Shown piece by piece: positions 1-64,000 of a stretch of 64,000 bases of DNA. The stretch is from Peromyscus leucopus (lineage: Eukaryota > Chordata > Mammalia > Rodentia > Cricetidae), in contig NC_051083.1 of the NCBI RefSeq assembly GCF_004664715.2, positions 122,640,971 through 122,704,970 of the forward strand, written 5' to 3'. Position 1 is the first letter of the stretch; each line of letters begins with the position of its first letter. The notes below the pieces were generated by a model. It searched no databases. It had not been told where the DNA came from and saw only the letters and a program-made list of their open reading frames with translations. A program made the translations under genes and the position numbers.

Positions 1-252
1 CCTGAAAGGCTGTTCTTAAAAAAGAACTTACTAGTTTATAATGCATTATTTAAACCTGGACGAGAGAGATAAGTGTGTCATAAATTTTTAAGTAAATGGC
101 AGAGCTGAGAGCTCAGTTAAGATACACCCAAAGCCCAGACTTATAGATCACAATGAAAAATGTTTGTTCTCCCTTCCTCCTCTCAGAAATTTACAGGGTG
201 ATTCTAAAAGTAATATGGGGAATATGTATCTAAGACAGCCCAAACAATTTTT
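1..252. other. No recognised feature
   Basis: AT-rich intronic sequence with no clear repeat or coding signal. Confidence 0.4.
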
Positions 253-333
253 TGTATGGTACTGAACCCAAAAACCTCATATATGCTAGGTAAGGACTCT
301 ACTAGTAAGTATACTCCAGTCCCACTCAAACAA
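253..333 (-). repeat. ID/B4-type SINE relic
   Basis: Reverse complement of an ID-like tRNA-derived body: ACTGAACCC, then ATGCTAGGTAAGGACTCTAC, then a CCAGTCCC end. Heavily diverged. Confidence 0.55.
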
Positions 334-384
334 TTACAAAAAAGAAAAGTTGAACTACTCATATCAATTGATTAAAAATATTTA

Positions 385-780
385 TATATTCAAAGCAATG
401 TGGTATTAGTAAGACAACAAATATATAGCTCAATGAAAAGACTAGTGTCTAGAAATTGATACATACATCGGACAGTTTCTTCTTCATAAAAATGTCAGTT
501 AATACAACAGACAAAAGGTAGTATTCCTGGACAACTGAACAAAACAAAACCCTTTAAAAAAAAAAAGAAACAAAAACCTTACCCATGCATAAAAATCAAC
601 TTGAAGGACAATGCACTGAAATATGGACACAAGAGCTATAAAATTTATGCAAAGAATCTAAATATTTATGAACTTGGGTTGGGGAAATATTTCTTAATAC
701 AGAAATTCATGAACCTTAAAATAAAAAACTAAAAAAAAAATAGAAAGCAATCAAATTATAAAACTTCTACTTCTTGAAAA
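385..780 (+). repeat. Old L1 ORF2 3' relic
   Basis: AAAGCAATGTGGTATTAG and the following blocks (ATAGCTCAATG, TAGAAATTGATACATAC, GGACAACTGA) match the conserved C-terminal part of mammalian L1 ORF2, with many indels. Confidence 0.65.
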
Positions 781-786
781 AAATTA

Positions 787-895
787 TTGGGGTTGGGGAT
801 TTAGCTGAAGTGGTAGAGCTCTTGCCTAGCAAGTGCAAGGCCCTGGTTTTGGTCCTCAGCTCTGAAAAAAGAAAAAAAAAAAAGAAAAGAAAATT
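787..895 (+). repeat. ID SINE
   Basis: GGGGTTGGGGATTTAGCT through GCAAGTGCAAGGCCCTGG and an A-rich tail, flanked by AAAATTATT on both sides (target duplication). Confidence 0.9.
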
Positions 896-914
896 ATTAT
901 TAAAATAAAAAGGG

Positions 915-1080
915 AAGATCTAGCAAGATGGTTCAATAGGTAATGGCAGCATGACTACCTGAATTTGATCCCTGGAACCTATCTATATACATAAATAACA
1001 TAAAATAAGTAAATAAATAATGTAACAAATAAAGTAAAGTAATAAAAATAATAAGCCACAAACTAGGAAAAAGAAAAAAA
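915..1080 (+). repeat. B2/B3-like SINE relic
   Basis: AGCAAGATGGTTCAATAGGT and TGATCCCTGGAACC, then a long A/TAAATA-rich tail. Confidence 0.6.
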
Positions 1081-1149
1081 ATACTTGATAAATAGACAAG
1101 TATATCTAAAAACCTCAAACTGTATGATTAAAAATATGCACAGGTAAAA

Positions 1150-1345
1150 TGAATGCTAACAAAGAGTTGCTCAAAATGACCCAGGTAAAGGTACCTGCCA
1201 TCAAGCTTGACTGCCCTAGTTCCATCCAAGAACCCATATGTGGGGGTGGGATCAAGTCCCACATGTGATCCTCTGACTTATACAAGTGTGCACATGCAAA
1301 CACACATAAATAACATAAAATGTAATAAAATATTAGTAATTGCGG
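1150..1345 (+). repeat. tRNA-derived SINE relic (B2/B3/B4 group)
   Basis: TGACCCAGGTAAAGGTACC, GCCATCAAGCTTGACTGCC, CCAAGAACCCATATG and a CACACATAAATAACATAAAA tail. Confidence 0.65.
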
Positions 1346-1399
1346 AAAATGCAGAATAAAATTAAATAAATCACTTTGCACCTATAAAAATTTCTTGGC

Positions 1400-1612
1400 A
1401 GAGCTAGAGAGATGGCTCAGTGGTTCAGAGCACTGGCTGCTCTTCTAGAGGATCTGTCTGGATTTAGTTCCTAGCAGCTATAGTAAGATCATAACATCTA
1501 AACTCAGTCCCAGGGGATCCAATGGCCTTTACGCAGGCATCACCAAGCATGCTGATAGTATACACACATACAGGCAGGCAAAACACTCAGGAACAAGCAT
1601 CCAGATAGTTAA
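1400..1612 (+). repeat. B2/B3 SINE
   Basis: AGAGATGGCTCAGTGGTTCA, GGCTGCTCTTCTAGAGGATC, CCAGGGGATCCAATGGCC and CAGGCAGGCAAAACACTCA follow the B2/B3 consensus order. Confidence 0.8.
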
Positions 1613-1639
1613 ATCATGTCCTATTTGTGTTTGAATTTT

Positions 1640-2475
1640 TACCTGTTCCTCATTTGGGAGTTAATCCCGAGGACTTTTACCTAATCATGTGTGGCAGGTG
1701 GACGTCACACACGTGCCTTCCTTTGGAAAATTACAATATGTTCATGTGTCTATTGATACATATTCTTCTCTAGTTTTTGCTTCTGCCATTCAGGAGAAAA
1801 GGTTAAGGATGTAAAGAATCATTGTCTTCATGCTTTTGCTTACATGAGAGTGCAAAATTCATAAAGACTGATAATGGTCCTGCTACAGCAGTACGGGACT
1901 TTCAAAATTCTGCCAAGACTTTTCTATTGTTAATAAGACTGGTATTTTCCTATATAATCCTCAAGGGCAGGCTACAGTAGACACTGCCATCGTACCTTAA
2001 AAACTTATATTGCTAAAGTAAAAGGGGGGAGCTAGGGCTCATCTCTCTTCTCCACATTCTATTCTTTCCTTGTTTTATATATTTTAAATTTTTTATTGGT
2101 GAATTCTGCTGGAGTATCCGCTGCAGATAAGCACTGGAGAGCTCCTGTTGCAAATCATCCTCTGGTGCTATGGAAGGATCTTTCTACTGGCACTTGGAGG
2201 AGACCCGATCTGGTGTTGGTGTGGGCCCGGGGATCTGTTTGTGTCTTTCCGCAGGACAATGAACTTCTTCTTTGGGTTCCTGAACGCTGTGTGTGCCCTG
2301 TGGCAGCTGCTGAATCCAACATGGCAGAGACCTATTGGGGCCTTTGTAAAAAACTCTCCCTTCTGATGCCAATGGGGATTGAAAGCCCAATATGGCAAGC
2401 CTTGGCAAACATTATTGTAAGCCTAGGAACTGTAGCCATGTGGCTGGATTCTTCAGAAGGTAATGTATGGTAACA
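1640..2475 (+). pseudogene. ERVK-type pol relic: integrase core and C-terminal domain
   Basis: Shifting frames read NPRGL, WQVDVTH (first catalytic Asp), KTDNGP (second catalytic Asp), then YNPQGQATVD, where the usual catalytic Glu appears as Asp. From 2114 a single frame reads SAADKHW and later VLVWARGSVCVF and WVPERCV, the DNA-binding C-terminal domain of betaretrovirus-like integrases. The zinc-binding N-terminus is missing, and frameshifts and stops separate the blocks. It is an old, inactive proviral fragment in plus orientation, antisense to Atp11c. Confidence 0.85.
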
Positions 2476-3510
2476 TTTTTCAAAAATGTTGAGAATGTGT
2501 CACACCTTGGAGATTAAGGATAACTCTGAAGGTCAATGACTCTATTTGTTAACAGTAGCATGCAGCTAACTTTTTTCATATTTTGCAACCCTCTTCAAGC
2601 TGGTGAGTACCTACTTTTCATGAATGGCTCTGTGCAACATTTATTGGCCTCATGAAAATTCATCTAGCCTTTTTGAAGATACCTTAAAATTTGTGAGCCT
2701 GAATGTAGCCATTATTGAGACATTAGTTCTGCTCCTTGTTTGCTGTTTTTTTGTTTTTGTTTTCTTTATGGTTCTCAGTTGTTCTTTTGCAGACCTGCCA
2801 GCCTAAGTAGTGCTGGGATCAAGAAAAATGGGCCTTGGTGGTTCGTGTTCCTGGAGCTGCGTCCATGCAAGTGTACCGTGGCAGTTAGACACAGATGATG
2901 CTCACACACTCCAGAAGAGACTCTGACATCATTGTTGCTATTGTTGCTGTCATAGCAGTGGTGGCCACTAATGCTACTGTTTCTGGGATTGCTATTTCAT
3001 AATTGGTTACTACAGCTAGCACAATGGAGACCTGGCAGCAAAAGTAGCTACCACAGTTAGTTAATCTTCATCTTATTGGGCATGATAAATTTAATTCCAC
3101 TATTATACATTTGAATTGGCTTTGTAAGTTGCAAAATTTAAAACTCAAGTTCCATTTGCTTTTGTGATACCATCTTATGAGGACTCCAATTTGTATAAGT
3201 CTCGAAGGAAGGGAATGGCTCAGTTGCCTTTAGCCTCCTGGTTATGGGTGGGTTAGGACTTCTGTTGGTCTTTTCTGTGTCGCACAGATTGGCAAGCCCA
3301 GCGCCACTTTGAGATCTTTGGCAACAGTTTACTCTACAGCTCATGTGGTTGAGTCTGTATGATAATGTGTATTCAGAGACAGGTAATGCTTGGGGGGCGA
3401 TCATCAACCTAAGACAGAGCACTTGTGTGGCCTGGGCAGGTGTCTCCATGACGGGTAAGGTGACCTGCTGACGTCCCATGCAAACTAAGTCAGAAGCTCA
3501 TTTTTTAGTA
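2250..3510 (+). pseudogene. Eroded ERVK env relic
   Basis: This stretch lies between integrase and the polypurine tract, where env is expected. Around 2930-3000 a frame reads an alternating hydrophobic stretch (IVAIVAVIAVVATNATVSG) followed by a segment with NSTIIHLNWL, resembling a fusion peptide and the heptad region of a transmembrane subunit. Most of the surface subunit is gone and there are many stops. Only the position and the TM-like segment support the call. Confidence 0.55.
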
Positions 3511-3521
3511 AAAAGGGGACC
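3509..3521 (+). other. Polypurine tract of ERVK relic
   Basis: AAAAAGGGGACC directly precedes the TG that starts the LTR at 3522, in the correct position for plus-strand priming. Confidence 0.7.
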
Positions 3522-3892
3522 TGTAGGGCCCTGGTCTCCTCCATATCGAGTAAAGCCGTTGCCTGCTTGCCGACCTTGACCAGATGTCCTCCCTATGATA
3601 ATTACCTGCCGGAATCCACCCTTCTGAATGCTTAAGGGAAGTTCCTTGTTTGTGTATCCTGCATATTGGGTGTTAACAGCTTAGATGCAAGAATGTTTGG
3701 TAGCGAACTTCTGCCCTCCGGGGATCCTCCATTGTGCTGTAAGCCTGTATTTAAGGTTTCCTCCCTCTTTCAATAAACGGCATTCAGCATTCTGCTGAGG
3801 CGAATGACCCGCTGTCTCTGTCTCTTATTTTTTAATCCACAGCCCCTCGCTCGGACATGGTGAACGGTATTGGTAACGTGGGCGTTACCGCA
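3522..3892 (+). mobile_element. ERVK-type LTR
   Basis: The LTR starts TGTAGGGCC right after a polypurine tract and ends near CCGCA, just before a primer-site-like sequence. AATAAA lies at 3771-3776, following a promoter-like TATTTAAGG. It sits between an integrase/env relic on its left and a leader/gag start on its right, so it works both as the 3' LTR of one proviral half and the 5' LTR of another. Confidence 0.75.
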
Positions 3893-3897
3893 ATAAA

Positions 3898-3916
3898 TGG
3901 AGGTTCCAATCGAGAT
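3898..3916 (+). other. Primer binding site, tRNA-Gln-like
   Basis: TGGAGGTTCCAATCGAGAT follows the LTR. It matches the complement of the tRNA-Gln 3' end (TGGAGGTTCCACCGAGA) with a one-to-two base difference. Confidence 0.6.
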
Positions 3917-3990
3917 CCGAGCTGAACGAACACTCTTGGAAGGCTGGCCAGCATTTTAAAGAAAAAAGAAAAAGGTAAGAGTGAATTGAA

Positions 3991-4450
3991 ATGGGTGCAG
4001 CTAGATCACAGTCAGTTAATTGGACTGTTGAAGCAGGAAGGCACAGAAGTTAAGAAAGGGTAAGACAGCTGAAGATTTTAAATAAAAAAGGAAATCTTCC
4101 AATAGAGAAGAGGGAAGGAAAGGAAATTTCCCGTTAGAAAGGGAGAAAAAATTTTAATCAAGAGAAAAGGATTTCCCAGTAAAAAGGGAAAAAAGTTTTG
4201 AAACTAGGCCTAAAGATTGGGGCCCTGTAGAGGAAGGATGAACAAAAGAGAGAAGCCTCTTCCCAGTGGTAATGGAGGAAGAAAAGACTTTCCAATTGTA
4301 GAGTTTTCAGGGTAGCTAAAACTCTGAGCTCTTTTTTCCTGCCAGTGCAGAGCAGCAGCATCTGAATTACAAAGAATCGGCAGGTAGGCCTCATTGCTGC
4401 TGGCTGAACAGAAAGCAAGCCCAAGGTTATAAGTTTGGCTGTCTGTTTGC
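3991..4450 (+). pseudogene. ERV gag 5' remnant
   Basis: After a leader containing a possible donor (AAAG|GTAAGA at 3971-3980), an ATG at 3991 opens MGAARSQSVNW, a myristoylation-type start, then shifts frame to LLKQEGTEVKK, which looks like betaretroviral matrix. Coding similarity fades within about 120 bp, and the rest, up to about 4.45 kb, is purine-rich and degenerate. Confidence 0.55.
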
Positions 4451-4554
4451 TTATTTTGATTCTGTGTTTCTTATTTAATAAGATGGTTGGTTACACCTAC
4501 ACACACATAAAATAAAAATTAAAAAAAAATAGAAATACCAATAAATTCTTAAAG

Positions 4555-5350
4555 ACAGACAATAAAAGGACATGGAGCAACTAGAACCTTACATATCATT
4601 ATTAAGCATCAAAAAGGTTATGGACACTTTGAGAACAGTTTGGTAAATTTCATCAAGTTAAACCCATGCATTCAAAAAAAAAAAACTCAGCCATATAAAA
4701 CTATACTTTCTAAGTTTTCACCTAAGAACAAGGTGAAAAAAAAAACCTAAGCATGGATATTTAAGCATCTTCATGCATATCACTAAACATGAAATACTCC
4801 AAATGTACATCACCTGGGGAAATAGATCAATGGTAATACAACCACATAGGGAAAAGTCTACTAGCTAATGAAAGAGATTAAACTGATAAATAGGACAAGC
4901 ATGATTCTCAGAAGCATTGCACTAACGCTAGACTCAAAAGTTATATTTTAATTCCAATTTATGAAACTCCAGAAATGAAAAATAATGACACAAATCAAAT
5001 TAGTAATTGTCTATTCAGTATGAATATTATCAAGAAAACAGGACAAATGCTGACAAGCAAGGATATATGAATAGGAGCAGAACTTTTTATGTACTGATGG
5101 TAGGAATGAAACTCATTTTATGCACTATTCTAAAAGATTTAAAATCAGATTTAAAAAACTAGTAGGGCTTGGCATATAGGAAGGGAACTAACTATAAAGG
5201 AGCACAATGATACAAATTTTTATTATTTTATCTCAGCTGTTTACAAATTAGGATTTTGCCCAAACTCATACATATACATACAACTGCATATAGCTAAAAT
5301 ATTTCTCCACATGTAACTATATATATCAATAATCCTGAAAAAATGAGTAT
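4555..5350 (+). repeat. Old L1 (L1M-type) 3' relic
   Basis: GGACACTTTGAGAACAGTTTGG, CCAAATGTACATCACCTGGG, TTCTCAGAAGCATTGCACTAA and AACTATAAAGGAGCACA follow the order of a mammalian L1 3' end (end of ORF2 and 3' UTR) with heavy divergence. A short B2-like tail lies just before it at 4497-4540. Confidence 0.65.
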
Positions 5351-6035
5351 GACTTCAGAGGTATCTGTAACCAATCAGAACTAAAAATGTTGATTTCTGA
5401 TCATGAATTTAAGAACCAAGGATAAGATATGGACAGCAAACAGATCTCTGATTACTAATTGATAAGATTATGCAAAATGGATCTCTGGTTAAGATGTCAA
5501 TATATACATAATTTAAAATTCAAACACACTCACTTAGTATGTAATTCAAAATAGGCCAACTGAAGATAATAAATAGCCACTGTCTTTAGCAATTGCTTGA
5601 GCTTACTATATTACTCATTCAAAGCCATGCCCAAAGATACAGGAATCTATTCAAGCACTAATTCCCCTTACTTTATAAGTGTTCTGATTTAGAAGGCAAG
5701 GGGCAAACATTTTTGTTCTGCGTAATTTCTTTCTTTTGATTGACATTCTGCAGAGCCCCAGCAGACATTTACTTACCTTGTCAATAGATGCTATAATTAT
5801 GGGAAAAGGTGAACAGCTGTCCAAAATTCCTGATAGCCTTTCTGGCTATCAAGGTATTCAGTGACTGTTACAGGCAGGTGTGTAGCCATGGGCAAGGCAG
5901 TGTATATGATCATGGGTTTGCAGATTGCTGTGGCAAATTAGTAGTCTTTTAACTAGTGCTCTCTGAGGCCCCAAAGAAGTCTAAACTAAAAAATACACTA
6001 TTGAATATTATATTCATTATTCATCAATAATTCTT
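5351..6035. other. No recognised feature
   Basis: AT-rich intron sequence; I see no repeat or coding signal that I can support. Confidence 0.4.
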
Positions 6036-6039
6036 CACT

Positions 6040-6200
6040 GCTTCACTATGAGTCAGGCTCTACGGTAAAGGTGAAGGCATAGTGATACAGATTTAGAGTC
6101 ATCTGCAATCTTCTGGAAGGTAATGGAGGGAGGTGTAATTATGTGAGTATCAGGCAAGAGGCCAGATACTTAACACAACAAGAAAGCGTATAGCTGTGAT
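6040..6200 (+). repeat. L2 relic
   Basis: GAGTCAGGCTCTACGGTAAAGG then AAGGCATAGTGATACAGA resemble the L2 'ccaggcactgttctaggc..gggatacagca' block. Confidence 0.5.
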
Positions 6201-7040
6201 TTAATTCCTTGTGCATACCATTTTCCATTATGGTTTCAGTACCCCAGAGTTCACTAGACAGACAAGTGTGACAGCCACTCTAGGCAGCACTAGAAATGTA
6301 GGTAAAGAATAGAATAGCGAAAAAACTGCATAAAGTTTGGATTACTGACAGGACTTTAGATGGATGGAGCGCATCAGGTGCTTAGAGGTAAACCAAGAGT
6401 AGTACTAGGAAAAAATCCAAATAGGCAAATGTACATAATTAGAAAAGACAAGGCAGCAAGAAATAGAGGCACAGAAAGGTAAGAGGCATGCATGAAGACA
6501 ATGAGCAAGGAGAACACAGACAGAACTTAATGGAAGACAGTCAAATTAGTTGGTGGGCATCAACAGTATGAAGACTGAACAATGGAAAGTCCAATCACAG
6601 CATGGTCTATGTAGAACTCAAGTTCCAAGAGAACTGGCTGAAACAAAGCATATTTTTTACCCTTTTAAGAATAGATATGATAGTTTTCTACAGATAGGAC
6701 TTTACAAGGCTGGATCAAACCAAGGCCTAGTTACCAGCATAAAAATACAAAGCTAGTCATAACAACAATGAAGAAGTCAAGAGCTGTCTTAGCAAAACAC
6801 ACTAAGTCAGAATGAGACTGGAGAAATATTAAACTGCTAAGCTTAGCAGCCTCATGTTCCCAAAATACTTTCCAACTTAGGACAAGACAGAGACCAAAGC
6901 CTTGTTCAAAGCTGACCTGCTTAGCTCTGTCCATGGTAAAGCTGTGTAAAGACAGAAATAAACATGCCATCACAGTCCTTACAACATTGACAGTATGAAC
7001 CAATCCCATAGAGTTGCTAAGAAATAATGGAAGACAGAAT
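6201..7040. other. No recognised feature
   Basis: Possibly further L2-derived DNA, but nothing is clear enough to call. A 105-codon minus frame at 6731-7048 shows no family resemblance. Confidence 0.35.
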
Positions 7041-7180
7041 GTAGCCACGTGTGGTGGCTCACATCTGTAATTAATCCAGTATTCTTTGAGGCTGAAGTAG
7101 GAGGCTCAACATGAGTTCCAGGTCAGCCTGAGCAACACAGTGAAACTCTGCCTTAAAACAACAAGCAAACAAAATCCCAA
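7041..7180 (+). repeat. B1 SINE (old)
   Basis: GCCACGTGTGGTGGCTCACA, AGGCTGAAGTAGGAGGCTCA, GAGTTCCAGGTCAGCCTGAG, then an A/C-rich tail leading into a G-rich simple tract at 7190-7235. Confidence 0.8.
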
Positions 7181-7249
7181 CCAAACAAGCAAATGGGGGA
7201 GGGGGAGGGGAGGGAAGGAGAGGAGAGGTCATATGAGAAGAATAGAAGA

Positions 7250-8880
7250 AAAAGAATGAAGTCCAGGATCTCAATACATGTTTTCTATTTACTACTACTT
7301 CACTAATCTAGAATACTTATCATAAAAAACTTCTACAGCCCACAGTATTACCCCCAAATTCATTCCTTTTTGTATTTATAGCTCATATTAAAAATATTAA
7401 TTCCTCATCAGGTCACTGGTCCAGACTATGCTCCAACTATATACAAACTGTCTTGTGGAAAGCCAGATACTTTCAACAATTTTGCTTTATGTATCTCATT
7501 ATGAATATAACATGAAATTAGGATAATAGGACTATTTTGCTAAAATGGACATTTTGCTACTTTAGTTCCCATTCTGAACTACAAACTTACACAATTTTAA
7601 AAGGTTTGAACAATACTCAGTCCTAGTGTATTCTTACTGTGCACAGGAAAATCTAAATACCATTGAAGAGATAAACTACAAAAAATATTACACAATAAAC
7701 TAGCAACAGACCCAGCAAAGAAACCCAGATGGCCTCTGTTCCTTTCATGTTTTCAGTGTTGCTAAATCTGGTAGGGATGCCTATCAATAGGAAACAAAAT
7801 CCAGTTAAACACATTCACTTGTAATTCTTAACTCTTCCCACTGAGCTCATGTATAGCTCAATGGAAAATATTCTCTTTCTATCCTCACAGACAGTCCTTC
7901 ATACTTGGCAGAACTGAAATCTAATGGAGGTCACCCAATTTAGATTATCCAACTCCAAAGCAAGAGAAGGCATCAAGAAACATCATCTGATTATGAGATT
8001 TTGCTGCTGAATAAAATTAATCAAATTCATCCCTCAGGCTCATCTGTGGTGTGACATACTCATTCCTCGATGTTAAAAATCCCGTAAGAAATTTCAACAC
8101 AAGATGTGATTGTGATGTTTACTCTCAGCACTTTTCTGATCTTCATCTGTTACTTTGACTAGTATTTGAGGGAATGTAATACGCAGGAAGTTGCTCAACT
8201 TCTTATTGTTTATAGTCTTTTGTATTTCCAGTATATTAAAGATATGAAGACAGAAATGCTCTTATTTGGGGAAATAATTTATATATAGAATTAACTGAAA
8301 AGAGAGAACATGAAAATCTAATAACTAATAATTCATGAATAATTGAGTTGGTGAAACATGTAAATGTATTTCAATCACTTATTGATATTTTCTTTGCAAT
8401 AAAGAATTTTGTTGAAAATTTCAATATATTTGTAGCAGCTAGACAAATGTGTATTGTACATCAGTTATTTGATCAACTTTTGTTAACTATAATGTATAAG
8501 ATGTTCATTAAATATGACTTATTACCCTAATTAGTAACCACAGACCTTGAAGAAAAAAATAAAATTTACCTAAAAAGCCCACATTTTCTTTACCTTGCAG
8601 TAAATTCTGTTGAGTAAGTAAATAAATCAATTTTTTTTCTCCAGAATCAGAGATAAAAATCATTACAAATTTGTATTCTAAGAAAATGGTAAATTTACAA
8701 GGGAGAAATGTGATACATTATTTCATATAGGTAATGATGGTAAAGTTTATTAGTGACAAGTCACACTGATACTATGCACCATGGATATGATGTGATGAGA
8801 ATGACCCACTTTCTTTCTGTTCTTCCTCTCAGAAAAAGACTACTTGATTACTTGCATGCACAAAATTGGGTCCTGTCAAC
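7250..8880. other. Repeat-poor AT-rich stretch
   Basis: I found no convincing repeat or exon. A 60-codon plus frame at 8348-8530 has low-complexity AT-driven composition and no recognisable domain. Confidence 0.4.
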
Positions 8881-8884
8881 ATTC

Positions 8885-9185
8885 TATCTTGGGTGGTGGA
8901 ACAGTTTGAAAGGCTCCACCTCAACCTACTCTACCCCTGAGGATTTATAAGCAGTGAACAGTTGCTGGGGGGAAGCTTAGAAGGTTCTCCCTTCCCTGAG
9001 GAGCTACTGGCAGTTTATTGTTGCTGGGGGAGGGGAAGATTTTTTTGGTTGGTATAACCAGTGGTAAATTGACCATGCTCCTGTATATAAGCCCTCATTC
9101 ATGCTCACGTAAGCAACTAACTAATTAAACTCTTTGGGTCACTTAATCAAACAAAAGTGCAATGGTACTGATAAAAACAAAAACC
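8885..9185 (+). repeat. Possible rodent L1 3' UTR relic
   Basis: GGCAGTTTATTGTTGCTGGG, TAACCAGTGGTAAATTGACC, CATGCTCCTGTATATAAGCC and ACTAATTAAACTC...GGGTCAC recall a rodent L1-associated 3' block. The family name is uncertain. Confidence 0.4.
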
Positions 9186-9317
9186 TCCCAACAGCTAATC
9201 ATAAAAAAGTAGACAAATTCTAATTATAGTATATTCTACAAAACATCTTACCAGGAATCCTAAAAACTATCAATAACATTAAAATGAGGAAAAACCTGAA
9301 AAACTACTATAATCAAG

Positions 9318-9522
9318 AGAAGTCATGGGGATGGTGAGGTTTCTCAGTGGTTAGGAACCCTGGCTGCTCTTCCAGATGTGGGTTCAATTCCCAGCAACCA
9401 TAACCATCTGTAACTCCAATCTCTAGGGATGTAACTCCCTCTTATGGCTCCTGTGGTGCACAAACATACATGTAGGCAAAACACTCATATACACAAGATA
9501 AATAAATTAAAAAAAAAATGTA
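9318..9522 (+). repeat. B2/B3 SINE
   Basis: GGCTGCTCTTCCAGATGTGG, TTCCCAGCAACCATAACCATC and an A-rich tail after AAGATAAATAAATT. Confidence 0.85.
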
Positions 9523-9539
9523 TAAAAAAGAGAATCCAT

Positions 9540-9682
9540 AGCTAGGCGGTGGTGGTGCATACCTTTAATCTCTGCACTTGGGAGGTGGGGGAATCTCTGA
9601 GTTTGAGGACAGCCTGGTCTACAGAACAAGTTCCAGAACTACCAGGGCTACACAGAGAAATAATATCTCAAAAAAAAATCCA
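9540..9682 (+). repeat. B1 SINE
   Basis: TAGGCGGTGGTGGTGCATAC, GGACAGCCTGGTCTACAGAA, GGGCTACACAGAGAAATA, A tail. Confidence 0.9.
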
Positions 9683-9784
9683 TGGTGGCTAAGTATGATG
9701 TTATCTCAGATAGGATAAAGAAAGGCATATTAGGGACCAAGGAACTTGAATAAATTATGAAGTTTAGTTACTACTAATACATCA

Positions 9785-9945
9785 GTTTTAGGTAGACATG
9801 GTAGTGCATGACAGTAATCCCAGAACATCTGTGAAAGAGGAAGGAAGATTGCTAGATGTCCAAGGCCTGACAGGCTTAATCAGTGAGTTCCTGCCCAGTC
9901 AGAGCTACCCTAATAAGACCTTGTTTGTTTGTTTTTAACTTTTCA
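9785..9945 (+). repeat. B1-related SINE relic
   Basis: GTAGACATGGTAGTGCATGAC, GTGAGTTCCTGCCCAGTCAG, CCTAATAAGACCTTGTTTG. Confidence 0.6.
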
Positions 9946-9957
9946 AATAAAAAAGAG

Positions 9958-10300
9958 ATTGTTCAGTGCATAGAATGCCAGGCAGAAGTTGAATTCAGAT
10001 CCCCCAGATCCTAAATAAATGCTACCTGGTCATGGCAGTTCACCTGTAATACCAGAGCTCAGAAGGTGGAGAAAAAGGTTCCTCAAGCAAGCAGGCTAGC
10101 CACAATAGTCACATCATGGGAGCTCTAGGTTCAACTGAGAGACCCCCAACTCTGCAACTGAGTAAAACTGTTGACATCAACCTCAGACTTCTACACAAAT
10201 GTGTACACATGTGCATGTTCACAAGTGTGCACGCATGCATATACACACACAAAGCACATACACCATACACACATAAAAACTTGTTAAAAAACCAAAAACA
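9958..10300 (+). repeat. B4 SINE (ID/B1 composite type)
   Basis: A tRNA-like left part (AGTGCATAGAATGCCAGGCA) is followed by a B1-like part (CATGGCAGTTCACCTGTAAT) and a tail with CATGTGCATGTTCACAAG and CA-rich repeats. Confidence 0.65.
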
Positions 10301-10369
10301 ATTTAATACTGGCTCATTAATTGCAAAACATGTACGTTAATCTAGCAAAATGTTAATAACAAGGGAAAC

Positions 10370-11145
10370 TAGGTGTGGTATATATATTGAAAACTATAAC
10401 ACCTTTACAAATTTACAATTATATAAAGTGTACCAATAAAAATTAAAACAAAATTTAAATATTAGTACTAGATTCTTCCATATAATAAACATATACAATT
10501 AGATACTGGCCAGCAACACTGACAAAGTATTTAAAATGTAAATATTCTCTACCTACCTACCTTTTGTAGTATTTTTTCTCAAATTCAAAAGTCTAAGACC
10601 TCATGAGTTACAACAAATTAATAAATTTATGCAGTAAAAATTCCTATTTTTATCTATTTCCTTTATTATGACAGATATACTAGTTTCCATTGTTTGAAAT
10701 GTATCTAAACACAGTGAGGTTTATTACTCCCTATTTAATGAATTAAACAGGAATCTAAAATTACTAATAAAAAATAAATGGTACCTTCAATGAAAAGTTA
10801 ATTGCTTACTTCCTGTAAGCTTTTTCTTCCAGAACAGTCTTTCTGGAAGCACTTTAAGTGAACATTAGGAACCAAAGCATGAATTATGGATAGGGTGAAC
10901 AGGAAGGAAGAGAGGATGGACTGACAGAGACAGTTCCTATGGAACATTGACCCTGGTCAACAGTCTTTAAGCAAATATGAATCCCACCCCCCTTTATTCT
11001 TTGATCCATGTAAATCTGATAATTACTATGAGTGAACCTTCTTTATAGTACGTGCCATATATTATTGCTTTGTTTATAACAGCCTCAAGTTTATGTGAAG
11101 GGATATTTTTTCAAAACCTGCTAACCTGGTTAATATATCAAATGC
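10370..11145. other. No recognised feature
   Basis: AT-rich unique-looking intron sequence. Confidence 0.4.
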
Positions 11146-11149
11146 TATC

Positions 11150-11312
11150 CCAGAAGTGGTGGTGCACTCCTTTAATCCCAGCCCTTGGGAGGGAGAGACA
11201 GGTGGATCTCTGAGTCAGAGGCTAGCCTGGTCTACAAATGAGTTCCAGGACAGCCAGGGCTACACAGAGAAACCCTAGCTGAAAAGCTTTAAAAAAACAC
11301 AAAAAAAACATA
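11150..11312 (+). repeat. B1 SINE
   Basis: AGAAGTGGTGGTGCACTCCT, GAGGCTAGCCTGGTCTACAA, CCAGGGCTACACAGAGAAAC. Confidence 0.9.
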
Positions 11313-11724
11313 TATATTGCAAAATGCACAATTTCAGGTTGGAAGTATCTCTCTCCTCCCACCAAAGGCATTAATTAGCAAAACAAGCAAAACTTTCGTG
11401 AAGCATCTATTAAAAAAAAAAAAAAACAGCAGAAAGGCACAAACATTAAAATCATTTTAGTGAGTTCTTCTCAATCAAAAAGACTCTATGTTACAAATCT
11501 ACCCAAATCTTTTCACAGAATCATACTTGCCAGTCAACTCAATTCTAGTAACACAGGCAAACAGAAAATGCTTGGAAGGTGATGAGATAACAATCAATGT
11601 GGACAACTGCCAGTAACAAGTACAAATGCAAAACTACATAAACTTCCCACATAAGAGCCCCAGAATAGTCACTAAAATATCAATTTCCATTTCAAAACTA
11701 TTCATCATCAGAGCAAGCTTCACA

Positions 11725-11935
11725 ATTAAAAAAAAAAGTTGGTTATTATTTTATGTGTATAAGTGTTTTGCCTGAATGTGTGTATGTGCTCCACATGTGT
11801 GCTTGGTGTGTATAGCGACCTAGAATTAGGTTTCAGATGGTTCTGAGCCACCATGTGGGTACTGGAAATTGAACCCAGGCTCCTATAGAAGAGCAGCCAG
11901 TGCTCTCAACTGCTAAGCCATCTCTCCAGCCCCTA
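11725..11935 (-). repeat. B2/B3 SINE
   Basis: The right end is the reverse complement of GGGGCTGGAGAGATGGCTTA; GAAGAGCAGCCAGTGCTCTC and CCACCATGTGGGTACTGG lie inside, and the T-rich left end is the A tail. Confidence 0.9.
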
Positions 11936-12189
11936 TACCTCACAATTTAAGTAAACATTTTAAATATACTAAGTACATACAACCATTTCCTAATTAAAGG
12001 AGATAGTAAAAAGCAATGAATAAGTAAGTTCTCAGCAAAACAGAGATTTCTTGGAACCTCTTTATGCAACAGGTCGTTAGGCTATGCTTAGTGACTTGAT
12101 TCTACAGAATATGGTATGGAAAAAGAAAAAAATAGTATCTTTTCAGTAGAAAATCTCACAAATACTATTCTACATAGATGATTTAAAGG

Positions 12190-12575
12190 CAACATTGTGT
12201 TGGTTTACTTTTTTTAACTTGACATAAAAGAGAGCACTGAGGAAGTTAAATTGAGGAATTGCCACCCCCAGATTGGCCTGTAGGCATGTCTGTGGGACAT
12301 TTTCTTGATTGCTGATTAGGTGGAGGGCCCAGCCCACTATGGGAGGTGTCACCCTGGGGCAAGAGATAGCTGATTAAGAAATCAAGATGAGTAGACCAGG
12401 AGCATTCCTCCATGGTCTCTGATTTGTTTGGCTCCTGCTAAGTTCCTACTGTGGTTTCACCTCAACTTACGACTGTGATGTGGAAGTGTAAACCAAATAA
12501 ACACTTTCCAACGTCCAACTAGTTTTGGTCTGTGTTTTAGCATGGCCACGAAAAAAAATTGGGACAAACACCAAC
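12190..12575 (+). repeat. LTR-like rodent repeat (ERVL/MaLR-like, name uncertain)
   Basis: GATTGGCCTGTAGGCATGTC, GGTGGAGGGCCCAGCCCAC, GTGATGTGGAAGTGTAAACC then CAAATAAAC as a polyadenylation signal. Related relics lie at 27040, 29110 and 58245. Confidence 0.5.
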
Positions 12576-12597
12576 AGTGATAAGTCATGCTTGTAGA

Positions 12598-12865
12598 TGT
12601 AACCAACTGTCTTATTAAACAAGAAACACAGAGCCAATACAGAGATGAAAGCCAAGAGGACAAAGCAATAGCTAAGAGCTAAAAACCTTACCCTTCACTG
12701 TTGCTGTACCTCTCCAAAAGAGACCTACTTCCTGTGACTGTCTTTTTTTATAGTTTCTGTTCTGCCTTCTCATTTGTTGTAAACCCAACCACATGACCTC
12801 CTAGTCACTGCCTGTCTGTACAGACCTCCAGGTCTTCTATGGTTGGTATTGAGATTAAAGGCATG
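12598..12865 (-). mobile_element. LTR fragment cut by the next LTR
   Basis: TGTCTTATTAAACAAGAAACAC through TTCTATGGTTGGTATTG belongs to a minus-oriented rodent LTR family, also seen at 59395. It is truncated where the plus-strand LTR begins at 12866. Confidence 0.55.
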
Positions 12866-13238
12866 TGCTGTCGGATGGTCTGTATGTCAAATCTGTTGCT
12901 CTGATTGGTCAATAAATAAAACACTGATTGGCCAGTTGCCAGGAAGAAAGTATAGGTGGGAGTAACAGAGAGAATTAAGGAAACAGGAAGAGAAAAGGGA
13001 GACTGCCAGCCGCCACCATGACACACAGCATGTGAAGATGCCAGTAAGCCACGAGCCACGTGGCAAGGTATAGATTTATAGAAATGGACTAATTTAAGAT
13101 GTAAGAACGAGATAGCTAGAAGCCTGAGCCATTAGGCCAAACAGTTTAAATAATATAAGCGTCTCTGTGTTTATTTTATAAGTGGGCTGTCAGACTGCTG
13201 GGGTTTGGTGGGACCTGGAAAGAAGCTCTCCAGCTACA
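12866..13238 (+). mobile_element. ERVK-type 5' LTR (RMER17-like)
   Basis: Starts TGCTGT and ends GCTACA; contains GATTGGTCAATAAATAAAAC and CCAGCCGCCACCATGAC. Followed by TGGTGCCCAACCTG (13241-13258), which resembles a lysine-tRNA primer site. The same LTR group recurs at 13826, 33373, 54834, 57088 and 63284. Confidence 0.8.
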
Positions 13239-13825
13239 AATGGTGCCCAACCTGTTGGCAAGAGTTTCCACCTAAAACCTGATAATATTTAATAAGCAAC
13301 TCTAAATAGAGCCAAAAACAGCTTCCTGCTTCATGTCCCATACGGGCAGTTAGACACTGCAAAACTCGGGTTTGAGCTACTGGCGGGTTCCTGGTGTTTG
13401 CACTTGACCTGCAGTATAGCAGGAATGAGGCATCTACAAGTAGCACATTATGCTGCTGCTGCTGTGTGGTGGACTTAGCCTTTGCTAGTATTAAAAAAAA
13501 AAGAGGTTTCTGGGCTACACGCTGCTTTGACAGACGCATAGACCCACTATTTCTGAGAGTTGATGACTCCCAGAGCTGGCGGAAAATGTACCATCTCCAT
13601 GTTGGGAAGCTGAAGTGGGCAGAGCCAGCAGCCACAGCGCCATTTCAGTCTTAGAATGCTGCAATTTAAAGCAATAGTCTCAAAGTAATATAAAAAATAA
13701 GCCACATAAAGATGGCTATCACACAGAGAATCTGGATTATGTTGTCTTTGATATTTGTAACTGAAGAAAAATATTTGATTTCAAAAGCTGTTGAGTTATG
13801 CCAAAATGTATATTTTAAAGGTATC
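13239..13825 (+). mobile_element. Non-coding ERVK internal region
   Basis: Begins with the primer-site-like sequence. Blocks such as GGAGCC/AGAGCCAAAAACAGCTT, CTGAAGTGGG and GGTATCT also occur, in order, in the provirus at 52377-54599, so the two are related non-autonomous elements. No gag, pro or pol homology was seen. It is cut by a minus-oriented LTR at 13826. Confidence 0.65.
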
Positions 13826-14201
13826 TAGAGTTTTCCTGCCTTGCCCACAGTCAGGACAAATCTCTGTCACCCGCCAGTCCCACAGCCACTCAGACCCAAC
13901 CAAGTAAACACAGAGACTTATATTGCTTACAAACTGTATGGCCGTGGCAGGCTTCTTGCTAACTGTTCTTACAGCTTAAATTAATCCATTTCCATAAATC
14001 TATACCTTGCCATGTGGCTGTGGCTTACCGGCGTCTTCACATGCTGCTTTTCATGGTGGCAGCTGGCAGTGTCTCCCTCACTCAACCTTCCACTCCCCAG
14101 AATTCTCCTCTCTCCTTCTCCTGCCTACTTCCAGCCTGGCCAATCAGTGTTTTATTTATTGCCCAATCCGAGCAATTTGACATACAGACCATCCCACAGC
14201 A
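13826..14201 (-). mobile_element. ERVK-type LTR (RMER17-like), inverted
   Basis: Reverse complement of the same LTR group: AGAGTTTTCCTGCCTTGCCC at the left and ATCCCACAGCA at the right. Its first bases (TGTAGC) are lost. It lies inside the internal region of the preceding plus-strand element. Confidence 0.8.
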
Positions 14202-14689
14202 GGTCACCTAACAGCATCCAGGTAAAATGGTTTTGTCAAAATTGTGCCCTTGAGTCAAACGTGAAGCAAATTTAAAATTAATGACAAAATTGGGGATGAG
14301 TGACCTTTAACAACGCAGCTAATCCATCAGCTTGATGATGTGGTACAGTTCTGGTGTCTCTACAAGCCAAAAATATACACATGAAAACAGTGTTGATGTT
14401 TCATGATACTTGAATTTAAAAAGAAGCCTAATGAAACCACAATACAATAAGCTTTAGCAAACAAACAAACAGACATATCACTTGTATTGATAAACAAAAA
14501 ATTTAAAGCCAAATCCTCCAATACTTACTAAAAATCATGGACACTGTTATTTTTACAATCACTTTCTGGGTTTAACAAGATAAAAATTAGACTATAGAGG
14601 GAATCACAAATGGAAAACACTTTTTTTTTTAAAACATCTAAGCTTGTGTTAAGTAGGCAGACCTTGTTTACATTTCAGATTAGGACTGA
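14202..14689. other. No recognised feature
   Basis: Unique-looking AT-rich sequence between the inverted LTR and the L1 3' end. Confidence 0.4.
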
Positions 14690-15671
14690 CATCATCTACT
14701 CATTTAATCTCCAATATGCTCACAGGAGCTGGAGCCTTCTGAATAGGTTATAAAAAGTGGATCCTTAATGAAAGGTAAACAACAGCCCAGCCACAAACCC
14801 TGTAACCTACAATTGTGTCCTGCCTGTAAGATAATACAATACTAGCACAAAGCTTGTGGAAATAACCAACCAATATCTGATTTGACTTAAGGCCCACTTC
14901 ATGAAATGAAACCCATACCTGACACTGCTTGTGTGACAAAGAACGTGAAATTAATAACCCAGGGATCTAGGGGAAAACCAAATACTAGTGGTCTACTAAA
15001 AGAACATATCAATAAAATGACTACTAATGACATTCTGCTATACTCATAGATCAGTGCCTTGCTCAGCCATCATCAGAGAAGCTTCCTCCTGCAGCAGATG
15101 AAAAAAAATACAGAGACCCACAGCCAGACATTATGCAAAGAGTAAAGAGACCTTGGGACACCCAGCTCTAAATGGTCTCTCTCCATCAAATTCCTCCCTC
15201 AGAGGCTCAGGGAACCCTATGGAAGAGAAGGCAGAAAGAGTATAAGAGCCAGAAGGGATGGAGGACACCAAGAAAACAGGGCTCTCAACATGAGCAATGC
15301 ACATATGAACTCATAGAAATTGAGGCAGCATACACAGGGCCTCTATGGGTCTGCAGCAATGGGGTTCTAGTGCTGAAAGAAGTGAACACATGCCCCCATC
15401 CCTAACCCAGAAGTTATCTATGTCCAATTAATAACCATTTGCAAATGAAAATTTAATTTTCTCCAAGTGATTCTCACTGAGGAAACTAACTACTCTTAAG
15501 GGCAGGCTATATGCCCAGCAGTAGATGGCAAACAGAAAATGACCTCAATGGCATAATTGGAGGTTCCTTGTCTTGCAATGTCATGTCAGAACTTTTTTAA
15601 AAATCTTATTTTTAATTTTATTTATATAATATTTTCCCTTCTCTTTGTATCCTACAAGTGCTTTTCCTATA
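14690..15671 (+). mobile_element. Rodent L1 3' end, upstream part
   Basis: AACAACAGCCCAGCCACAAA, AATATCTGATTTGACTTAAG, CAGTGCCTTGCTCAGCCATC, AAGAGCCAGAAGGGATGGAG, ACATATGAACTCATAGAAAT and GCCCAGCAGTAGATGGC follow the rodent (Lx/L1Md-like) 3' region in order. Interrupted at 15672 by an ERVL-type element and resumed at 17764. Confidence 0.85.
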
Positions 15672-17763
15672 TGTCTTAGTTGGGGCTTTCATTGCTGTAA
15701 AGAGATACCATGACCATGGCAACTCATAAGAAAAAACATTTAATTGAGGGGGCTCACTTACAGTTTCAGAGGCTCAGTCCATTATCATCATGGTGGCATG
15801 CAGGAAGACATGGTGCTGGAGGAGAAGCTGAGCATACTACATTTTGCAGGCAACAAGATGTCAACTGAGACACTGGGCCTTTATGCTGAGCATAGGAAAT
15901 CTCAAAGCCCGCTCCCACAGTGACACACTTCCTCTAACAAGGCCATACCCACTCCAACAAAGTCATGCCTCCTAACAGTGTCACTCTCTATGAGATTATG
16001 GGGGCAAATTACCACATTCCACTCCCTGACCCCCATAAGCTTGTAACAATGTCATAATGCAGAATGCATTTAGTCCAACTTCAAAAGTTCCCATAGTCTA
16101 TCACAGTCACAACAATGTTTTAAAGTCTAAAGTTGAAAGTCCCTTCTGAGATTCATGCAATCTTTTAACTATAATCCCCTGTAAAATAAAAATTCCAACA
16201 CATAATGGCAAAGAATATGCATTACCATCCCAAAAATGTAGGGAAGGAAGCATAGTGAGAAAATACTGGACCAAAGCAAGACTGAAAACCACCTGGGCAA
16301 ACTCCAAATTCTGCATCTCCCTGGCTGATGACAAAACACTCTTCAGATCTCCAATTCCTTTCAGCTTTGTTAACTGAAACATACTTCTTTCTCTTGGGCT
16401 GGTTCCACTCCCTTTTAGCAGCTGCCCTCACCAGGTATCCCACAACTCTGGCATTTCCAACATTGCCTTGGGGTCTCCAAGACAATCCAGGCTTCAAATT
16501 CACAGCTTCACGCAATGGCCTCTCTACTAGGCCTCCATTCAGGGACACCCCTGACACATGCCTCAGTAGCTTTCTTTAGATGAGGAAACAAATTCCATAA
16601 CCTATTTTTTTTTTTCTATCCTTAACTCTAAAGTCACATGGCTGAAGCTGCCAAGTTCTGCTGCTTGCTAGGGCTGGAAAATGGCCCCCTTGTTCAATTA
16701 TATCTTCAGCAGCTTTCTGTCCTTCACTGCCTAAACTTGGCTGCCCTGAAACTTGCTCTGTATACCAGGCTGGCCTCAAACTCAAAGATCTGCCAGCCTC
16801 TGCCTTCCCAGTGCTGGGATTAAAGGTGTGCCCCACCATACCTGGCTCTAAATTTTTCTTTAGTTCCTTTTCACAAGTTGGAAACTTAGCTGGGTGGGAT
16901 AGCCCATAGGTCACCACTTCCTTTATTCCATTTCTTAATTCATTTATCTCCTTGAACACAGGACTTAACTCCATTCCACCCCCTGGCACTCTTATTTCCT
17001 CAAAATTTACATTTTGTAATCTGTCCTGCTCAGCTAGTTCCTTTTCATTATATATCTTTATAAGCATGAATACTAGTAATCACAAGACAGAGTTTATACT
17101 AGGTGATTTTGAGATTTTTTTTTCTTACAATGGAGTTAATCCAAAACTTTTCACTTTAGCCTCAGGCAGACTCTTTGGACCTTTCTTCACCAAAATATCA
17201 CAAGAATGATCTCTAGGCCATATACTAAAATTCTTCTCCTCTGAAACCTCTTGAGTTAGCCCCCAACAGTTCGAATAACTCTTAGTTAGCACTTCTGTCT
17301 TCCATGCTCCTACCAGTATGGCCTATTAAGCAGTGCTTAAAGCATTCCACTAATTTCATAGCCCAAAGTACCAAAGTCCAAATTCCTCCAAACAAAAACA
17401 TGGTCAAGCCTATCACAGCAATACCCAGTAACTCGTACCAACTTCTGTCTTAAGAGTTTTTATTACTGTGAAAAGACACTATGACCATGGCAACTCTTAT
17501 AAGGAAAACATTTAATTGAGGGGGCTTGTTTACAGTTTCAGAGGTTCTGTCCATTAACATCATGGCGGGTAGCATGGTGGCATGCAGACACAGGAAGTCA
17601 ACTGAGACACTGGGTAGCATCCTGAGCATAGGAAACCTTAAAGCCTGCCCCCTACAGTGACAGACTTCCTCCAACAAGGTCATACCCACTCCAACAAAGC
17701 CATTACCTCCTAGTAATGCCTCTCCCTATGAGATTATGGGTCAATTACATTCAGACTACCATA
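15672..17763 (-). mobile_element. ERVL-type non-autonomous element, copy A
   Basis: Direct terminal repeats of about 320-345 bp (15672-16016 and 17446-17763) flank a 1.4-kb internal part. On the minus strand the 5' LTR ends AAGACA and is followed by a tRNA-Leu-like primer site (TGGTACGAGTTACTGGGT, 17440-17423). A purine-rich tract (16034-16017) precedes the 3' LTR. These are hallmarks of an LTR retroelement with ERVL-type priming. Internal reading frames are short and resemble no viral domain. A B1 fragment sits at 16738-16847, at the same place as in copy B. No clear target duplication was found. It splits a rodent L1 3' end. Confidence 0.8.
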
Positions 17764-18112
17764 GTATGTATTGCCTTCCAGTTTTGTGCTTTTATGGGAT
17801 TACTAAGTGTGCTAACAAGTGGGTCTCTGTGTCAATATTTGGTTTTTTTTCTGCTTTTTCTTGGGTTCATTTCCTTTTGTTTCTTTTGTCCTCTTCTGAT
17901 GTGTTAATTTTTATCTTATTATATTTTATTATTACCCTTAGAAGCCTGTTTGTTTTCTAATGAGAGATAGCAATGGAGTAGATGTGGATAGGAAGGGAGA
18001 TGGGGAGGAACTGGGAGGAGTAGAGGGGAAACCATAATCAGGGTATAGTATGTGTGAGGGTAAAAAAAGCTTTTTTTCAATAAAAGGGGGGAAGTCTATG
18101 TTCCCATACTTA
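17764..18112 (+). mobile_element. Rodent L1 3' end, downstream part with poly(A) region
   Basis: Continues the L1 3' UTR: TTGCCTTCCAGTTTTGTGC, TTTTATGGGATTACTAAGTG, ACAAGTGGGTCTCTG, then GGGAAACCATAATCAGG and TTTTTTTCAATAAAAG. Confidence 0.85.
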
Positions 18113-18296
18113 AAAAAAAGTGGATCCTTTGTTAATGGGACCAGAGGCCAAAGAGATTAGCATCCCACTCTTTTTGTTGTTATGTAAAGACAGTATTTGC
18201 TCTTATTAGGCACCAGATCTACCAGATCCCTGATCCAGGATTTTCCAGGCTCTAAAAAAGAGAGAAGTAAACTACTGTTATTTGAGCCACCTAATT

Positions 18297-18990
18297 TGTA
18301 GCCAAAATTTTTGTTTGTTTGTTTTTTGTTTTGTTTTTTGTTTTTTGTTTTTTATTTTTCGAGACAGGGTTTCTCTGTGTAGCTTTGCACCTTTTCCTGG
18401 AACTCACTTGGTAGCCCAGGCTGGCCTCGAACTTACAGAGATCCACCTGCCTCTGCCTCCCGAGTGCTGGGATTAAAGGCGTGCGCCACCACTGCCGGCT
18501 GTAGCCCAAATCTTAAAAGGTCTTATTAATAAAAACTAACCTGGAGCCAGGTATTGGGGTGAATGCTGGAAGATCAGAGAAATAGAACAAGCCACAGCTT
18601 CCTCACCTCACCAATTCCTCAGCTGATCCTGTTTCCTCAGACTGGAAGCCTCTTAGTCCTCATCCAAATGGATCTCAGCTGAACTGCTGCTAAAAGCCTA
18701 AAAGCTTAACCAGATCTAGTTCCTGGTCCTCATGCCTTATATATCTTTCTGCTTTCTGCCATCACTTCCTGGGATTAAAGGCGTGTGTGTGTCACCATGC
18801 CTAGCTGTTTCCAGTGTGGCTTTGAACTCACAGAGATCTGGATGGATCTCTACCTCCAGAATGCTAGGATTAAAGGTGTGTGTGCCACCAATTTTTTGGC
18901 CTCTATGTTTATCTAGTGGCTGTTCTCTCCTCTGAACCCAGATAAGTTTATTAGTGTTCACAATATTTTGGGGAACACAATACCACCATA
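18297..18990 (-). mobile_element. Solo LTR with 6-bp duplication, interrupted by a B1
   Basis: Minus orientation: the right end is the reverse complement of TGGTGATATTGTGTTCCCC (here TATGGTGGTATTGTG); the left end starts TGTAGCC. Flanked by CTAATT and CTAATC (5 of 6). Two B1-like modules with GGGATTAAAGG and CTAGGATTAAAGG are part of the LTR itself. A separate B1 was inserted at 18310-18499. Confidence 0.8.
18310..18499 (-). repeat. B1 SINE inserted in LTR
   Basis: The T-rich (A-tail) side is at 18310-18358, the body starts GAGACAGGGTTTCTCTGTGT and the right end is GCCACCACTGCCGGC. TGTAGCCAAAATTTT and TGTAGCCCAAATCTT flank it as the target duplication. Confidence 0.9.
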
Positions 18991-19239
18991 CTAATCTGTC
19001 ATTCTGTAACATGGAAAGGCTGTTGGAAAACATATTGCCGGGCCTAATTCCCAGTTTCTAATACAGTAGGTCTAAACCAGATGCCTGAGAGTCAAATTTC
19101 CAATGCCTTTAGGTGATGACACAACTTCTGTCTTCTCTAAACATTCCACCATTTTTAAACAAATATGATCAAATTTAAGGACTTAAATTTTAAGGTTCAA
19201 ACCAAATTTATGTGATTTGAGGATTTTTCTGTTCTTTTT

Positions 19240-19720
19240 CTTTTACAGCAAGTGATTTTTGAAGTCTTACTCCAGTTGTGAACACTGTACTAGAAACTGG
19301 CATTAGGAGTGTAATGAATAAATAAAAGCATGTATTCTTTTAAATTTTGCTGTAGGATGGAGACAGCTAACAACTAGTTCTATATGATTTATTATTAAAA
19401 TTATAACTGCTGGAACAACTACGTAAGAGAATTAAAGGTACCTCAAGAGTCTGTGAGACTGGATAGTCTGACCTCATATATGATCAGAGATGACTTCCTT
19501 AAGGAAGTAGTGCCTGAGTTTAGTTCTGAAAGAGTAGAAATAGGGTTCTGAGGCAAAGCATTCCATATAGCATCAGTTGCCAGTATAGTGAAAATGAAAT
19601 GCAGTAAGGGACTACAGCTCAAGGGAAGAATGGCATGAATACAGTATAGAAAAGGAAGATGTCACACAGGTAGGCAGGGCCTGACAGGCACACTGTAGAT
19701 ATAAAGGAAATCACTAAATA
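19240..19720 (+). repeat. L2 relic
   Basis: ACTGTACTAGAAACTGGCATTAGG, AGAGATGACTTCCTTAAGGA and AGGCAAAGCATTCCATATAG follow an L2 3' order. Confidence 0.55.
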
Positions 19721-20350
19721 TTCCTGTAATAACTTAATGTGTATCTAAAGATTCATCAACCTAGTTGCTTTGCAAAGACAGATTGTAAGCAGAATTTAGT
19801 AATGGATGGGATAAGACAGAATGAGAAGAGAAAAGATTCAAGACTAACTTCCATGCTGTTATAAAATGCTGAAAACTGATCATTAGCCTTTTCCAGACTG
19901 ACTTGACCTTTGCCCTATGAAACATGAGGCCAAAAATAGATTTTATTTGTCCTTAGGAAAAGACTGGGCTTATAAAAATCTTAAACAGTAAGATGTCGGA
20001 TCAAATGCCTACTACTCCCCCCCCCCCAGTCTAAGAGTGGAAAATCTTTTTGAGAACATTATATTTAAGCTCAAAGTTAACCTATTGTCTCTTCAGTCAT
20101 GGAAGCAAAAAGTGACAGTAATTCATCTCGTTCCACTGTCTCTGAAGTACCTTATTTTTAGATTTCTAATGGCATTTATGATTTTCTGTCATGTATTTTC
20201 ATTATACAACTATATATCTTTTCTCTCTACACTCTTAAGTTCCATAATGAAACTTTGTGGTTCAACAAAAATAAGAAAACCTAAAGCTGTGTACTTCAAC
20301 ATAGATGTGTTGGAGCTACAAATGGCATTTAAAAGAACAGGCAGAAAATT
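19721..20350. other. No recognised feature
   Basis: Unique-looking. The 108-codon plus frame at 20037-20363 has no recognisable domain and runs into the LTR that starts at 20357. Confidence 0.4.
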
Positions 20351-20356
20351 ATGTCT

Positions 20357-20660
20357 TTGGTGATATTGTGTTCCCCAATATATTGTGCATCCTAATAAAC
20401 TTATCTGGGGTCAGAGAACAGAACAGCCACTAGATATAGAGGACAGAAAATTGTGGCACACACAATTTTGAGCAGCAGTTCAGCTGAGATCCATTCAGAT
20501 GAGTACTCAGAGGCTTCCAGTCTGAGGAAACAGGATCAGCTGAGGAATTGGCAAGGTGAGAAGCTGTGGCCTGTTCTGCTTCTCTGATCTTCCAGCTTTA
20601 ATCCAATACCTGACACTGGGTTTGTTTTTATTAATAAGACCTTTTAAGATTCATGCAACA
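20357..20660 (+). mobile_element. Solo LTR with perfect 6-bp duplication
   Basis: TTGGTGATATTGTGTTCCCC to CATGCAACA, flanked by ATGTCT at 20351-20356 and 20661-20666. It lacks most of the B1-like middle found in the copies at 18297, 26498 and 61242. Confidence 0.88.
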
Positions 20661-20764
20661 ATGTCTCATTAAACAATGTCAAATTAAACAAAAGAAATAA
20701 AGTGCTTGCTTATTACATTCAGATTTAAAGGCGCATGCAAATATAATTTAAAAAATAGTAGGGA

Positions 20765-20940
20765 ATGGAGGGAGAGATGGCTCAGAGGCTAAGTGTTCTT
20801 GCAGAGGACCTGCGCTCAGTGGGGATCAGATGCCCTCTTCTGGACTCTTGAAGCACCTGCACACTCACATGTGCACATTCCCACAGACAACATACATACA
20901 TATACACACATAATTAAAAATAAAATAAATCTTAACCAAT
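20765..20940 (+). repeat. B2/B3 SINE
   Basis: GAGAGATGGCTCAGAGGCTA, GATGCCCTCTTCTGGACTC and the AAATAAATCTT tail; part of the middle is deleted. Confidence 0.85.
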
Positions 20941-21426
20941 GCTAAAAATATTGCCTTCTGTAATTAGAAGGACTACTAAGCAAGAAAAGGTTGGAGAATT
21001 AAAGGCAAGGATGGAAATATTTCCACTGCTTTGTGTCACCAAATCCTTAAAGGTGCACTGGCAATGGCAGATTAATAGCAACTAGAATTCTGTAGCAGAT
21101 TTTGATCATAAATAATTTCTACATTTACAAGAAAACCTACACTCCAATAGTCTGAATCATGTGCTAGGCCAAGATCTTAGTTATTCTCTTTTAGGGGGAT
21201 AATCTTATCATCTATTAAAGCACCAAGGGAAAAAAAAGAAACTCAATCCAAAATCTTATATAAATACCTCAGCTTTGATCCTCACATTATAACTCACTAA
21301 TATACCATTCATTATTTAAAGCCTTTTTGTACTGCTTGTTATGAGTGAACCTGTGGTGTAGTCATGCCTTTGTACTAACTAAACACTTTCAGATGAGATC
21401 TAAAATTCTGGACTGTTAAAACTGGT

Positions 21427-21508
21427 CCTGCCAGGGTTGGGGATTTAGCTCTGTTGTAGAGCGCTTGCCTAGCAAGTGCAAGGCCCTGGGTTCGGTCCTC
21501 AGCTCCAG

Positions 21509-21541
<33 letters not shown>
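21427..21541 (+). repeat. ID SINE with long pure A tail
   Basis: GGGTTGGGGATTTAGCTCTG through GGTTCGGTCCTCAGCTCC and about 30 A; flanked by GGTCCTGCC and AATCCTGCT. A pure tail indicates a fairly young copy. Confidence 0.93.
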
Positions 21542-21611
21542 AATCCTGCTTTGTGGTCTAACAAACCTCAACAACTGCTTGCTCACTAGATTCAATTTTG
21601 TCAAATGACAC

Positions 21612-21762
21612 TTTTCTTAAGGTAGGGTCTCACTGTGGCTCAGGCTGGCCAGAAACTCACTACAAAACCGAAGCTGGCTTAAAACTCATGGAGTTTGACC
21701 TGCCTTGGCCTACCAATGGCTAGGATTAAAGGAAGGTGCTACCATCACCAGCTCAAATGATA
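21612..21762 (-). repeat. B1-related SINE
   Basis: GGTAGGGTCTCACTGTGGCT, CAGGCTGGCCAGAAACTCAC and GGCTAGGATTAAAGG with the right end at ACCATCACCAGC. Confidence 0.75.
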
Positions 21763-21764
21763 CT

Positions 21765-22205
21765 TTCTCAAGAGGTCTTCTTTTGCCACTCTATGATTAA
21801 CTCCAGACAGGTATTTCTATCTTCATTCTCTGTTTTAATTTCCCTTTGTCACTCATTACTAATAATTTCACATGACGTTACATATCACTTTCATATCATA
21901 CACATTATAATTCCTATTGTCTAGAACCTCAAAACCAAATGTTGAAGCGGAAAGAGCCTACTTAGTCTAGAACCCAAGATGGCCTCATGCTTTAAGAGGC
22001 TGACAACTTGCCCTTACTATGTTCTTACATAACAGAGAAATGAACACTTTTTCAGGCCACTAGAATTCTTTCCAACATCATCTTAGCCTTTTAAAAACTG
22101 GTATCTTCTCTTACATTAGAATGTAAGTTAAATGAGGGCAGACTTCTGTCTGATTTGCTCACCAATGCATTTCTAGCAAGTAGAAGACAATATATGGCCT
22201 ATGGT
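21765..22205 (-). repeat. L2 relic
   Basis: TTAAATGAGGGCAGACTTCTG, GTCTGATTTGCTCACCAATGC and CTAGCAAGTAGAAGACAATA resemble an L2 3' end; the strand is uncertain. Confidence 0.45.
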
Positions 22206-22311
22206 AAGGAATTCCACGAATATGTGTGAGCTGCTTAAACATAAAACTTTTCTTATCATAACCACATCAACAAATCATTACATCAAGAAGTTGAATTCAC
22301 AAAAATCCAAA

Positions 22312-22432
22312 TTGTATGCAGGTGAGGTGGCACACACCTGCAATCCTAGCATGTGGGAGACTAAGACAGAAGGAGTGCACATTTGAGGCCAACCTGGGCT
22401 ACACAGTGAGACCCTGTCAAAAACAAACAGAT
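22312..22432 (+). repeat. B1 SINE (old)
   Basis: AGGTGAGGTGGCACACACCT, TTGAGGCCAACCTGGGCTAC, GTGAGACCCTGTC. Confidence 0.8.
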
Positions 22433-22460
22433 CCCAATTGCTCCCAAGATGGTGCTACCA

Positions 22461-22542
22461 AAATCTCACTGACTGCTCTATCCATTTTAATGTCATAATT
22501 GGTGTATCTCACTGACTGCCCTATCCATTTTAATGTCATCTC
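22461..22542. repeat. Two-copy 45-bp tandem duplication
   Basis: ATCTCACTGACTGCTCTATC...TTTTAATGTCAT is repeated at 22506 with one substitution. Confidence 0.85.
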
Positions 22543-22585
22543 CTTAGACTTTTCCTAGACATCCTATCACAAATAGATCCTAAAG

Positions 22586-22752
22586 CCAAGTATGGTGGTG
22601 CATACCTTTAATCCCAACACTTAGAGGGCAAAGGCAGATTTCTTTGAGTTTGAGGGCAGCCTGGTCTATGTAGTGAGTTCCAGGACAGCCAGGGCTATGT
22701 AGAGAGACCCTGTATTAAAAAAAAAAAAGAAAAAGAAAAAGAAAAAGAAACC
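22586..22752 (+). repeat. B1 SINE
   Basis: AGTATGGTGGTGCATACCTT, GGGCAGCCTGGTCTATGTAG, (A)n then (GAAAAA)n tail. Confidence 0.88.
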
Positions 22753-22756
22753 CAGA

Positions 22757-23045
22757 TCCTAGGAGCTTAGGAGATGGTACAGCAGGCAAAGAGCTTGCCA
22801 TTTAAGTTTGGGGAACTGAGATGAGCTAGAAATCATATGAAAGCTGTGTGGGCACAGGAATCTGAGGATGGTGAAGACAGATTCCAGGGATTCCTGGAAC
22901 AAGCTGGTTAGCTAAACTAACTGAACAGACAAACTATGGATTCAAGTGAGTGACTGTCTCAATATACAAAGGTAAAAGAATAATCAAGGAACATACCTGA
23001 TGTCAAACTCAGGTCTGTCCACATGTGTTCGTGTGTGTAGAATTA
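22757..23045 (+). repeat. B4-type composite SINE relic
   Basis: A tRNA-like part (GGAGATGGTACAGCAGGCAA) followed by a B1-like tail (ATTCAAGTGAGTGACTGTCT) and CCACATGTGTTCGTGTGTG. Confidence 0.55.
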
Positions 23046-23117
23046 TTTCTTCCTTTCCAGTACTATTTTTAGTAGCTAATAAGTACATAGGATTTTCATG
23101 ATTCTTTTTGTTTGTTG

Positions 23118-23172
23118 CCTTCGGCCTTGTGGGTACTGGGGTTAAAGGCATATACTACCACACCTAGCTTTT
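23118..23172 (-). repeat. B1 fragment
   Basis: GGGGTTAAAGGCATATACTA and CCACACCTAGC. Confidence 0.65.
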
Positions 23173-23457
23173 TCATGATTTTTATTGACATGATTGACAG
23201 ATTTCACTAACATGTCAAACACAGGATCATATGGGTATGTATAATATACTTAGGCAATTGGCCTCCCTCAACCATAAACACAGGACTAATGCTCCTGTTT
23301 TTTCACATCAAGGTTTTATCTCATCACCTTGCTTATAGATTGCTTGTAGATTATGTAATCTGAGGTGATCTTCTAGAACTTGGCAACAGCCAAGTTGGAC
23401 ATTCTGGAACAATCTGAGAACACACATTGACATGGACTTAAATTATGGTTTGTTTTT

Positions 23458-23595
23458 TTTTTTTTTTTTGAGGTCTCACTATGTAGCCTTGGCTGGCCTG
23501 AAGCTTGCTATGCAGACAAGGCTTGCATATGAATCACAGAGATCTGCCTGCCTGTGAGTGCTGGGATTAAAGACATGTGCTACCACACCTGATAA
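23458..23595 (-). repeat. B1 SINE
   Basis: T run, GAGGTCTCACTATGTAGCC, GCTGGGATTAAAGACATGTG. Confidence 0.88.
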
Positions 23596-23599
23596 ATGT

Positions 23600-23835
23600 T
23601 GGAATTTTTAAATTATGGTGTTTCCTTCTATATCTTGTTGGTAGTAGTGAATACAACAATGTACATGTGGGATAAAACTGCCCATTACATGCACAAGCAC
23701 ACACACAAATCAAACAGAAATCTGAGCATGATTGGGAGATGGCATCAATGTCAAAATTTTCATTATGACCTTATACCAGCTTTGCAAACTAATACTGAGA
23801 AAAACTAGACAAAAGGTGCACAGCATCTCTATACT
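23600..23835 (+). repeat. Old L1 3' UTR relic
   Basis: GATAAAACTGCCCATTACATG, CACACACACAAATCAAACAG, TGAGCATGATTGGGAGATGG and TACCAGCTTTGCAAACTAATAC match the common 3' UTR of mammalian L1M elements. An inverted relative lies at 24338-24480. Confidence 0.65.
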
Positions 23836-24064
23836 TGTTCTTATGATTTTATGTGTATATATAGTTACTTTGATATAAATTTATATTCATTCAAATACTG
23901 TTTCAACTTAGAAACTTTATAATGTTACAGAATTCAGTTGCTTATTTTCCTGAAGAGGAAAGGAAGAGAATGGAAATGAAAGAAAGAAGAGTGCACTACA
24001 TTGGAATCTTCATCGAAGAAAGAATACAGAAAAACAAAAACAAACAAACCAAAAACCATTGCAT

Positions 24065-24238
24065 AGGCTGGTGAGATGGCTCAGTGGGTAAAGGCACTTG
24101 CCATCAAGACTGAGTTTCACCCTGGACCCACATAGTGCAAGGAGAGAGAACCAATTTTAGCAAGTCATCTTCTAATATCCACAGGGGTAATGTGTTCGGT
24201 GCACATACACACGATGCAATAAAATTTAAAACGCTGAA
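24065..24238 (+). repeat. tRNA-derived SINE (B2/B3 group)
   Basis: GGCTGGTGAGATGGCTCAGT, CACTTGCCATCAAGACTGAG, GGTGCACATACACACGATG. Confidence 0.8.
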
Positions 24239-24337
24239 ATATTTGTAAACAAATCATATGACAAATTTACTTCACAATCTCCAAGAGTAAAGAGTTACTA
24301 TGAAGTAAGTTTAACCTGTGCATTTAAAAGACCTGAA

Positions 24338-24480
24338 AAAATGAGATTCTGTTTGTATTCGTGTGTGTGCTTATGCATGTAATAGGCAGTTTTATCTCTC
24401 ATGTAGGTTGTTGTATCCACTACTATGGACAAGATATATAATGAAACATAAGTAAGTTGCCAAACTTCAAAATTTTTATG
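24338..24480 (-). repeat. Old L1 3' UTR relic, inverted
   Basis: Reverse complement of the block at 23600: ATGTAATAGGCAGTTTTATCTC and TTGTATCCACTACTATGG. Together they form a roughly 120-bp imperfect inverted repeat with about 0.6 kb between the arms. Confidence 0.65.
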
Positions 24481-24488
24481 AAAGAGAA

Positions 24489-24777
24489 ATGGACACTGGG
24501 GAGATGTCTCAGTGAGTAAAGTGCTTGACATGCAAGCATGAGGACCTGAATTCAGATCCTAGCATCAAAGTAAAAAGGTAGATGCAGCAGCCCATTAATG
24601 TAACCCTACACTAGAGGGGCAGAGAAAAGCAAGTCCCTAGAACTTACCGGAAAGCCAATCTAGACAAAATAGTGAGTTCCAAGATCAGTGAGAGACCCTG
24701 TCTCAGAAAATAAGGTAGGGAGCAATGACATCAACTTCTGGCCTCCACACTCACACACACACAAGTACACCAGCTTT
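24489..24777 (+). repeat. B4 composite SINE
   Basis: GTGCTTGACATGCAAGCATG, AGGACCTGAATTCAGATCC, GTGAGTTCCAAGATCAGTG, AATGACATCAACTTCTGGCC then a CA-rich tail. Confidence 0.85.
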
Positions 24778-24844
24778 CTAATTTTGGTACAGGGAGAGAC
24801 TGCTTGAACAAAATACATATAGCACTAACCATAAAGAAAACACG

Positions 24845-25042
24845 GTGCTGTAGAGATGGCTCATCATTAACAGCACTTGCTCCTCTTCCAGAGGACAGGA
24901 GTTTGATTCCCAGCACCACATCAGGCAGCCTACAACTGCCTGTAATTTTAACTTGAAGGGATTTAACAGTCGTCTTCTGGTCTCTGAGGGCACCCACAAA
25001 CATGGACACACATACACACAGAGGGAGAGAGAGAGAAAGATG
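24845..25042 (+). repeat. B2/B3 SINE
   Basis: AGAGATGGCTCATCATTAAC, CTCCTCTTCCAGAGGACAGG, GATTCCCAGCACCACATC. Confidence 0.85.
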
Positions 25043-25795
25043 GCAGAGGAGCCTGAAACCATGCTGTAGCTCCCCTTTTCAGCAGCTTTGATTGGTAGCA
25101 AAGACTTTTCAGAAAACAGCCACTTTAGATTTCCATCCCACCCCAAAGGTCTCATCTTCAGCTGCAGCCTCTCTGGGGCCAAAGGGGAAAATTGACATTC
25201 CTGCTGAAGACTGTGAGAGATAGCCCTATATAAAAACATAGGAATGAGCTATAAAACAAAAGCAAAACATCCAAAGACTCATTGACTCCATCAAAAAAAG
25301 TTTCTGAAATTTGTGGACAGTTGTTTATTTATGTGAAGCAATCCTTTCCCCTTCCCAGACCAGGAAGTTGGAACCCTCATGAGTGTTTTGACAGTAGTGG
25401 TAAACTGGCTCAACATCACTGCAAATCTTAGCCATGGGAATAAACAACAGAGATAATTTGCTACAATGTGCTATTTTCAGAGGAAAAAAAAAGTCTAAAA
25501 AAATTGATACTAGGACAAGAGACTTAATGGATATCAACTACTCAGCATGTATCTACTATGTGGACTAACAAAAATGAGATTTATGTTAAGATACAATACA
25601 ACCTGAAAGGTTGACATGAGTATCCCTATTGTTTCTGTCCATTATAGTTGTTTCAGATCTTCCTCCAGGGTTAGAAAAGAGATCAAAACTATAAATTTCT
25701 TCATTACCAACCAGTTCTCAAAAAAGCAGGAAACAAATGTTTTTCTTTTAATAAGAAAAGAAACCCCCAAAATGTTACATTAAAATTAGAAACTC
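25043..25795. other. No recognised feature
   Basis: Unique-looking intron sequence. A 153-codon minus frame at 24778-25239 is largely the antisense of the B2 at 24845 and is not a gene. Confidence 0.45.
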
Positions 25796-25796
25796 A

Positions 25797-26030
25797 GGCT
25801 GGGGAGACAGCCCAGTGGGTAAGAGCACTTACTTGGTCAGCAAGCAAGAAGACCTAAGCTGAAATCCCCAGCACCTACACAAAAAAGCTAAGTGTGACCA
25901 TGCACACTTGTAACTGAATCATGGTTGGGGGAGGAGACGGGAAGATTGCTAGGGCCTGGTGGCAGCCAGCCTAGCTTCAGGTTCAGGGAGATCAGATACA
26001 CAGCACAAGATCAGGAGTTCAAAGCTAGCC
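25797..26030 (+). repeat. B4 composite SINE
   Basis: GGCTGGGGAGACAGCCCAGT, CCCCAGCACCTACACAAAAA, GGTGGCAGCCAGCCTAGC. Confidence 0.7.
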
Positions 26031-26345
26031 TGAGCTACATGAGATACCATCTAAAAACATAAAGACAAATGTGGTGATACACACCTATAATCCCATCATT
26101 CTAGGGGTAGAAGAAAAGAGATCACCTCTGTCTCTGCACGTGTGCAGAGGTGGTCTGTCTGTCTATCTCTGTCTCTCTCTCATACTCATACACATACACA
26201 CACACTAAACTCACAGTAGTACATAACTGCCATCAGAGCTAGAGAGTCTGAGGCAGGAGGATCATTCACGGTTTGATATAAGCCTGAGAAACATAAGCAA
26301 GATACTTTAGCCCTCTACGCCCCCCCCCCTCAAAAAAAAAAACAG
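26031..26345 (+). repeat. B1 relics and simple repeats
   Basis: GTGGTGATACACACCTATAA, TCTGAGGCAGGAGGATCATT; also a (TCTG/TC)n stretch at 26151-26180 and C-run/A-run at 26321-26342. Confidence 0.6.
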
Positions 26346-26384
26346 AGACAAAAAAGAATAAAAATTTTACAAAAGATTGGCAGG

Positions 26385-27035
26385 TGGTGGTAGTGGCAAG
26401 ATGACTCAGAAAAAGTGCTTGCCATCAAACCTCAGAATCTGAATCTGATCCTCAGAACTCAGGTGGTGAAATAACTGACTCCCAGAAGTTGTCCTCTTGT
26501 GGTGATATTGTGTTCCCCAAAATATTGTGCACCCTATTAAACTTATCTGGGTTAGAGAACAGAACAGCCACTAGATATAGATGCCAGAAAATGGTGATAT
26601 ATACACCTCTAATCCTATCACTCAGGAGGCAGAGATCCATCCAGATCTCTGTGCGCTTAAAGCCACACTGGAAACAGCCAGGCGTGGTGACTCATGCCTT
26701 TAATTCCAGGAGTGATGGCAGAAAGGTATACAAGGAGTGAGGACCAGGAACTAGAGCCTGATTAAGCTTTTAGGCTTCTGAGCACAGTTCAGCTGAGATT
26801 CATCTGGATGAGGACACAGAGGCTTCCAGTCTCAGGAAACAGGATCAGCTGAAGAACTGGTGAGGTGAGGTGGCTGTGGCCTGTTCTGCTTCTCTGATCT
26901 TCCAGCACTCACCCCAATAACTGGCCTTGGGTTTGTTTTTATTAGTAAGACCATTTAAGATTCATGCTCCTGTGCTGTGGCAATCCTTTACCAATATTCA
27001 CTTACAAAAGAAATAAACAAATGTAAAAACAAATA
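26385..27035 (+). repeat. tRNA-derived SINE split by an LTR
   Basis: The left half at 26385-26497 ends AGAAGTTGTCCTCT and the right half resumes at 26968 with TCCTGTGCTGTGG and an A-rich tail. The two halves are contiguous in the SINE consensus. Confidence 0.75.
26498..26967 (+). mobile_element. Solo LTR inserted in a SINE
   Basis: TGTGGTGATATTGTGTTCCCC to AAGATTCATGC, with flanks TCCTCT and TCCTGT (5 of 6). Internal B1-like modules at about 26580-26720 as in the copies at 18297 and 61242. Confidence 0.85.
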
Positions 27036-27039
27036 GAAA

Positions 27040-27290
27040 CTTGCCATGATAGTTCTTCATTGTCAACTTGACTGGATTTAGAATCAGCCCAAATCTACAA
27101 CACTAAATGTGCTTATGAGGGGGCTTTCAGAAGTGTTTAACTAAGTAGGGAAGACCCACCCTGAAAATAGACAACACTAACACTTTCCCTGTCAAAGCAC
27201 AGTTCTCCTTAAGATACTTTTGTCAGGTGTTTTACCAGAGCAACAAGAAAAGTGACTAGTCCATTTGTTTATGGAAAGACTGTAAGCATG
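27040..27290 (+). repeat. LTR-like rodent repeat relic
   Basis: ATTGTCAACTTGACTGGATT, GGGAAGACCCACCCTGAAAA, TTTTGTCAGGTGTTTTACCAG. Same group as 12190 and 29110. Confidence 0.5.
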
Positions 27291-27339
27291 ATATGTGTAG
27301 CTCAATGGTGGAGTGTGCTTGTTTCAGCATGAGCAAAAG

Positions 27340-27378
27340 GAAAAGAGGAAGGAGGGAGGGAGGGAGGGGGAGAGGAAA
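27340..27378. repeat. (GGGA)n simple repeat
   Basis: Short purine-only tract following an ID-like fragment (TGTAGCTCAATGGTGGAGTG, 27295-27320). Confidence 0.8.
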
Positions 27379-27432
27379 ACACAAAAAATCCACAAATTTA
27401 AATAAGATATTGGTAATACATAAAAACAAAAA

Positions 27433-27572
27433 GGGCCAGGGAGTAGTGGTATATGCCTTTAATCCCAGCGCTCGGGATTATGAGTTCGAGCCAACCTGGT
27501 CTAAAGAGCAAGTTCCAGGATTGCCAAGGCTACAAGGAGAAACCCTGTCTTGAAAAACAAACAAACAAAAAC
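27433..27572 (+). repeat. B1 SINE
   Basis: GCCAGGGAGTAGTGGTATAT, GAGTTCGAGCCAACCTGGTC with a deletion of part of the middle. Confidence 0.88.
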
Positions 27573-27631
27573 AGGAATACAATGTCTCATAAATCAATGT
27601 CAGGAAAAAATATCAAAGTAAACAATCAAAA

Positions 27632-27780
27632 AGAGCCATGTGTGGTGGTGCATGCCTTTAATCCTAAACAATCAGGACATAGAAGACAGGAGGATCAGGA
27701 GTCCAAGGCCAACTTTGGCTATATAGCAAGTTCAAGATCAGCATGGATTATATGTATGAAACCATGTCTGAAAGAAAAAA
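27632..27780 (+). repeat. B1 SINE (old)
   Basis: GAGCCATGTGTGGTGGTGCA, AGCAAGTTCAAGATCAGCAT. Confidence 0.85.
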
Positions 27781-27782
27781 AA

Positions 27783-28010
27783 GAGCATGAAGATGCGGCT
27801 TAGGTGTCTAAGGGTGCTTACTGTTCTTGCTTAGAATCTAGATTTGATTCCTAAAACCCCCAACCAGCTCACATTGGGAGCAGCTCACAACCCTATAACT
27901 ACAGTTCCAGGGAATCTGGCACCCCCTTCTTAAGTTGTGGACACCAGTACACATATGATGCACACAAAACTCTATTACATGCACACACACAAGCACATTT
28001 TTTAAAAAGT
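27783..28010 (+). repeat. B2/B3 SINE relic
   Basis: AAGATGCGGCTTAGGTGTCT, AGCTCACAACCCTATAACTA, CCAGGGAATCTGGCACCC. Confidence 0.75.
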
Positions 28011-28124
28011 GAAGAAACACTGAAGCATTATCGCATACTGAAAACACACATGGCCCACAAACATAAACAGATGATTGACTTCAATAGTAATCAAAGAAAT
28101 ATAAGTTAAGATCAGAAGGAAGTA

Positions 28125-28127
28125 CAA

Positions 28128-28158
<31 letters not shown>

Positions 28159-28298
28159 AAGACAGGGTCTCACCATGTAACTCTGGCTGTCCTAAAACTC
28201 GCTATGTAGACCAGGCTACCATTGAATTTCAAGTCATCTGCCTGCCTCTGCTTCTCAGTGCTGGCATTAAAGATGTGTGCCACCATGCCAGGCAGAGG
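28125..28298 (-). repeat. B1 SINE
   Basis: (T)n, AGACAGGGTCTCACCATG, GCTGGCATTAAAGATGTGTG. Confidence 0.88.
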
Positions 28299-28364
28299 GA
28301 AGTAAAATTTCATAAAATAGATCCGCCGAAGGAAAAAAAATCAAACAAGTGTTGAAAAAATAGA

Positions 28365-28530
28365 AAATAGACAGATGTGGTGGTACATACCTTTAATTCC
28401 AGTGCTCAGGAGGCAGAAGCAGGTAGACCTTTGTGAGTTTGAGGCCAACTTGGTCTACACAGTGAGTTCCATCTAGGACAGCTATGGCTATGTATGTAGG
28501 CAGATCCTGTCTCAAACCACCCCCCAAATG
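28365..28530 (+). repeat. B1 SINE
   Basis: CAGATGTGGTGGTACATACC, GAGGCCAACTTGGTCTACAC. Confidence 0.88.
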
Positions 28531-28767
28531 TATAATAATGGAAACTCAAGCTACTATGATAACATGTTGATGTAGCTATTGAACAATTTATGAAGTTTAA
28601 GACCTACTGTTACTAGCATGTATGAAATTTCCTACATGTAAGCCTGAGTGTGTATGTATATAAGCATACATCCTACAAATATACATATACACACCTAAAG
28701 GCATACTGTTCATAAGAACAACAAAAACCCGGGAGAAACTGACCCACCAAAATAAGAATGGCCAGGA

Positions 28768-29075
28768 GTTTGGAGAGTTGTTGGCTCAGTTGGTAGAGTA
28801 CCTGGCACATAAGCATGAGGATCCGAGTTTGATCTCTAACACAATGTAAAAGCCATGGTGTGTAGCTGTAATCCAGTGCTGAAAAAGCAGACAAAAGATA
28901 TCCTTGAGGCTTGCTGGCCAGCTAGTCTAGTCAAATCAACTAGTTCCAAGTTCAGTGAAACCCTGTCTTAAAAATAATATGGAAAGCAGTTGAAGATAAC
29001 CCCCAGAACTAACCTCTGGTCTAGGCATATCATGTACCCCCCCCACACTAATAATGAATAAATATTAAAAACAAT
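28768..29075 (+). repeat. B4 composite SINE
   Basis: GGCTCAGTTGGTAGAGTACC, ACATAAGCATGAGGATCCG, GGCTTGCTGGCCAGCTAGTC, AACTAACCTCTGGTCTAGGC. Confidence 0.8.
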
Positions 29076-29109
29076 AATCAAAATGAAGGAGGGACAAATT
29101 CAGGTATAT

Positions 29110-29475
29110 TCCTATGATGGCGAATCTTGACTGTCTAGTTAATAGGGTTTAGAATCACTATGGAAACAAATCTTTGAGTATGTCTATGGAAGATTTTTCT
29201 AGATTAGGTTGGGGAGGAAAAGCCATCCTGACTACAGGTTGACCCATTCTACAGACTGGGGTCCCAGACAGTATCAAAAGAGAAGGTATACTGAATACAA
29301 ACTTTGTGCTTCCAAACTGTGGATATGGTGGTCACACTCTTCCTGCTCCTGTAGCCATGCCTCCCCTGCCAAGATACAATATCTCCTGGAACTATAAGCC
29401 AAAATCAACCCTTCTTAAGTTGCTCTTGTCAGGTATTTTCTTGCAGCAGTAAGACAAGTTAACTAGTTCACTTCC
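29110..29475 (+). repeat. LTR-like rodent repeat (ERVL/MaLR-like, name uncertain)
   Basis: GGTTTAGAATCACTATGGAAAC, TGGAACTATAAGCCAAAATC, TTAAGTTGCTCTTGTCAGG, CAGCAGTAAGACAAG. Confidence 0.5.
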
Positions 29476-29569
29476 TAAGTGGATTATTACTCAGCATGAG
29501 TAAACTACACCTATATTTTAAACAAACAAACAAAAACCCACAGAACTTTATAAGGTCTTAAGATATAGT

Positions 29570-29795
29570 GCAAGAGTTAAGAGAATCTGTTACTCAATCA
29601 TGAGGATCAGAGTTCAGATTCCAACACCCACCCACATTGAGCAGCTCAAATACACCTGTAACACCAGCTCCAAAATGTCCCAATGCTCTCCTTCTGACTT
29701 CCGTGGACAACACCACACACATGCACATACACTAACAGACACATAGACACAAGTGCATACACACATAAATAAAATAAATCTTGTAAAAAATATAA
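29570..29795 (+). repeat. B2/B3 SINE
   Basis: CATGAGGATCAGAGTTCAGA, CTCCTTCTGACTTCCGTGG, AATAAAATAAATCTTG. Confidence 0.82.
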
Positions 29796-29889
29796 TACTG
29801 AGTTTAAACATTATTAGGCATTTGATAATGCTCTAAATAAGAAAAAAGAAATAATGTATTATGCAGGCTTGCACATAAATGTGTTTAAG

Positions 29890-30018
29890 CATTTTTCAGA
29901 TAGTATCTCAGTATGTAGCCCAAAATTACCTCAAATTTACCAGGCTAATATTCAAAATCCTACTACATCATTGAGTGATGGAATTATGAGTGAGCATTAC
30001 CACATCTGGCTTAAAACA
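29890..30018 (-). repeat. B1 relic
   Basis: AGATAGTATCTCAGTATGTAG and GCATTACCACATCTGGC. Confidence 0.6.
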
Positions 30019-30061
30019 AGTAGTTGTTTGTAAATAATGAATTAATTATAAAAGCTGAAAG

Positions 30062-30228
30062 GTTCACCAGGAGTGGTGGCACATCCTTAATCACAGCGGG
30101 GTGGGGTAGGGGATGAGGTGGTGGTGGCAGATCTCTAAGCTTGAGGCCAGTTCAGTCTACAGAGTGAGTTCCAGGAAAGCCAGGGCTACACAGAGAAACC
30201 CTGTCTCCAAAAACAAAACAAAAGCTGA
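30062..30228 (+). repeat. B1 SINE
   Basis: CCAGGAGTGGTGGCACATCC with a G-rich expansion at about 30098-30126, then CAGGGCTACACAGAGAAACC. Confidence 0.88.
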
Positions 30229-30413
30229 AAAGTTCACAATAGTAGGGAAGTAGATGAGATCTGACAGTAACATTATAGGTAAATAACATTGTAATTTCTC
30301 AAGTTAGGCAGTTGACATTTAAATGTTTATTATGAACTGTATTTTTATCTATTCTGTATGTATTACAGTTTTATTAACTTAAAATTTAACTTAAATTTAA
30401 AGATAATATCTGG

Positions 30414-30832
30414 GGCTGAAGAAATGTCTCAGTGGTTAAGAGCACTGGCTGCTCTTTAAGAAGACCTGAGTTCAGTTCCCAACATCCACATAGTAGCTCT
30501 AAAAATCCTGTAACGGGGCTGGAGAGATGGCTCAGAGGTTAAGAGCAGTGACTGCTCTTCTAGAGGTCCTCAGTTCAATCCCCAGCAACCACATGGTGGC
30601 TCACAACCATCTGTAATGAGATCTGGTGCCCTCTTCTGGCCTATAGACATACATGCAGGCAGAACATTGGATACATAACAAATAAATAAATCTTTAAAAA
30701 AAAATACGGTAACACCAGTCCCAGAGGATCCAACATCCTCTCCTGGCATCTGTGGGCATTGTGCACACATGGTACACAGGCATACATGTAGGCAAATCAC
30801 CCATACACATAAATTAAAAATAAAAGTTAAAA
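30414..30832 (+). repeat. B2/B3 SINE split by a younger B2
   Basis: The left part ends AAATCCTGTAAC (30513) and the right part resumes ACGGTAACACCAGTCCC (30708). Both follow the older B2/B3 consensus. Confidence 0.85.
30514..30706 (+). repeat. Younger B2 SINE nested in older one
   Basis: GGGGCTGGAGAGATGGCTCA through CATGCAGGCAGAACATTGG and AAATAAATCTTT(A)n; flanked by short duplications around GTAAC. Confidence 0.92.
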
Positions 30833-30884
30833 AATTTAAGTGATTTTATACTGGTAGTTTGTGCACCATTAAAAAAAGTCACTG

Positions 30885-31032
30885 GAGGCACACACCTTTA
30901 ATCCCAACATTCGGGAGACAGAGGTAGGTGGATCTCTGTGCGTTCTAAGCCAGCCTGATCTACAAAGCGAGTTCCAGGACAGCTAAAGCTATTACAAAGA
31001 GAAACTCTGTCTTGAAAAACCAAAAAAAAAAG
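30885..31032 (+). repeat. B1 SINE
   Basis: TGGAGGCACACACCTTTAAT, CGAGTTCCAGGACAGCTAAA. Confidence 0.87.
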
Positions 31033-31361
31033 TTCTGTCCCTTACCTGAAAAACTTGCATAATGCAAGCTATATATTAGAAACTAAACAGACACTTTTTA
31101 ATGCAATGAAAATTTCATAATTACCTTCAAATTATTAATTCTAAACATTAATTCTAAAAATCAATAATGTCTTCTGATTTGATTACATTTGATTTTATTT
31201 TGATTACACTGCTTCATTAGTATCTTTGAGAGTAATACATCTAAATTTATACAAGAATATATAGTTACACTCCTTTACAGATATTCTCTTGTTTGTTTTT
31301 TATCAAGGTCAAAAGTCTAACTTGTTTCACAAACGAAAATGACTTTTTAAAAAATAAGTTA

Positions 31362-31512
31362 TTAATCCAGCACTTGGGAGACAGAGCAGGCAGATCTCTG
31401 GAGTTCAAGGCCAACCTAGTCTACAGAGCAAGATCCAGGACAGGCACCAAAACTACACAGAGAAACCGTGTCTTGAAAAACCAAAATAAATAAATAAATA
31501 ATTAATTAATAA
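31362..31512 (+). repeat. B1 SINE, 5' truncated
   Basis: TTAATCCAGCACTTGGGAGA through CACCAAAACTACACAGAGAA and (AAAT)n tail. Confidence 0.87.
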
Positions 31513-31517
31513 AAAAT

Positions 31518-31672
31518 AAGTTATTTACTTTTATGTGCATTGGTGTTCTGCCTGCATGTTTGTGCCTGTGTGAGGGTATCAGATTCCCCTAGAGCTAAAG
31601 TTACAGACAATTGTGAGCTGCCATGTGGGTTCTGGGTGCTCTTAACTGCTGAGCCATTGTTCCATCTACAAT
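31518..31672 (-). repeat. B2/B3 SINE
   Basis: TGCCATGTGGGTTCTGG and CTTAACTGCTGAGCCATTG read as the reverse of the B2 start. Confidence 0.85.
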
Positions 31673-32032
31673 AAGTTTTTTAAACAGAATGTACTTTAGA
31701 ATCTATTTCATGAAGTGAGTCCTTTGCTTTTAGCTGTCATCCTTTTGGATGAATTAAACTATAACCATGGAATCCAATCCATTATTGGTTCCCAAGTACA
31801 TACATATATATCCACCATCCATTTACTTCCTGCTATCTACTTATACTTACTGTTTCCTAGCAGCTGCTACTCAGCTACCCAGTCCAAGAACTGCCTCTCT
31901 CTAACCACCATTTTGTAGCTAATAGGTTTCACTTTACAGATCTATTGTACTAGACAATGCTACACTTAAGGGTTATGTTGGTAAACTTTATGCTGTGTGT
32001 TTTTAACTGCTATTAAAAATAAACATCATTTA

Positions 32033-32280
32033 AGCTGGGTGTGGTGGCATGAGCACTTGGGAGGTAGAAGCAACAAGATCAGGAGTTCAAGGCCTGCCTG
32101 AGCTACATGAGGCACTGTCTCAAAACATAAAATAAGATAAACATAAGACAAATGTGCTTGTACACACCTATAATCTCAGCATTTTAGGAGCAGAGGAAAG
32201 GAGATCACTACAGCTCTGAGGTCAGCTTTCTACAGAGTTCTAAGTTAACTAGTGACACCTTGTCTCAAAAAACCCAAGTT
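32033..32280 (+). repeat. Two B1-related relics in tandem
   Basis: GCTGGGTGTGGTGGCATGAG (32033) and AAATGTGCTTGTACACACCT (32145), each with AGTTC or TCTC ends. Confidence 0.7.
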
Positions 32281-32284
32281 ATTT

Positions 32285-32925
32285 GAAAAGAACTGTGAGA
32301 GGCAACTTGGCAGCTTCTAAAAAAAATTAAAACACAAAATTAAATATATAGCATGGCCTAGAAATCCCATTCTTATATACTCATGAGAATTGAAAACAAG
32401 GAGATACAAATATAAATACAAAGCAGCATTATTTATAACAGAAAAAAGCAAAAGTTAAATATCTATAAGCTGAGGAACAGATACATAAAATGTGGTATAT
32501 CCATGTGATGGAATATTATTCAGCCTGAAAAGAATAAAGTACTGATATATGATATACTAAGTCATAAAATACTGAAAAAAATGCTAAAGAAAAGAGTTAT
32601 AGCAAAAGTATATATTGGGGTCTCACTATAGAGGCTGGGCTTGTTCAAGCTTGCTAACCTCCTTCCTGCCGTAGCCTCTTGAGTGCTAGGATTACAAGTA
32701 TGAACACAAAACTCAGTTATATCATTTCAATTATGTGAAATGTCTAGATCTGGTAAATCTGGTAGAGAAAGGTAGATTGGGTACTATCAGAAGTAGGTGT
32801 GGGAAGAGAACTGGGAGTAACAACTGATAACCACAGGGTTCAGTTATAAAATGGTGGAAATATACTCTAAAATGATGAATTTTATATGGCATGTCTCTAT
32901 CTCAATTTTTACAAAAAAGTAACAA
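32285..32925 (+). repeat. Old L1 (L1M-type) 3' relic with B1-like insertion
   Basis: GCATGGCCTAGAAATCCCATTC, AAATATCTATAAGCTGAGGAAC, GTGGTATATCCATGTGATGG, AATATTATTCAGCCTGAAAAG and GATGAATTTTATATGGCATG follow the L1 3' order. A minus B1-like piece interrupts it at 32618-32712. Confidence 0.75.
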
Positions 32926-33204
32926 ATACTGAGGAACAATGAAAGCAATACTAGCAAATCCAGAAAGCAGTGGATAGTTGCCGAAGGACTTAAGGTATTC
33001 ATTTGTAAAGTATCCCTTTGGTGCTATACAAAGGATAACTGAAGAGTATAGAAATGTGTAAAATCATCTACTATATGGCCCGGATAAATGAGAGCCCTAG
33101 CTTGGACTTGGATGGTGTTGGTCATGTAAAAGAAATAGGCAGGTATTAAAAGCACCTTCAGATACAGAAACAATTAAGTTTGCTGATAGAGTAAATGTAG
33201 AGGA

Positions 33205-33945
33205 TGAAAAGGAAGGGAGGGGCTGAAAAGACAGCCCAATGAGTAAAGGGCTTACAATCCAAGCACTATAACTTCACTTTGATTCCCAGTACCCAAGTGA
33301 AAAGCCAGATGTAGTAGCACATCCTTGTATGAGAATGCTGGGGAAGTTAGATCGCTGGAACTCACTAGCCAGTGCTGAGGATGTCTTTCTGTATGCCCTG
33401 AATGTGTTGCTCTGGTTGATAAATAAAATGCTGATTGGCCAGTAGTCAGGCAGGAAGTATAGTACAGGCAGGATAAGCAGAGAAAATTGTGGGAAGTGGA
33501 AGGCTAAGTGAGGATTTGCTGCCAGCCGCCGCCATGAGAAGTAAGATGTAAAGATACCGGTAAGCCATGAGCCACGTGGCAAGGTATAGATTTATAGAAA
33601 TGGGTTAATTTAAGATATAAGAACTAGATAGCAAGAAGCCTGCCACAGTCATACAGTTTATAAGTAATATAAGTCTCTGTGTGTTTACTTGGGTCTGAGC
33701 AGATGTGGGCCCAAGCGGGACTGGAGAAAACTCCAGCTACAAGCCAGCCACCCAGCCTGTTAACCTAGTGTACTTGATGAGCGTCAGGTCCCAGTGAGAG
33801 ATCCTGGTTCAAAAAAACAAGTGGATGGCTCCTAAGGAGTGATACTCAATGTTCACTCCTGTCTGTCACATACATATGCTTTTGCACACATATGTATACC
33901 CTACATACACATGCAGACACAGATATATACAGAAAAAAATGGAGT
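33205..33945 (+). repeat. B4 composite SINE split by an LTR
   Basis: Left: GGGGCTGAAAAGACAGCCC to CACTAGCCAG (33372). Right: CCACCCAGCCTG (33748) to a CA-rich tail. Confidence 0.78.
33373..33741 (+). mobile_element. ERVK-type solo LTR (RMER17-like) with perfect duplication
   Basis: TGCTGAGG to CCAGCTACA, flanked by AGCCAG at 33367-33372 and 33742-33747. Contains GATAAATAAAATGCTGATTG and CCAGCCGCCGCCATGAG. Confidence 0.92.
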
Positions 33946-34218
33946 ATAAAAGGTGGCTACTCCATTTATATTGCTAGTACCACTAGATCAGAAATAGTGC
34001 CATTTATTAAATCACAGCAAACTAAAGGAACAACGAATATGAAAAGGCAAATATGAATTGAACTAGAATGGTAGTTTTGAGAAAGTAACACCAGCTGGGT
34101 GTAGTGATACACTGTTCATAAAAAAAAAATCACAATCCATGCTCTACTCTTAGAATGGTATAGTCTTGAATACCTATTCCATAGCTATGTTATCTAACAG
34201 ACCTGAAATGGAAGTGTT

Positions 34219-34590
34219 AAAGAATGTGCTCTTAAGCAGGCAGTGGTGGCGCATGCCACCAGCACTCAGGAGACTTGAGGCAGGCAGATCTTTGCGAGTT
34301 CAAGGCCAGCCTAGTCTACAGAGAGAGTCCAGAACAGCCAGAGCTACACAGAGAAACCCGGTCTTTTTTCTTTCTTTTGTTTTTTTGGTTTTTTTTTTTT
34401 TTTTTTTTTTTTTTTTGGTTTTTCAAGACAGAGTTTCTCTGTGTAGTTTTGGTGCCTGTCCTGGATCTCACTCTGTAGACCAGGCTGGCCTCTAACTCAG
34501 AGATCCGCCTGGCTCTGCCTTCCAAGTGCTGGGATTAAAGGCATGCGCCACCACCCAGCTCAAAACCCTGTCTTAAAAAAAACAAAACAA
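34219..34590 (+). repeat. B1 SINE with an inverted B1 in its tail
   Basis: Plus B1: CAGGCAGTGGTGGCGCATGC to GAGAAACCCGGTCTT, interrupted at 34366 and resumed AAAACCCTGTCTT(A)n at 34561. Confidence 0.9.
34366..34560 (-). repeat. B1 SINE inserted in opposite orientation
   Basis: Long T run, CAAGACAGAGTTTCTCTGTG, ending GCATGCGCCACCACCCAGC. AAAACCCGGTCTT/AAAACCCTGTCTT flank it. Confidence 0.9.
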
Positions 34591-34652
34591 AAAAAAAAAA
34601 ACAAAAAAAAAACCAACCTCTTAAACAAAGGTCTGACTCCCAGTTTTTTTAA

Positions 34653-34892
34653 ATAAATGACCACCAGGGCTAAAGAGATGACTCAGAATTCAAGAGAGCC
34701 TGTTTCTCTTCCAGAGGACCTGGGTTTAATTTCCAGCACCCACATGGTGGTCCATAACCATTTGTAACCCATGTAATCCAACACCCTCTTTTGCCTTCCA
34801 AGGGCACCAGACATATACACACACATAGGCAAAACACCCATGCACATAAAATAAAAATAAATAAATCTTTAAAAAATTTGAAATAAATGACC
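34653..34892 (+). repeat. B2/B3 SINE with target duplication
   Basis: GGGCTAAAGAGATGACTCAG to AAATCTTTAAAAAA, with AAATAAATGACCAC on both sides. Confidence 0.9.
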
Positions 34893-34899
34893 ACAAGTA

Positions 34900-35270
34900 C
34901 TCAAGATTATAAATCAGTACCCTGGACCTATGAAGTTTCTGAAGGTATCTATCTACTACATAAGCCACACAACAAGTACCCAATCACATAAGTCTGTATG
35001 GAATAGTGGTTTATTACCTCAACATTAATTTCATTTCAGTGCCCATTTTACTGTCCCAAATCATTGGAGTCATGATTTCAGAAACGAGTTTATGGACAAA
35101 GTTGTACAGCTATTTTAGGGACCTCAAGCTGCCTGATAACCCATCTTATTATCACCTTTTATAACCAGTCTTATTATCACCTTTTATAAACTCTAAATTT
35201 TATCATAGAAAACAAAGCACTGAAAACAAAAGAAAAAGAAAACAAAGCACCGAAAGGCAAGGCTGTACTC
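34900..35270. other. Unique-looking with a short tandem duplication
   Basis: A 22-bp unit (CTTATTATCACCTTTTATAA) is repeated at 35146-35189; otherwise nothing recognised. Confidence 0.6.
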
Positions 35271-35274
35271 TTCC

Positions 35275-35470
35275 TGCTATGTTATAGACTAGATGCTGGT
35301 GTCCCTTCCCTCTGAAATTTATATTCTGAAGTCCTAGCCCTCATTGTGATAGTATGATGAGACTTTGGGGAAGTTAATTAGGTAATGTGGGTATAAATAT
35401 GAGAAATGGGATTAGTATTCTTCATCTAAAACAAAAGCCAGGGCCTCTTCTACTTCATATACTGTTCAAG
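35275..35470 (+). repeat. Ancient MER/MLT-like relic
   Basis: GAAGTCCTAGCCCTCATTGTG, GATGAGACTTTGGGGAAG, TTAATTAGGTAATGTGGG, AATGGGATTAGTATTCTTC follow a common mammalian repeat; the family is uncertain. Confidence 0.45.
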
Positions 35471-35477
35471 AGGGCAA

Positions 35478-35585
35478 AGGCAGGCATGATGATGCCATGT
35501 CTATGATCCAACACTGAGAAGGTGGAGGCAGGGGAATCAGGAGTTTGAGACCAGCCTGGGCTACATGCAGACCTGACTCAATCAG
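35478..35585 (+). repeat. B1 relic
   Basis: AGGCATGATGATGCCATGTC, GAGACCAGCCTGGGCTACA. Confidence 0.75.
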
Positions 35586-35890
35586 TCAATCGATTAATCA
35601 ATCAGATACTAAACAATGGCTTCACATGAACATTGATCTTATATGTATATCATCTATCTCAAGAACAGAGCTTTTATCTTATAACCCTTTATAGCCCTTA
35701 ATAAGATGTAAGTATTCAAATAAAAGCTTATGACTCATAAAACATTTTCAGAAAAGAAGCCTAAGCTAGGTAGAGTAGCACATACCTACAGTCCCAGTTA
35801 CTTGAGAGGCTAGAGCCCCTCCTCTCCCTGTGTATGTGTGTGTGCATGCACACATCTGGGCATGTGGACAAAATGTCAGCCTTCACCTTG

Positions 35891-37972
35891 TGTCTTAACA
35901 TTTCTATTGCTGAGAAGAGACACCATAACCATGGCAACTCTTATAAAGGAAAACATCTAATTGGAGTGGCTCAGTTACAGTTTCAGAAGTTCAATCCATT
36001 ATCATCATGGCAGGAAGCATGGCAGCATGCAGGCAGACATGTACTGGATACAACTTGATCAGAAGGCAACTGTCACACTGGGAAGTATCTTGACCTCAAA
36101 GCCCACCTCCACAATGACATACCTCCTCCAACAAGACCACACCTGCTCCAACAACTTCAAATAGTGCCACACCCTCTGGGGCCATTTTCTTTCAAACCAC
36201 CATATTACACTCCCTGTCCCAAAGGCTTATAGCCATATCATAATGCGACAATGCATTTAGTTCAACTTCAAAAGTCCCCATAGCCTATCACAGTCTCGGT
36301 CTCAAGAATGTTTAAAAGTATAAAGTTAAAGTCTCTGAGATTCATGCAATCTCTTAACTGTAATCCCCTATAAAATCACAATCAAAAAACAGATTACATA
36401 CTTCCAACATACATGACACAAGATATACAGTACCATCCCAAAATGTAGGGAAGGGAGGAAAGTAAGGAAATACTGGACCAAAGCAAGACCAGCTAGCAAA
36501 CTCCAAATTCTGCACCCCCATGTCTGATGTCAAAATGCTCTTCAGATCTCCAATTCCTTTCAGCTCTGTTGACTGAAACACACTTATTTCTCTTGGGCTG
36601 GTTCCACTACCTGTTAGCAGCTCTCTTTGGCAGGTATCACACAGTTCTGGCATCTCCAACATCTTGGAGTCTCCAAGGCAATCCAGGCTTCAAATTCACA
36701 GCTCTACTAGGCCACCATTCAGGGACACCATAACATATGCCTGGCCTCACCAGCTTTCTTTAGGTGAGGAGGTAAATTCCATAACCCATTTCTTCTATCC
36801 TTAACTTTAAAGCCAGAACCATATGACCGAAGCTGCCATGTTCTGCTGGTTGCTAGGGGTAGAAAATGGCCCCCTAGCAATTACATCTTCAGCAGCTTTC
36901 TGTTTTTCACTACCTAAGCTTGCCTGTTCTGAAGCTTGCTCTATAGACCAGGCTGGCCTCAAACTCTGAGATCTGCAAGCCTCTGAATTCCCAGTGCTGG
37001 GATTAAAGGCTTGCACAATCACACCTGGCTCTAAGCTTTTCTTTAGTTCCTTTTCACAAGTTGGAAACTTAGCCAGGTGGATATTGCCCTGAGGTCATCA
37101 TTCCCTAATCTGTCTCTTTGAACAGAGGATTTAGCTCTATTCTACTTCCTGGTGCCCTTTTCCTCAATCTGTACATTTTGTATTTTATTTGCTCAGCTTG
37201 CCCTTTTTCATTATAAGTCTTCATCAGAGTGAACACTAATAACCACATGACAGAGCCTATACTATGCTATTTTGAAATTTCCTTTGCCAAGGGATTTAAT
37301 CCAAAACATCACTTTAGCCTAAAGCAAACTTTTCAGACAAGGGCAAAAGCAGGTGCATTCTACACCAAAATATCCCAAGACTGGTCTCTACAAACTAAAA
37401 TTTGTCTCCTCTGAAACCTCTTGAGCCAGCGTCTGGACAGTTCAAATCATTCTTAGCACCATTGTCTTCCATGATCCTACTAGTATAGCCCATTAAACAG
37501 CACTGAAAACATTCCACTGCTTTCATAACCCAAACTCTCAAAGTCCAAATTCCTCCAAACAATAGCATGGTCATGTTGGTCAGGCCTTTCACAGCAATAC
37601 CCCAGTCCCTGGTACCAACTTCTTAGTTAGGGTTTCTATTGCTGTGAAGAGACACCATGATCACAGCAACTCTTATAAAGAAAAACATTTAATTGGAGCT
37701 GGCTTACAGTTTCAGAGATTCAGTCCATTATCATCATGGTAGGGAGCATGGCAGCATGCAGGCAAACATGGTGCTGGATACATACAACTTGATCAGAAGG
37801 CAACAGGAAGTAGCCTTTCACACTGGGAAGTATCTTGAGCATATAGGAGACCTCCAACACTGCCTCCATAATGACACACTTCCTCCATCAAGACTATACC
37901 TACTCCAACAAGACCATACCTCCTAATAGTGGCCACTCCCTTTGGGGGCCATTTTCTTTTCAAACTACCACA
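35891..37972 (-). mobile_element. ERVL-type non-autonomous element, copy B
   Basis: Direct terminal repeats at 35891-36204 and 37620-37972. The minus strand shows a near-perfect tRNA-Leu primer site (TGGTACCAGGGACTGGGG, 37617-37600) after the 5' LTR and a purine tract (36220-36205) before the 3' LTR. It aligns with copy A (15672-17763) across its whole length, including the B1 fragment (here 36915-37030). The flanks CCTTG/TCTTG may be an imperfect 5-bp duplication, as expected for ERVL-class elements. No viral protein domain was recognised in the short internal frames. Confidence 0.82.
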
Positions 37973-37979
37973 TCTTGTT

Positions 37980-38582
37980 TGATACAGGTGCTCCTTCTGC
38001 TTTGGTAAGTGGGCTTCAGTAGAACCTCCCATCTCTGCCTCCAATCTCCCAGCAGGGTTGCACTGAGATTATAGACACTTGAACTACTGTATCTAGCTTT
38101 TATGGAGGTTCTGGGAATCTGAATTCAGGTCATTAATCAAGTGCTTTTACACACTGAGCCATCTTCCTAGCCTATGCTTTCTTTAAAATAAAGGAAACAG
38201 GGAAAGGAACTGAAGTAAATTAAGTTGTGTACAGACACCTTAATCCACATTGCCACAAAGTAGATTAATTGTGAAGCTTAAAGGACATCCCCACTGCTCT
38301 CACAATAGGTATAGCTTACATAATCTTCTCCACCCAGCTGTTATTTATTTGTGACAGTTCCCTACTGGTTTCTGCTCCCTAGTGATCTACTAGATTGCTG
38401 CAGAATTGTTACTTTTCCTTTACAACAGTAAATAGTCTGAAACTTGAGACTAACCAGAAATATATTTCTGGAGATTTCCCTAATTATTCAACTCAAAACT
38501 CATCCTGAAATAAAATAATATTTATAAGTATTGTCATAAATTTATTAGCCCAATAATTCAATGATTTCAATAATTTCTCTCC
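37980..38582. other. No recognised feature
   Basis: The first 180 bases may contain a worn minus SINE ending CACTGAGCCATCTTCCTAGCC; the rest looks unique. Confidence 0.4.
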
Positions 38583-38645
38583 ATATATATGTGTATGTGT
38601 ATATACATATACATACATATATATATGTATGTATATATATAGGAG
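38583..38645. repeat. AT-rich palindromic (TATG/CATA)n repeat
   Basis: TATATATGTGTATGTG then TATACATATACATACATATATATATG then TATATATATA; it can fold on itself. Confidence 0.85.
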
Positions 38646-38847
38646 GTATTACAATAAAAATACTCATCAGTGTGCTTCCTATATGGAATTATATTGCCTA
38701 AAAGGATCTTTATGCCTATGAACTAAAGTATATATAGAATGAGATATGAGAAAGGTGTAAATGAATATTGGGAACATGAACAAATATAAGGAACAAGGAG
38801 AGATCTGAGTAGTTATGAAAGTCCAAATAGAAATCCACGAACTTGGT

Positions 38848-38931
38848 GATACTCCAGAGAGGAAACCAGCAAGTGTTGACGCTAAACTGGCAGAAACATC
38901 AATACTTCCTGGCTCCCCCACTGGGTGCATC
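38848..38931 (-). ncRNA. Mir505: mir-505 precursor hairpin
   Basis: The minus strand carries an 84-nt hairpin that matches my memory of human MIR505 at almost every base. The 5p arm is at 38917-38896 (begins GGGAGCCAGGAAG), the loop at 38895-38882, and the 3p arm at 38881-38860 (begins CGTCAACACTTGC; seed GUCAACA). The two arms pair along nearly their full length. MIR505 is a conserved mammalian intronic miRNA of ATP11C on Xq27 and here is co-oriented with Atp11c, so it is presumably processed from the host intron. A plus-strand open frame across the same bases is an antisense shadow. Confidence 0.95.
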
Positions 38932-39200
38932 AATTTACTACCAGTAGGTTGCTCTTCTGCTGCAAGTGACAAAGAGGGAATACTGTCAACAATATGAAAA
39001 CTCATTATTGGGAAGCATGGTTGTGGTAGCACTGAAAAGGTATGATTTCTACTAGTATCAGATACAGACTTGACTCCAATACTGATTAGCTTACTGTCCT
39101 TGGAAGTAATTTTCTTTCAATATCAATATTTCATAGCAGCCTTCAAACAGGGTTGAGATTTATTTCACAACACAACTGCAAATCCTTCATGATCTGCAAT
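38932..39200. other. Sequence upstream of mir-505
   Basis: Unique-looking; part of the primary miRNA transcript and Atp11c intron. Nothing further recognised. Confidence 0.4.
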
Positions 39201-39204
39201 TCCT

Positions 39205-39352
39205 CTGCCCTATGCTCTTATATTTGGATATGTGAGACAGGGTCTCCTCTTGCTCAGGCTATCCTAGAACTCAATGTACAGCTGAAGTTGGGCTTTGAGC
39301 TCATTATCCTCCCATCACTGGGTTTGTAGGCATGAACCACCATGCCTGTCTT
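39205..39352 (-). repeat. B1-related relic
   Basis: GTGAGACAGGGTCTCCTCTT and GGCATGAACCACCATGCCTG. Confidence 0.7.
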
Positions 39353-39461
39353 GTTCTGCCTTTATACTACCTTATATTCTTAGTACTAAATACTAAGTAA
39401 GGGTTATTCTGAATGCAGATAAATTACACTTACCACAGTGAGTAAAATGACATAAAGCAAA

Positions 39462-39602
39462 TGGGCATGGTGGCACATATCTACAACCCCATCACTTGGG
39501 AAACTAAAGCAGGAGGATTCAGCATTCGAGGTCAGCATGGGCTAAATAATGAGCCCAGGTCACTCTGAGCTATAGAGACAACCCTATCTCAAAAACAAAT
39601 TT
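39462..39602 (+). repeat. B1 relic
   Basis: AAATGGGCATGGTGGCACAT, GAGGTCAGCATGGGCTAAAT. Confidence 0.78.
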
Positions 39603-40055
39603 GAAAAAGTAATACAAAGCTCTCCTAGAGTTAACATTGCATCTTTGGTTTTCAAAGCAGATCTGATGTGTTAGTGACATTAGAAAATGTGTTATCAACT
39701 GTACTTAACAAAAACCATACAAATGTACTTATAATGTTAAAAGCTGAAAACTGTATATTAATTACAGTTTTACGAAATGCCAAGAAAAGGGAATGGTTTA
39801 CAGGTTCTCTTTCTGATGAATAGAGAAAAATAGTTTCAGTAAAGGGCAAACTTTTTCTGGCCACTTAATGGGACACATAATTATTATTTTTTTGCTCATC
39901 CAAAATAATAGCATAACACACTATTGAGTGAAAAGGATATTATTTATTATTTTCCTCTGCTATATGCTTTTTTTTTTAGCTTAGTCTAAAACATAGAGGC
40001 TTCTTATTGTCTGCTTTTTCAACTGATAATTACTCAGTTTGTGTTTGTTAATTCA
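39603..40055. other. No recognised feature
   Basis: AT-rich unique-looking sequence. Confidence 0.4.
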
Positions 40056-40057
40056 GT

Positions 40058-40260
40058 TCAAAACAATTATAAGCTGGGCGGTGGTGGCGCATGCCTTTAA
40101 TCCCAGCACTCGGGAGGCAGAGGCAGGCGGATCTCTGTGAGTTCGAGGCCAGCCTGGACTACCAAGTGAGTTCCAGGAAAGACGCAAAGCTACACAGAGA
40201 AACCGTCTCGAAAAACCAAAAAAAAAAAGAAAGAAAGAAAGAAAAAAAAACAATTATAAG
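40058..40260 (+). repeat. Young B1 SINE with target duplication
   Basis: GCTGGGCGGTGGTGGCGCAT to AAGACGCAAAGCTACACAG, A-rich tail, with AAAACAATTATAAG on both sides. It retains CpGs and is one of the least diverged B1 copies here. Confidence 0.95.
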
Positions 40261-41085
40261 TACTTACTGAGCATCTTTGGTTTACCTGTGTTTAGTGTAA
40301 AATCATTGTCAAAAACAGTTTTGATTTTTCCAAGAATATATTGGTGAAGAGGACTAGACTAGGCAAGTATTGCCACATTAATACTTCAAGATAATGTGGA
40401 CTAGAGGAGCCTAAGAAGCAAATAGTATCTCCTTGAACCAGGTAAATTTCTTCACCCTCTCACATTATATTAAATATTTTGGGTACAATGTCTGTACATT
40501 ACAAATACAAATCAACTTCCTAAACCAGATATTGTTAATCCAACACCATCTAAAAACTGCACCTTTTATAATAAAAAAGTCAACCAAACTGGCAATCTAT
40601 CCAAATTGCAGTAATTGAGGGGCTGCCTGCCAATGTGGATAGGGCATCCTGTGCCCATATCTGCAGTGCTGAACACTCATTCATCATTAATCTGCAGAAG
40701 TACTAACATATACTGCAGCTGTACTAATATATTTGCTTTATGATCATTGCTGATCTTCACTTACACCAGGTCAGAAAATAAACCATGAGTGAATAGAAAT
40801 AACTTATGAAGTACATCTAGTTCACCTGGAAAGTCATCCATCCAGAGAAAGTATCCCATTTCAGGGATTTCTGACATCTCAGAAGTTATCTTTTTGAAGC
40901 ATTACAGATATGCAGGAAACTCAACAACATCAGGAAGAAAAAAAAGTATTTTTATTTTCTATCTTATATGTCTGCCCTCTTTGAAAGAACTGATCAAGCA
41001 TGGTTGATAAGCAATCAGCTTTGACTTCTTCCATTCAACAAAACAGCATTTGAATTTGCAAAACAAGCTAATTCTTTGAACATCA
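40261..41085. other. No recognised feature
   Basis: Unique-looking AT-rich intron. Confidence 0.4.
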
Positions 41086-41089
41086 TGAA

Positions 41090-41228
41090 GGCAAAGGTTT
41101 TCTTCCAGGGGCCACTGGTCATACTGCCCCACAGGGTGGTCCAACACCTGTTCTGGCTTCCACAAGCACTAGGCACACAGACATACATGCACACAAAACA
41201 CCCATACCCATAAAATTAAAAAATAATG
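41090..41228 (+). repeat. B2/B3 SINE 3' part
   Basis: CAACACCTGTTCTGGCTTCC and ACAAAACACCCATACCCATA. Confidence 0.8.
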
Positions 41229-41234
41229 GAAATA

Positions 41235-41360
41235 GTTGGTCTTACATACACCTTTAATGTTAGCACGCAGGAAGCAAGTGGATTACTATGATTTAGAAGC
41301 CTGCCTGTTCCATTCCAGGCCACTCAGGGCTACATACATGGTGAGACCTTTACTAAAAAA
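41235..41360 (+). repeat. B1 relic
   Basis: TTGGTCTTACATACACCTTT and CAGGGCTACATACATGGTG, A-rich tail leading into the microsatellite. Confidence 0.75.
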
Positions 41361-41438
41361 AAAAAAAGAAAGGAAGGAAGGAGGGAGGGAAGGAGGAAGG
41401 AGAAAGAAAGAAAGAAAGAAAAGAAAGAAAGAAAAGAA

Positions 41439-41506
<68 letters not shown>

Positions 41507-41612
41507 GAAAGGAAGGAAGGAAGGAAGGAAGGAAGGAAGGAAGGAAGGAAGGAAGGAAGGAAGGAAGGAAGGAAGGAAGGAAGGAAGGAAGGAAGGAAAG
41601 GAAGAAAGAAAA
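41355..41612 (+). repeat. (GAAA)n(GGAA)n polypurine microsatellite
   Basis: About 250 bp that are purine-only on the plus strand: GAAA units to about 41512, then GGAA units to about 41600. The long frames across it on both strands are artefacts of the repeat. Confidence 0.97.
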
Positions 41613-41627
41613 ACAGAGGCTAAGCGT

Positions 41628-41818
41628 TAAGAGCACTACCTCGCCAGGCTGTGGTGGCACATGCCTTTAATCCCAGCACTCAGGAGGCAGAGGCAGGTGG
41701 ATCTTTGTGAGTTGAAGGCCAGCTTGGTCTACAGAGCAAGATCCAGGAAAGGCGCAAAGCTACACAGAGAAACCCTGTCTTGAAAAATGAGGAAAACAAA
41801 AAAGAGCACTACCTCAGC
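41628..41818 (+). repeat. B1 SINE with target duplication
   Basis: GCCAGGCTGTGGTGGCACAT to AAAGGCGCAAAGCTACACAG, with AAGAGCACTACCTC on both sides. Confidence 0.95.
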
Positions 41819-41919
41819 TGGAAATGTGCCTAACAGGTATCTTTGCTGCAAGCAGCTGTGTGGAAGCTCTGAGATAGCAGATAGAAGATTTACACGTAAG
41901 ATTGTTTAACCACCATAAA

Positions 41920-42060
41920 AATTAAAATAAGTTTCTAACCCCCGTCCCAAAAAAAGAGCACTCTGCCTGATTTTCCAGAGGAACCAGGCTCAATATCCAT
42001 ACAGAGACAAAACATTCATACACTGAAAAATAAAAATAAATTTTAAAATGAAGGTTGCAA
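41920..42060 (+). repeat. B2-like SINE fragments
   Basis: GAGCACTCTGCCTGATTTTC, CCAGAGGAACCAGGCTCA and AAAATAAAAATAAATTTT. Confidence 0.65.
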
Positions 42061-42194
42061 TATTAGCAATAATACTAACAAAGTCAACAAAGAAACTCTT
42101 ACTGAAGGCATTCAGGAGACACTCTCAGTTTTGGATTGTTTAATCAATGAAGAAATACTTGGGGAGAAAAATCTGTTTCTCCCTGTGTAAAGAT

Positions 42195-42365
42195 ATATTT
42201 CAAGTCAGACATGGTAACACATGCCTGTAATCTCAGCACTTGGGGGAGGCCCAGGAAGGAAGATTTCAGAAGTTTGAGACTAGCCTAGAAGTACAAAGTT
42301 AATAGGTTAATCAAGGTTACCCGGCAAGACTCTTTCAAAGAGAGGAGAGGGGAGTGAAAGGGAGA
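42195..42365 (+). repeat. B1 relic
   Basis: AGTCAGACATGGTAACACATGCC, CTCAGCACTTGGGGGAGGC. Confidence 0.8.
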
Positions 42366-42689
42366 AATGAGACTTACTGATTTATCTTTTTCCCCCCAAG
42401 TTGCAGTGGATCACTCCTAAATAGGTTTCTCACTTTGCAAAAGGGTCAGTCTAACAACTATTTTCAAAAGAACAATTTACCAAGCATATCAAAGGCACCA
42501 GTTATAATCAAATTTTTATCTGTCATCAAACCACTAGAAAATAATAAATTATACAATCTATTTTTGGTATCAAAACAAATAAATGGCATATGACATTAAC
42601 TAATTCATAAAGATCAAATTTTGTGGGATACCACAAATTATACAATTATAGTTGTCTTACCTTCTTTAGCTATAGTTATGAATATAACA

Positions 42690-42800
42690 AAGCATCTCAG
42701 TATAGGCATCTTGTCTGCATTGCTCATGATATATTCCCCAGGACCTACCATAAGGCCCAATAAACAGTAGCTCCTTAGTATTTGTTAAATGAAACAATGC
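42690..42800 (+). repeat. L2 3' end relic
   Basis: CCAGGACCTACCATAAGGCC, CAGTAGCTCCTTAGTATTTG, TTAAATGAA match the L2 terminal block. Confidence 0.65.
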
Positions 42801-43039
42801 CCCCTATACCATAAATTGACTAAATCACCTACAAAAGAATATATTATCATCAGTATAGTTTCAGCATTTGATGTATATATTGTAATTCCTAGAAAACAAC
42901 TAATTGGTGTGTGGTTTACTCACCCTCATGCCCATGAACTACAACTCCTCATTCTTAACATCATTTCACTCTGAACAAGAACAGGGCTCACTATAAATCA
43001 CTGCTCCTAAGTAAAGATTATTATCTATGTGAAACACTG

Positions 43040-43105
43040 AAAAGCTATTTTCTCAACAGTTATTCATTAAACATCTACTAAGTACCAAGTATAGTGTTAA
43101 AAGCC
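43040..43105 (+). repeat. L2 fragment
   Basis: ATTAAACATCTACTAAGTACC and AAGTATAGTGTTAAAAG. Confidence 0.5.
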
Positions 43106-43309
43106 ACCCCCGATTCCTGACAGTTTGGAACACCCTTTCTCTATTGCGGTTTGTCCTCCTACTATCTAGAAAAATTTAATTTATTACATACAATATATGC
43201 CCTAGGGATTGGGGCTTCTTTCCCACTTGAGAAAGGCTAGTGTAGAAAGCATATAAATTAATAGGTAATTATAATGAATGCAATATGGTAAAAAGGTTGC
43301 TTTTGGGTA

Positions 43310-43345
43310 GGGGTAAGTATATATAATGTAAGTATATATAATGTA
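43310..43345. repeat. Two-copy 17-bp AT-rich tandem repeat
   Basis: TAAGTATATATAATG is repeated twice. Confidence 0.7.
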
Positions 43346-43567
43346 TAGATCTATGTTAATATTCACATAAATGCAAAAATATTGCAATACATACAAATTT
43401 CAAATATGCAGACATATTTGAAAACACAGCAAAATAAAATGAGTGTATTTGACATTCAGCAATATCAGTATAAGTTTATTAGGGAAATGAAACAGAAAAA
43501 AAAAACTTGTAATTACTCTTATTTCACAAGGAAGCCAAAAACTTTCTTGCTTCTGGAACAAAAAGCA

Positions 43568-43790
43568 GTTACTTGAATTATTTTGTTTCTTTGTTTGTTT
43601 CGTTTTTTTGTTTTGTTTTTTCCAGACAGGGTCTCTTTGTGTAGCTTTGCAACTTTCCTGGAACTCACTCTGTAGCCCAGGTTGGCTTCAAGCTCACAAA
43701 GATCCGCCTGCCTCTGACTCCTGAGTGCTGGGATTAAAGGCGTGCCCCGCCACCCCACCTCCCACCCCCCCCCCTTGAATTATTTTGTTA
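43568..43790 (-). repeat. B1 SINE with target duplication
   Basis: CCAGACAGGGTCTCTTTGTG to GATTAAAGGCGTGCCCCGCC; CTTGAATTATTTTGTT lies on both sides. A C-run at 43766-43776 is at the 5' end of the SINE. Confidence 0.92.
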
Positions 43791-43799
43791 ACTGCCTTT

Positions 43800-44540
43800 A
43801 TACATTTTGTTTTATTAAAGTAGCCTTACCCTGGACTCAAAGTAATAAATCAGCTACCTATTTCACTAAATTTTATTCTGCATTTTTAGCCTTATTTAAA
43901 TTTTTCATTCTTCTTGATATAGCCTAATCTTCCCCAGTCTCTTTGGTAAGGCATTTTCTTTATAGAACCAATACAATTTAAGTAATTCTAAAAATCAGTG
44001 ATACTTATTTACTCTAGTTTTCCACATTACTACTCAACATTACTACTCAACACTACTACTAAGCTTTTATTATCAATAACCTGTACTGCCTAATATCCCT
44101 TCAACAAATTAAATTGACAGCACCCACTCAACAAAATCACCTAATTTACTTTATCAAGACATTTTATTTGAACTTTTAGCAAGAAATAATTTAATAAACT
44201 AAAAGAGAGAAATTTGTGACAGAATGTCAATAAGCCTTTTAAGCCTATGGATTACAAAACTTTATACAAAACTATAAAATTCCTATAACCACTACAAATT
44301 TTATTAAAAGACAGGATGACATCAAAGTCCATGAACTTTGCATCTTATATTTCAACTATCAGGACTTCCAATTAAATATGTCTTTGAAGCAAATTAATTG
44401 AAGAGGCAAATCTATGATTACATATTTGTTGTTTTTATAGAGATGTTGACTAGGAACGAGTAGTGCTCTTAAGACGTCCCCACAGGTCTAACTCCCAAAA
44501 TGCTGTACACTAAATCCACTAATCTCCTTCCACCTCAAAC
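43800..44540. other. No recognised feature
   Basis: AT-rich unique-looking sequence with a small (TTACTACTCAACA)n tandem at 44028-44060. Confidence 0.45.
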
Positions 44541-44544
44541 TGTC

Positions 44545-44940
44545 AAAACCTGGGCATAATGGTGCAAGTCTGTAATCCCAGCACTAAGAAGTCTAAGACA
44601 GTGGATGCAGAAGTAAGAAACTAGATGTTGTGGCACATGCTTTTGATCCCAACACTCCAGAGGCAGAGGCTGGTGGATCTCTATGAATTCAAGACTAGCT
44701 TAGTCTACACAGTGAGTTCTAGGATAACTGGAGATAGATAAAAGATCCTGTCTCAAAACAACAAACAAACAAACAAGCAAAAACCCACAAAAAGCTGTCA
44801 AAAGGAAACTGATACTGGCAATTGTAGAAAACACCTGCAATCCTAGGACTTGGAAAGTGGAAGCAAGGATCAGGAATTCAAGATCACTGAGTTTAAGGCC
44901 ATCTGCAGCACTACATGAGACCCTGTCTCAGAAAATTTTT
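44545..44940 (+). repeat. Cluster of three B1-related relics
   Basis: Starts near 44545 (CTGGGCATAATGGTGCAAGT), 44615 (AACTAGATGTTGTGGCACAT) and 44815 (GGCAATTGTAGAAAACACCTGC). Confidence 0.75.
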
Positions 44941-45012
44941 TAAGAGTTGCAATTTATCAGAAAGGGCAATTATTGGTGGCAAAGATGTCATGCCATGGCC
45001 ATATCTTTTAAA

Positions 45013-45182
45013 AGTACAATTAATTGAGCCAGGCGGTGGTGGCACACGCCTTTAATCCCAGCACTTGAGAGTTCAAGGCCAGCCTGGTATACAAAGCAAG
45101 TTCCAGGTCAGCCAGGAATGTTACACAGAGAAATCCTGTCACGAAAAATCAAAAAAAAAAAAAAAAAAAGTACAATTAATCA
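45013..45182 (+). repeat. B1 SINE with internal deletion and target duplication
   Basis: GCCAGGCGGTGGTGGCACAC goes directly from AGCACTTGA to GAGTTCAAGG. AAAAGTACAATTAAT lies on both sides. Confidence 0.92.
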
Positions 45183-46880
45183 CTATTTCTTTTAGCTCAA
45201 AAAGAGAGGATCTGGGGAAAGAAATGACATTTAAAAATGACTTGACAAACACAAGTGACCTATATGAAGATGATGTGATTTCTGAGTCTTAACTCCCATC
45301 ACAGGTTTAAGATACAAAGAAAGCCTATTTTAACACAGTCCTCTATTGTTAAATGACGAACAACTATAACCAACACGACTAAAATTCTTGTAACATTCAA
45401 AGTCAATTTCAGATGCATATGACTGTCAAAAAAGCATCATCGATTTTGAAAGAATTCATAGCCCTACCTCTAAACATTAAAACAAGTGTAAGGGTAATAC
45501 AGAACTTGGACTACATCTACTGGGCTGTGTAAGTTCCAATTAAATCTTTAATTTACTGATCTGGTGATTTAAATGTGTATACTACTAAAATAATGTGCTC
45601 TATGTAGATGACAATATCAAATGATTTACTAATCTAAGGGATTTAAAATTTTCCCTCCCCACCCCCCAAATTTAAAGCCATTTTTAGCAGTGAGAATTTG
45701 GAAATGTCTGAAGGTATATTCAGTGCAATGATTTGCAGTTTAATTCCTTGCTCTAGGCCTAGGGCTCAGACAGAACCCCTAAGAGCTTACGACACTGGAA
45801 CAATTTCTTAGGACTTACCATAGTCAGGGTTGTGCAGTAAAATGTGAGCAGCTGGACATCTTGGTTGAAACAATGAGGTCAAACCTCCCTTTAGCATTAG
45901 CAAAAGTGAGTCTCTGCAGAAATCTTGGGAGAAATGCAAAGTACCGGCAAGCTGGCACCTCAACAACTGCTGCAAATTCTACTGCATGCCCTAGCTTTGT
46001 GGGCCAGCAATGCTTAATTTTTACAGATACAATGCAGATCACTCTCAGCAAAAGAAAACTGCTTTGGGATCAACACTGCTTGTTTAATTTCAAATGTCCA
46101 AAGCCTTAAAAAAAAAATGGGGATGAAGATGTCAGTATCTTAATTTTGTACTAATGAATTTTACATGACTTGGAGACCAGTTGTTTTGCTAACATTTGAG
46201 TGTCATGTGAAAAGATCACCCTTTTTCCTACGCATTACAATTAGCTTTCTTGTCACCTTTCCCTTTTTATCACCCCAAAACAACACTTCAAAATCACAAG
46301 AACCTATGTGAAACAGAATAGGAGGTACAATGCTCTTTTACAGTCTCAGGCTAAATGTGAGAACAAATTTTAGTCACTTGCTTCAGCAAAGCATCCAGCA
46401 CACTCCATTTCCCATGGCTCTCGACAGCTTGATATGCTCAATGCCACAGGTACTAATCATCTCCACCTTCGTTTGCGTGTTTCTGAGTGAAATAAACATT
46501 TAGCAAAACCTTAACAGAGTATTGTTATGCTGACGATATCCTAAAAGGGGACATATTAAATGTGATTAATAAGCAGGAGACATTTGTGAAAGTTTCAAAT
46601 GTAGAAAAAATAAGGGCAAATTCATCCCAACCTATGAAAAATATATCAGCAATGACTTAATTAGAAATGACTGCACAAAAGGTACCAAGTTGTCAAGTTC
46701 TTAATCTATGCCAAGAGTGAAGGGGGACGCACTCAGCATTATTCTCCTTAAATGAAAAAGAAAAATAAAATAAAATTTAAGGATGAACGCTTTCTTTCAT
46801 ATCCCTGGCAGAAATAAATCCTATTCCCGCCACCACCTCTGGAAATTAAGGAAGTTGCTTCAAACAGCAAACTGTTCTAC
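45183..46880. other. Repeat-poor promoter-proximal intron
   Basis: About 1.7 kb without recognised repeats just inside intron 1. It contains a strong minus-strand donor at 45819/45818 (see findings). No coding frame with family resemblance was seen. Confidence 0.5.
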
Positions 46881-47599
46881 TTTGCTCCGTTCTTAATGTA
46901 CCCTCTGAGTAAACAGGTTAATCCAAAAAAGTCAGTAGCTGCCAGAAATCACTCCTCTTCCCCCTGCCTAACTCCCAACAGAAATACAATTCCCATTTGG
47001 GGGGAGGGGGGGCAGGGATGGGGAAAGGTGGCCAGAGGAGCTCGACTGCAGGTTAGAGCAGAAGGTCCTCTGCGAGGCTTTAGATTCAGGCTCTGCAACG
47101 CTGGTGCAGCCTCCCCGCCGTCGCTGCTGGTCCCAAGCCACCCTGCTAGCGGCCCTCGCTTTTTATCTTGCCCTCAAGGTGAGCTTGGAGGCTGAGTCTT
47201 CAAAGTTTGCCCGGCCTCTGGTCAGCAGCCACCCGCCGGGCCGAAGCTGGGACGAGGCTGAGTCCTGCTTTAGCCTCGGGCTCTCTTGGCCCCCTAGCTC
47301 TTCTTTTGGGCCACAGTGACAGATCTAGGTTTACCTCCATGTGCTCGTGGCAGAGGAAACAAAAGAAAGCTTCTTCCCTGATAATCAAACGCCATCTTCC
47401 ACTAATTGGGAAACTGAGGGATCCCCGGGGAGCCCCCCACACATATACACACACACACACACCCCGAGTTCCCCGTGTCTGCCGCTCCAAGGCGATCCCT
47501 AGTCTAGAGGCAGAGTTCCTCAGAGCCCGGAGAAGCCTAGGCTGAAAGGTCCTGGAGGCAGGGGTGGGACACCAGAGAGCCCCACCTGCCTCCCCACCC
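46881..47599. other. GC-rising shoulder of the CpG island
   Basis: GC-rich intron sequence next to exon 1, with a G-run at 46999-47013 and a short (CA)n at 47444-47462. Frames here overlap each other in several readings and look compositional. Confidence 0.55.
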
Positions 47600-47748
47600 A
47601 GGCCACCCGAAGAAGCATGCTTCCGTTAAAATGGAAAGGAGGGGGAGGGTGGCGCGTCCCACTTGATCCTCACACATCGACTAGGAAGGAGCGAAGGGGC
47701 CGGAGAGCCGGCTACCCGGGTCCGCCTGGAGCCGCGGCAAGTATACTC

Positions 47749-47750
47749 AC
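47749..47750 (-). other. Atp11c: Splice donor of Atp11c exon 1
   Basis: The exon end TTTG is followed by GTGAGTATAC on the minus strand, a strong U1-type donor in phase 0 after codon 9. Everything from here to position 1 is read as intron 1. Confidence 0.88.
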
Positions 47751-47777
47751 CAAACGATTCAAGGTCCGGCGGAACAT
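47751..47777 (-). CDS. Atp11c: Atp11c coding exon 1 (first nine codons)
   Basis: Read on the minus strand, an ATG at 47777 opens nine codons, MFRRTLNRL, followed immediately by a consensus donor (TTG|GTGAGTAT, GT at 47750-47749) in phase 0. This short N-terminus is the one I recall for the long isoform of mouse ATP11C; human is near-identical. ATP11C is a P4-ATPase flippase that, with its CDC50A subunit, moves phosphatidylserine and phosphatidylethanolamine from the outer to the inner plasma-membrane leaflet. All catalytic and membrane domains lie in later exons outside the window. The start has G at -3 and sits inside a CpG island. The mir-505 hairpin 8.8 kb downstream on the same strand, a known ATP11C intronic miRNA, supports the call independently. 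No exon 2 (expected to start CAGEEK) was found at 1-47748. Confidence 0.88.
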
Positions 47778-48502
47778 CGCGCCCGAGGCTGCGGGGTGTC
47801 AAGCGGGGCTCGTCTGGGCTGTCCGGGAAGGCGCCGTCCACAAAACACACTGCGGCGTGGGCCCGCGGCGCAAAGCGGACAGCTAGCTTGACCGCCCCGC
47901 CGCCAGCCCGCCGCCTGCCCTCCTCGCCTCTGCGCGCCCCGCCCCCGGCCGCTCGCCCGCCGCGCGCTCGCGGCCCCGCCTTCCCCGTGGCCCGCCCCCA
48001 GCCCCCGCCCGCCCGGCCCGGGGGCGGCGACCCCGTCGCTCCCCTTATCTGGCCCCAGCACCGCCTGGCGCTCCCGCCGCAGCCCGCCTAGAAGCGAGCC
48101 CGGCGCGCGGGGGAGGGATGGTGGACGTGCGCTAGGCTTTCCCTGCGGGAGGGGGGCGCTCCAGTCTCCCCGTCAGCGCCTTCCACTCGTCCTGCTGCTA
48201 ACCCCCCGGCCGACTCCCCGCTAGCTTCGGCGGACGCCCCTCTAGGGCGTCCCCGCGCCTCGCCTGACACTGTTCCCAGGTGTCTGTGAGGAGCTACAGT
48301 CTCCCTCACCCCGGCCCTAACTCGTCTGCTTCGCCGCTTCACTCGCAGCCCTTCGTCGGCCCCGCGCTTTCGCCCAGCACTTTGGCTGAGGAGAGCCTCG
48401 GCGCGGCCCACCTCGAGGCCGCCGGGCGCCCCTGCCTCCTGACCAGGAGTGGCAGCTCACTAAGGAAACACTCGGGACTAACGGGCGACTGAGGAGACCT
48501 TA

Positions 48503-48540
48503 GCGCGGGCGGGGCGGGGCGCGGCGCGGGCGGCGGGAGT
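48503..48540. promoter_or_regulatory. Cluster of GC boxes (Sp1/KLF type)
   Basis: The run GGCGGGGCGGGGC at 48508-48520 and adjacent GCGGCGCGGGCGGCGGG give overlapping Sp1-type sites on the upstream side of the Atp11c CpG island. Another GGGGCGGG lies at 48755-48762. Confidence 0.6.
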
Positions 48541-48560
48541 AGTTACAAAAGCCGCCCCCT

Positions 48561-49385
48561 CCTAGGTTACAAACAGGAGAGGCCCCCCCCTCGGTTCCCA
48601 CCTACATGGTCTTCCCTTTCTCGTATTTTGGGTTTTTCTGGTTTTTCCCTTGGTTTTGGTTTTCTTTCGTCCAGCTACCCCACCTAAGCCCTCTTACTTC
48701 CACTTTCTCTGGGAGGTTGTAAAGTCGGGCTTTGTGTCGTTGCTACTGCGCAGCGGGGCGGGATTTCCCTGCCACCCTCTCCTAGATCACCCGCCCTTTT
48801 CAATGTTCCTAGTGCACCCTGGGAGTTGTAGTCCAACAGTCTCTCAGCCGGCTACTGCGAGCTGGGAGCTCCCCCATATGCCCGGCTAGGGTTTGCTCAT
48901 AGTGTTGAGAAGGAAGCTGCGGGGACTTAAGGGCCAAACCAAGGTTCTCCTTACCATCTGCGTGCGGAAATCAGAAACACTGGGTAGATTCTTAGCTGTG
49001 CGAAATGTGATGAGAAGGATAAAGTACATAAAGTTCTGAATGCTGAAAACCTTACCCAGAACTCGACATTTACTCCGCGTTAAGTCCTGCACGCCCTCAA
49101 CTTGCTAACTTTAAATTGCAATGCACAAAAGTTTAAAACTTAAAAATGAAACCTTGGTCAAGAATTCCCTTGAGCCTGGATAGCTCTACCCGCTCCCACC
49201 CCTTTTTCCACTGCTCTCTAAGGCGGGGCCCTAGGCTATGAGCTGAGAACTTTCGAATTCTTCTATAAACACTTTAAAGAAGTGAGTAAAAGGAGTTCTT
49301 TAGAAAGAGACAAGTTCTCCTGCCAGCCTAGAAGGGTTGTGTGAAGTCCTGAAGGGCTTTCATTGTGAGGCTAGGGTACTTCCCA
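48561..49385. other. Atp11c upstream flank
   Basis: Holds the SBS-like motif (48819), a GGGGCGGG box and a good minus-strand donor at 48955/48954. Otherwise unassigned. Confidence 0.45.
48819..48832 (-). promoter_or_regulatory. ZNF143/Staf (SBS)-like site
   Basis: The minus strand reads ACTACAACTCCCAG followed by GGTGCA. The core matches the ACTACAAYTCCCAG element bound by ZNF143, typically found close to transcription start sites. It lies about 1 kb upstream of the Atp11c ATG and may belong to a secondary or bidirectional start. Confidence 0.6.
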
Positions 49386-49389
49386 TTTT

Positions 49390-49760
49390 ACCCCCTGAAG
49401 GTTAATTGATTTCAACCAGCATTTACTGGATGTTTTCTTTCTAGATGCTGGATACAGTGATGTATCAAAAGACCTCCTCAGCAGGCTGGCTGCAGTGACG
49501 TTACAAGGAACAAACACGTGAAATCTACAGGTTAGAATGTAATGGTTTCTAATGCCAAAGGAAACAGAGGAGAGGATAATGCCTTTAAAAAGAATCTGGG
49601 AAGCTTTCCTGAAAACCATGAAATTTTCATTGGGTCAAGCCTATAAAACAGAGCTGCTGGAGATTAACCCAGGCCTTGGAATGTGGGAAGGCTTTGGAGG
49701 ATCCCAGGGAACAAAGTCCTGGGTAGAGAGGGAGAGGTCAGTTGGAAAGTACAGGGCAAC
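49390..49760 (+). repeat. L2 relic
   Basis: CCAGCATTTACTGGATGTTTTC, TAGATGCTGGATACAGTGATG, GGGAAGCTTTCCTGAAAACC, AGGCCTTGGAATGTGGGAAG keep the L2 order. Overlapping frames on both strands are not genes. Confidence 0.65.
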
Positions 49761-49764
49761 CTAA

Positions 49765-50184
49765 GAAAAAGAACACAGCCACTCTGTCAAGGCAGGAACC
49801 GGGACACATGTGGGCGGGACATTACAAATGAAAGCTAAAACCCCAAAGCATCCTTAGAAACAAGCTATGAAGTCTGACCTTGTTTCTGTGATCAAGGAGA
49901 AGCCCAACCACAATAAAGTACGAATGCAGAAGATTTAAATTAGTTCCTAAATGGTCCTAACTGCCCATAGGTAAAATCAACCATTTCTACTTTTGCTATA
50001 CTATGGCTCCTCTGTTTCCCCACACTTAAGGATATGTCAGCGATTTTTAAGAAATCTTAAATTTGTAGTAATTAGATATTAGGATATTTAATTGACAACA
50101 CAGATCTAAGATTGTGCTCTCTACCAAAGAATTGGTTTTAAATACAGTTGGTTTTTTTCCTAGCTATACTTTTATTGAACACAA
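49765..50184. other. No recognised feature
   Basis: Unique-looking intergenic sequence. Confidence 0.4.
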
Positions 50185-50300
50185 AAACTATTTTAATTTC
50201 ATTTACTAATTATTTGTTGAATAACTACAATGTGAATAACTACTATTCTGAATACTGCAATGGGGGTGAAAGAAGTTATTACTATTCATTCTGTAATGTG
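50185..50300 (+). repeat. L2 fragment
   Basis: ATTATTTGTTGAATAACTAC and TGAATACTGCAATGGGGGTG. Confidence 0.5.
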
Positions 50301-50559
50301 CATGGGCAGAAATGAAGATATTCTGAAGAGACACTTGTGTCTCTGATTATATCATATGATGGAAACAATGGATGCCAAGGAAATGGGAATTTACCCAGGA
50401 ATCTTATACTTAATGAAGGAAAAGCCCCCTGCCAGAGAGTAAACTTGTTCAGAGAAAAGGGATTTTACACAGTTCTAACAATTTGTCAAACCACCTTACA
50501 ATATGAGACCGAAGTCCAGACAATGATAGGATGGGTAGTGTTAGGTGGGACTGTATTTG

Positions 50560-50790
50560 ACTGAGACTGCTTTGATGTGCATGTCTTTGGGAAGAGGTAT
50601 TAGAGGGAGCTGCCATTGGATTTCATTGTCTTTTATCATTGTGGCCACATTGAATAAATCTTTTTCTGTTTTCCACTTTTAATTTGGCTCTTTTAATTGG
50701 CTCACTGAGGATGGGTGGCCAGATCTGCCTTGAGTCACAGATTGTGACTCCCAAGTTTGATAACAATCCAGGCAAGAGTCAAGAATCTTT
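50560..50790 (+). repeat. Possible LTR-end relic
   Basis: TTGAATAAATCTTTTTCTG followed by GGATGGGTGGCCAGATCTGC and TGTGACTCCCAAGTTTGATA looks like a polyadenylation signal and downstream U5. The family was not identified. Confidence 0.35.
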
Positions 50791-51784
50791 ATCAATGAAA
50801 TACAAACTTTTTGACAAAATAAGTAGTAGAAAACTAATTCAGACAGTTTGAGATGGAAGTTCTTACTGGTAAATATTTTCCCACATCTAGTTTTGTTAAG
50901 GAGATGGAAGAAAACGTACTCTGCTTATAGATTTGTACAGATAAACTTTAAAAAATGGACACTCAAAATTTTCAGTGTTCGTTCTCACTTTTTTTTTTTA
51001 CGTATATTACTGGAGCTTTAAAAACAGTGACTTTAAGATCCCTCAGGACATAGTAAGAATTGTTGCTCACATTTCATTTGTTATTAGCATTCCACTATCT
51101 CCTTGTCATCCTAATTTATTTCAGCACACCTATACTCATGAGTCCTGACTAATTTGCTCCACTATAAAAATAAAATTTCATACCAATCAAACGGTGCTTA
51201 CCAAAACATGAGATTTATGCAAAAGCAATTTTTGTTTGTATCTCAAGCTCAACCTGAAATTAGAGTTGATCTCACATACACCTCATGGAGTCACTCCTTT
51301 GTGATATTTTTTAAGACAAGAAGAAATTAATTTTGTTCTTTTCAGTGCCTTTTCACAGTTTCCAAAGAAAACCTAGGTGTTGTGGATGACTATGAAAAGC
51401 AGACCATCAGCTAACATTTCTATTCAGCCAACTCCATAAACAGAGCTGCAGAAACTAACTTCCTCCTGCTAAAACTGTCACAGCCGGTAATGGCACATAA
51501 TGCCAACTTTTCCAGAGTGTCAGCTGACCTCAGCAGAAGCCACAGTTTCCAGGAAATTAAGGAAGGAGTCTGAGCTCTTCTCAACTTGACTAGGGATAAA
51601 TTTTGAAGCAAAGGTATGCAAAAGAGTGATCCATTTGCCCTGTTTCTATGCAAAGCACTCAGGAGCCCTTCTGTGTCTGTACTCCCATGCCTTTTGCACC
51701 TTCCCAACTTCTACTTTGAAAGATTAACAGGAGGAATGCAAAACAAACACTAGGGTACAGCAGGCCAATCTGTAAATGGAGACA
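50791..51784. other. No recognised feature
   Basis: Unique-looking intergenic sequence; the 95-codon minus frame at 51420-51707 shows no domain. Confidence 0.4.
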
Positions 51785-51978
51785 AGATGTATAGAAAATG
51801 AGGTAACAAGCCACAAAACACATGGCAAAGCATAGAGAAGAAAAATGGGTTAATTTAAACATGAGAGCTAAGTAGTAATAAGCCTAAGCCATCAGCCAAG
51901 TATTTATAATTAATATAAGCCTCTGAATGATTATTTAGAAACGGCCATGAGATAGGGTAGGACAGAGAAAAGCCTCTG
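51785..51978 (+). mobile_element. LTR fragment (RMER17-like), 3' half
   Basis: AATGGGTTAATTTAAACATG, AGTAGTAATAAGCCTAAGCC and ATTAATATAAGCCTCTGAAT belong to the same LTR type as 51979-52376. It abuts the next LTR head to tail. Confidence 0.7.
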
Positions 51979-52376
51979 TGCTGTGGAACGTTGTTCTGTA
52001 TGCTGTGAATGTGTGTGTTGCTCTGATTGGTTGATAAATAAAATCCTGATTGGCCAGTAGCCAGGCAGGAAGTATAGGTGGAATAAGCAGACAAGGAGAA
52101 TTCTGGGAAGAGGAAGGCTGAGTCAGGAGTTGCCAGTCAGGCACAGAGGAAGCAACATAACAAGGCAGAACTAAGAAAAGGTACCAAGCCACATGGCTAA
52201 ACATGGATAAGAATTATGGGTTAATTTAAGTTTAAGAGCTAGTCAGTAATAAGCCTAAGATAATGGCTGAGTGGTTATAATTAATATAAGCCTCTGTGTG
52301 TTTACTTTGTGGACACGAGTGGGAGAGATTTGTCCAGACTGCCAGCAGGCTAGGACACAGGAAAACTTCCAACTGA
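51979..52376 (+). mobile_element. 5' LTR of non-coding ERVK provirus
   Basis: TGCTGTGG, GATTGGTTGATAAATAAAATC, GAGAATTCTGGGAAGAGG, AAGAATTATGGGTTAATTTAAG, then a degenerate end near CCAACTGAA followed by a primer-site-like TTTGGCATACCAACACAGGG. Confidence 0.82.
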
Positions 52377-54599
52377 ATTTGGCATACCAACACAGGGCTC
52401 TCCAATTTCCATAAAGCCTAAAAGAGTTTTAAAGGAGCTTCTAAACCACAATAATGGAGCCAAAAACAGCTTTCTACTTCATGTGTCATGTGTGTTGAGA
52501 TATAGAGACGCCAAGGTACAGAGATGCCATGGCATGCAGACTTGAGCTACAGTATGATGAGTTTACAGCATGTGTGCTTGAGTGCAGCATGGCAGATTCC
52601 AACCACTCTACACAATGGTATCTGCAAGCCGCACAGCATGGTGGTGGATATAGCTTTTGCTAGACCAAAAAAAAAAAAAAAAAAAGAAAGGAAAAAAAGG
52701 TTTTTAGGCTATACATTGCTAAATGGAAGCATAGACCCACTGCTTCAGAGAGTCAGCAATGAGCATGGTTCCCCCAGAACTGGCAGTAAACATACTTCTG
52801 CCATATTGGGAAGCTGAAGTGGGAGGAATCAGCAGCCAAGGCTTCTCTTCAGTACTAGCCACTGCAGTTTAAAGCAATAGATTCACAATAAGACAGATTC
52901 AGATGGGATAAACCCTAAACAGTTTACAGTGTGTGTAAAAAATGTATGTAGACTTGGAAGAGAGAGGAAAAGGAATATAGACTATTATATAAAGAAATAG
53001 AAAGTTTTAAAAAATAAAATCTTTAAAGAGAAAGTAAAAGTAATATAAAAATAAGCCATGTAAAGATGGAAATCACACAGAGAGTCTGGGTTATATTGTC
53101 TTTGGGATTTTTAACTGCAGAGAGACATTTGATTGTAAAGGCTACTCAGTTAAAACAGTATGTATATTTTAAAGGTATCTTGACTTAAAAATTTGGATCT
53201 AAGGATATGTTGCATTGGAAAAGAGGCTTTGCTTATATTTCCACAGGAAGCAAGGGGCTATGGATTTGTTCCAGCTTAAGATGGATCAGATTTGATCAAG
53301 CCAGACCTCCTGAACCTTAACAGATGGTACCTATCAACAAAGGTTATAGCTGGTCTTCCTAGGACTTGACCATAACTCTTAATTTTCTCAGGATCCCCAT
53401 TAGATTGCCAGCAACCTCATACAGCAGGAAGTAGTATGAGAAGCTACACCCAAATTCCCAAAATATTGTTTATGAATGTATATTTTTATTTAAAGCAGGT
53501 TGATTATAAATATAATCTCTTTCTAAAATAGAAAAAGGGATAGTATAGATATGGTGGGATAAAAGGGTAGATTAGTGAATCTACTTTTAAAGAGCAACAA
53601 CTTGTTTAAAATGTTTTCCATTGCTATGGATTTTAGTTTATTGATACAAATTTAAAGTAGATTTTGTTATACTATATGTATATTTCTACTCTTGTTTAAA
53701 GTATTTTGTTATGCAACTCATTTGAAATTGTAGTGTATAGTTGAGAAATACAGATTAATAATTAGTCATCTATGATATCAAATTTATAGTCATGTTAGTT
53801 AAGCTTTCTAGGTATACATAGATACATTTCAATTAGGTAGGTAATCTTCAAACACTTCAAAGACCTATAGAATATGGCATTTAAAATGTTTTAAAAACTT
53901 AGACTTTCTGAACATTGAGACATGTCTGCTCTTAGAAGCATCAGTCTACTTCAGAGAAAATAATGGGCATTGAAGAAACTTATTATGGAGTTTGCTTTCA
54001 ATATGGCAAGAGTAGCCATTTGGGCAAGAAACTGCTCTTGCCTGGACTGCTTTACAGTATGCTGTATAAACTGGACATGCAGGACCCATAGGAAGGTGAC
54101 CACTGAACTTTGCAAGGTGAGATGGTCCTTCAGGTTCCTGCTTCACAGAGGAGACTGCCAGACATTCTATAGAACACAAGAAGAAGCAACTGAGAGACTC
54201 TAGGTCTGCAGGCTGAAAATGGATTCCCCAACATTGCAGAAGAACTTTGGATGAACTGTCCAGGCAGCCAGCTGTCACTATCATTTCCAGAATTTTGGAA
54301 GTTGCTTAAAATGCATTTCCTGTTTACTTAGGTAATACTATATTACTCTGGGGTCCTTGATGTAGTTGAATACTAGATAGTTATAATTATAGTTTTCCTT
54401 AGTCATGATAAAAGATAAATTATATGTGAAACTTTAGACTCACAAATATAAGATAAATAGAATATTTGCTTTGATTTTGCCAAATATAAATAGACTAGAT
54501 ATTGTAACTATAATTCTTGCTTGATAACTGTTCTATTATATGTAATATTACTATGTTAAAGTTAAAACCTTCCTTTTTGATTAGACAGAAAGGGGGAAA
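52377..54599 (+). mobile_element. Non-coding internal region of ERVK provirus
   Basis: 2.2 kb between two LTRs of the same type, ending in the purine tract AGACAGAAAGGGGGAAA. No gag, pol or env homology was found, so this is a non-autonomous element that would have needed proteins in trans. Blocks are shared with 13239-13825 and with the minus-strand internal region at 61706-62729. Confidence 0.78.
54586..54599 (+). other. Polypurine tract
   Basis: CAGAAAGGGGGAAA directly precedes the TG of the 3' LTR. Confidence 0.8.
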
Positions 54600-55358
54600 T
54601 GCTGCGAAATGGTCTTTCTGTACACTGTAAATATATGTTGCTCTCATTGGTTGATAAATAAAGCTGGCCAATGGCAAGGCAGAATAAGGATAGGCAGTAC
54701 TATCAAACTGAAGATAGAGATGGAGAAGGGTAGAGTTGGGTCAGATGCCAGCCAGACACAGAGGAAGCAAGATGAGAATGTTGTACTGAGAAAAGGTACC
54801 AAGCCACATGGCTAAGCATAGATAATAATTATGTGCTGTGGGACGGTCTGTATGTCAAATTGCTCTGATTGGTCAATAAATAAAACACTGATTGGCCAGT
54901 GGCCAGGCAGGAAGTAGGTGGGACAAGGAGAGAGGAGAATTGTGGGAAGCAGAAGGCTGACGCGGAGAGACACTGCAGCCGCCGCCATGCCCAGCAGCAT
55001 GTGAAGACGCCAGTAAGCCACCAGCCACGTGGCAAGGTATAGACTTATGGAAATGTATTAATTTAAGCTATAAGAACAGTTAGCAAGAAGCCTGCCATGG
55101 CCATACAGTTTGTATGCAATATAAGTCTCTGTGTTTACTTGGTTGGGTCTGAGCGGCTGTGGGACTGGCGGGTGACAAAGATTTGTCCTGACTGTGGGCA
55201 AGGCAGGAAAACTCAAGCTACAATTATGGGTTAATTTAAGTGTAAGCACTACTTAGTTAGTAATAAGCCTGAGCTATCGGTCCAGCATTTATAATTAATA
55301 TTATGCCTCTGAGCGGTTATTCCAGAACTGGCGGGTGGGAGAGAACTGTCCAGTTACA
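54600..55358 (+). mobile_element. 3' LTR of ERVK provirus, split by a solo LTR
   Basis: The left part TGCTGCGAAATGG to GATAATAATTATG (54833) and the right part GGGTTAATTTAAG to CCAGTTACA (55358) join into one LTR matching 51979-52376. They are separated by a younger LTR. Confidence 0.85.
54834..55222 (+). mobile_element. Younger solo LTR nested in the 3' LTR
   Basis: 389 bp, TGCTGTGGGACGG to CAAGCTACA, flanked by perfect 6-bp duplications ATTATG at 54828-54833 and 55223-55228. Contains GATTGGTCAATAAATAAAAC and GCCGCCGCCATGC. Confidence 0.95.
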
Positions 55359-55704
55359 CAAACCACCATGTGAAGGAGATCAAACTGAAATACAGTAAAT
55401 CAGCAGGAAGTGAATGGTGAGGTAGAATTACATCTTCCACTTAGTCCTAATAGTTTTTAAAGGAAAAAAATGAAACTGTTACTTCTGAATCTAAATTGCC
55501 CATTATCAGCAAGTTGAAGTAATCCAACTGGATATGCTGAGCTTTCAGACAAATCTATTTGCATATAAAAAATGTCCTCTTTTGCAAGGCTAGCCTTGAT
55601 GTTTAAGACCAATTTTATCCATATTATCCTTCTTGTTGATCCTTTCCAATTCACTGTTCGTATGACAATCAGAAAAATCTTTGAGAAATACATCAAATCA
55701 CTCC

Positions 55705-55828
55705 CCTCATGGTGGCATGGCAGTTCATGCCTGTAATCCTAGTTTTGGGGAGGATAAGGCAGGAGGATTAGCTCAGGTTCAAGGCCTGCCTGGGCTATAG
55801 AGACTTTGTCTCAAAATACTTTAAAAAT
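55705..55828 (+). repeat. B1 relic
   Basis: CATGGTGGCATGGCAGTTCA, GTTCAAGGCCTGCCTGGGC. Confidence 0.8.
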
Positions 55829-55862
55829 CACCATCTTTCTTATGACTTTTCAGGGGCTTCCC

Positions 55863-56326
55863 TGTTGTGAATATTACATTAACTATGTAAAGGTGCATTA
55901 AATTTGTTTAGGCTGAATTTGTTTAACTATGTAAAGATGTGTTGCATTTGTTTTACCTTTCCTCCATAAGGCACCTGATTGGTTTAATAAAAAGCCAAAC
56001 AGCCAATAGCTAGGCAATAGAGAGATAGGCAAGGCTGGTGGGCAGAGAGGAGGATGAGAGAAGAGAACGAGGGGAAAAGAAAGGGAGATGCCCAGGACCT
56101 GTTAGCCAAGCAGCCGCCAGCCAGCCAGATACAGATCAAGCAGTGAAAGTAGGACATACAGAATGAAAGAAAGGTAATAAGCTCCAAGGCATAATGTAGA
56201 TGAAGAAAAACAGATTATTTTAAGTTGTAAGAGCTAGTACAACAAGCATAAGATAAGGCCAAGCATTCATAACTAATATTAAGTCTCCTTGTCATGATTT
56301 GGTAGCCCCCAAAAAAGCTTGCTATA
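55863..56326 (+). mobile_element. ERVK-type solo LTR with perfect duplication
   Basis: TGTTGTGAATATTAC to AAGCTTGCTATA with CTTCCC at 55857-55862 and 56327-56332. Contains ACCTGATTGGTTTAATAAAAAG. A different subfamily from the RMER17-like LTRs (possibly RMER19-like). Confidence 0.9.
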
Positions 56327-56339
56327 CTTCCCTTTGCTT

Positions 56340-56620
56340 TTAGCAAAAGCCATAATCCTCCCAGATATCATCTACAGTATCTTGAATACTCTGACCCCTG
56401 CCCTCCTCTCTAGCCTCAAGTAGGTAACTGTCCCTCTGACTTAGATAACTATTCAGTTCATTATTTGAGTTTTCCAAGCTCCCTCCTTCCCAACAGCATT
56501 TACACAGGCAACCATCTCTGCTGAAATGCTTTTACTTGTGTTAGCTATTCATACCTCAGATCTTAGCTTAAATGTCACTTGTTCAGATGGGATCAGGGCT
56601 CCCTATTATCATGCTCCAAA
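56340..56620 (-). repeat. L2 relic
   Basis: CATTTACACAGGCAACCATCTC, CTCAGATCTTAGCTTAAATG, TCAGGGCTCCCTATTATC read as an L2 end; the strand is inferred. Confidence 0.45.
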
Positions 56621-56943
56621 TAGCCTATATTAATTACGTCCTTCAGTACTGACAGATGAGGTTCATAATCATAGAGCATAGAACAAGTCCTAGGAGATTG
56701 AGGATGATTTAATATGGTTTTGCTTTCAAAAAGAAGAAGCAAATACATTCTACTAATCACTCATGGATATGAAAGGCAAGCAAGGTTCTAGAATTGCTCA
56801 TTAAAATGATGGGGTCAAGAAGCAAGAAAGCATTCCAACTCAGAGAAACAGTAAAGATTCAGAAGTAAAAATACTTCACTAAGTAGTATAAATAGACCTG
56901 TCTGGAGGAACAATGTCTGTACACTGAGGAGTGGTAGTAAATG

Positions 56944-57027
56944 GTGTGTGTGTGTGTGTGTGTGTGTCTGTGTCTGTGTCTGTGTCTGTGTCTGTCTGTC
57001 TGTCTCTGTTTTTTTTTTTTTTTTTTC
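56944..57027. repeat. (TG)n(TGTGTC)n(T)n compound microsatellite
   Basis: TG repeat passing into TGTGTC and TCTG units and a T run, which is the A tail of the minus SINE to its right. Confidence 0.92.
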
Positions 57028-57087
57028 TGGTGATCAAATCCAGGACATCATGGAGGCTACACAAGTGCTATGCCACTAAATTAGCCC
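57028..57087 (-). repeat. ID/B4-like SINE fragment
   Basis: GATCAAATCCAGGACATCAT, ACACAAGTGCTATGCCACTA, TTAGCCC; its end is the target site of the next LTR. Confidence 0.75.
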
Positions 57088-57177
57088 TGTAGTCAGAAGT
57101 TTTCCTGTGTCCCACCTGGCCCGTGGTCAGGACAAATCTCTCTCACCTGCCAATCGTGCAGCCATTCAGACCCCCCC

Positions 57178-57220
<43 letters not shown>

Positions 57221-57530
57221 GCTTTTATTATTTACAAATGATATGGACTAATGCTCAGGCTTCTCACTAGCTAGCTCTTACATCTTAAATTAAGCCATTT
57301 TTATAAATCTGTACTTTGCCACATGGCTCATGGCTTGCTGGTACCTTTCCATCTTGCTTCTCATAACAGCGGCTGGCAGTGTCTCCTCTGTTCTGCCTTT
57401 CTCCTTCCTATCTATCAAGTTAGAATGTCCTGCCTATCCTTATTCTGCCTCACCATTAGCCAAACAGTTTTATTTATCAACCAATCAGAGCAACACATAT
57501 TCATAGCATACAGAATGACATTACCCATCA
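57088..57530 (-). mobile_element. ERVK-type solo LTR (RMER17-like) with perfect duplication and (AC)n
   Basis: Reverse complement LTR, flanked by TAGCCC at 57082-57087 and 57531-57536. An (AC)n run of about 39 bp (57179-57217) has expanded inside it at a point where sister LTRs have GTAAACACAGAG. Confidence 0.92.
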
Positions 57531-57599
57531 TAGCCCCCTATCCCAATTATATCCTAAAGATATAAAATTTGAACCTCCATTTTTAGGAAGCTACTGGAA

Positions 57600-58240
57600 T
57601 GTACATCAAATCTTATTCCATAAAATAAGAATATAAAGCAAGAAAGAAGACATAGGACCTAGAAAACAGGCATAAACATTAAAGAAAAAGAAGAGAATTC
57701 TCTGGATGATAATGAATAGAAATTCAAGGCAAGCAGTTATGTGGCATACCTGAAGAGATTAAAAGAAAGTAAAAGAAGATCCAGGAGAGATGCTCTAAAA
57801 GAAAAAATCCCAATTACCTGATGTGTTTGACTATATAGAGAATAGTATTAAGAAGAAAAGATTTACGGCCCTAAGGAAAAAAATTAGTAAGAAATTAGTG
57901 ATAGATGCCCCCTCCCCCAGAACTAAAGGAAACAAACTTTTAAAAAAAAACCTAATTTTCTAAATCAAAAGGAAAAAAGGAAGTTGCTCAAGAAAACAAA
58001 TGAGTCATAATAAAATTTGACATGGCTCCATGGTGATAGAAATTTATATAACCAAAACTATTTAAATAGGATATTAGGAGGGGGATGGAGCAGTGTTAAA
58101 GTGCTTGCCTGTGAGTTTACTGACATAGAATGATGGCAGAATAATTTGGAGAGAACTGTATTGTGTGAAACTCAAATCTTGTCTCCATACTAAAAAGGTA
58201 CCTAATTGATTGATCAAGAAATATTGAGTGATCAAGAAAT
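57600..58240. other. No recognised feature
   Basis: Purine-rich unique-looking sequence. A 17-bp tandem duplication (GATCAAGAAATATTGA) lies at 58215-58248. Confidence 0.5.
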
Positions 58241-58244
58241 ATTG

Positions 58245-58720
58245 ATGGCTTTGGTTTAGATATGAAGTATCTCCCAACATATTTATGTATTGATGACATG
58301 GACCTAAGCTGGTATATCTAGGTATCAAGAAGTGATAGAATCATAAGGCTTTTCAGTTTGTCAGTGGATTAATCTACTGATAGACTCATATGTTGATGGC
58401 ATTGTCAGGAGGTAGTGAGTGGTGGCACCTGGTTGGGGGAAGTTAGTCTCTAGGGGATGTTAGTTCCTAGGAGATAGGAGTTCCTTTGAAGAGTATGATG
58501 TCACTGTTCTTCCTCTTCCATACAGCATAAAGTAAACTAATATGTTCTGAACACCACACCCTCCCTCAGTGGTCTTCTGGCCATAATGTCTTTAGGCCCA
58601 TAGCAGTGGAGTGTGCTGACCAGTGGCAGAAACGTCTGAAAGTGTGAGTCAAAATGAACTTTTCCTTCTTAATGTTGTTTTTCTCAGATCAGTTGTTTAT
58701 AGCAACATAAAGCTAAGGCA
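58245..58720 (+). repeat. MaLR/ERVL-like LTR relic
   Basis: GGTTTAGATATGAAGTATCTCC, GTCAGGAGGTAGTGAGTGG, GGGGGAAGTTAGTCTCTAGG, CAGTGGCAGAAACGTCTGAAAG then TCAGATCAGTTGTTTATAGC; same broad group as 29110. Confidence 0.5.
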
Positions 58721-58924
58721 TTGGTACAAGGACTTTATATGGAAATATATACCTAAAGCAGTTAAAATTATTTTAAATTATCACTCTAGAAATATAGATC
58801 AGAAGTTGGTAAAAGTGGAACAAGAGTCTGATCTTTTATTTGTAAGCCTTTGAAGTCAATTCAACTTTTGAATATAAACATCTATCACTTTCAAACATAA
58901 AAATTTGAGTGGACAAAAAGAAAG

Positions 58925-59085
58925 AGCGGGGCAGTGGTAGAGCATGACTTTAATCCCAGCACTCAGGAGGCAGAGGCAGGCAGATCTCTGTGAGTTTGAG
59001 GTCAGCTTGGTCTATAGAGAGAGTTCCAGGACAGCTAAAGCCACACAAAGAAACTCTATCTCAACCCCCTCCCCCAAAAAGAACA
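58925..59085 (+). repeat. B1 SINE
   Basis: GGGGCAGTGGTAGAGCATGA, AGGCAGGCAGATCTCTGTGA. Confidence 0.9.
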
Positions 59086-59189
59086 AAATAGAGAACATTA
59101 TAAAAAAAGACAAGATTTAGTAAGTAAATCTCCCTGCCTCTTGGGGAATGTGAGCCTAGCTTAGGGAGTAATAAGACAATTTTAAATAG

Positions 59190-59375
59190 CTGCCACTTCC
59201 TGAGCACTTGCTATAAGTCATGCTGTTGCATATATAATGATACACTATCTTATTTCTGCTAACTAATTTGATAAAGGTAAGTACAACTGTTATCCTCCAT
59301 TTTTGTAGATGAAGAAACTGATGGGTTATGAACCTTAACCAAATCCTAGTTAGAAAACAGCAAAGAAAAGAGTCA
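59190..59375 (+). repeat. MIR relic
   Basis: CTGAGCACTTGCTATAAGTCATG, ATACACTATCTTATTTCTGC, TTATCCTCCATTTTTGTAGATG, AAGAAACTGATGGGTTATGAACC follow the MIR core order. Confidence 0.75.
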
Positions 59376-59394
59376 AATGTGATGTGTAAATCTA

Positions 59395-59668
59395 ATCAAA
59401 CTTATCAATAAACACCAGGAGTCAGATATCAGGCTAAAAACCTGAAAGATCAGAGAAGCAGGGGAGCAGCCACCAGTGACTTCCTACCTTCTGTTCCTCT
59501 GACGAAAAAGGCCGAAATCCTGTCTCTGCCCCATCTTATCACTTCTTGTCTCCTTTCTTTACAGACCTCCAGACTTCTATGGTTAACTAGTGGCTAGTTC
59601 TTCCCTCTGACTCCAAGCAAGCTTTATTTGACAGAACACAAACAAAACATCACACAACACAAAGGGGT
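59395..59668 (-). mobile_element. LTR relic
   Basis: AATCAAACTTATCAATAAAC, AAAGATCAGAGAAGCAG and AGACCTCCAGACTTCTATGG match the family at 12598-12865. Confidence 0.55.
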
Positions 59669-59799
59669 TGAAATGATTCCAAATCCATGATTTTGGAGGC
59701 ATAATTTATGAGTTTTGATATCTAATATGATATGCATGTCAAATAAAAGGAGTGAATCCAAAATAATTCTAGGAAATTAAAGCTTCCTTAGTGGAAGAA

Positions 59800-59960
59800 T
59801 GGTGTTCATTTATTACTTATTTCAACAAATAGTTATTGAATATTGACTACTCCAAAGTAATGTGATGGAAATAGCTATGAATGTGAGAGATATGATCCCT
59901 AATTTTGCAGAACTTACATCTGCCATACCCAAGAAAGTCATTCAGATGAAACACCAGTGA
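59800..59960 (+). repeat. L2 fragment
   Basis: TTATTTCAACAAATAGTTATTG, TATGATCCCTAATTTTGCAG. Confidence 0.5.
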
Positions 59961-60324
59961 AGAAAGTTATGAATTAATCTTAACTATGTTGAAATAGTAA
60001 CAAATGCTCAAAGAAAAAATGCCTACTGTGCATTATAGCCTGGTATATGTAGTATGGTATGAATTATTCCTAGCCACAGAAAATAAGAATTGAGAAAAGT
60101 TATTTCATTTAATGCTTCATAAATCATGTATGAGCTTTAAGGGTAAAATTTCAATGGTGGTTGGACTCAAAGCCAGATTTCAGGAGTTTATAGGTGTAAA
60201 CTGTTCATTTGCAAAGTTTGATGGTAAAAGAAGGAAATAAAATGTACAGTAGTTAGTTATGAGAGCCACTAGGATTAAGCTATATTCCAAACTAAATGAA
60301 CACATACATATTTCAAAGCAGAAA

Positions 60325-60465
60325 GAGAAGCAAGGCATGCTGGCACAATTTATAATCCCAGTACTGGAGAGGAAGAGGAAGAAGGACAGTTTAAAGCCAT
60401 CCTGGATAACATAGTGAGTTCAAGGCTAGCCTCAACTACATAGTGAAGTGTTGGCTGAAATACCA
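60325..60465 (+). repeat. B1 relic
   Basis: AGCAAGGCATGCTGGCACAA, AGTGAGTTCAAGGCTAGCC. Confidence 0.78.
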
Positions 60466-61241
60466 GCAAAACACAAGAAAGAAAAGCACCCAATGAAACA
60501 GAGTGATAAGAATTATGTAGAAAAGATAAATATTTTATGAAGAGAAGACATTTCAGGAAGTAGATAATGCAGGACACAGATTTGAGAAGAGAGGGGTGAG
60601 CGTTCTTTCTGGAGACAAGAAAGAACACTGTCAAAAAAGAGAAGAGAATGGATCTTGTGTTTTCTGGTGAAGAGGATTTATGATATGAGTGATCTTGGTC
60701 TTCTGAGAAATGCTTAGTTTGTATGAGAACAGGCAATTGAGAAAGATGATGGAACTTCATAAGGAATAGAACAGAATCTGAGATGCAGACCTAAAAATTA
60801 ACAAACTGTGTATGTACTCTAAACTTCTATTTCCTCTACTTTCCATTGTTTTAAAATAATAGCATATTGCACATCCAGTGTTCCTGATCAATTAATTCAA
60901 ATTTTATCTCATCCAAGCCATCACTAAAGTGCTAAGATTCAGGCAGGCTGCCATCAAAATCCATTTAAAATGGCTCTCTTCCCAGCAGTGATAGATATGC
61001 AAACTCCCTTTAACAATCAAATCCAACCTTGAATTAATTAATATCCCTGTTGGTGTCTGTTTTATTTTAAGTTGTATAGTTCTTACTGGCTCAATTTCTA
61101 ACATTTGTAATTCCATTTGGCACTCTTCAGCAAGTATTTAGTCTGCCCTACTTGTTAAAGTATTTGCCATTTTGGTTCTATTTAATTCTTGTCACAGGAT
61201 AAAACTGTGATTACACCAACATTTACAAAAATAATAAAATG
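60466..61241. other. No recognised feature
   Basis: Unique-looking intergenic sequence. Confidence 0.4.
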
Positions 61242-61705
61242 TGTAGCACGAATCTTAAAAGTTCTTATTAATAAAATCAAACCTAGAGCCAGGTATTGGG
61301 ATGAATGCTGGAAGATCAGAGAGGTAGAACAGGCCATAGCCACCTCACCTTGCCAATTCCTCAGCTGATCCTGTTTCCTCAGACTAGATGCCTCTCAGCT
61401 GAACTGTGCTGCTCAACAGCCTGAAAGCTTAACCAGGCTCTAACTCCTGGTCCTCACACCTTAAATACCTTTCTGCTTTCTGGCATCACTTCCTGGGATT
61501 AAAGGCATGTGTCACCATGCCTGGCTGATTCCACTGTGGCCTTGAACTCACAGAGATACAGACGGAATTCTGCCTCTGGAATGCTAGGATTAAAGGTGTG
61601 GGTGCCACCATTTTCAAGCCTCTGTATCTAGTGGCTGTTCTGTTCTCAGACCCCAGATAAGTTTATTAGGGTGCACAATATTTTGGGGAACACAATATCA
61701 TCACA
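61242..61705 (-). mobile_element. 3' LTR of a minus-strand ERV
   Basis: Starts TGTAGCACG (left) and ends AATATCATCACA (right). Same family as 18297, 20357 and 26498, with two embedded B1-like modules. The reverse-complement polypurine tract AAAAAAGGGGAAA (61718-61706) abuts it, so this is a 3' LTR, not a solo LTR. Confidence 0.85.
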
Positions 61706-62729
61706 TTTCCCCTTTTTTGTCTAAATTTAAAAAAGCTTATAACTAATGCAAGAGAAACTATATTCAATAAGTATATGCAATATATAGTCAAGAATTACAT
61801 TAACAATGTCTAGTCCATTAACATTTGACAGATTCAGACAAAAACTCCATTATATATATTAACAATGTCCAGTCCAGTAACATTTGATAAACTCAGACAA
61901 AAAAATTTTCATTGCTTATCCTATGTAAAACAAGTAGTTCCTTTTTAAAAGTAGATTCAATAATTGACCTTTTTATCTTATCATATCCATATTCTCTCTT
62001 TTTTCTTTTCATAATAGATTCAATAATCTACCTTTTGTCATTTTTATATCTTCCGCTTTTTCTTTCTAGAGTGGATTCACTGATCTACCCATTTATCCTA
62101 TTATTTCTTTATCTTTTTTCTCAGAGTAGATTCAATGATCTACCTCATATCTATATTCTCTTTTTTTTCTTTTTCTTTTTTTTTCAAACAAGAACTCTGA
62201 ATCTAATCTCCTTGTTCAGCTTTTTTCCTGACCATTAACAATTAACTTGTAACCAACCATTGTAAACAATGACAATCATCCATAAGCCATTGAATGACCA
62301 AAAAACAAACAAAAAACAAAAAAGAAAAACACCTACCCCACCTCTTGGGAATATGGGCGTAGTTTTCTTAAAATTACTTCCTGCTTTCTGGGGGTGAAGA
62401 CATCTTTAGGGGATCCTGAAAAGAAAATTTGTGGGTTAATTGTTAAGTCCTGGGAGAGGTAGCTGTATCATTTGTTGTCCAGTCTCTTCATAATGGGAAA
62501 ACGTAGGGCTTGTCTCAAGTCTTTGCTCAAGTTGTCTGTGAATCTGGATCATCTCAGCTAGCCATCTCGAAATTGTCCTGAGCATTTTGTAGTCCAAAGC
62601 CGATCTTTCCCTGGTGTTAATCAGCTTAATGGCTTTACCATAGTCCATGTGGAATCATCGTTGTGGGGTCCTGTTATCCTTTTGAAGATTTCAAAGTTGC
62701 TGTTAGACATGGTCATGGTTCCCTGCAGA
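61706..62729 (-). mobile_element. Internal 3' part of a minus-strand ERV
   Basis: Carries the polypurine tract and sequence related to the provirus at 52377-54599 (shared TTTTC...AGGATCCCC block followed by GCAGGAAGTA). Contains a two-copy repeat (61802-61903) and a four-copy imperfect repeat (61945-62165). A 70-codon minus frame at 62436-62648 reads DYGKAIKLINTRERSALDY; I do not recognise it and treat it as a possible gag/env remnant at best. Confidence 0.65.
61945..62165 (-). repeat. Four-copy imperfect ~60-bp tandem repeat
   Basis: Units start near AGTAGATTCAATAATTGACC, ATAGATTCAATAATCTACC, GTGGATTCACTGATCTACCC and GTAGATTCAATGATCTACC, each followed by a pyrimidine-rich spacer. Confidence 0.75.
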
Positions 62730-62826
62730 TTTTTTTTCTTTTCTTTTTTTCTTTTCTTTTCTTTTCTTTTCTTTTCTTTTCTTTTCTTTTCTTTTCTTTT
62801 CTTTCCTTTCCTTTTCTTTTTTCTTT

Positions 62827-62859
<33 letters not shown>

Positions 62860-62890
62860 CTTTATTTATTTATTTCTTCCTTTCTTTTTC
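62730..62890 (-). repeat. A-rich (AAAAG)n/(GAAA)n microsatellite at retrocopy 3' end
   Basis: The plus strand shows (CTTTT)n, (CTTT)n and (TTTA)n. On the minus strand this is an A-rich tract directly downstream of the Tgfbr1 retrocopy, so it is probably the expanded and mutated poly(A) tail of that insertion. Confidence 0.75.
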
Positions 62891-62911
62891 TGTGCCTCCT
62901 CTGTAATTTGG

Positions 62912-63200
62912 AGCAGTCATAGTCTGATAAATGTGTCTCTCTGAACCATGAACGTTCTTTCCTAGAGGAGAAAATCTTCACAGCAATTTCTCCCCAACAT
63001 TTGTCTTACCAAATTTTTCCAAACTGACCTTTACCGATGCTTTCTTGTAACATGATGGCCCTGGCAATTCTTCTCTGAACAAGCAGCAGTAAACCCTTCA
63101 TCCCAGGTAGCAACATCACAGCAGTCACCAACATGATGAGAAGAAGCCAGTGACTCAAAGCAGTAGCCACTGCCTCCATGGTCCCACCAAAGCTTTCATC
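62912..63200 (-). pseudogene. Tgfbr1-ps: Tgfbr1 processed retrocopy, exon 1 joined to exon 4
   Basis: Minus strand: GGTGGGACC then ATG (63179) and a degenerate TGFBR1 signal-peptide segment ending LLPGMK. After 63095 it passes directly into the kinase start: GLLLLVQRR, then [14 protein letters not shown] with the glycine-rich ATP loop, then AVKIFSSRKERSWFRE. Functional TGFBR1 has a cysteine-rich ectodomain, one membrane helix and the GS box between these parts; all are absent here. The junction falls at the exon 1/exon 4 boundary as I recall it, with the split codon still Gly (G|GT). The frame is broken by TAA just after GKIW and by a codon loss, and homology ends near 62912 beside an A-rich tract. 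The lack of introns and the A-rich 3' end indicate L1-mediated retroposition of an exon-skipped mRNA. It is not functional. ACVR1B is less likely because IGKG is preceded by QES and the region after ATG matches Tgfbr1 exon 1. Confidence 0.85.
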
Positions 63201-63283
63201 GGGAGTCTGAGTGTTTATGAATGATTGATCAGTGTGTACAAAGACCAGCAACTTCAGCTTCCTCCTCTGAGATGTTTATAGCC

Positions 63284-63692
63284 TGCTGTGGGATGGTCTG
63301 TATGTCAAATTGTTCTGATTGGTCAATGAATAAAACACTGATTGGCCAGTGGCCAGGCAGGAAGTAGGTGGCCAGGTAGGAATTAGGTGGGACAAGGAGA
63401 GAGGAGAATTCTGGGAAGCAGAAGGCTGAGGCAGAGAGACACTGCCAGCTGCCGCCATGACCAGCAGCATGTGAAGATGCCGGTAAGCCACCAGCCATGT
63501 GGCAAGGTATAGATTTATGGAAATGGATTAATTTAAGTTATAAGAACAGTTAGCAAGAAGCCTGCCACGGCCATACAGTTTGTAAGCAATATAAGTCTCT
63601 GTGTTTACTTGGTTGGGTCTGAGCGGCTGTGGGACTGGCAGGTGACAGAGATTTGTCCTGACTGTGGGCAAGGCAGGAAAACTCTAGCTACA
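63284..63692 (+). mobile_element. ERVK-type solo LTR (RMER17-like) with perfect duplication
   Basis: 409 bp, TGCTGTGGGATGG to CTAGCTACA, flanked by ATAGCC at 63278-63283 and 63693-63698. It is 20 bp longer than the sister at 54834 because of a tandem duplication around 63352-63391. Confidence 0.95.
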
Positions 63693-63698
63693 ATAGCC

Positions 63699-64000
63699 GG
63701 AGACTGCTCTCACCTACAGAGACCTACTGGGACTAGCCAAACTCTCCCTTTGCACTGTAACTAATAAACACATCGAGGTTCTGCGTTTTTTCCATATTCT
63801 GCATTTGATTCCAGCTTCATTATATGTGTGTCTCTCCTTTCTTCATTCCCTCACAGCCCATAGCCAGGGTTCTGGGACCCAAGCCACACAGAACATGGCA
63901 GTATACCGCTGCAAGATGATAGAATACTGCTAGGCACACCAGATTTTATGTACAAACAGATGAAATAACATTTTTTTTGTTATGGGCAGGTTATGTCTTA
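63699..64000 (+). repeat. Possible LTR 3' end and ERV leader
   Basis: CTAATAAACACATCGAGG (polyadenylation-type signal), then a T/C-rich stretch to CCCTCACA near 63855 and non-coding sequence to the edge. It resembles an R-U5 end but was not assigned to a family. Confidence 0.35.

Follow-up and report, generated by a model that had tools for sequence, protein, structure and literature searches.

A piece of Tgfbr1 mRNA in a dispersed LTR-element family of Peromyscus leucopus

Host-gene capture by LTR elements is already known. Acute transforming retroviruses carry host kinase genes. In LTR-mediated retroposition, attributed to Tan et al. 2016, spliced host RNA is said to be reverse transcribed together with an LTR element, leaving a copy flanked by LTRs. 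A passage of PMC8232201 cites this process. Deer mice, for their part, harbor non-autonomous ERVK-like families related to mysTR, as described in the main text of PMC10089650.

The feature considered here lies on the minus strand of a window, by which we mean the whole stretch of 64,000 nucleotides that was analysed. The original prediction took it for a retrocopy, made at this locus, of a Tgfbr1 mRNA lacking exons 2 and 3. That view was not borne out: the locus is a member of a dispersed LTR-element family. With a probability of about 0.93, we regard the feature as a copy, damaged at its 5' end, of an element from a non-autonomous LTR retrotransposon family that carries a captured piece of Tgfbr1 mRNA. 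The tentative label class II/ERVK-like, which we give the family, rests on the length of the target site and on the primer-binding site.

How does this element compare with the systems above? Like the mysTR-related families, it is LTR-bounded and abundant in a cricetid host, has no room for gag or pol, and has had its internal sequence replaced by unrelated sequence while a conserved region stands before the 3' LTR; the likeness is one of description, and the main text of PMC10089650 mentions neither capture nor TGF. As in acute transforming retroviruses, a host kinase mRNA lies inside LTRs in place of viral genes. Unlike them, the element has nothing of the host protein beyond the signal peptide and the beginning of the kinase N-lobe, and it is a germline family that implies no infectious virus. 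From LTR-mediated retroposition it differs in that the chimera became a multi-copy transposon family of fixed architecture. With the processed retrocopies made by L1 it shares an intron-less copy of host mRNA; it differs from them in spreading as an LTR element, with target duplications outside the LTRs. A literature search that included passages of PMC10089650 and PMC10521431, subscription papers being mostly outside its scope, returned no mammalian LTR family with a piece of growth-factor-receptor mRNA.

Parts of the window copy

An ATG at 63179 opens a frame of 57 residues, in which a signal-peptide-like segment is followed by 29 residues before a stop. Searched against the PDB, the second half of this frame matched TGFBR1 (E 1.2e-7) better than ACVR1 (5e-4) or BMPR1B (8.5e-4). 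In blastn with a human TGFBR1 coding sequence, c.574-753 matched 63095-62921 (78%, E 1e-36). Two further matches, each weak alone (E 0.98) and collinear with the first, placed c.1-52 at 63179-63128 (71%) and c.1101-1129 at 62915-62887. Frame, blastn and PDB search together confirm the prediction that a signal-peptide-like segment runs straight into the start of the TGFBR1 kinase. In tblastn the kinase match reached back over residues 141-192 at low identity; blastn shows nothing there, and we take this part for a run into unrelated sequence.

Because of the match to c.1101-1129, we read the copy as running on into the end of exon 6. The same assignment draws on this region in 30 loci, on the parental sequence and on a relative of the window copy, whose second PDB stretch, itself weak, aligns VIAPNHRGGTKK with TGFBR1 DIAPNHRVGTKR. 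The original prediction missed the exon 6 sequence, down to 62887, and the repeat nature of the locus. The piece contains two internal junctions. The first, between exons 1 and 4, lies at exon edges; the second, between exons 4 and 6, lies off them, is in frame and shows a two-base overlap, AT, judged by eye. The TGFBR1 kinase domain is incomplete, with part of exon 4 and a few exon 6 residues present and the catalytic core missing. The parts are listed in Table 1.

Table 1. Features of the window copy and its surroundings (positions in the window; a slash marks a candidate splice point)
Feature	Position	Strand	Remarks
Tgfbr1 5' UTR remnant	63180..63188	-	GGTGGGACC directly before ATG; GGCGGGACC in parental gene
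Tgfbr1 exon 1 coding part (signal peptide)	63095..63179	-	ATG at 63179
Tgfbr1 exon 4 part (kinase N-lobe start)	62921..63094	-	In-frame stop at 63008-63006; small deletions farther on
Tgfbr1 exon 6 end (c.1101-1129)	62887..62915	-	Second internal deletion, in frame and off exon edges, links it to exon 4
A-rich tract	62730..62886	-	Expanded into AAAG/AAAAG microsatellite in window copy
LTR-element 3' internal region	61719..62729	-	By sequence comparison
Polypurine tract AAAAAAGGGGAAA	61706..61718	-	
3' LTR, 464 bp, TG...CA	61242..61705	-	Same family on both sides of most other fetched copies
Unrelated solo LTR, inserted upstream of Tgfbr1 piece	63284..63692	-	Target duplication GGCTAT at 63698-63693 and 63283-63278
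Candidate splice donor AAAG/GTCAGT in exon 4 piece	63023..63032	-	AAAG/GTCGGT in parent, AAAG/GTCGAT in human
Candidate splice acceptor TTTTCTTTTCAG/G in 3' internal region	62415..62427	-	

Of the element, the window copy retains the Tgfbr1 piece together with the 3' region and 3' LTR; the leader and an adjacent 5' LTR are missing. With a stop at codon 58 and small deletions, it is a dead, 5'-damaged member of the family. Since near-full matches between its LTR and those of other copies reach only about 71-85% identity, we regard it as an old or divergent member. Sequence upstream of it matches the window itself (L001) and one other locus, L002, and none of the other 28 of the 30 loci that were fetched from the genome. 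L002, found 117 kb away on the contig of the window copy (C21), shares 98-99% identity with that copy in all parts, the solo LTR included; it is a near-identical duplicate, produced by segmental duplication at the window locus.

An LTR with the start of a leader at 66733-66192, past the window end and 3 kb off, was considered as the missing 5' end. We rejected it because its LTR is only 62-66% identical to the LTRs of the family, whereas the Tgfbr1 piece is about 90% identical. This LTR (L031 4163-4704, about 2.2-2.7 kb past the window end) is an older one of the same kind, and with its similar leader start it is apparently a separate insertion.

Other repeats are scattered over the window. 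The solo LTR has further family members at 54834-55224 and 13821-14203. The 3' LTR of the Tgfbr1 element likewise has three more relatives, solo or partial and 80-91% identical, at 18500-18988, 26498-26968 and 20358-20660, the last flanked by ATGTC/ATGTC (5 bp, possibly 6). Remains of another ERV-like LTR element occupy 53335-54599 (+), and a different LTR then begins near 54601. The roughly 0.77 kb before the LTR of the window copy (62477-61706) is related to the 3' region of that element: comparison scores were 54, 48 and 43, against a best of 22 in 100 shuffles that kept base content only. Two stop-to-stop frames at 16107-16427 and 36354-36689 (-) have similar translations (KGIGDLKS...) and represent a further repeat. 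G+C content is 0.51-0.54 at 46001-50000 and 0.34-0.44 elsewhere, a possible CpG-island promoter of a host gene.

The family in the Peromyscus genome

A first look at the window's genome gave 1,735 candidates. Forty of these were scored (1,695 were unscored), and all 40, the window itself included, contain the piece at E 4e-103 or better, on many contigs. The best 30 were fetched; because the ranking followed similarity to the window, these 30 are not a random sample. The piece is about 88-91% identical to that of the window in L003-L030 and 98% in L002.

Matches to the window LTR flank the piece on both sides in most of the 30 loci. By self-comparison, 25 loci have an LTR pair, aligned over at least 450 bp in 20; the five without a pair include the window and L002. 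The order is LTR, primer site, leader, Tgfbr1 piece, 3' region, LTR. Near-full elements measure 2,295-2,496 bp, with a leader of 178-224 bp, and at 2.3-2.5 kb are too short for gag and pol. The primer site TGGCGCCCAACG, putatively that of tRNA-Lys, lies directly or soon after the 5' LTR in 14 of the 25 loci, and near variants occur in others; the leaders, which start with this site, also contain a stretch resembling a B1 SINE. Purine-rich ends precede most of the 3' LTRs inspected, in keeping with the polypurine tract of the window copy, and at the place of its A-rich tract other copies also have A-rich or CA-rich runs.

The near-full elements carry target duplications, of 6 bp in 10, 7 bp in 6 and 5 bp in 1, with none in 3 of the 20. 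Flanks paired across different loci served as a control: 6-7 bp were found in 5 of 380 such pairs, versus 16 of 20 at own loci. Under strict LTR ends the counts were 2 of 380 and 15 of 20. Duplications of 6 bp are a class II feature, and those seen here fit class II/ERVK. An initial assignment of the LTR to ERV-L (MT2-like) was dropped in view of the 6-bp duplications and the primer site, both of which argue otherwise.

These loci thus combine what marks an LTR retrotransposon (direct LTR pair, primer site and polypurine tract, target duplication) with host exons that lack introns and lie between the LTRs at many loci. Identity within LTR pairs runs from 82.2 to 100%, with a median of 98.1; it is at least 99% in 9 of 20, and one pair is identical throughout. 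Identical LTRs mean very recent insertion, and the family has been very recently active in one of the two genomes discussed here. Among viral contigs, 65 pattern matches were found and none was confirmed; a protein search with the internal frame 62648-62436 gave no candidate, and a literature search by short LTR strings gave no name for the LTR.

Could the copies have been dispersed by segmental duplication, or within a larger repeat, instead of by LTR retrotransposition? L002 is one such case. The other fetched copies lie on many contigs and are mostly bounded by LTR pairs, and target duplications are found at their own loci far above the cross-locus rate, so as an account of the spread this is very improbable. 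An ordinary processed retrocopy, made by L1 at the window locus from an exon-skipped mRNA, is hardly credible either. The piece is intron-less and an A-rich tract follows it, as such an origin would predict. It ends, however, inside exon 6 and not at the 3' end of the mRNA, and it lies within LTR elements. Both the first join and the exon 4-exon 6 region are present in each of the 30 fetched loci, mostly in LTR-bounded elements, and the first join is found again in every one of the 120 Scotinomys teguina protein models described below, the best of 474 matching proteins. The window copy and these models also have derived replacements in common.

The leaders bear on the nature of the captured RNA. 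Six were tested against the parental 5' UTR. In L008 and L021 the alignment covers the last 64 nt of this UTR, and in L014 the last 35; in L004, L005 and L017 the best local alignment starts farther out and mixes with the SINE-like part. Tgfbr1 5' UTR before the ATG indicates that the source was an mRNA, including its 5' UTR.

Origin of the exon 1-exon 4 join

The parental Tgfbr1 gene of the same genome extends onward from C2:58433660. Its exons 1-6 end at c.97, 343, 574, 805, 973 and 1130, with GT and AG flanks read. A region of 60 kb around parental exons 2-3 gave matches to exons 1-8, each preceded by AG and followed by GT wherever the flanks were read. The original prediction had placed the human exon edges at c.97 and c.575, and the parental edges agree; edges c.806 and c.973 also appear in passages of published work. 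Parental exon 1 ends in CTACCGGGGACGGAGG, followed by gtgagc, and exon 4, preceded by ag, starts with GTTTACCATTGCTTG. At the join the copies read CTACCTGGGA(C/T)GAAGG followed by GTTTACTGCTGCTTG, or close variants; GAAGGGTTTACT is present in 25 of the 30 loci, and the remaining five differ by 1-2 bases.

Scored against the parent over 30 copies and 36 bases each, the join fits best at c.97/c.575, tied with one base to the left, c.96/c.574 (887 of 1,080 matches each; the next position has 859). For the window copy alone against human, the best cut leads by only 34 to 33. Exon 1 is thus joined to exon 4 at the parental exon edges, and the skip of 477 nt keeps the frame, as had been claimed.

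One alternative is that normally spliced Tgfbr1 cDNA was captured and that exons 2-3 were lost later, by a deletion or polymerase jump that happened to land on exon edges. The second join is just such an in-frame jump, off the edges and with an AT overlap, and the first is fixed only to within one base. Coincidence would be rare: on the human coding sequence, random internal deletions fell on a pair of exon edges in 73 of 1,142,316 cases (about 6e-5), or in 2 of 1,034 at a length of 477 nt, which upholds the earlier view that a chance deletion was unlikely. Nor was an intermediate found. Human TGFBR1 residues 34-191, encoded by exons 2-3, were searched against the whole genome, with 18 of 18 candidates scored and six places matched. 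Parental exons 2-3 account for two, at C2:58466222-58466470 (96%) and C2:58470549-58470809 (90%, with one stop when introns are ignored in the reading), separated by 4 kb; the other four, on C4 and C18 at 40-45% identity, look like related receptor genes. Close matches thus occur in the parent only, and no copy of the piece with exons 2-3 was found in this genome. We consider later deletion improbable.

Skipping of exons 2 and 3 is the best source for the first join, as one ancestral event. The predicted source, a transcript with exon 1 spliced to exon 4, therefore stands insofar as the RNA was spliced and the join lies at exon edges; it does not stand as an event local to this locus. As an event in the ancestry of the element, the skipping tells us nothing of how Tgfbr1 is spliced today, and the literature search returned no TGFBR1 splice variants near c.97/c.575.

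For the captured-mRNA reading, the following course of events can be proposed. During reverse transcription there would have been a jump between two templates, packaged element RNA and a Tgfbr1 transcript whose exon 1 had probably been spliced to exon 4. In this way Tgfbr1 mRNA would long ago have taken the place of the middle of the element, contributing its 5' UTR, exons 1 and 4 and, following an internal deletion, the last part of exon 6. Such a chimera would have retained the signals needed in cis (LTRs, primer site and polypurine tract) and would have spread by means of proteins from an autonomous relative, a putative helper element. We think it most likely that the Tgfbr1 piece itself is only carried along as a passenger.

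Scotinomys models and the fused frame

A protein search with the 57-residue frame returned four hypothetical proteins of Scotinomys teguina with the same fusion. A profile search gave 474 proteins at E<=10, of which the best 120 are all from this species; they are predicted proteins only, from a search that cannot return long proteins. The fusion core is present within 4 edits in all 120. Immediately ahead of the join 119 of them have a codon for K or N, exon 4 proline 194 is retained in 32, and PK_Tyr_Ser-Thr is found at E<=0.001 in 15. The exon 4-exon 6 continuation appears in 43 models, 10 of the IYQT(V/M)IAPN type and 33 in a shortened form, and 29 models match the 3' internal region of the window (62760-61720).

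Several replacements are common to the window copy and these models and absent in the parent and in human: R215Q (60 of 79), E218K (46 of 70), V229I (40 of 59), A246T (43 of 46), V373G (5 of 6) and R225W (29 of 58). Such shared replacements imply a common ancestor after the capture, and they count against a view of the window copy as a single, isolated retrocopy. The host genome and the Scotinomys copies also each have variants of their own. Judged from these sequences, the capture is common to at least two rodent genomes.

Is the fused frame itself of use, as an exapted or selected product of the element, either a small secreted peptide or a signal-peptide exon donor? All 30 loci have the ATG and, read in register, none has a stop in codons 1-57, although a shift at codon 10 closes the real frame of L014 after 17 residues. 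Nearest neighbours have a pN/pS of 0.54 and distant pairs one of 0.58, values that give no sign of older constraint overlaid by recent decay. Selection on the frame thus left no clear signal, in a set biased to similar copies; choosing copies by similarity, and models because they are gene models, favours intact frames.

A second line of evidence comes from where the Scotinomys models leave the Tgfbr1 sequence. In 58 of the 120 this happens right after GK, and 56 of these 58 continue into a residue with a G-first codon. Such exits would fit a single donor, AAAG/GTCAGT, in which GTCAGT is one base from the parental GTCGGT. Tails that would fit the candidate acceptor are few, the KDVFISRKQE type in 5 of 120 models and the LKMS type in 4 (3 by a stricter pattern), and one model runs into NELFCD. 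Against exaptation, the Scotinomys annotation mixes transcript-backed and ab initio models, so some may be artefacts and the GK exits are a lead, not a demonstration; a non-receptor Pfam domain occurs in only 1 of 120. Together with the pN/pS values, this makes an exapted frame improbable. We think it unlikely, too, that the family acts as a mobile first-exon donor, with LTR-driven transcripts carrying a signal peptide that ends in the candidate donor. If the donor reading is true, copies with identical LTRs suggest that exon donation may still go on, and a new insertion could provide nearby host exons with a secretory leader.

For annotators there is a warning: at least 120 Scotinomys gene models contain the Tgfbr1 piece. 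For the family itself, two rodent genomes offer many datable copies of one capture event whose parental gene is known, so that the capture, the loss of the receptor middle and the spread could be ordered in time.
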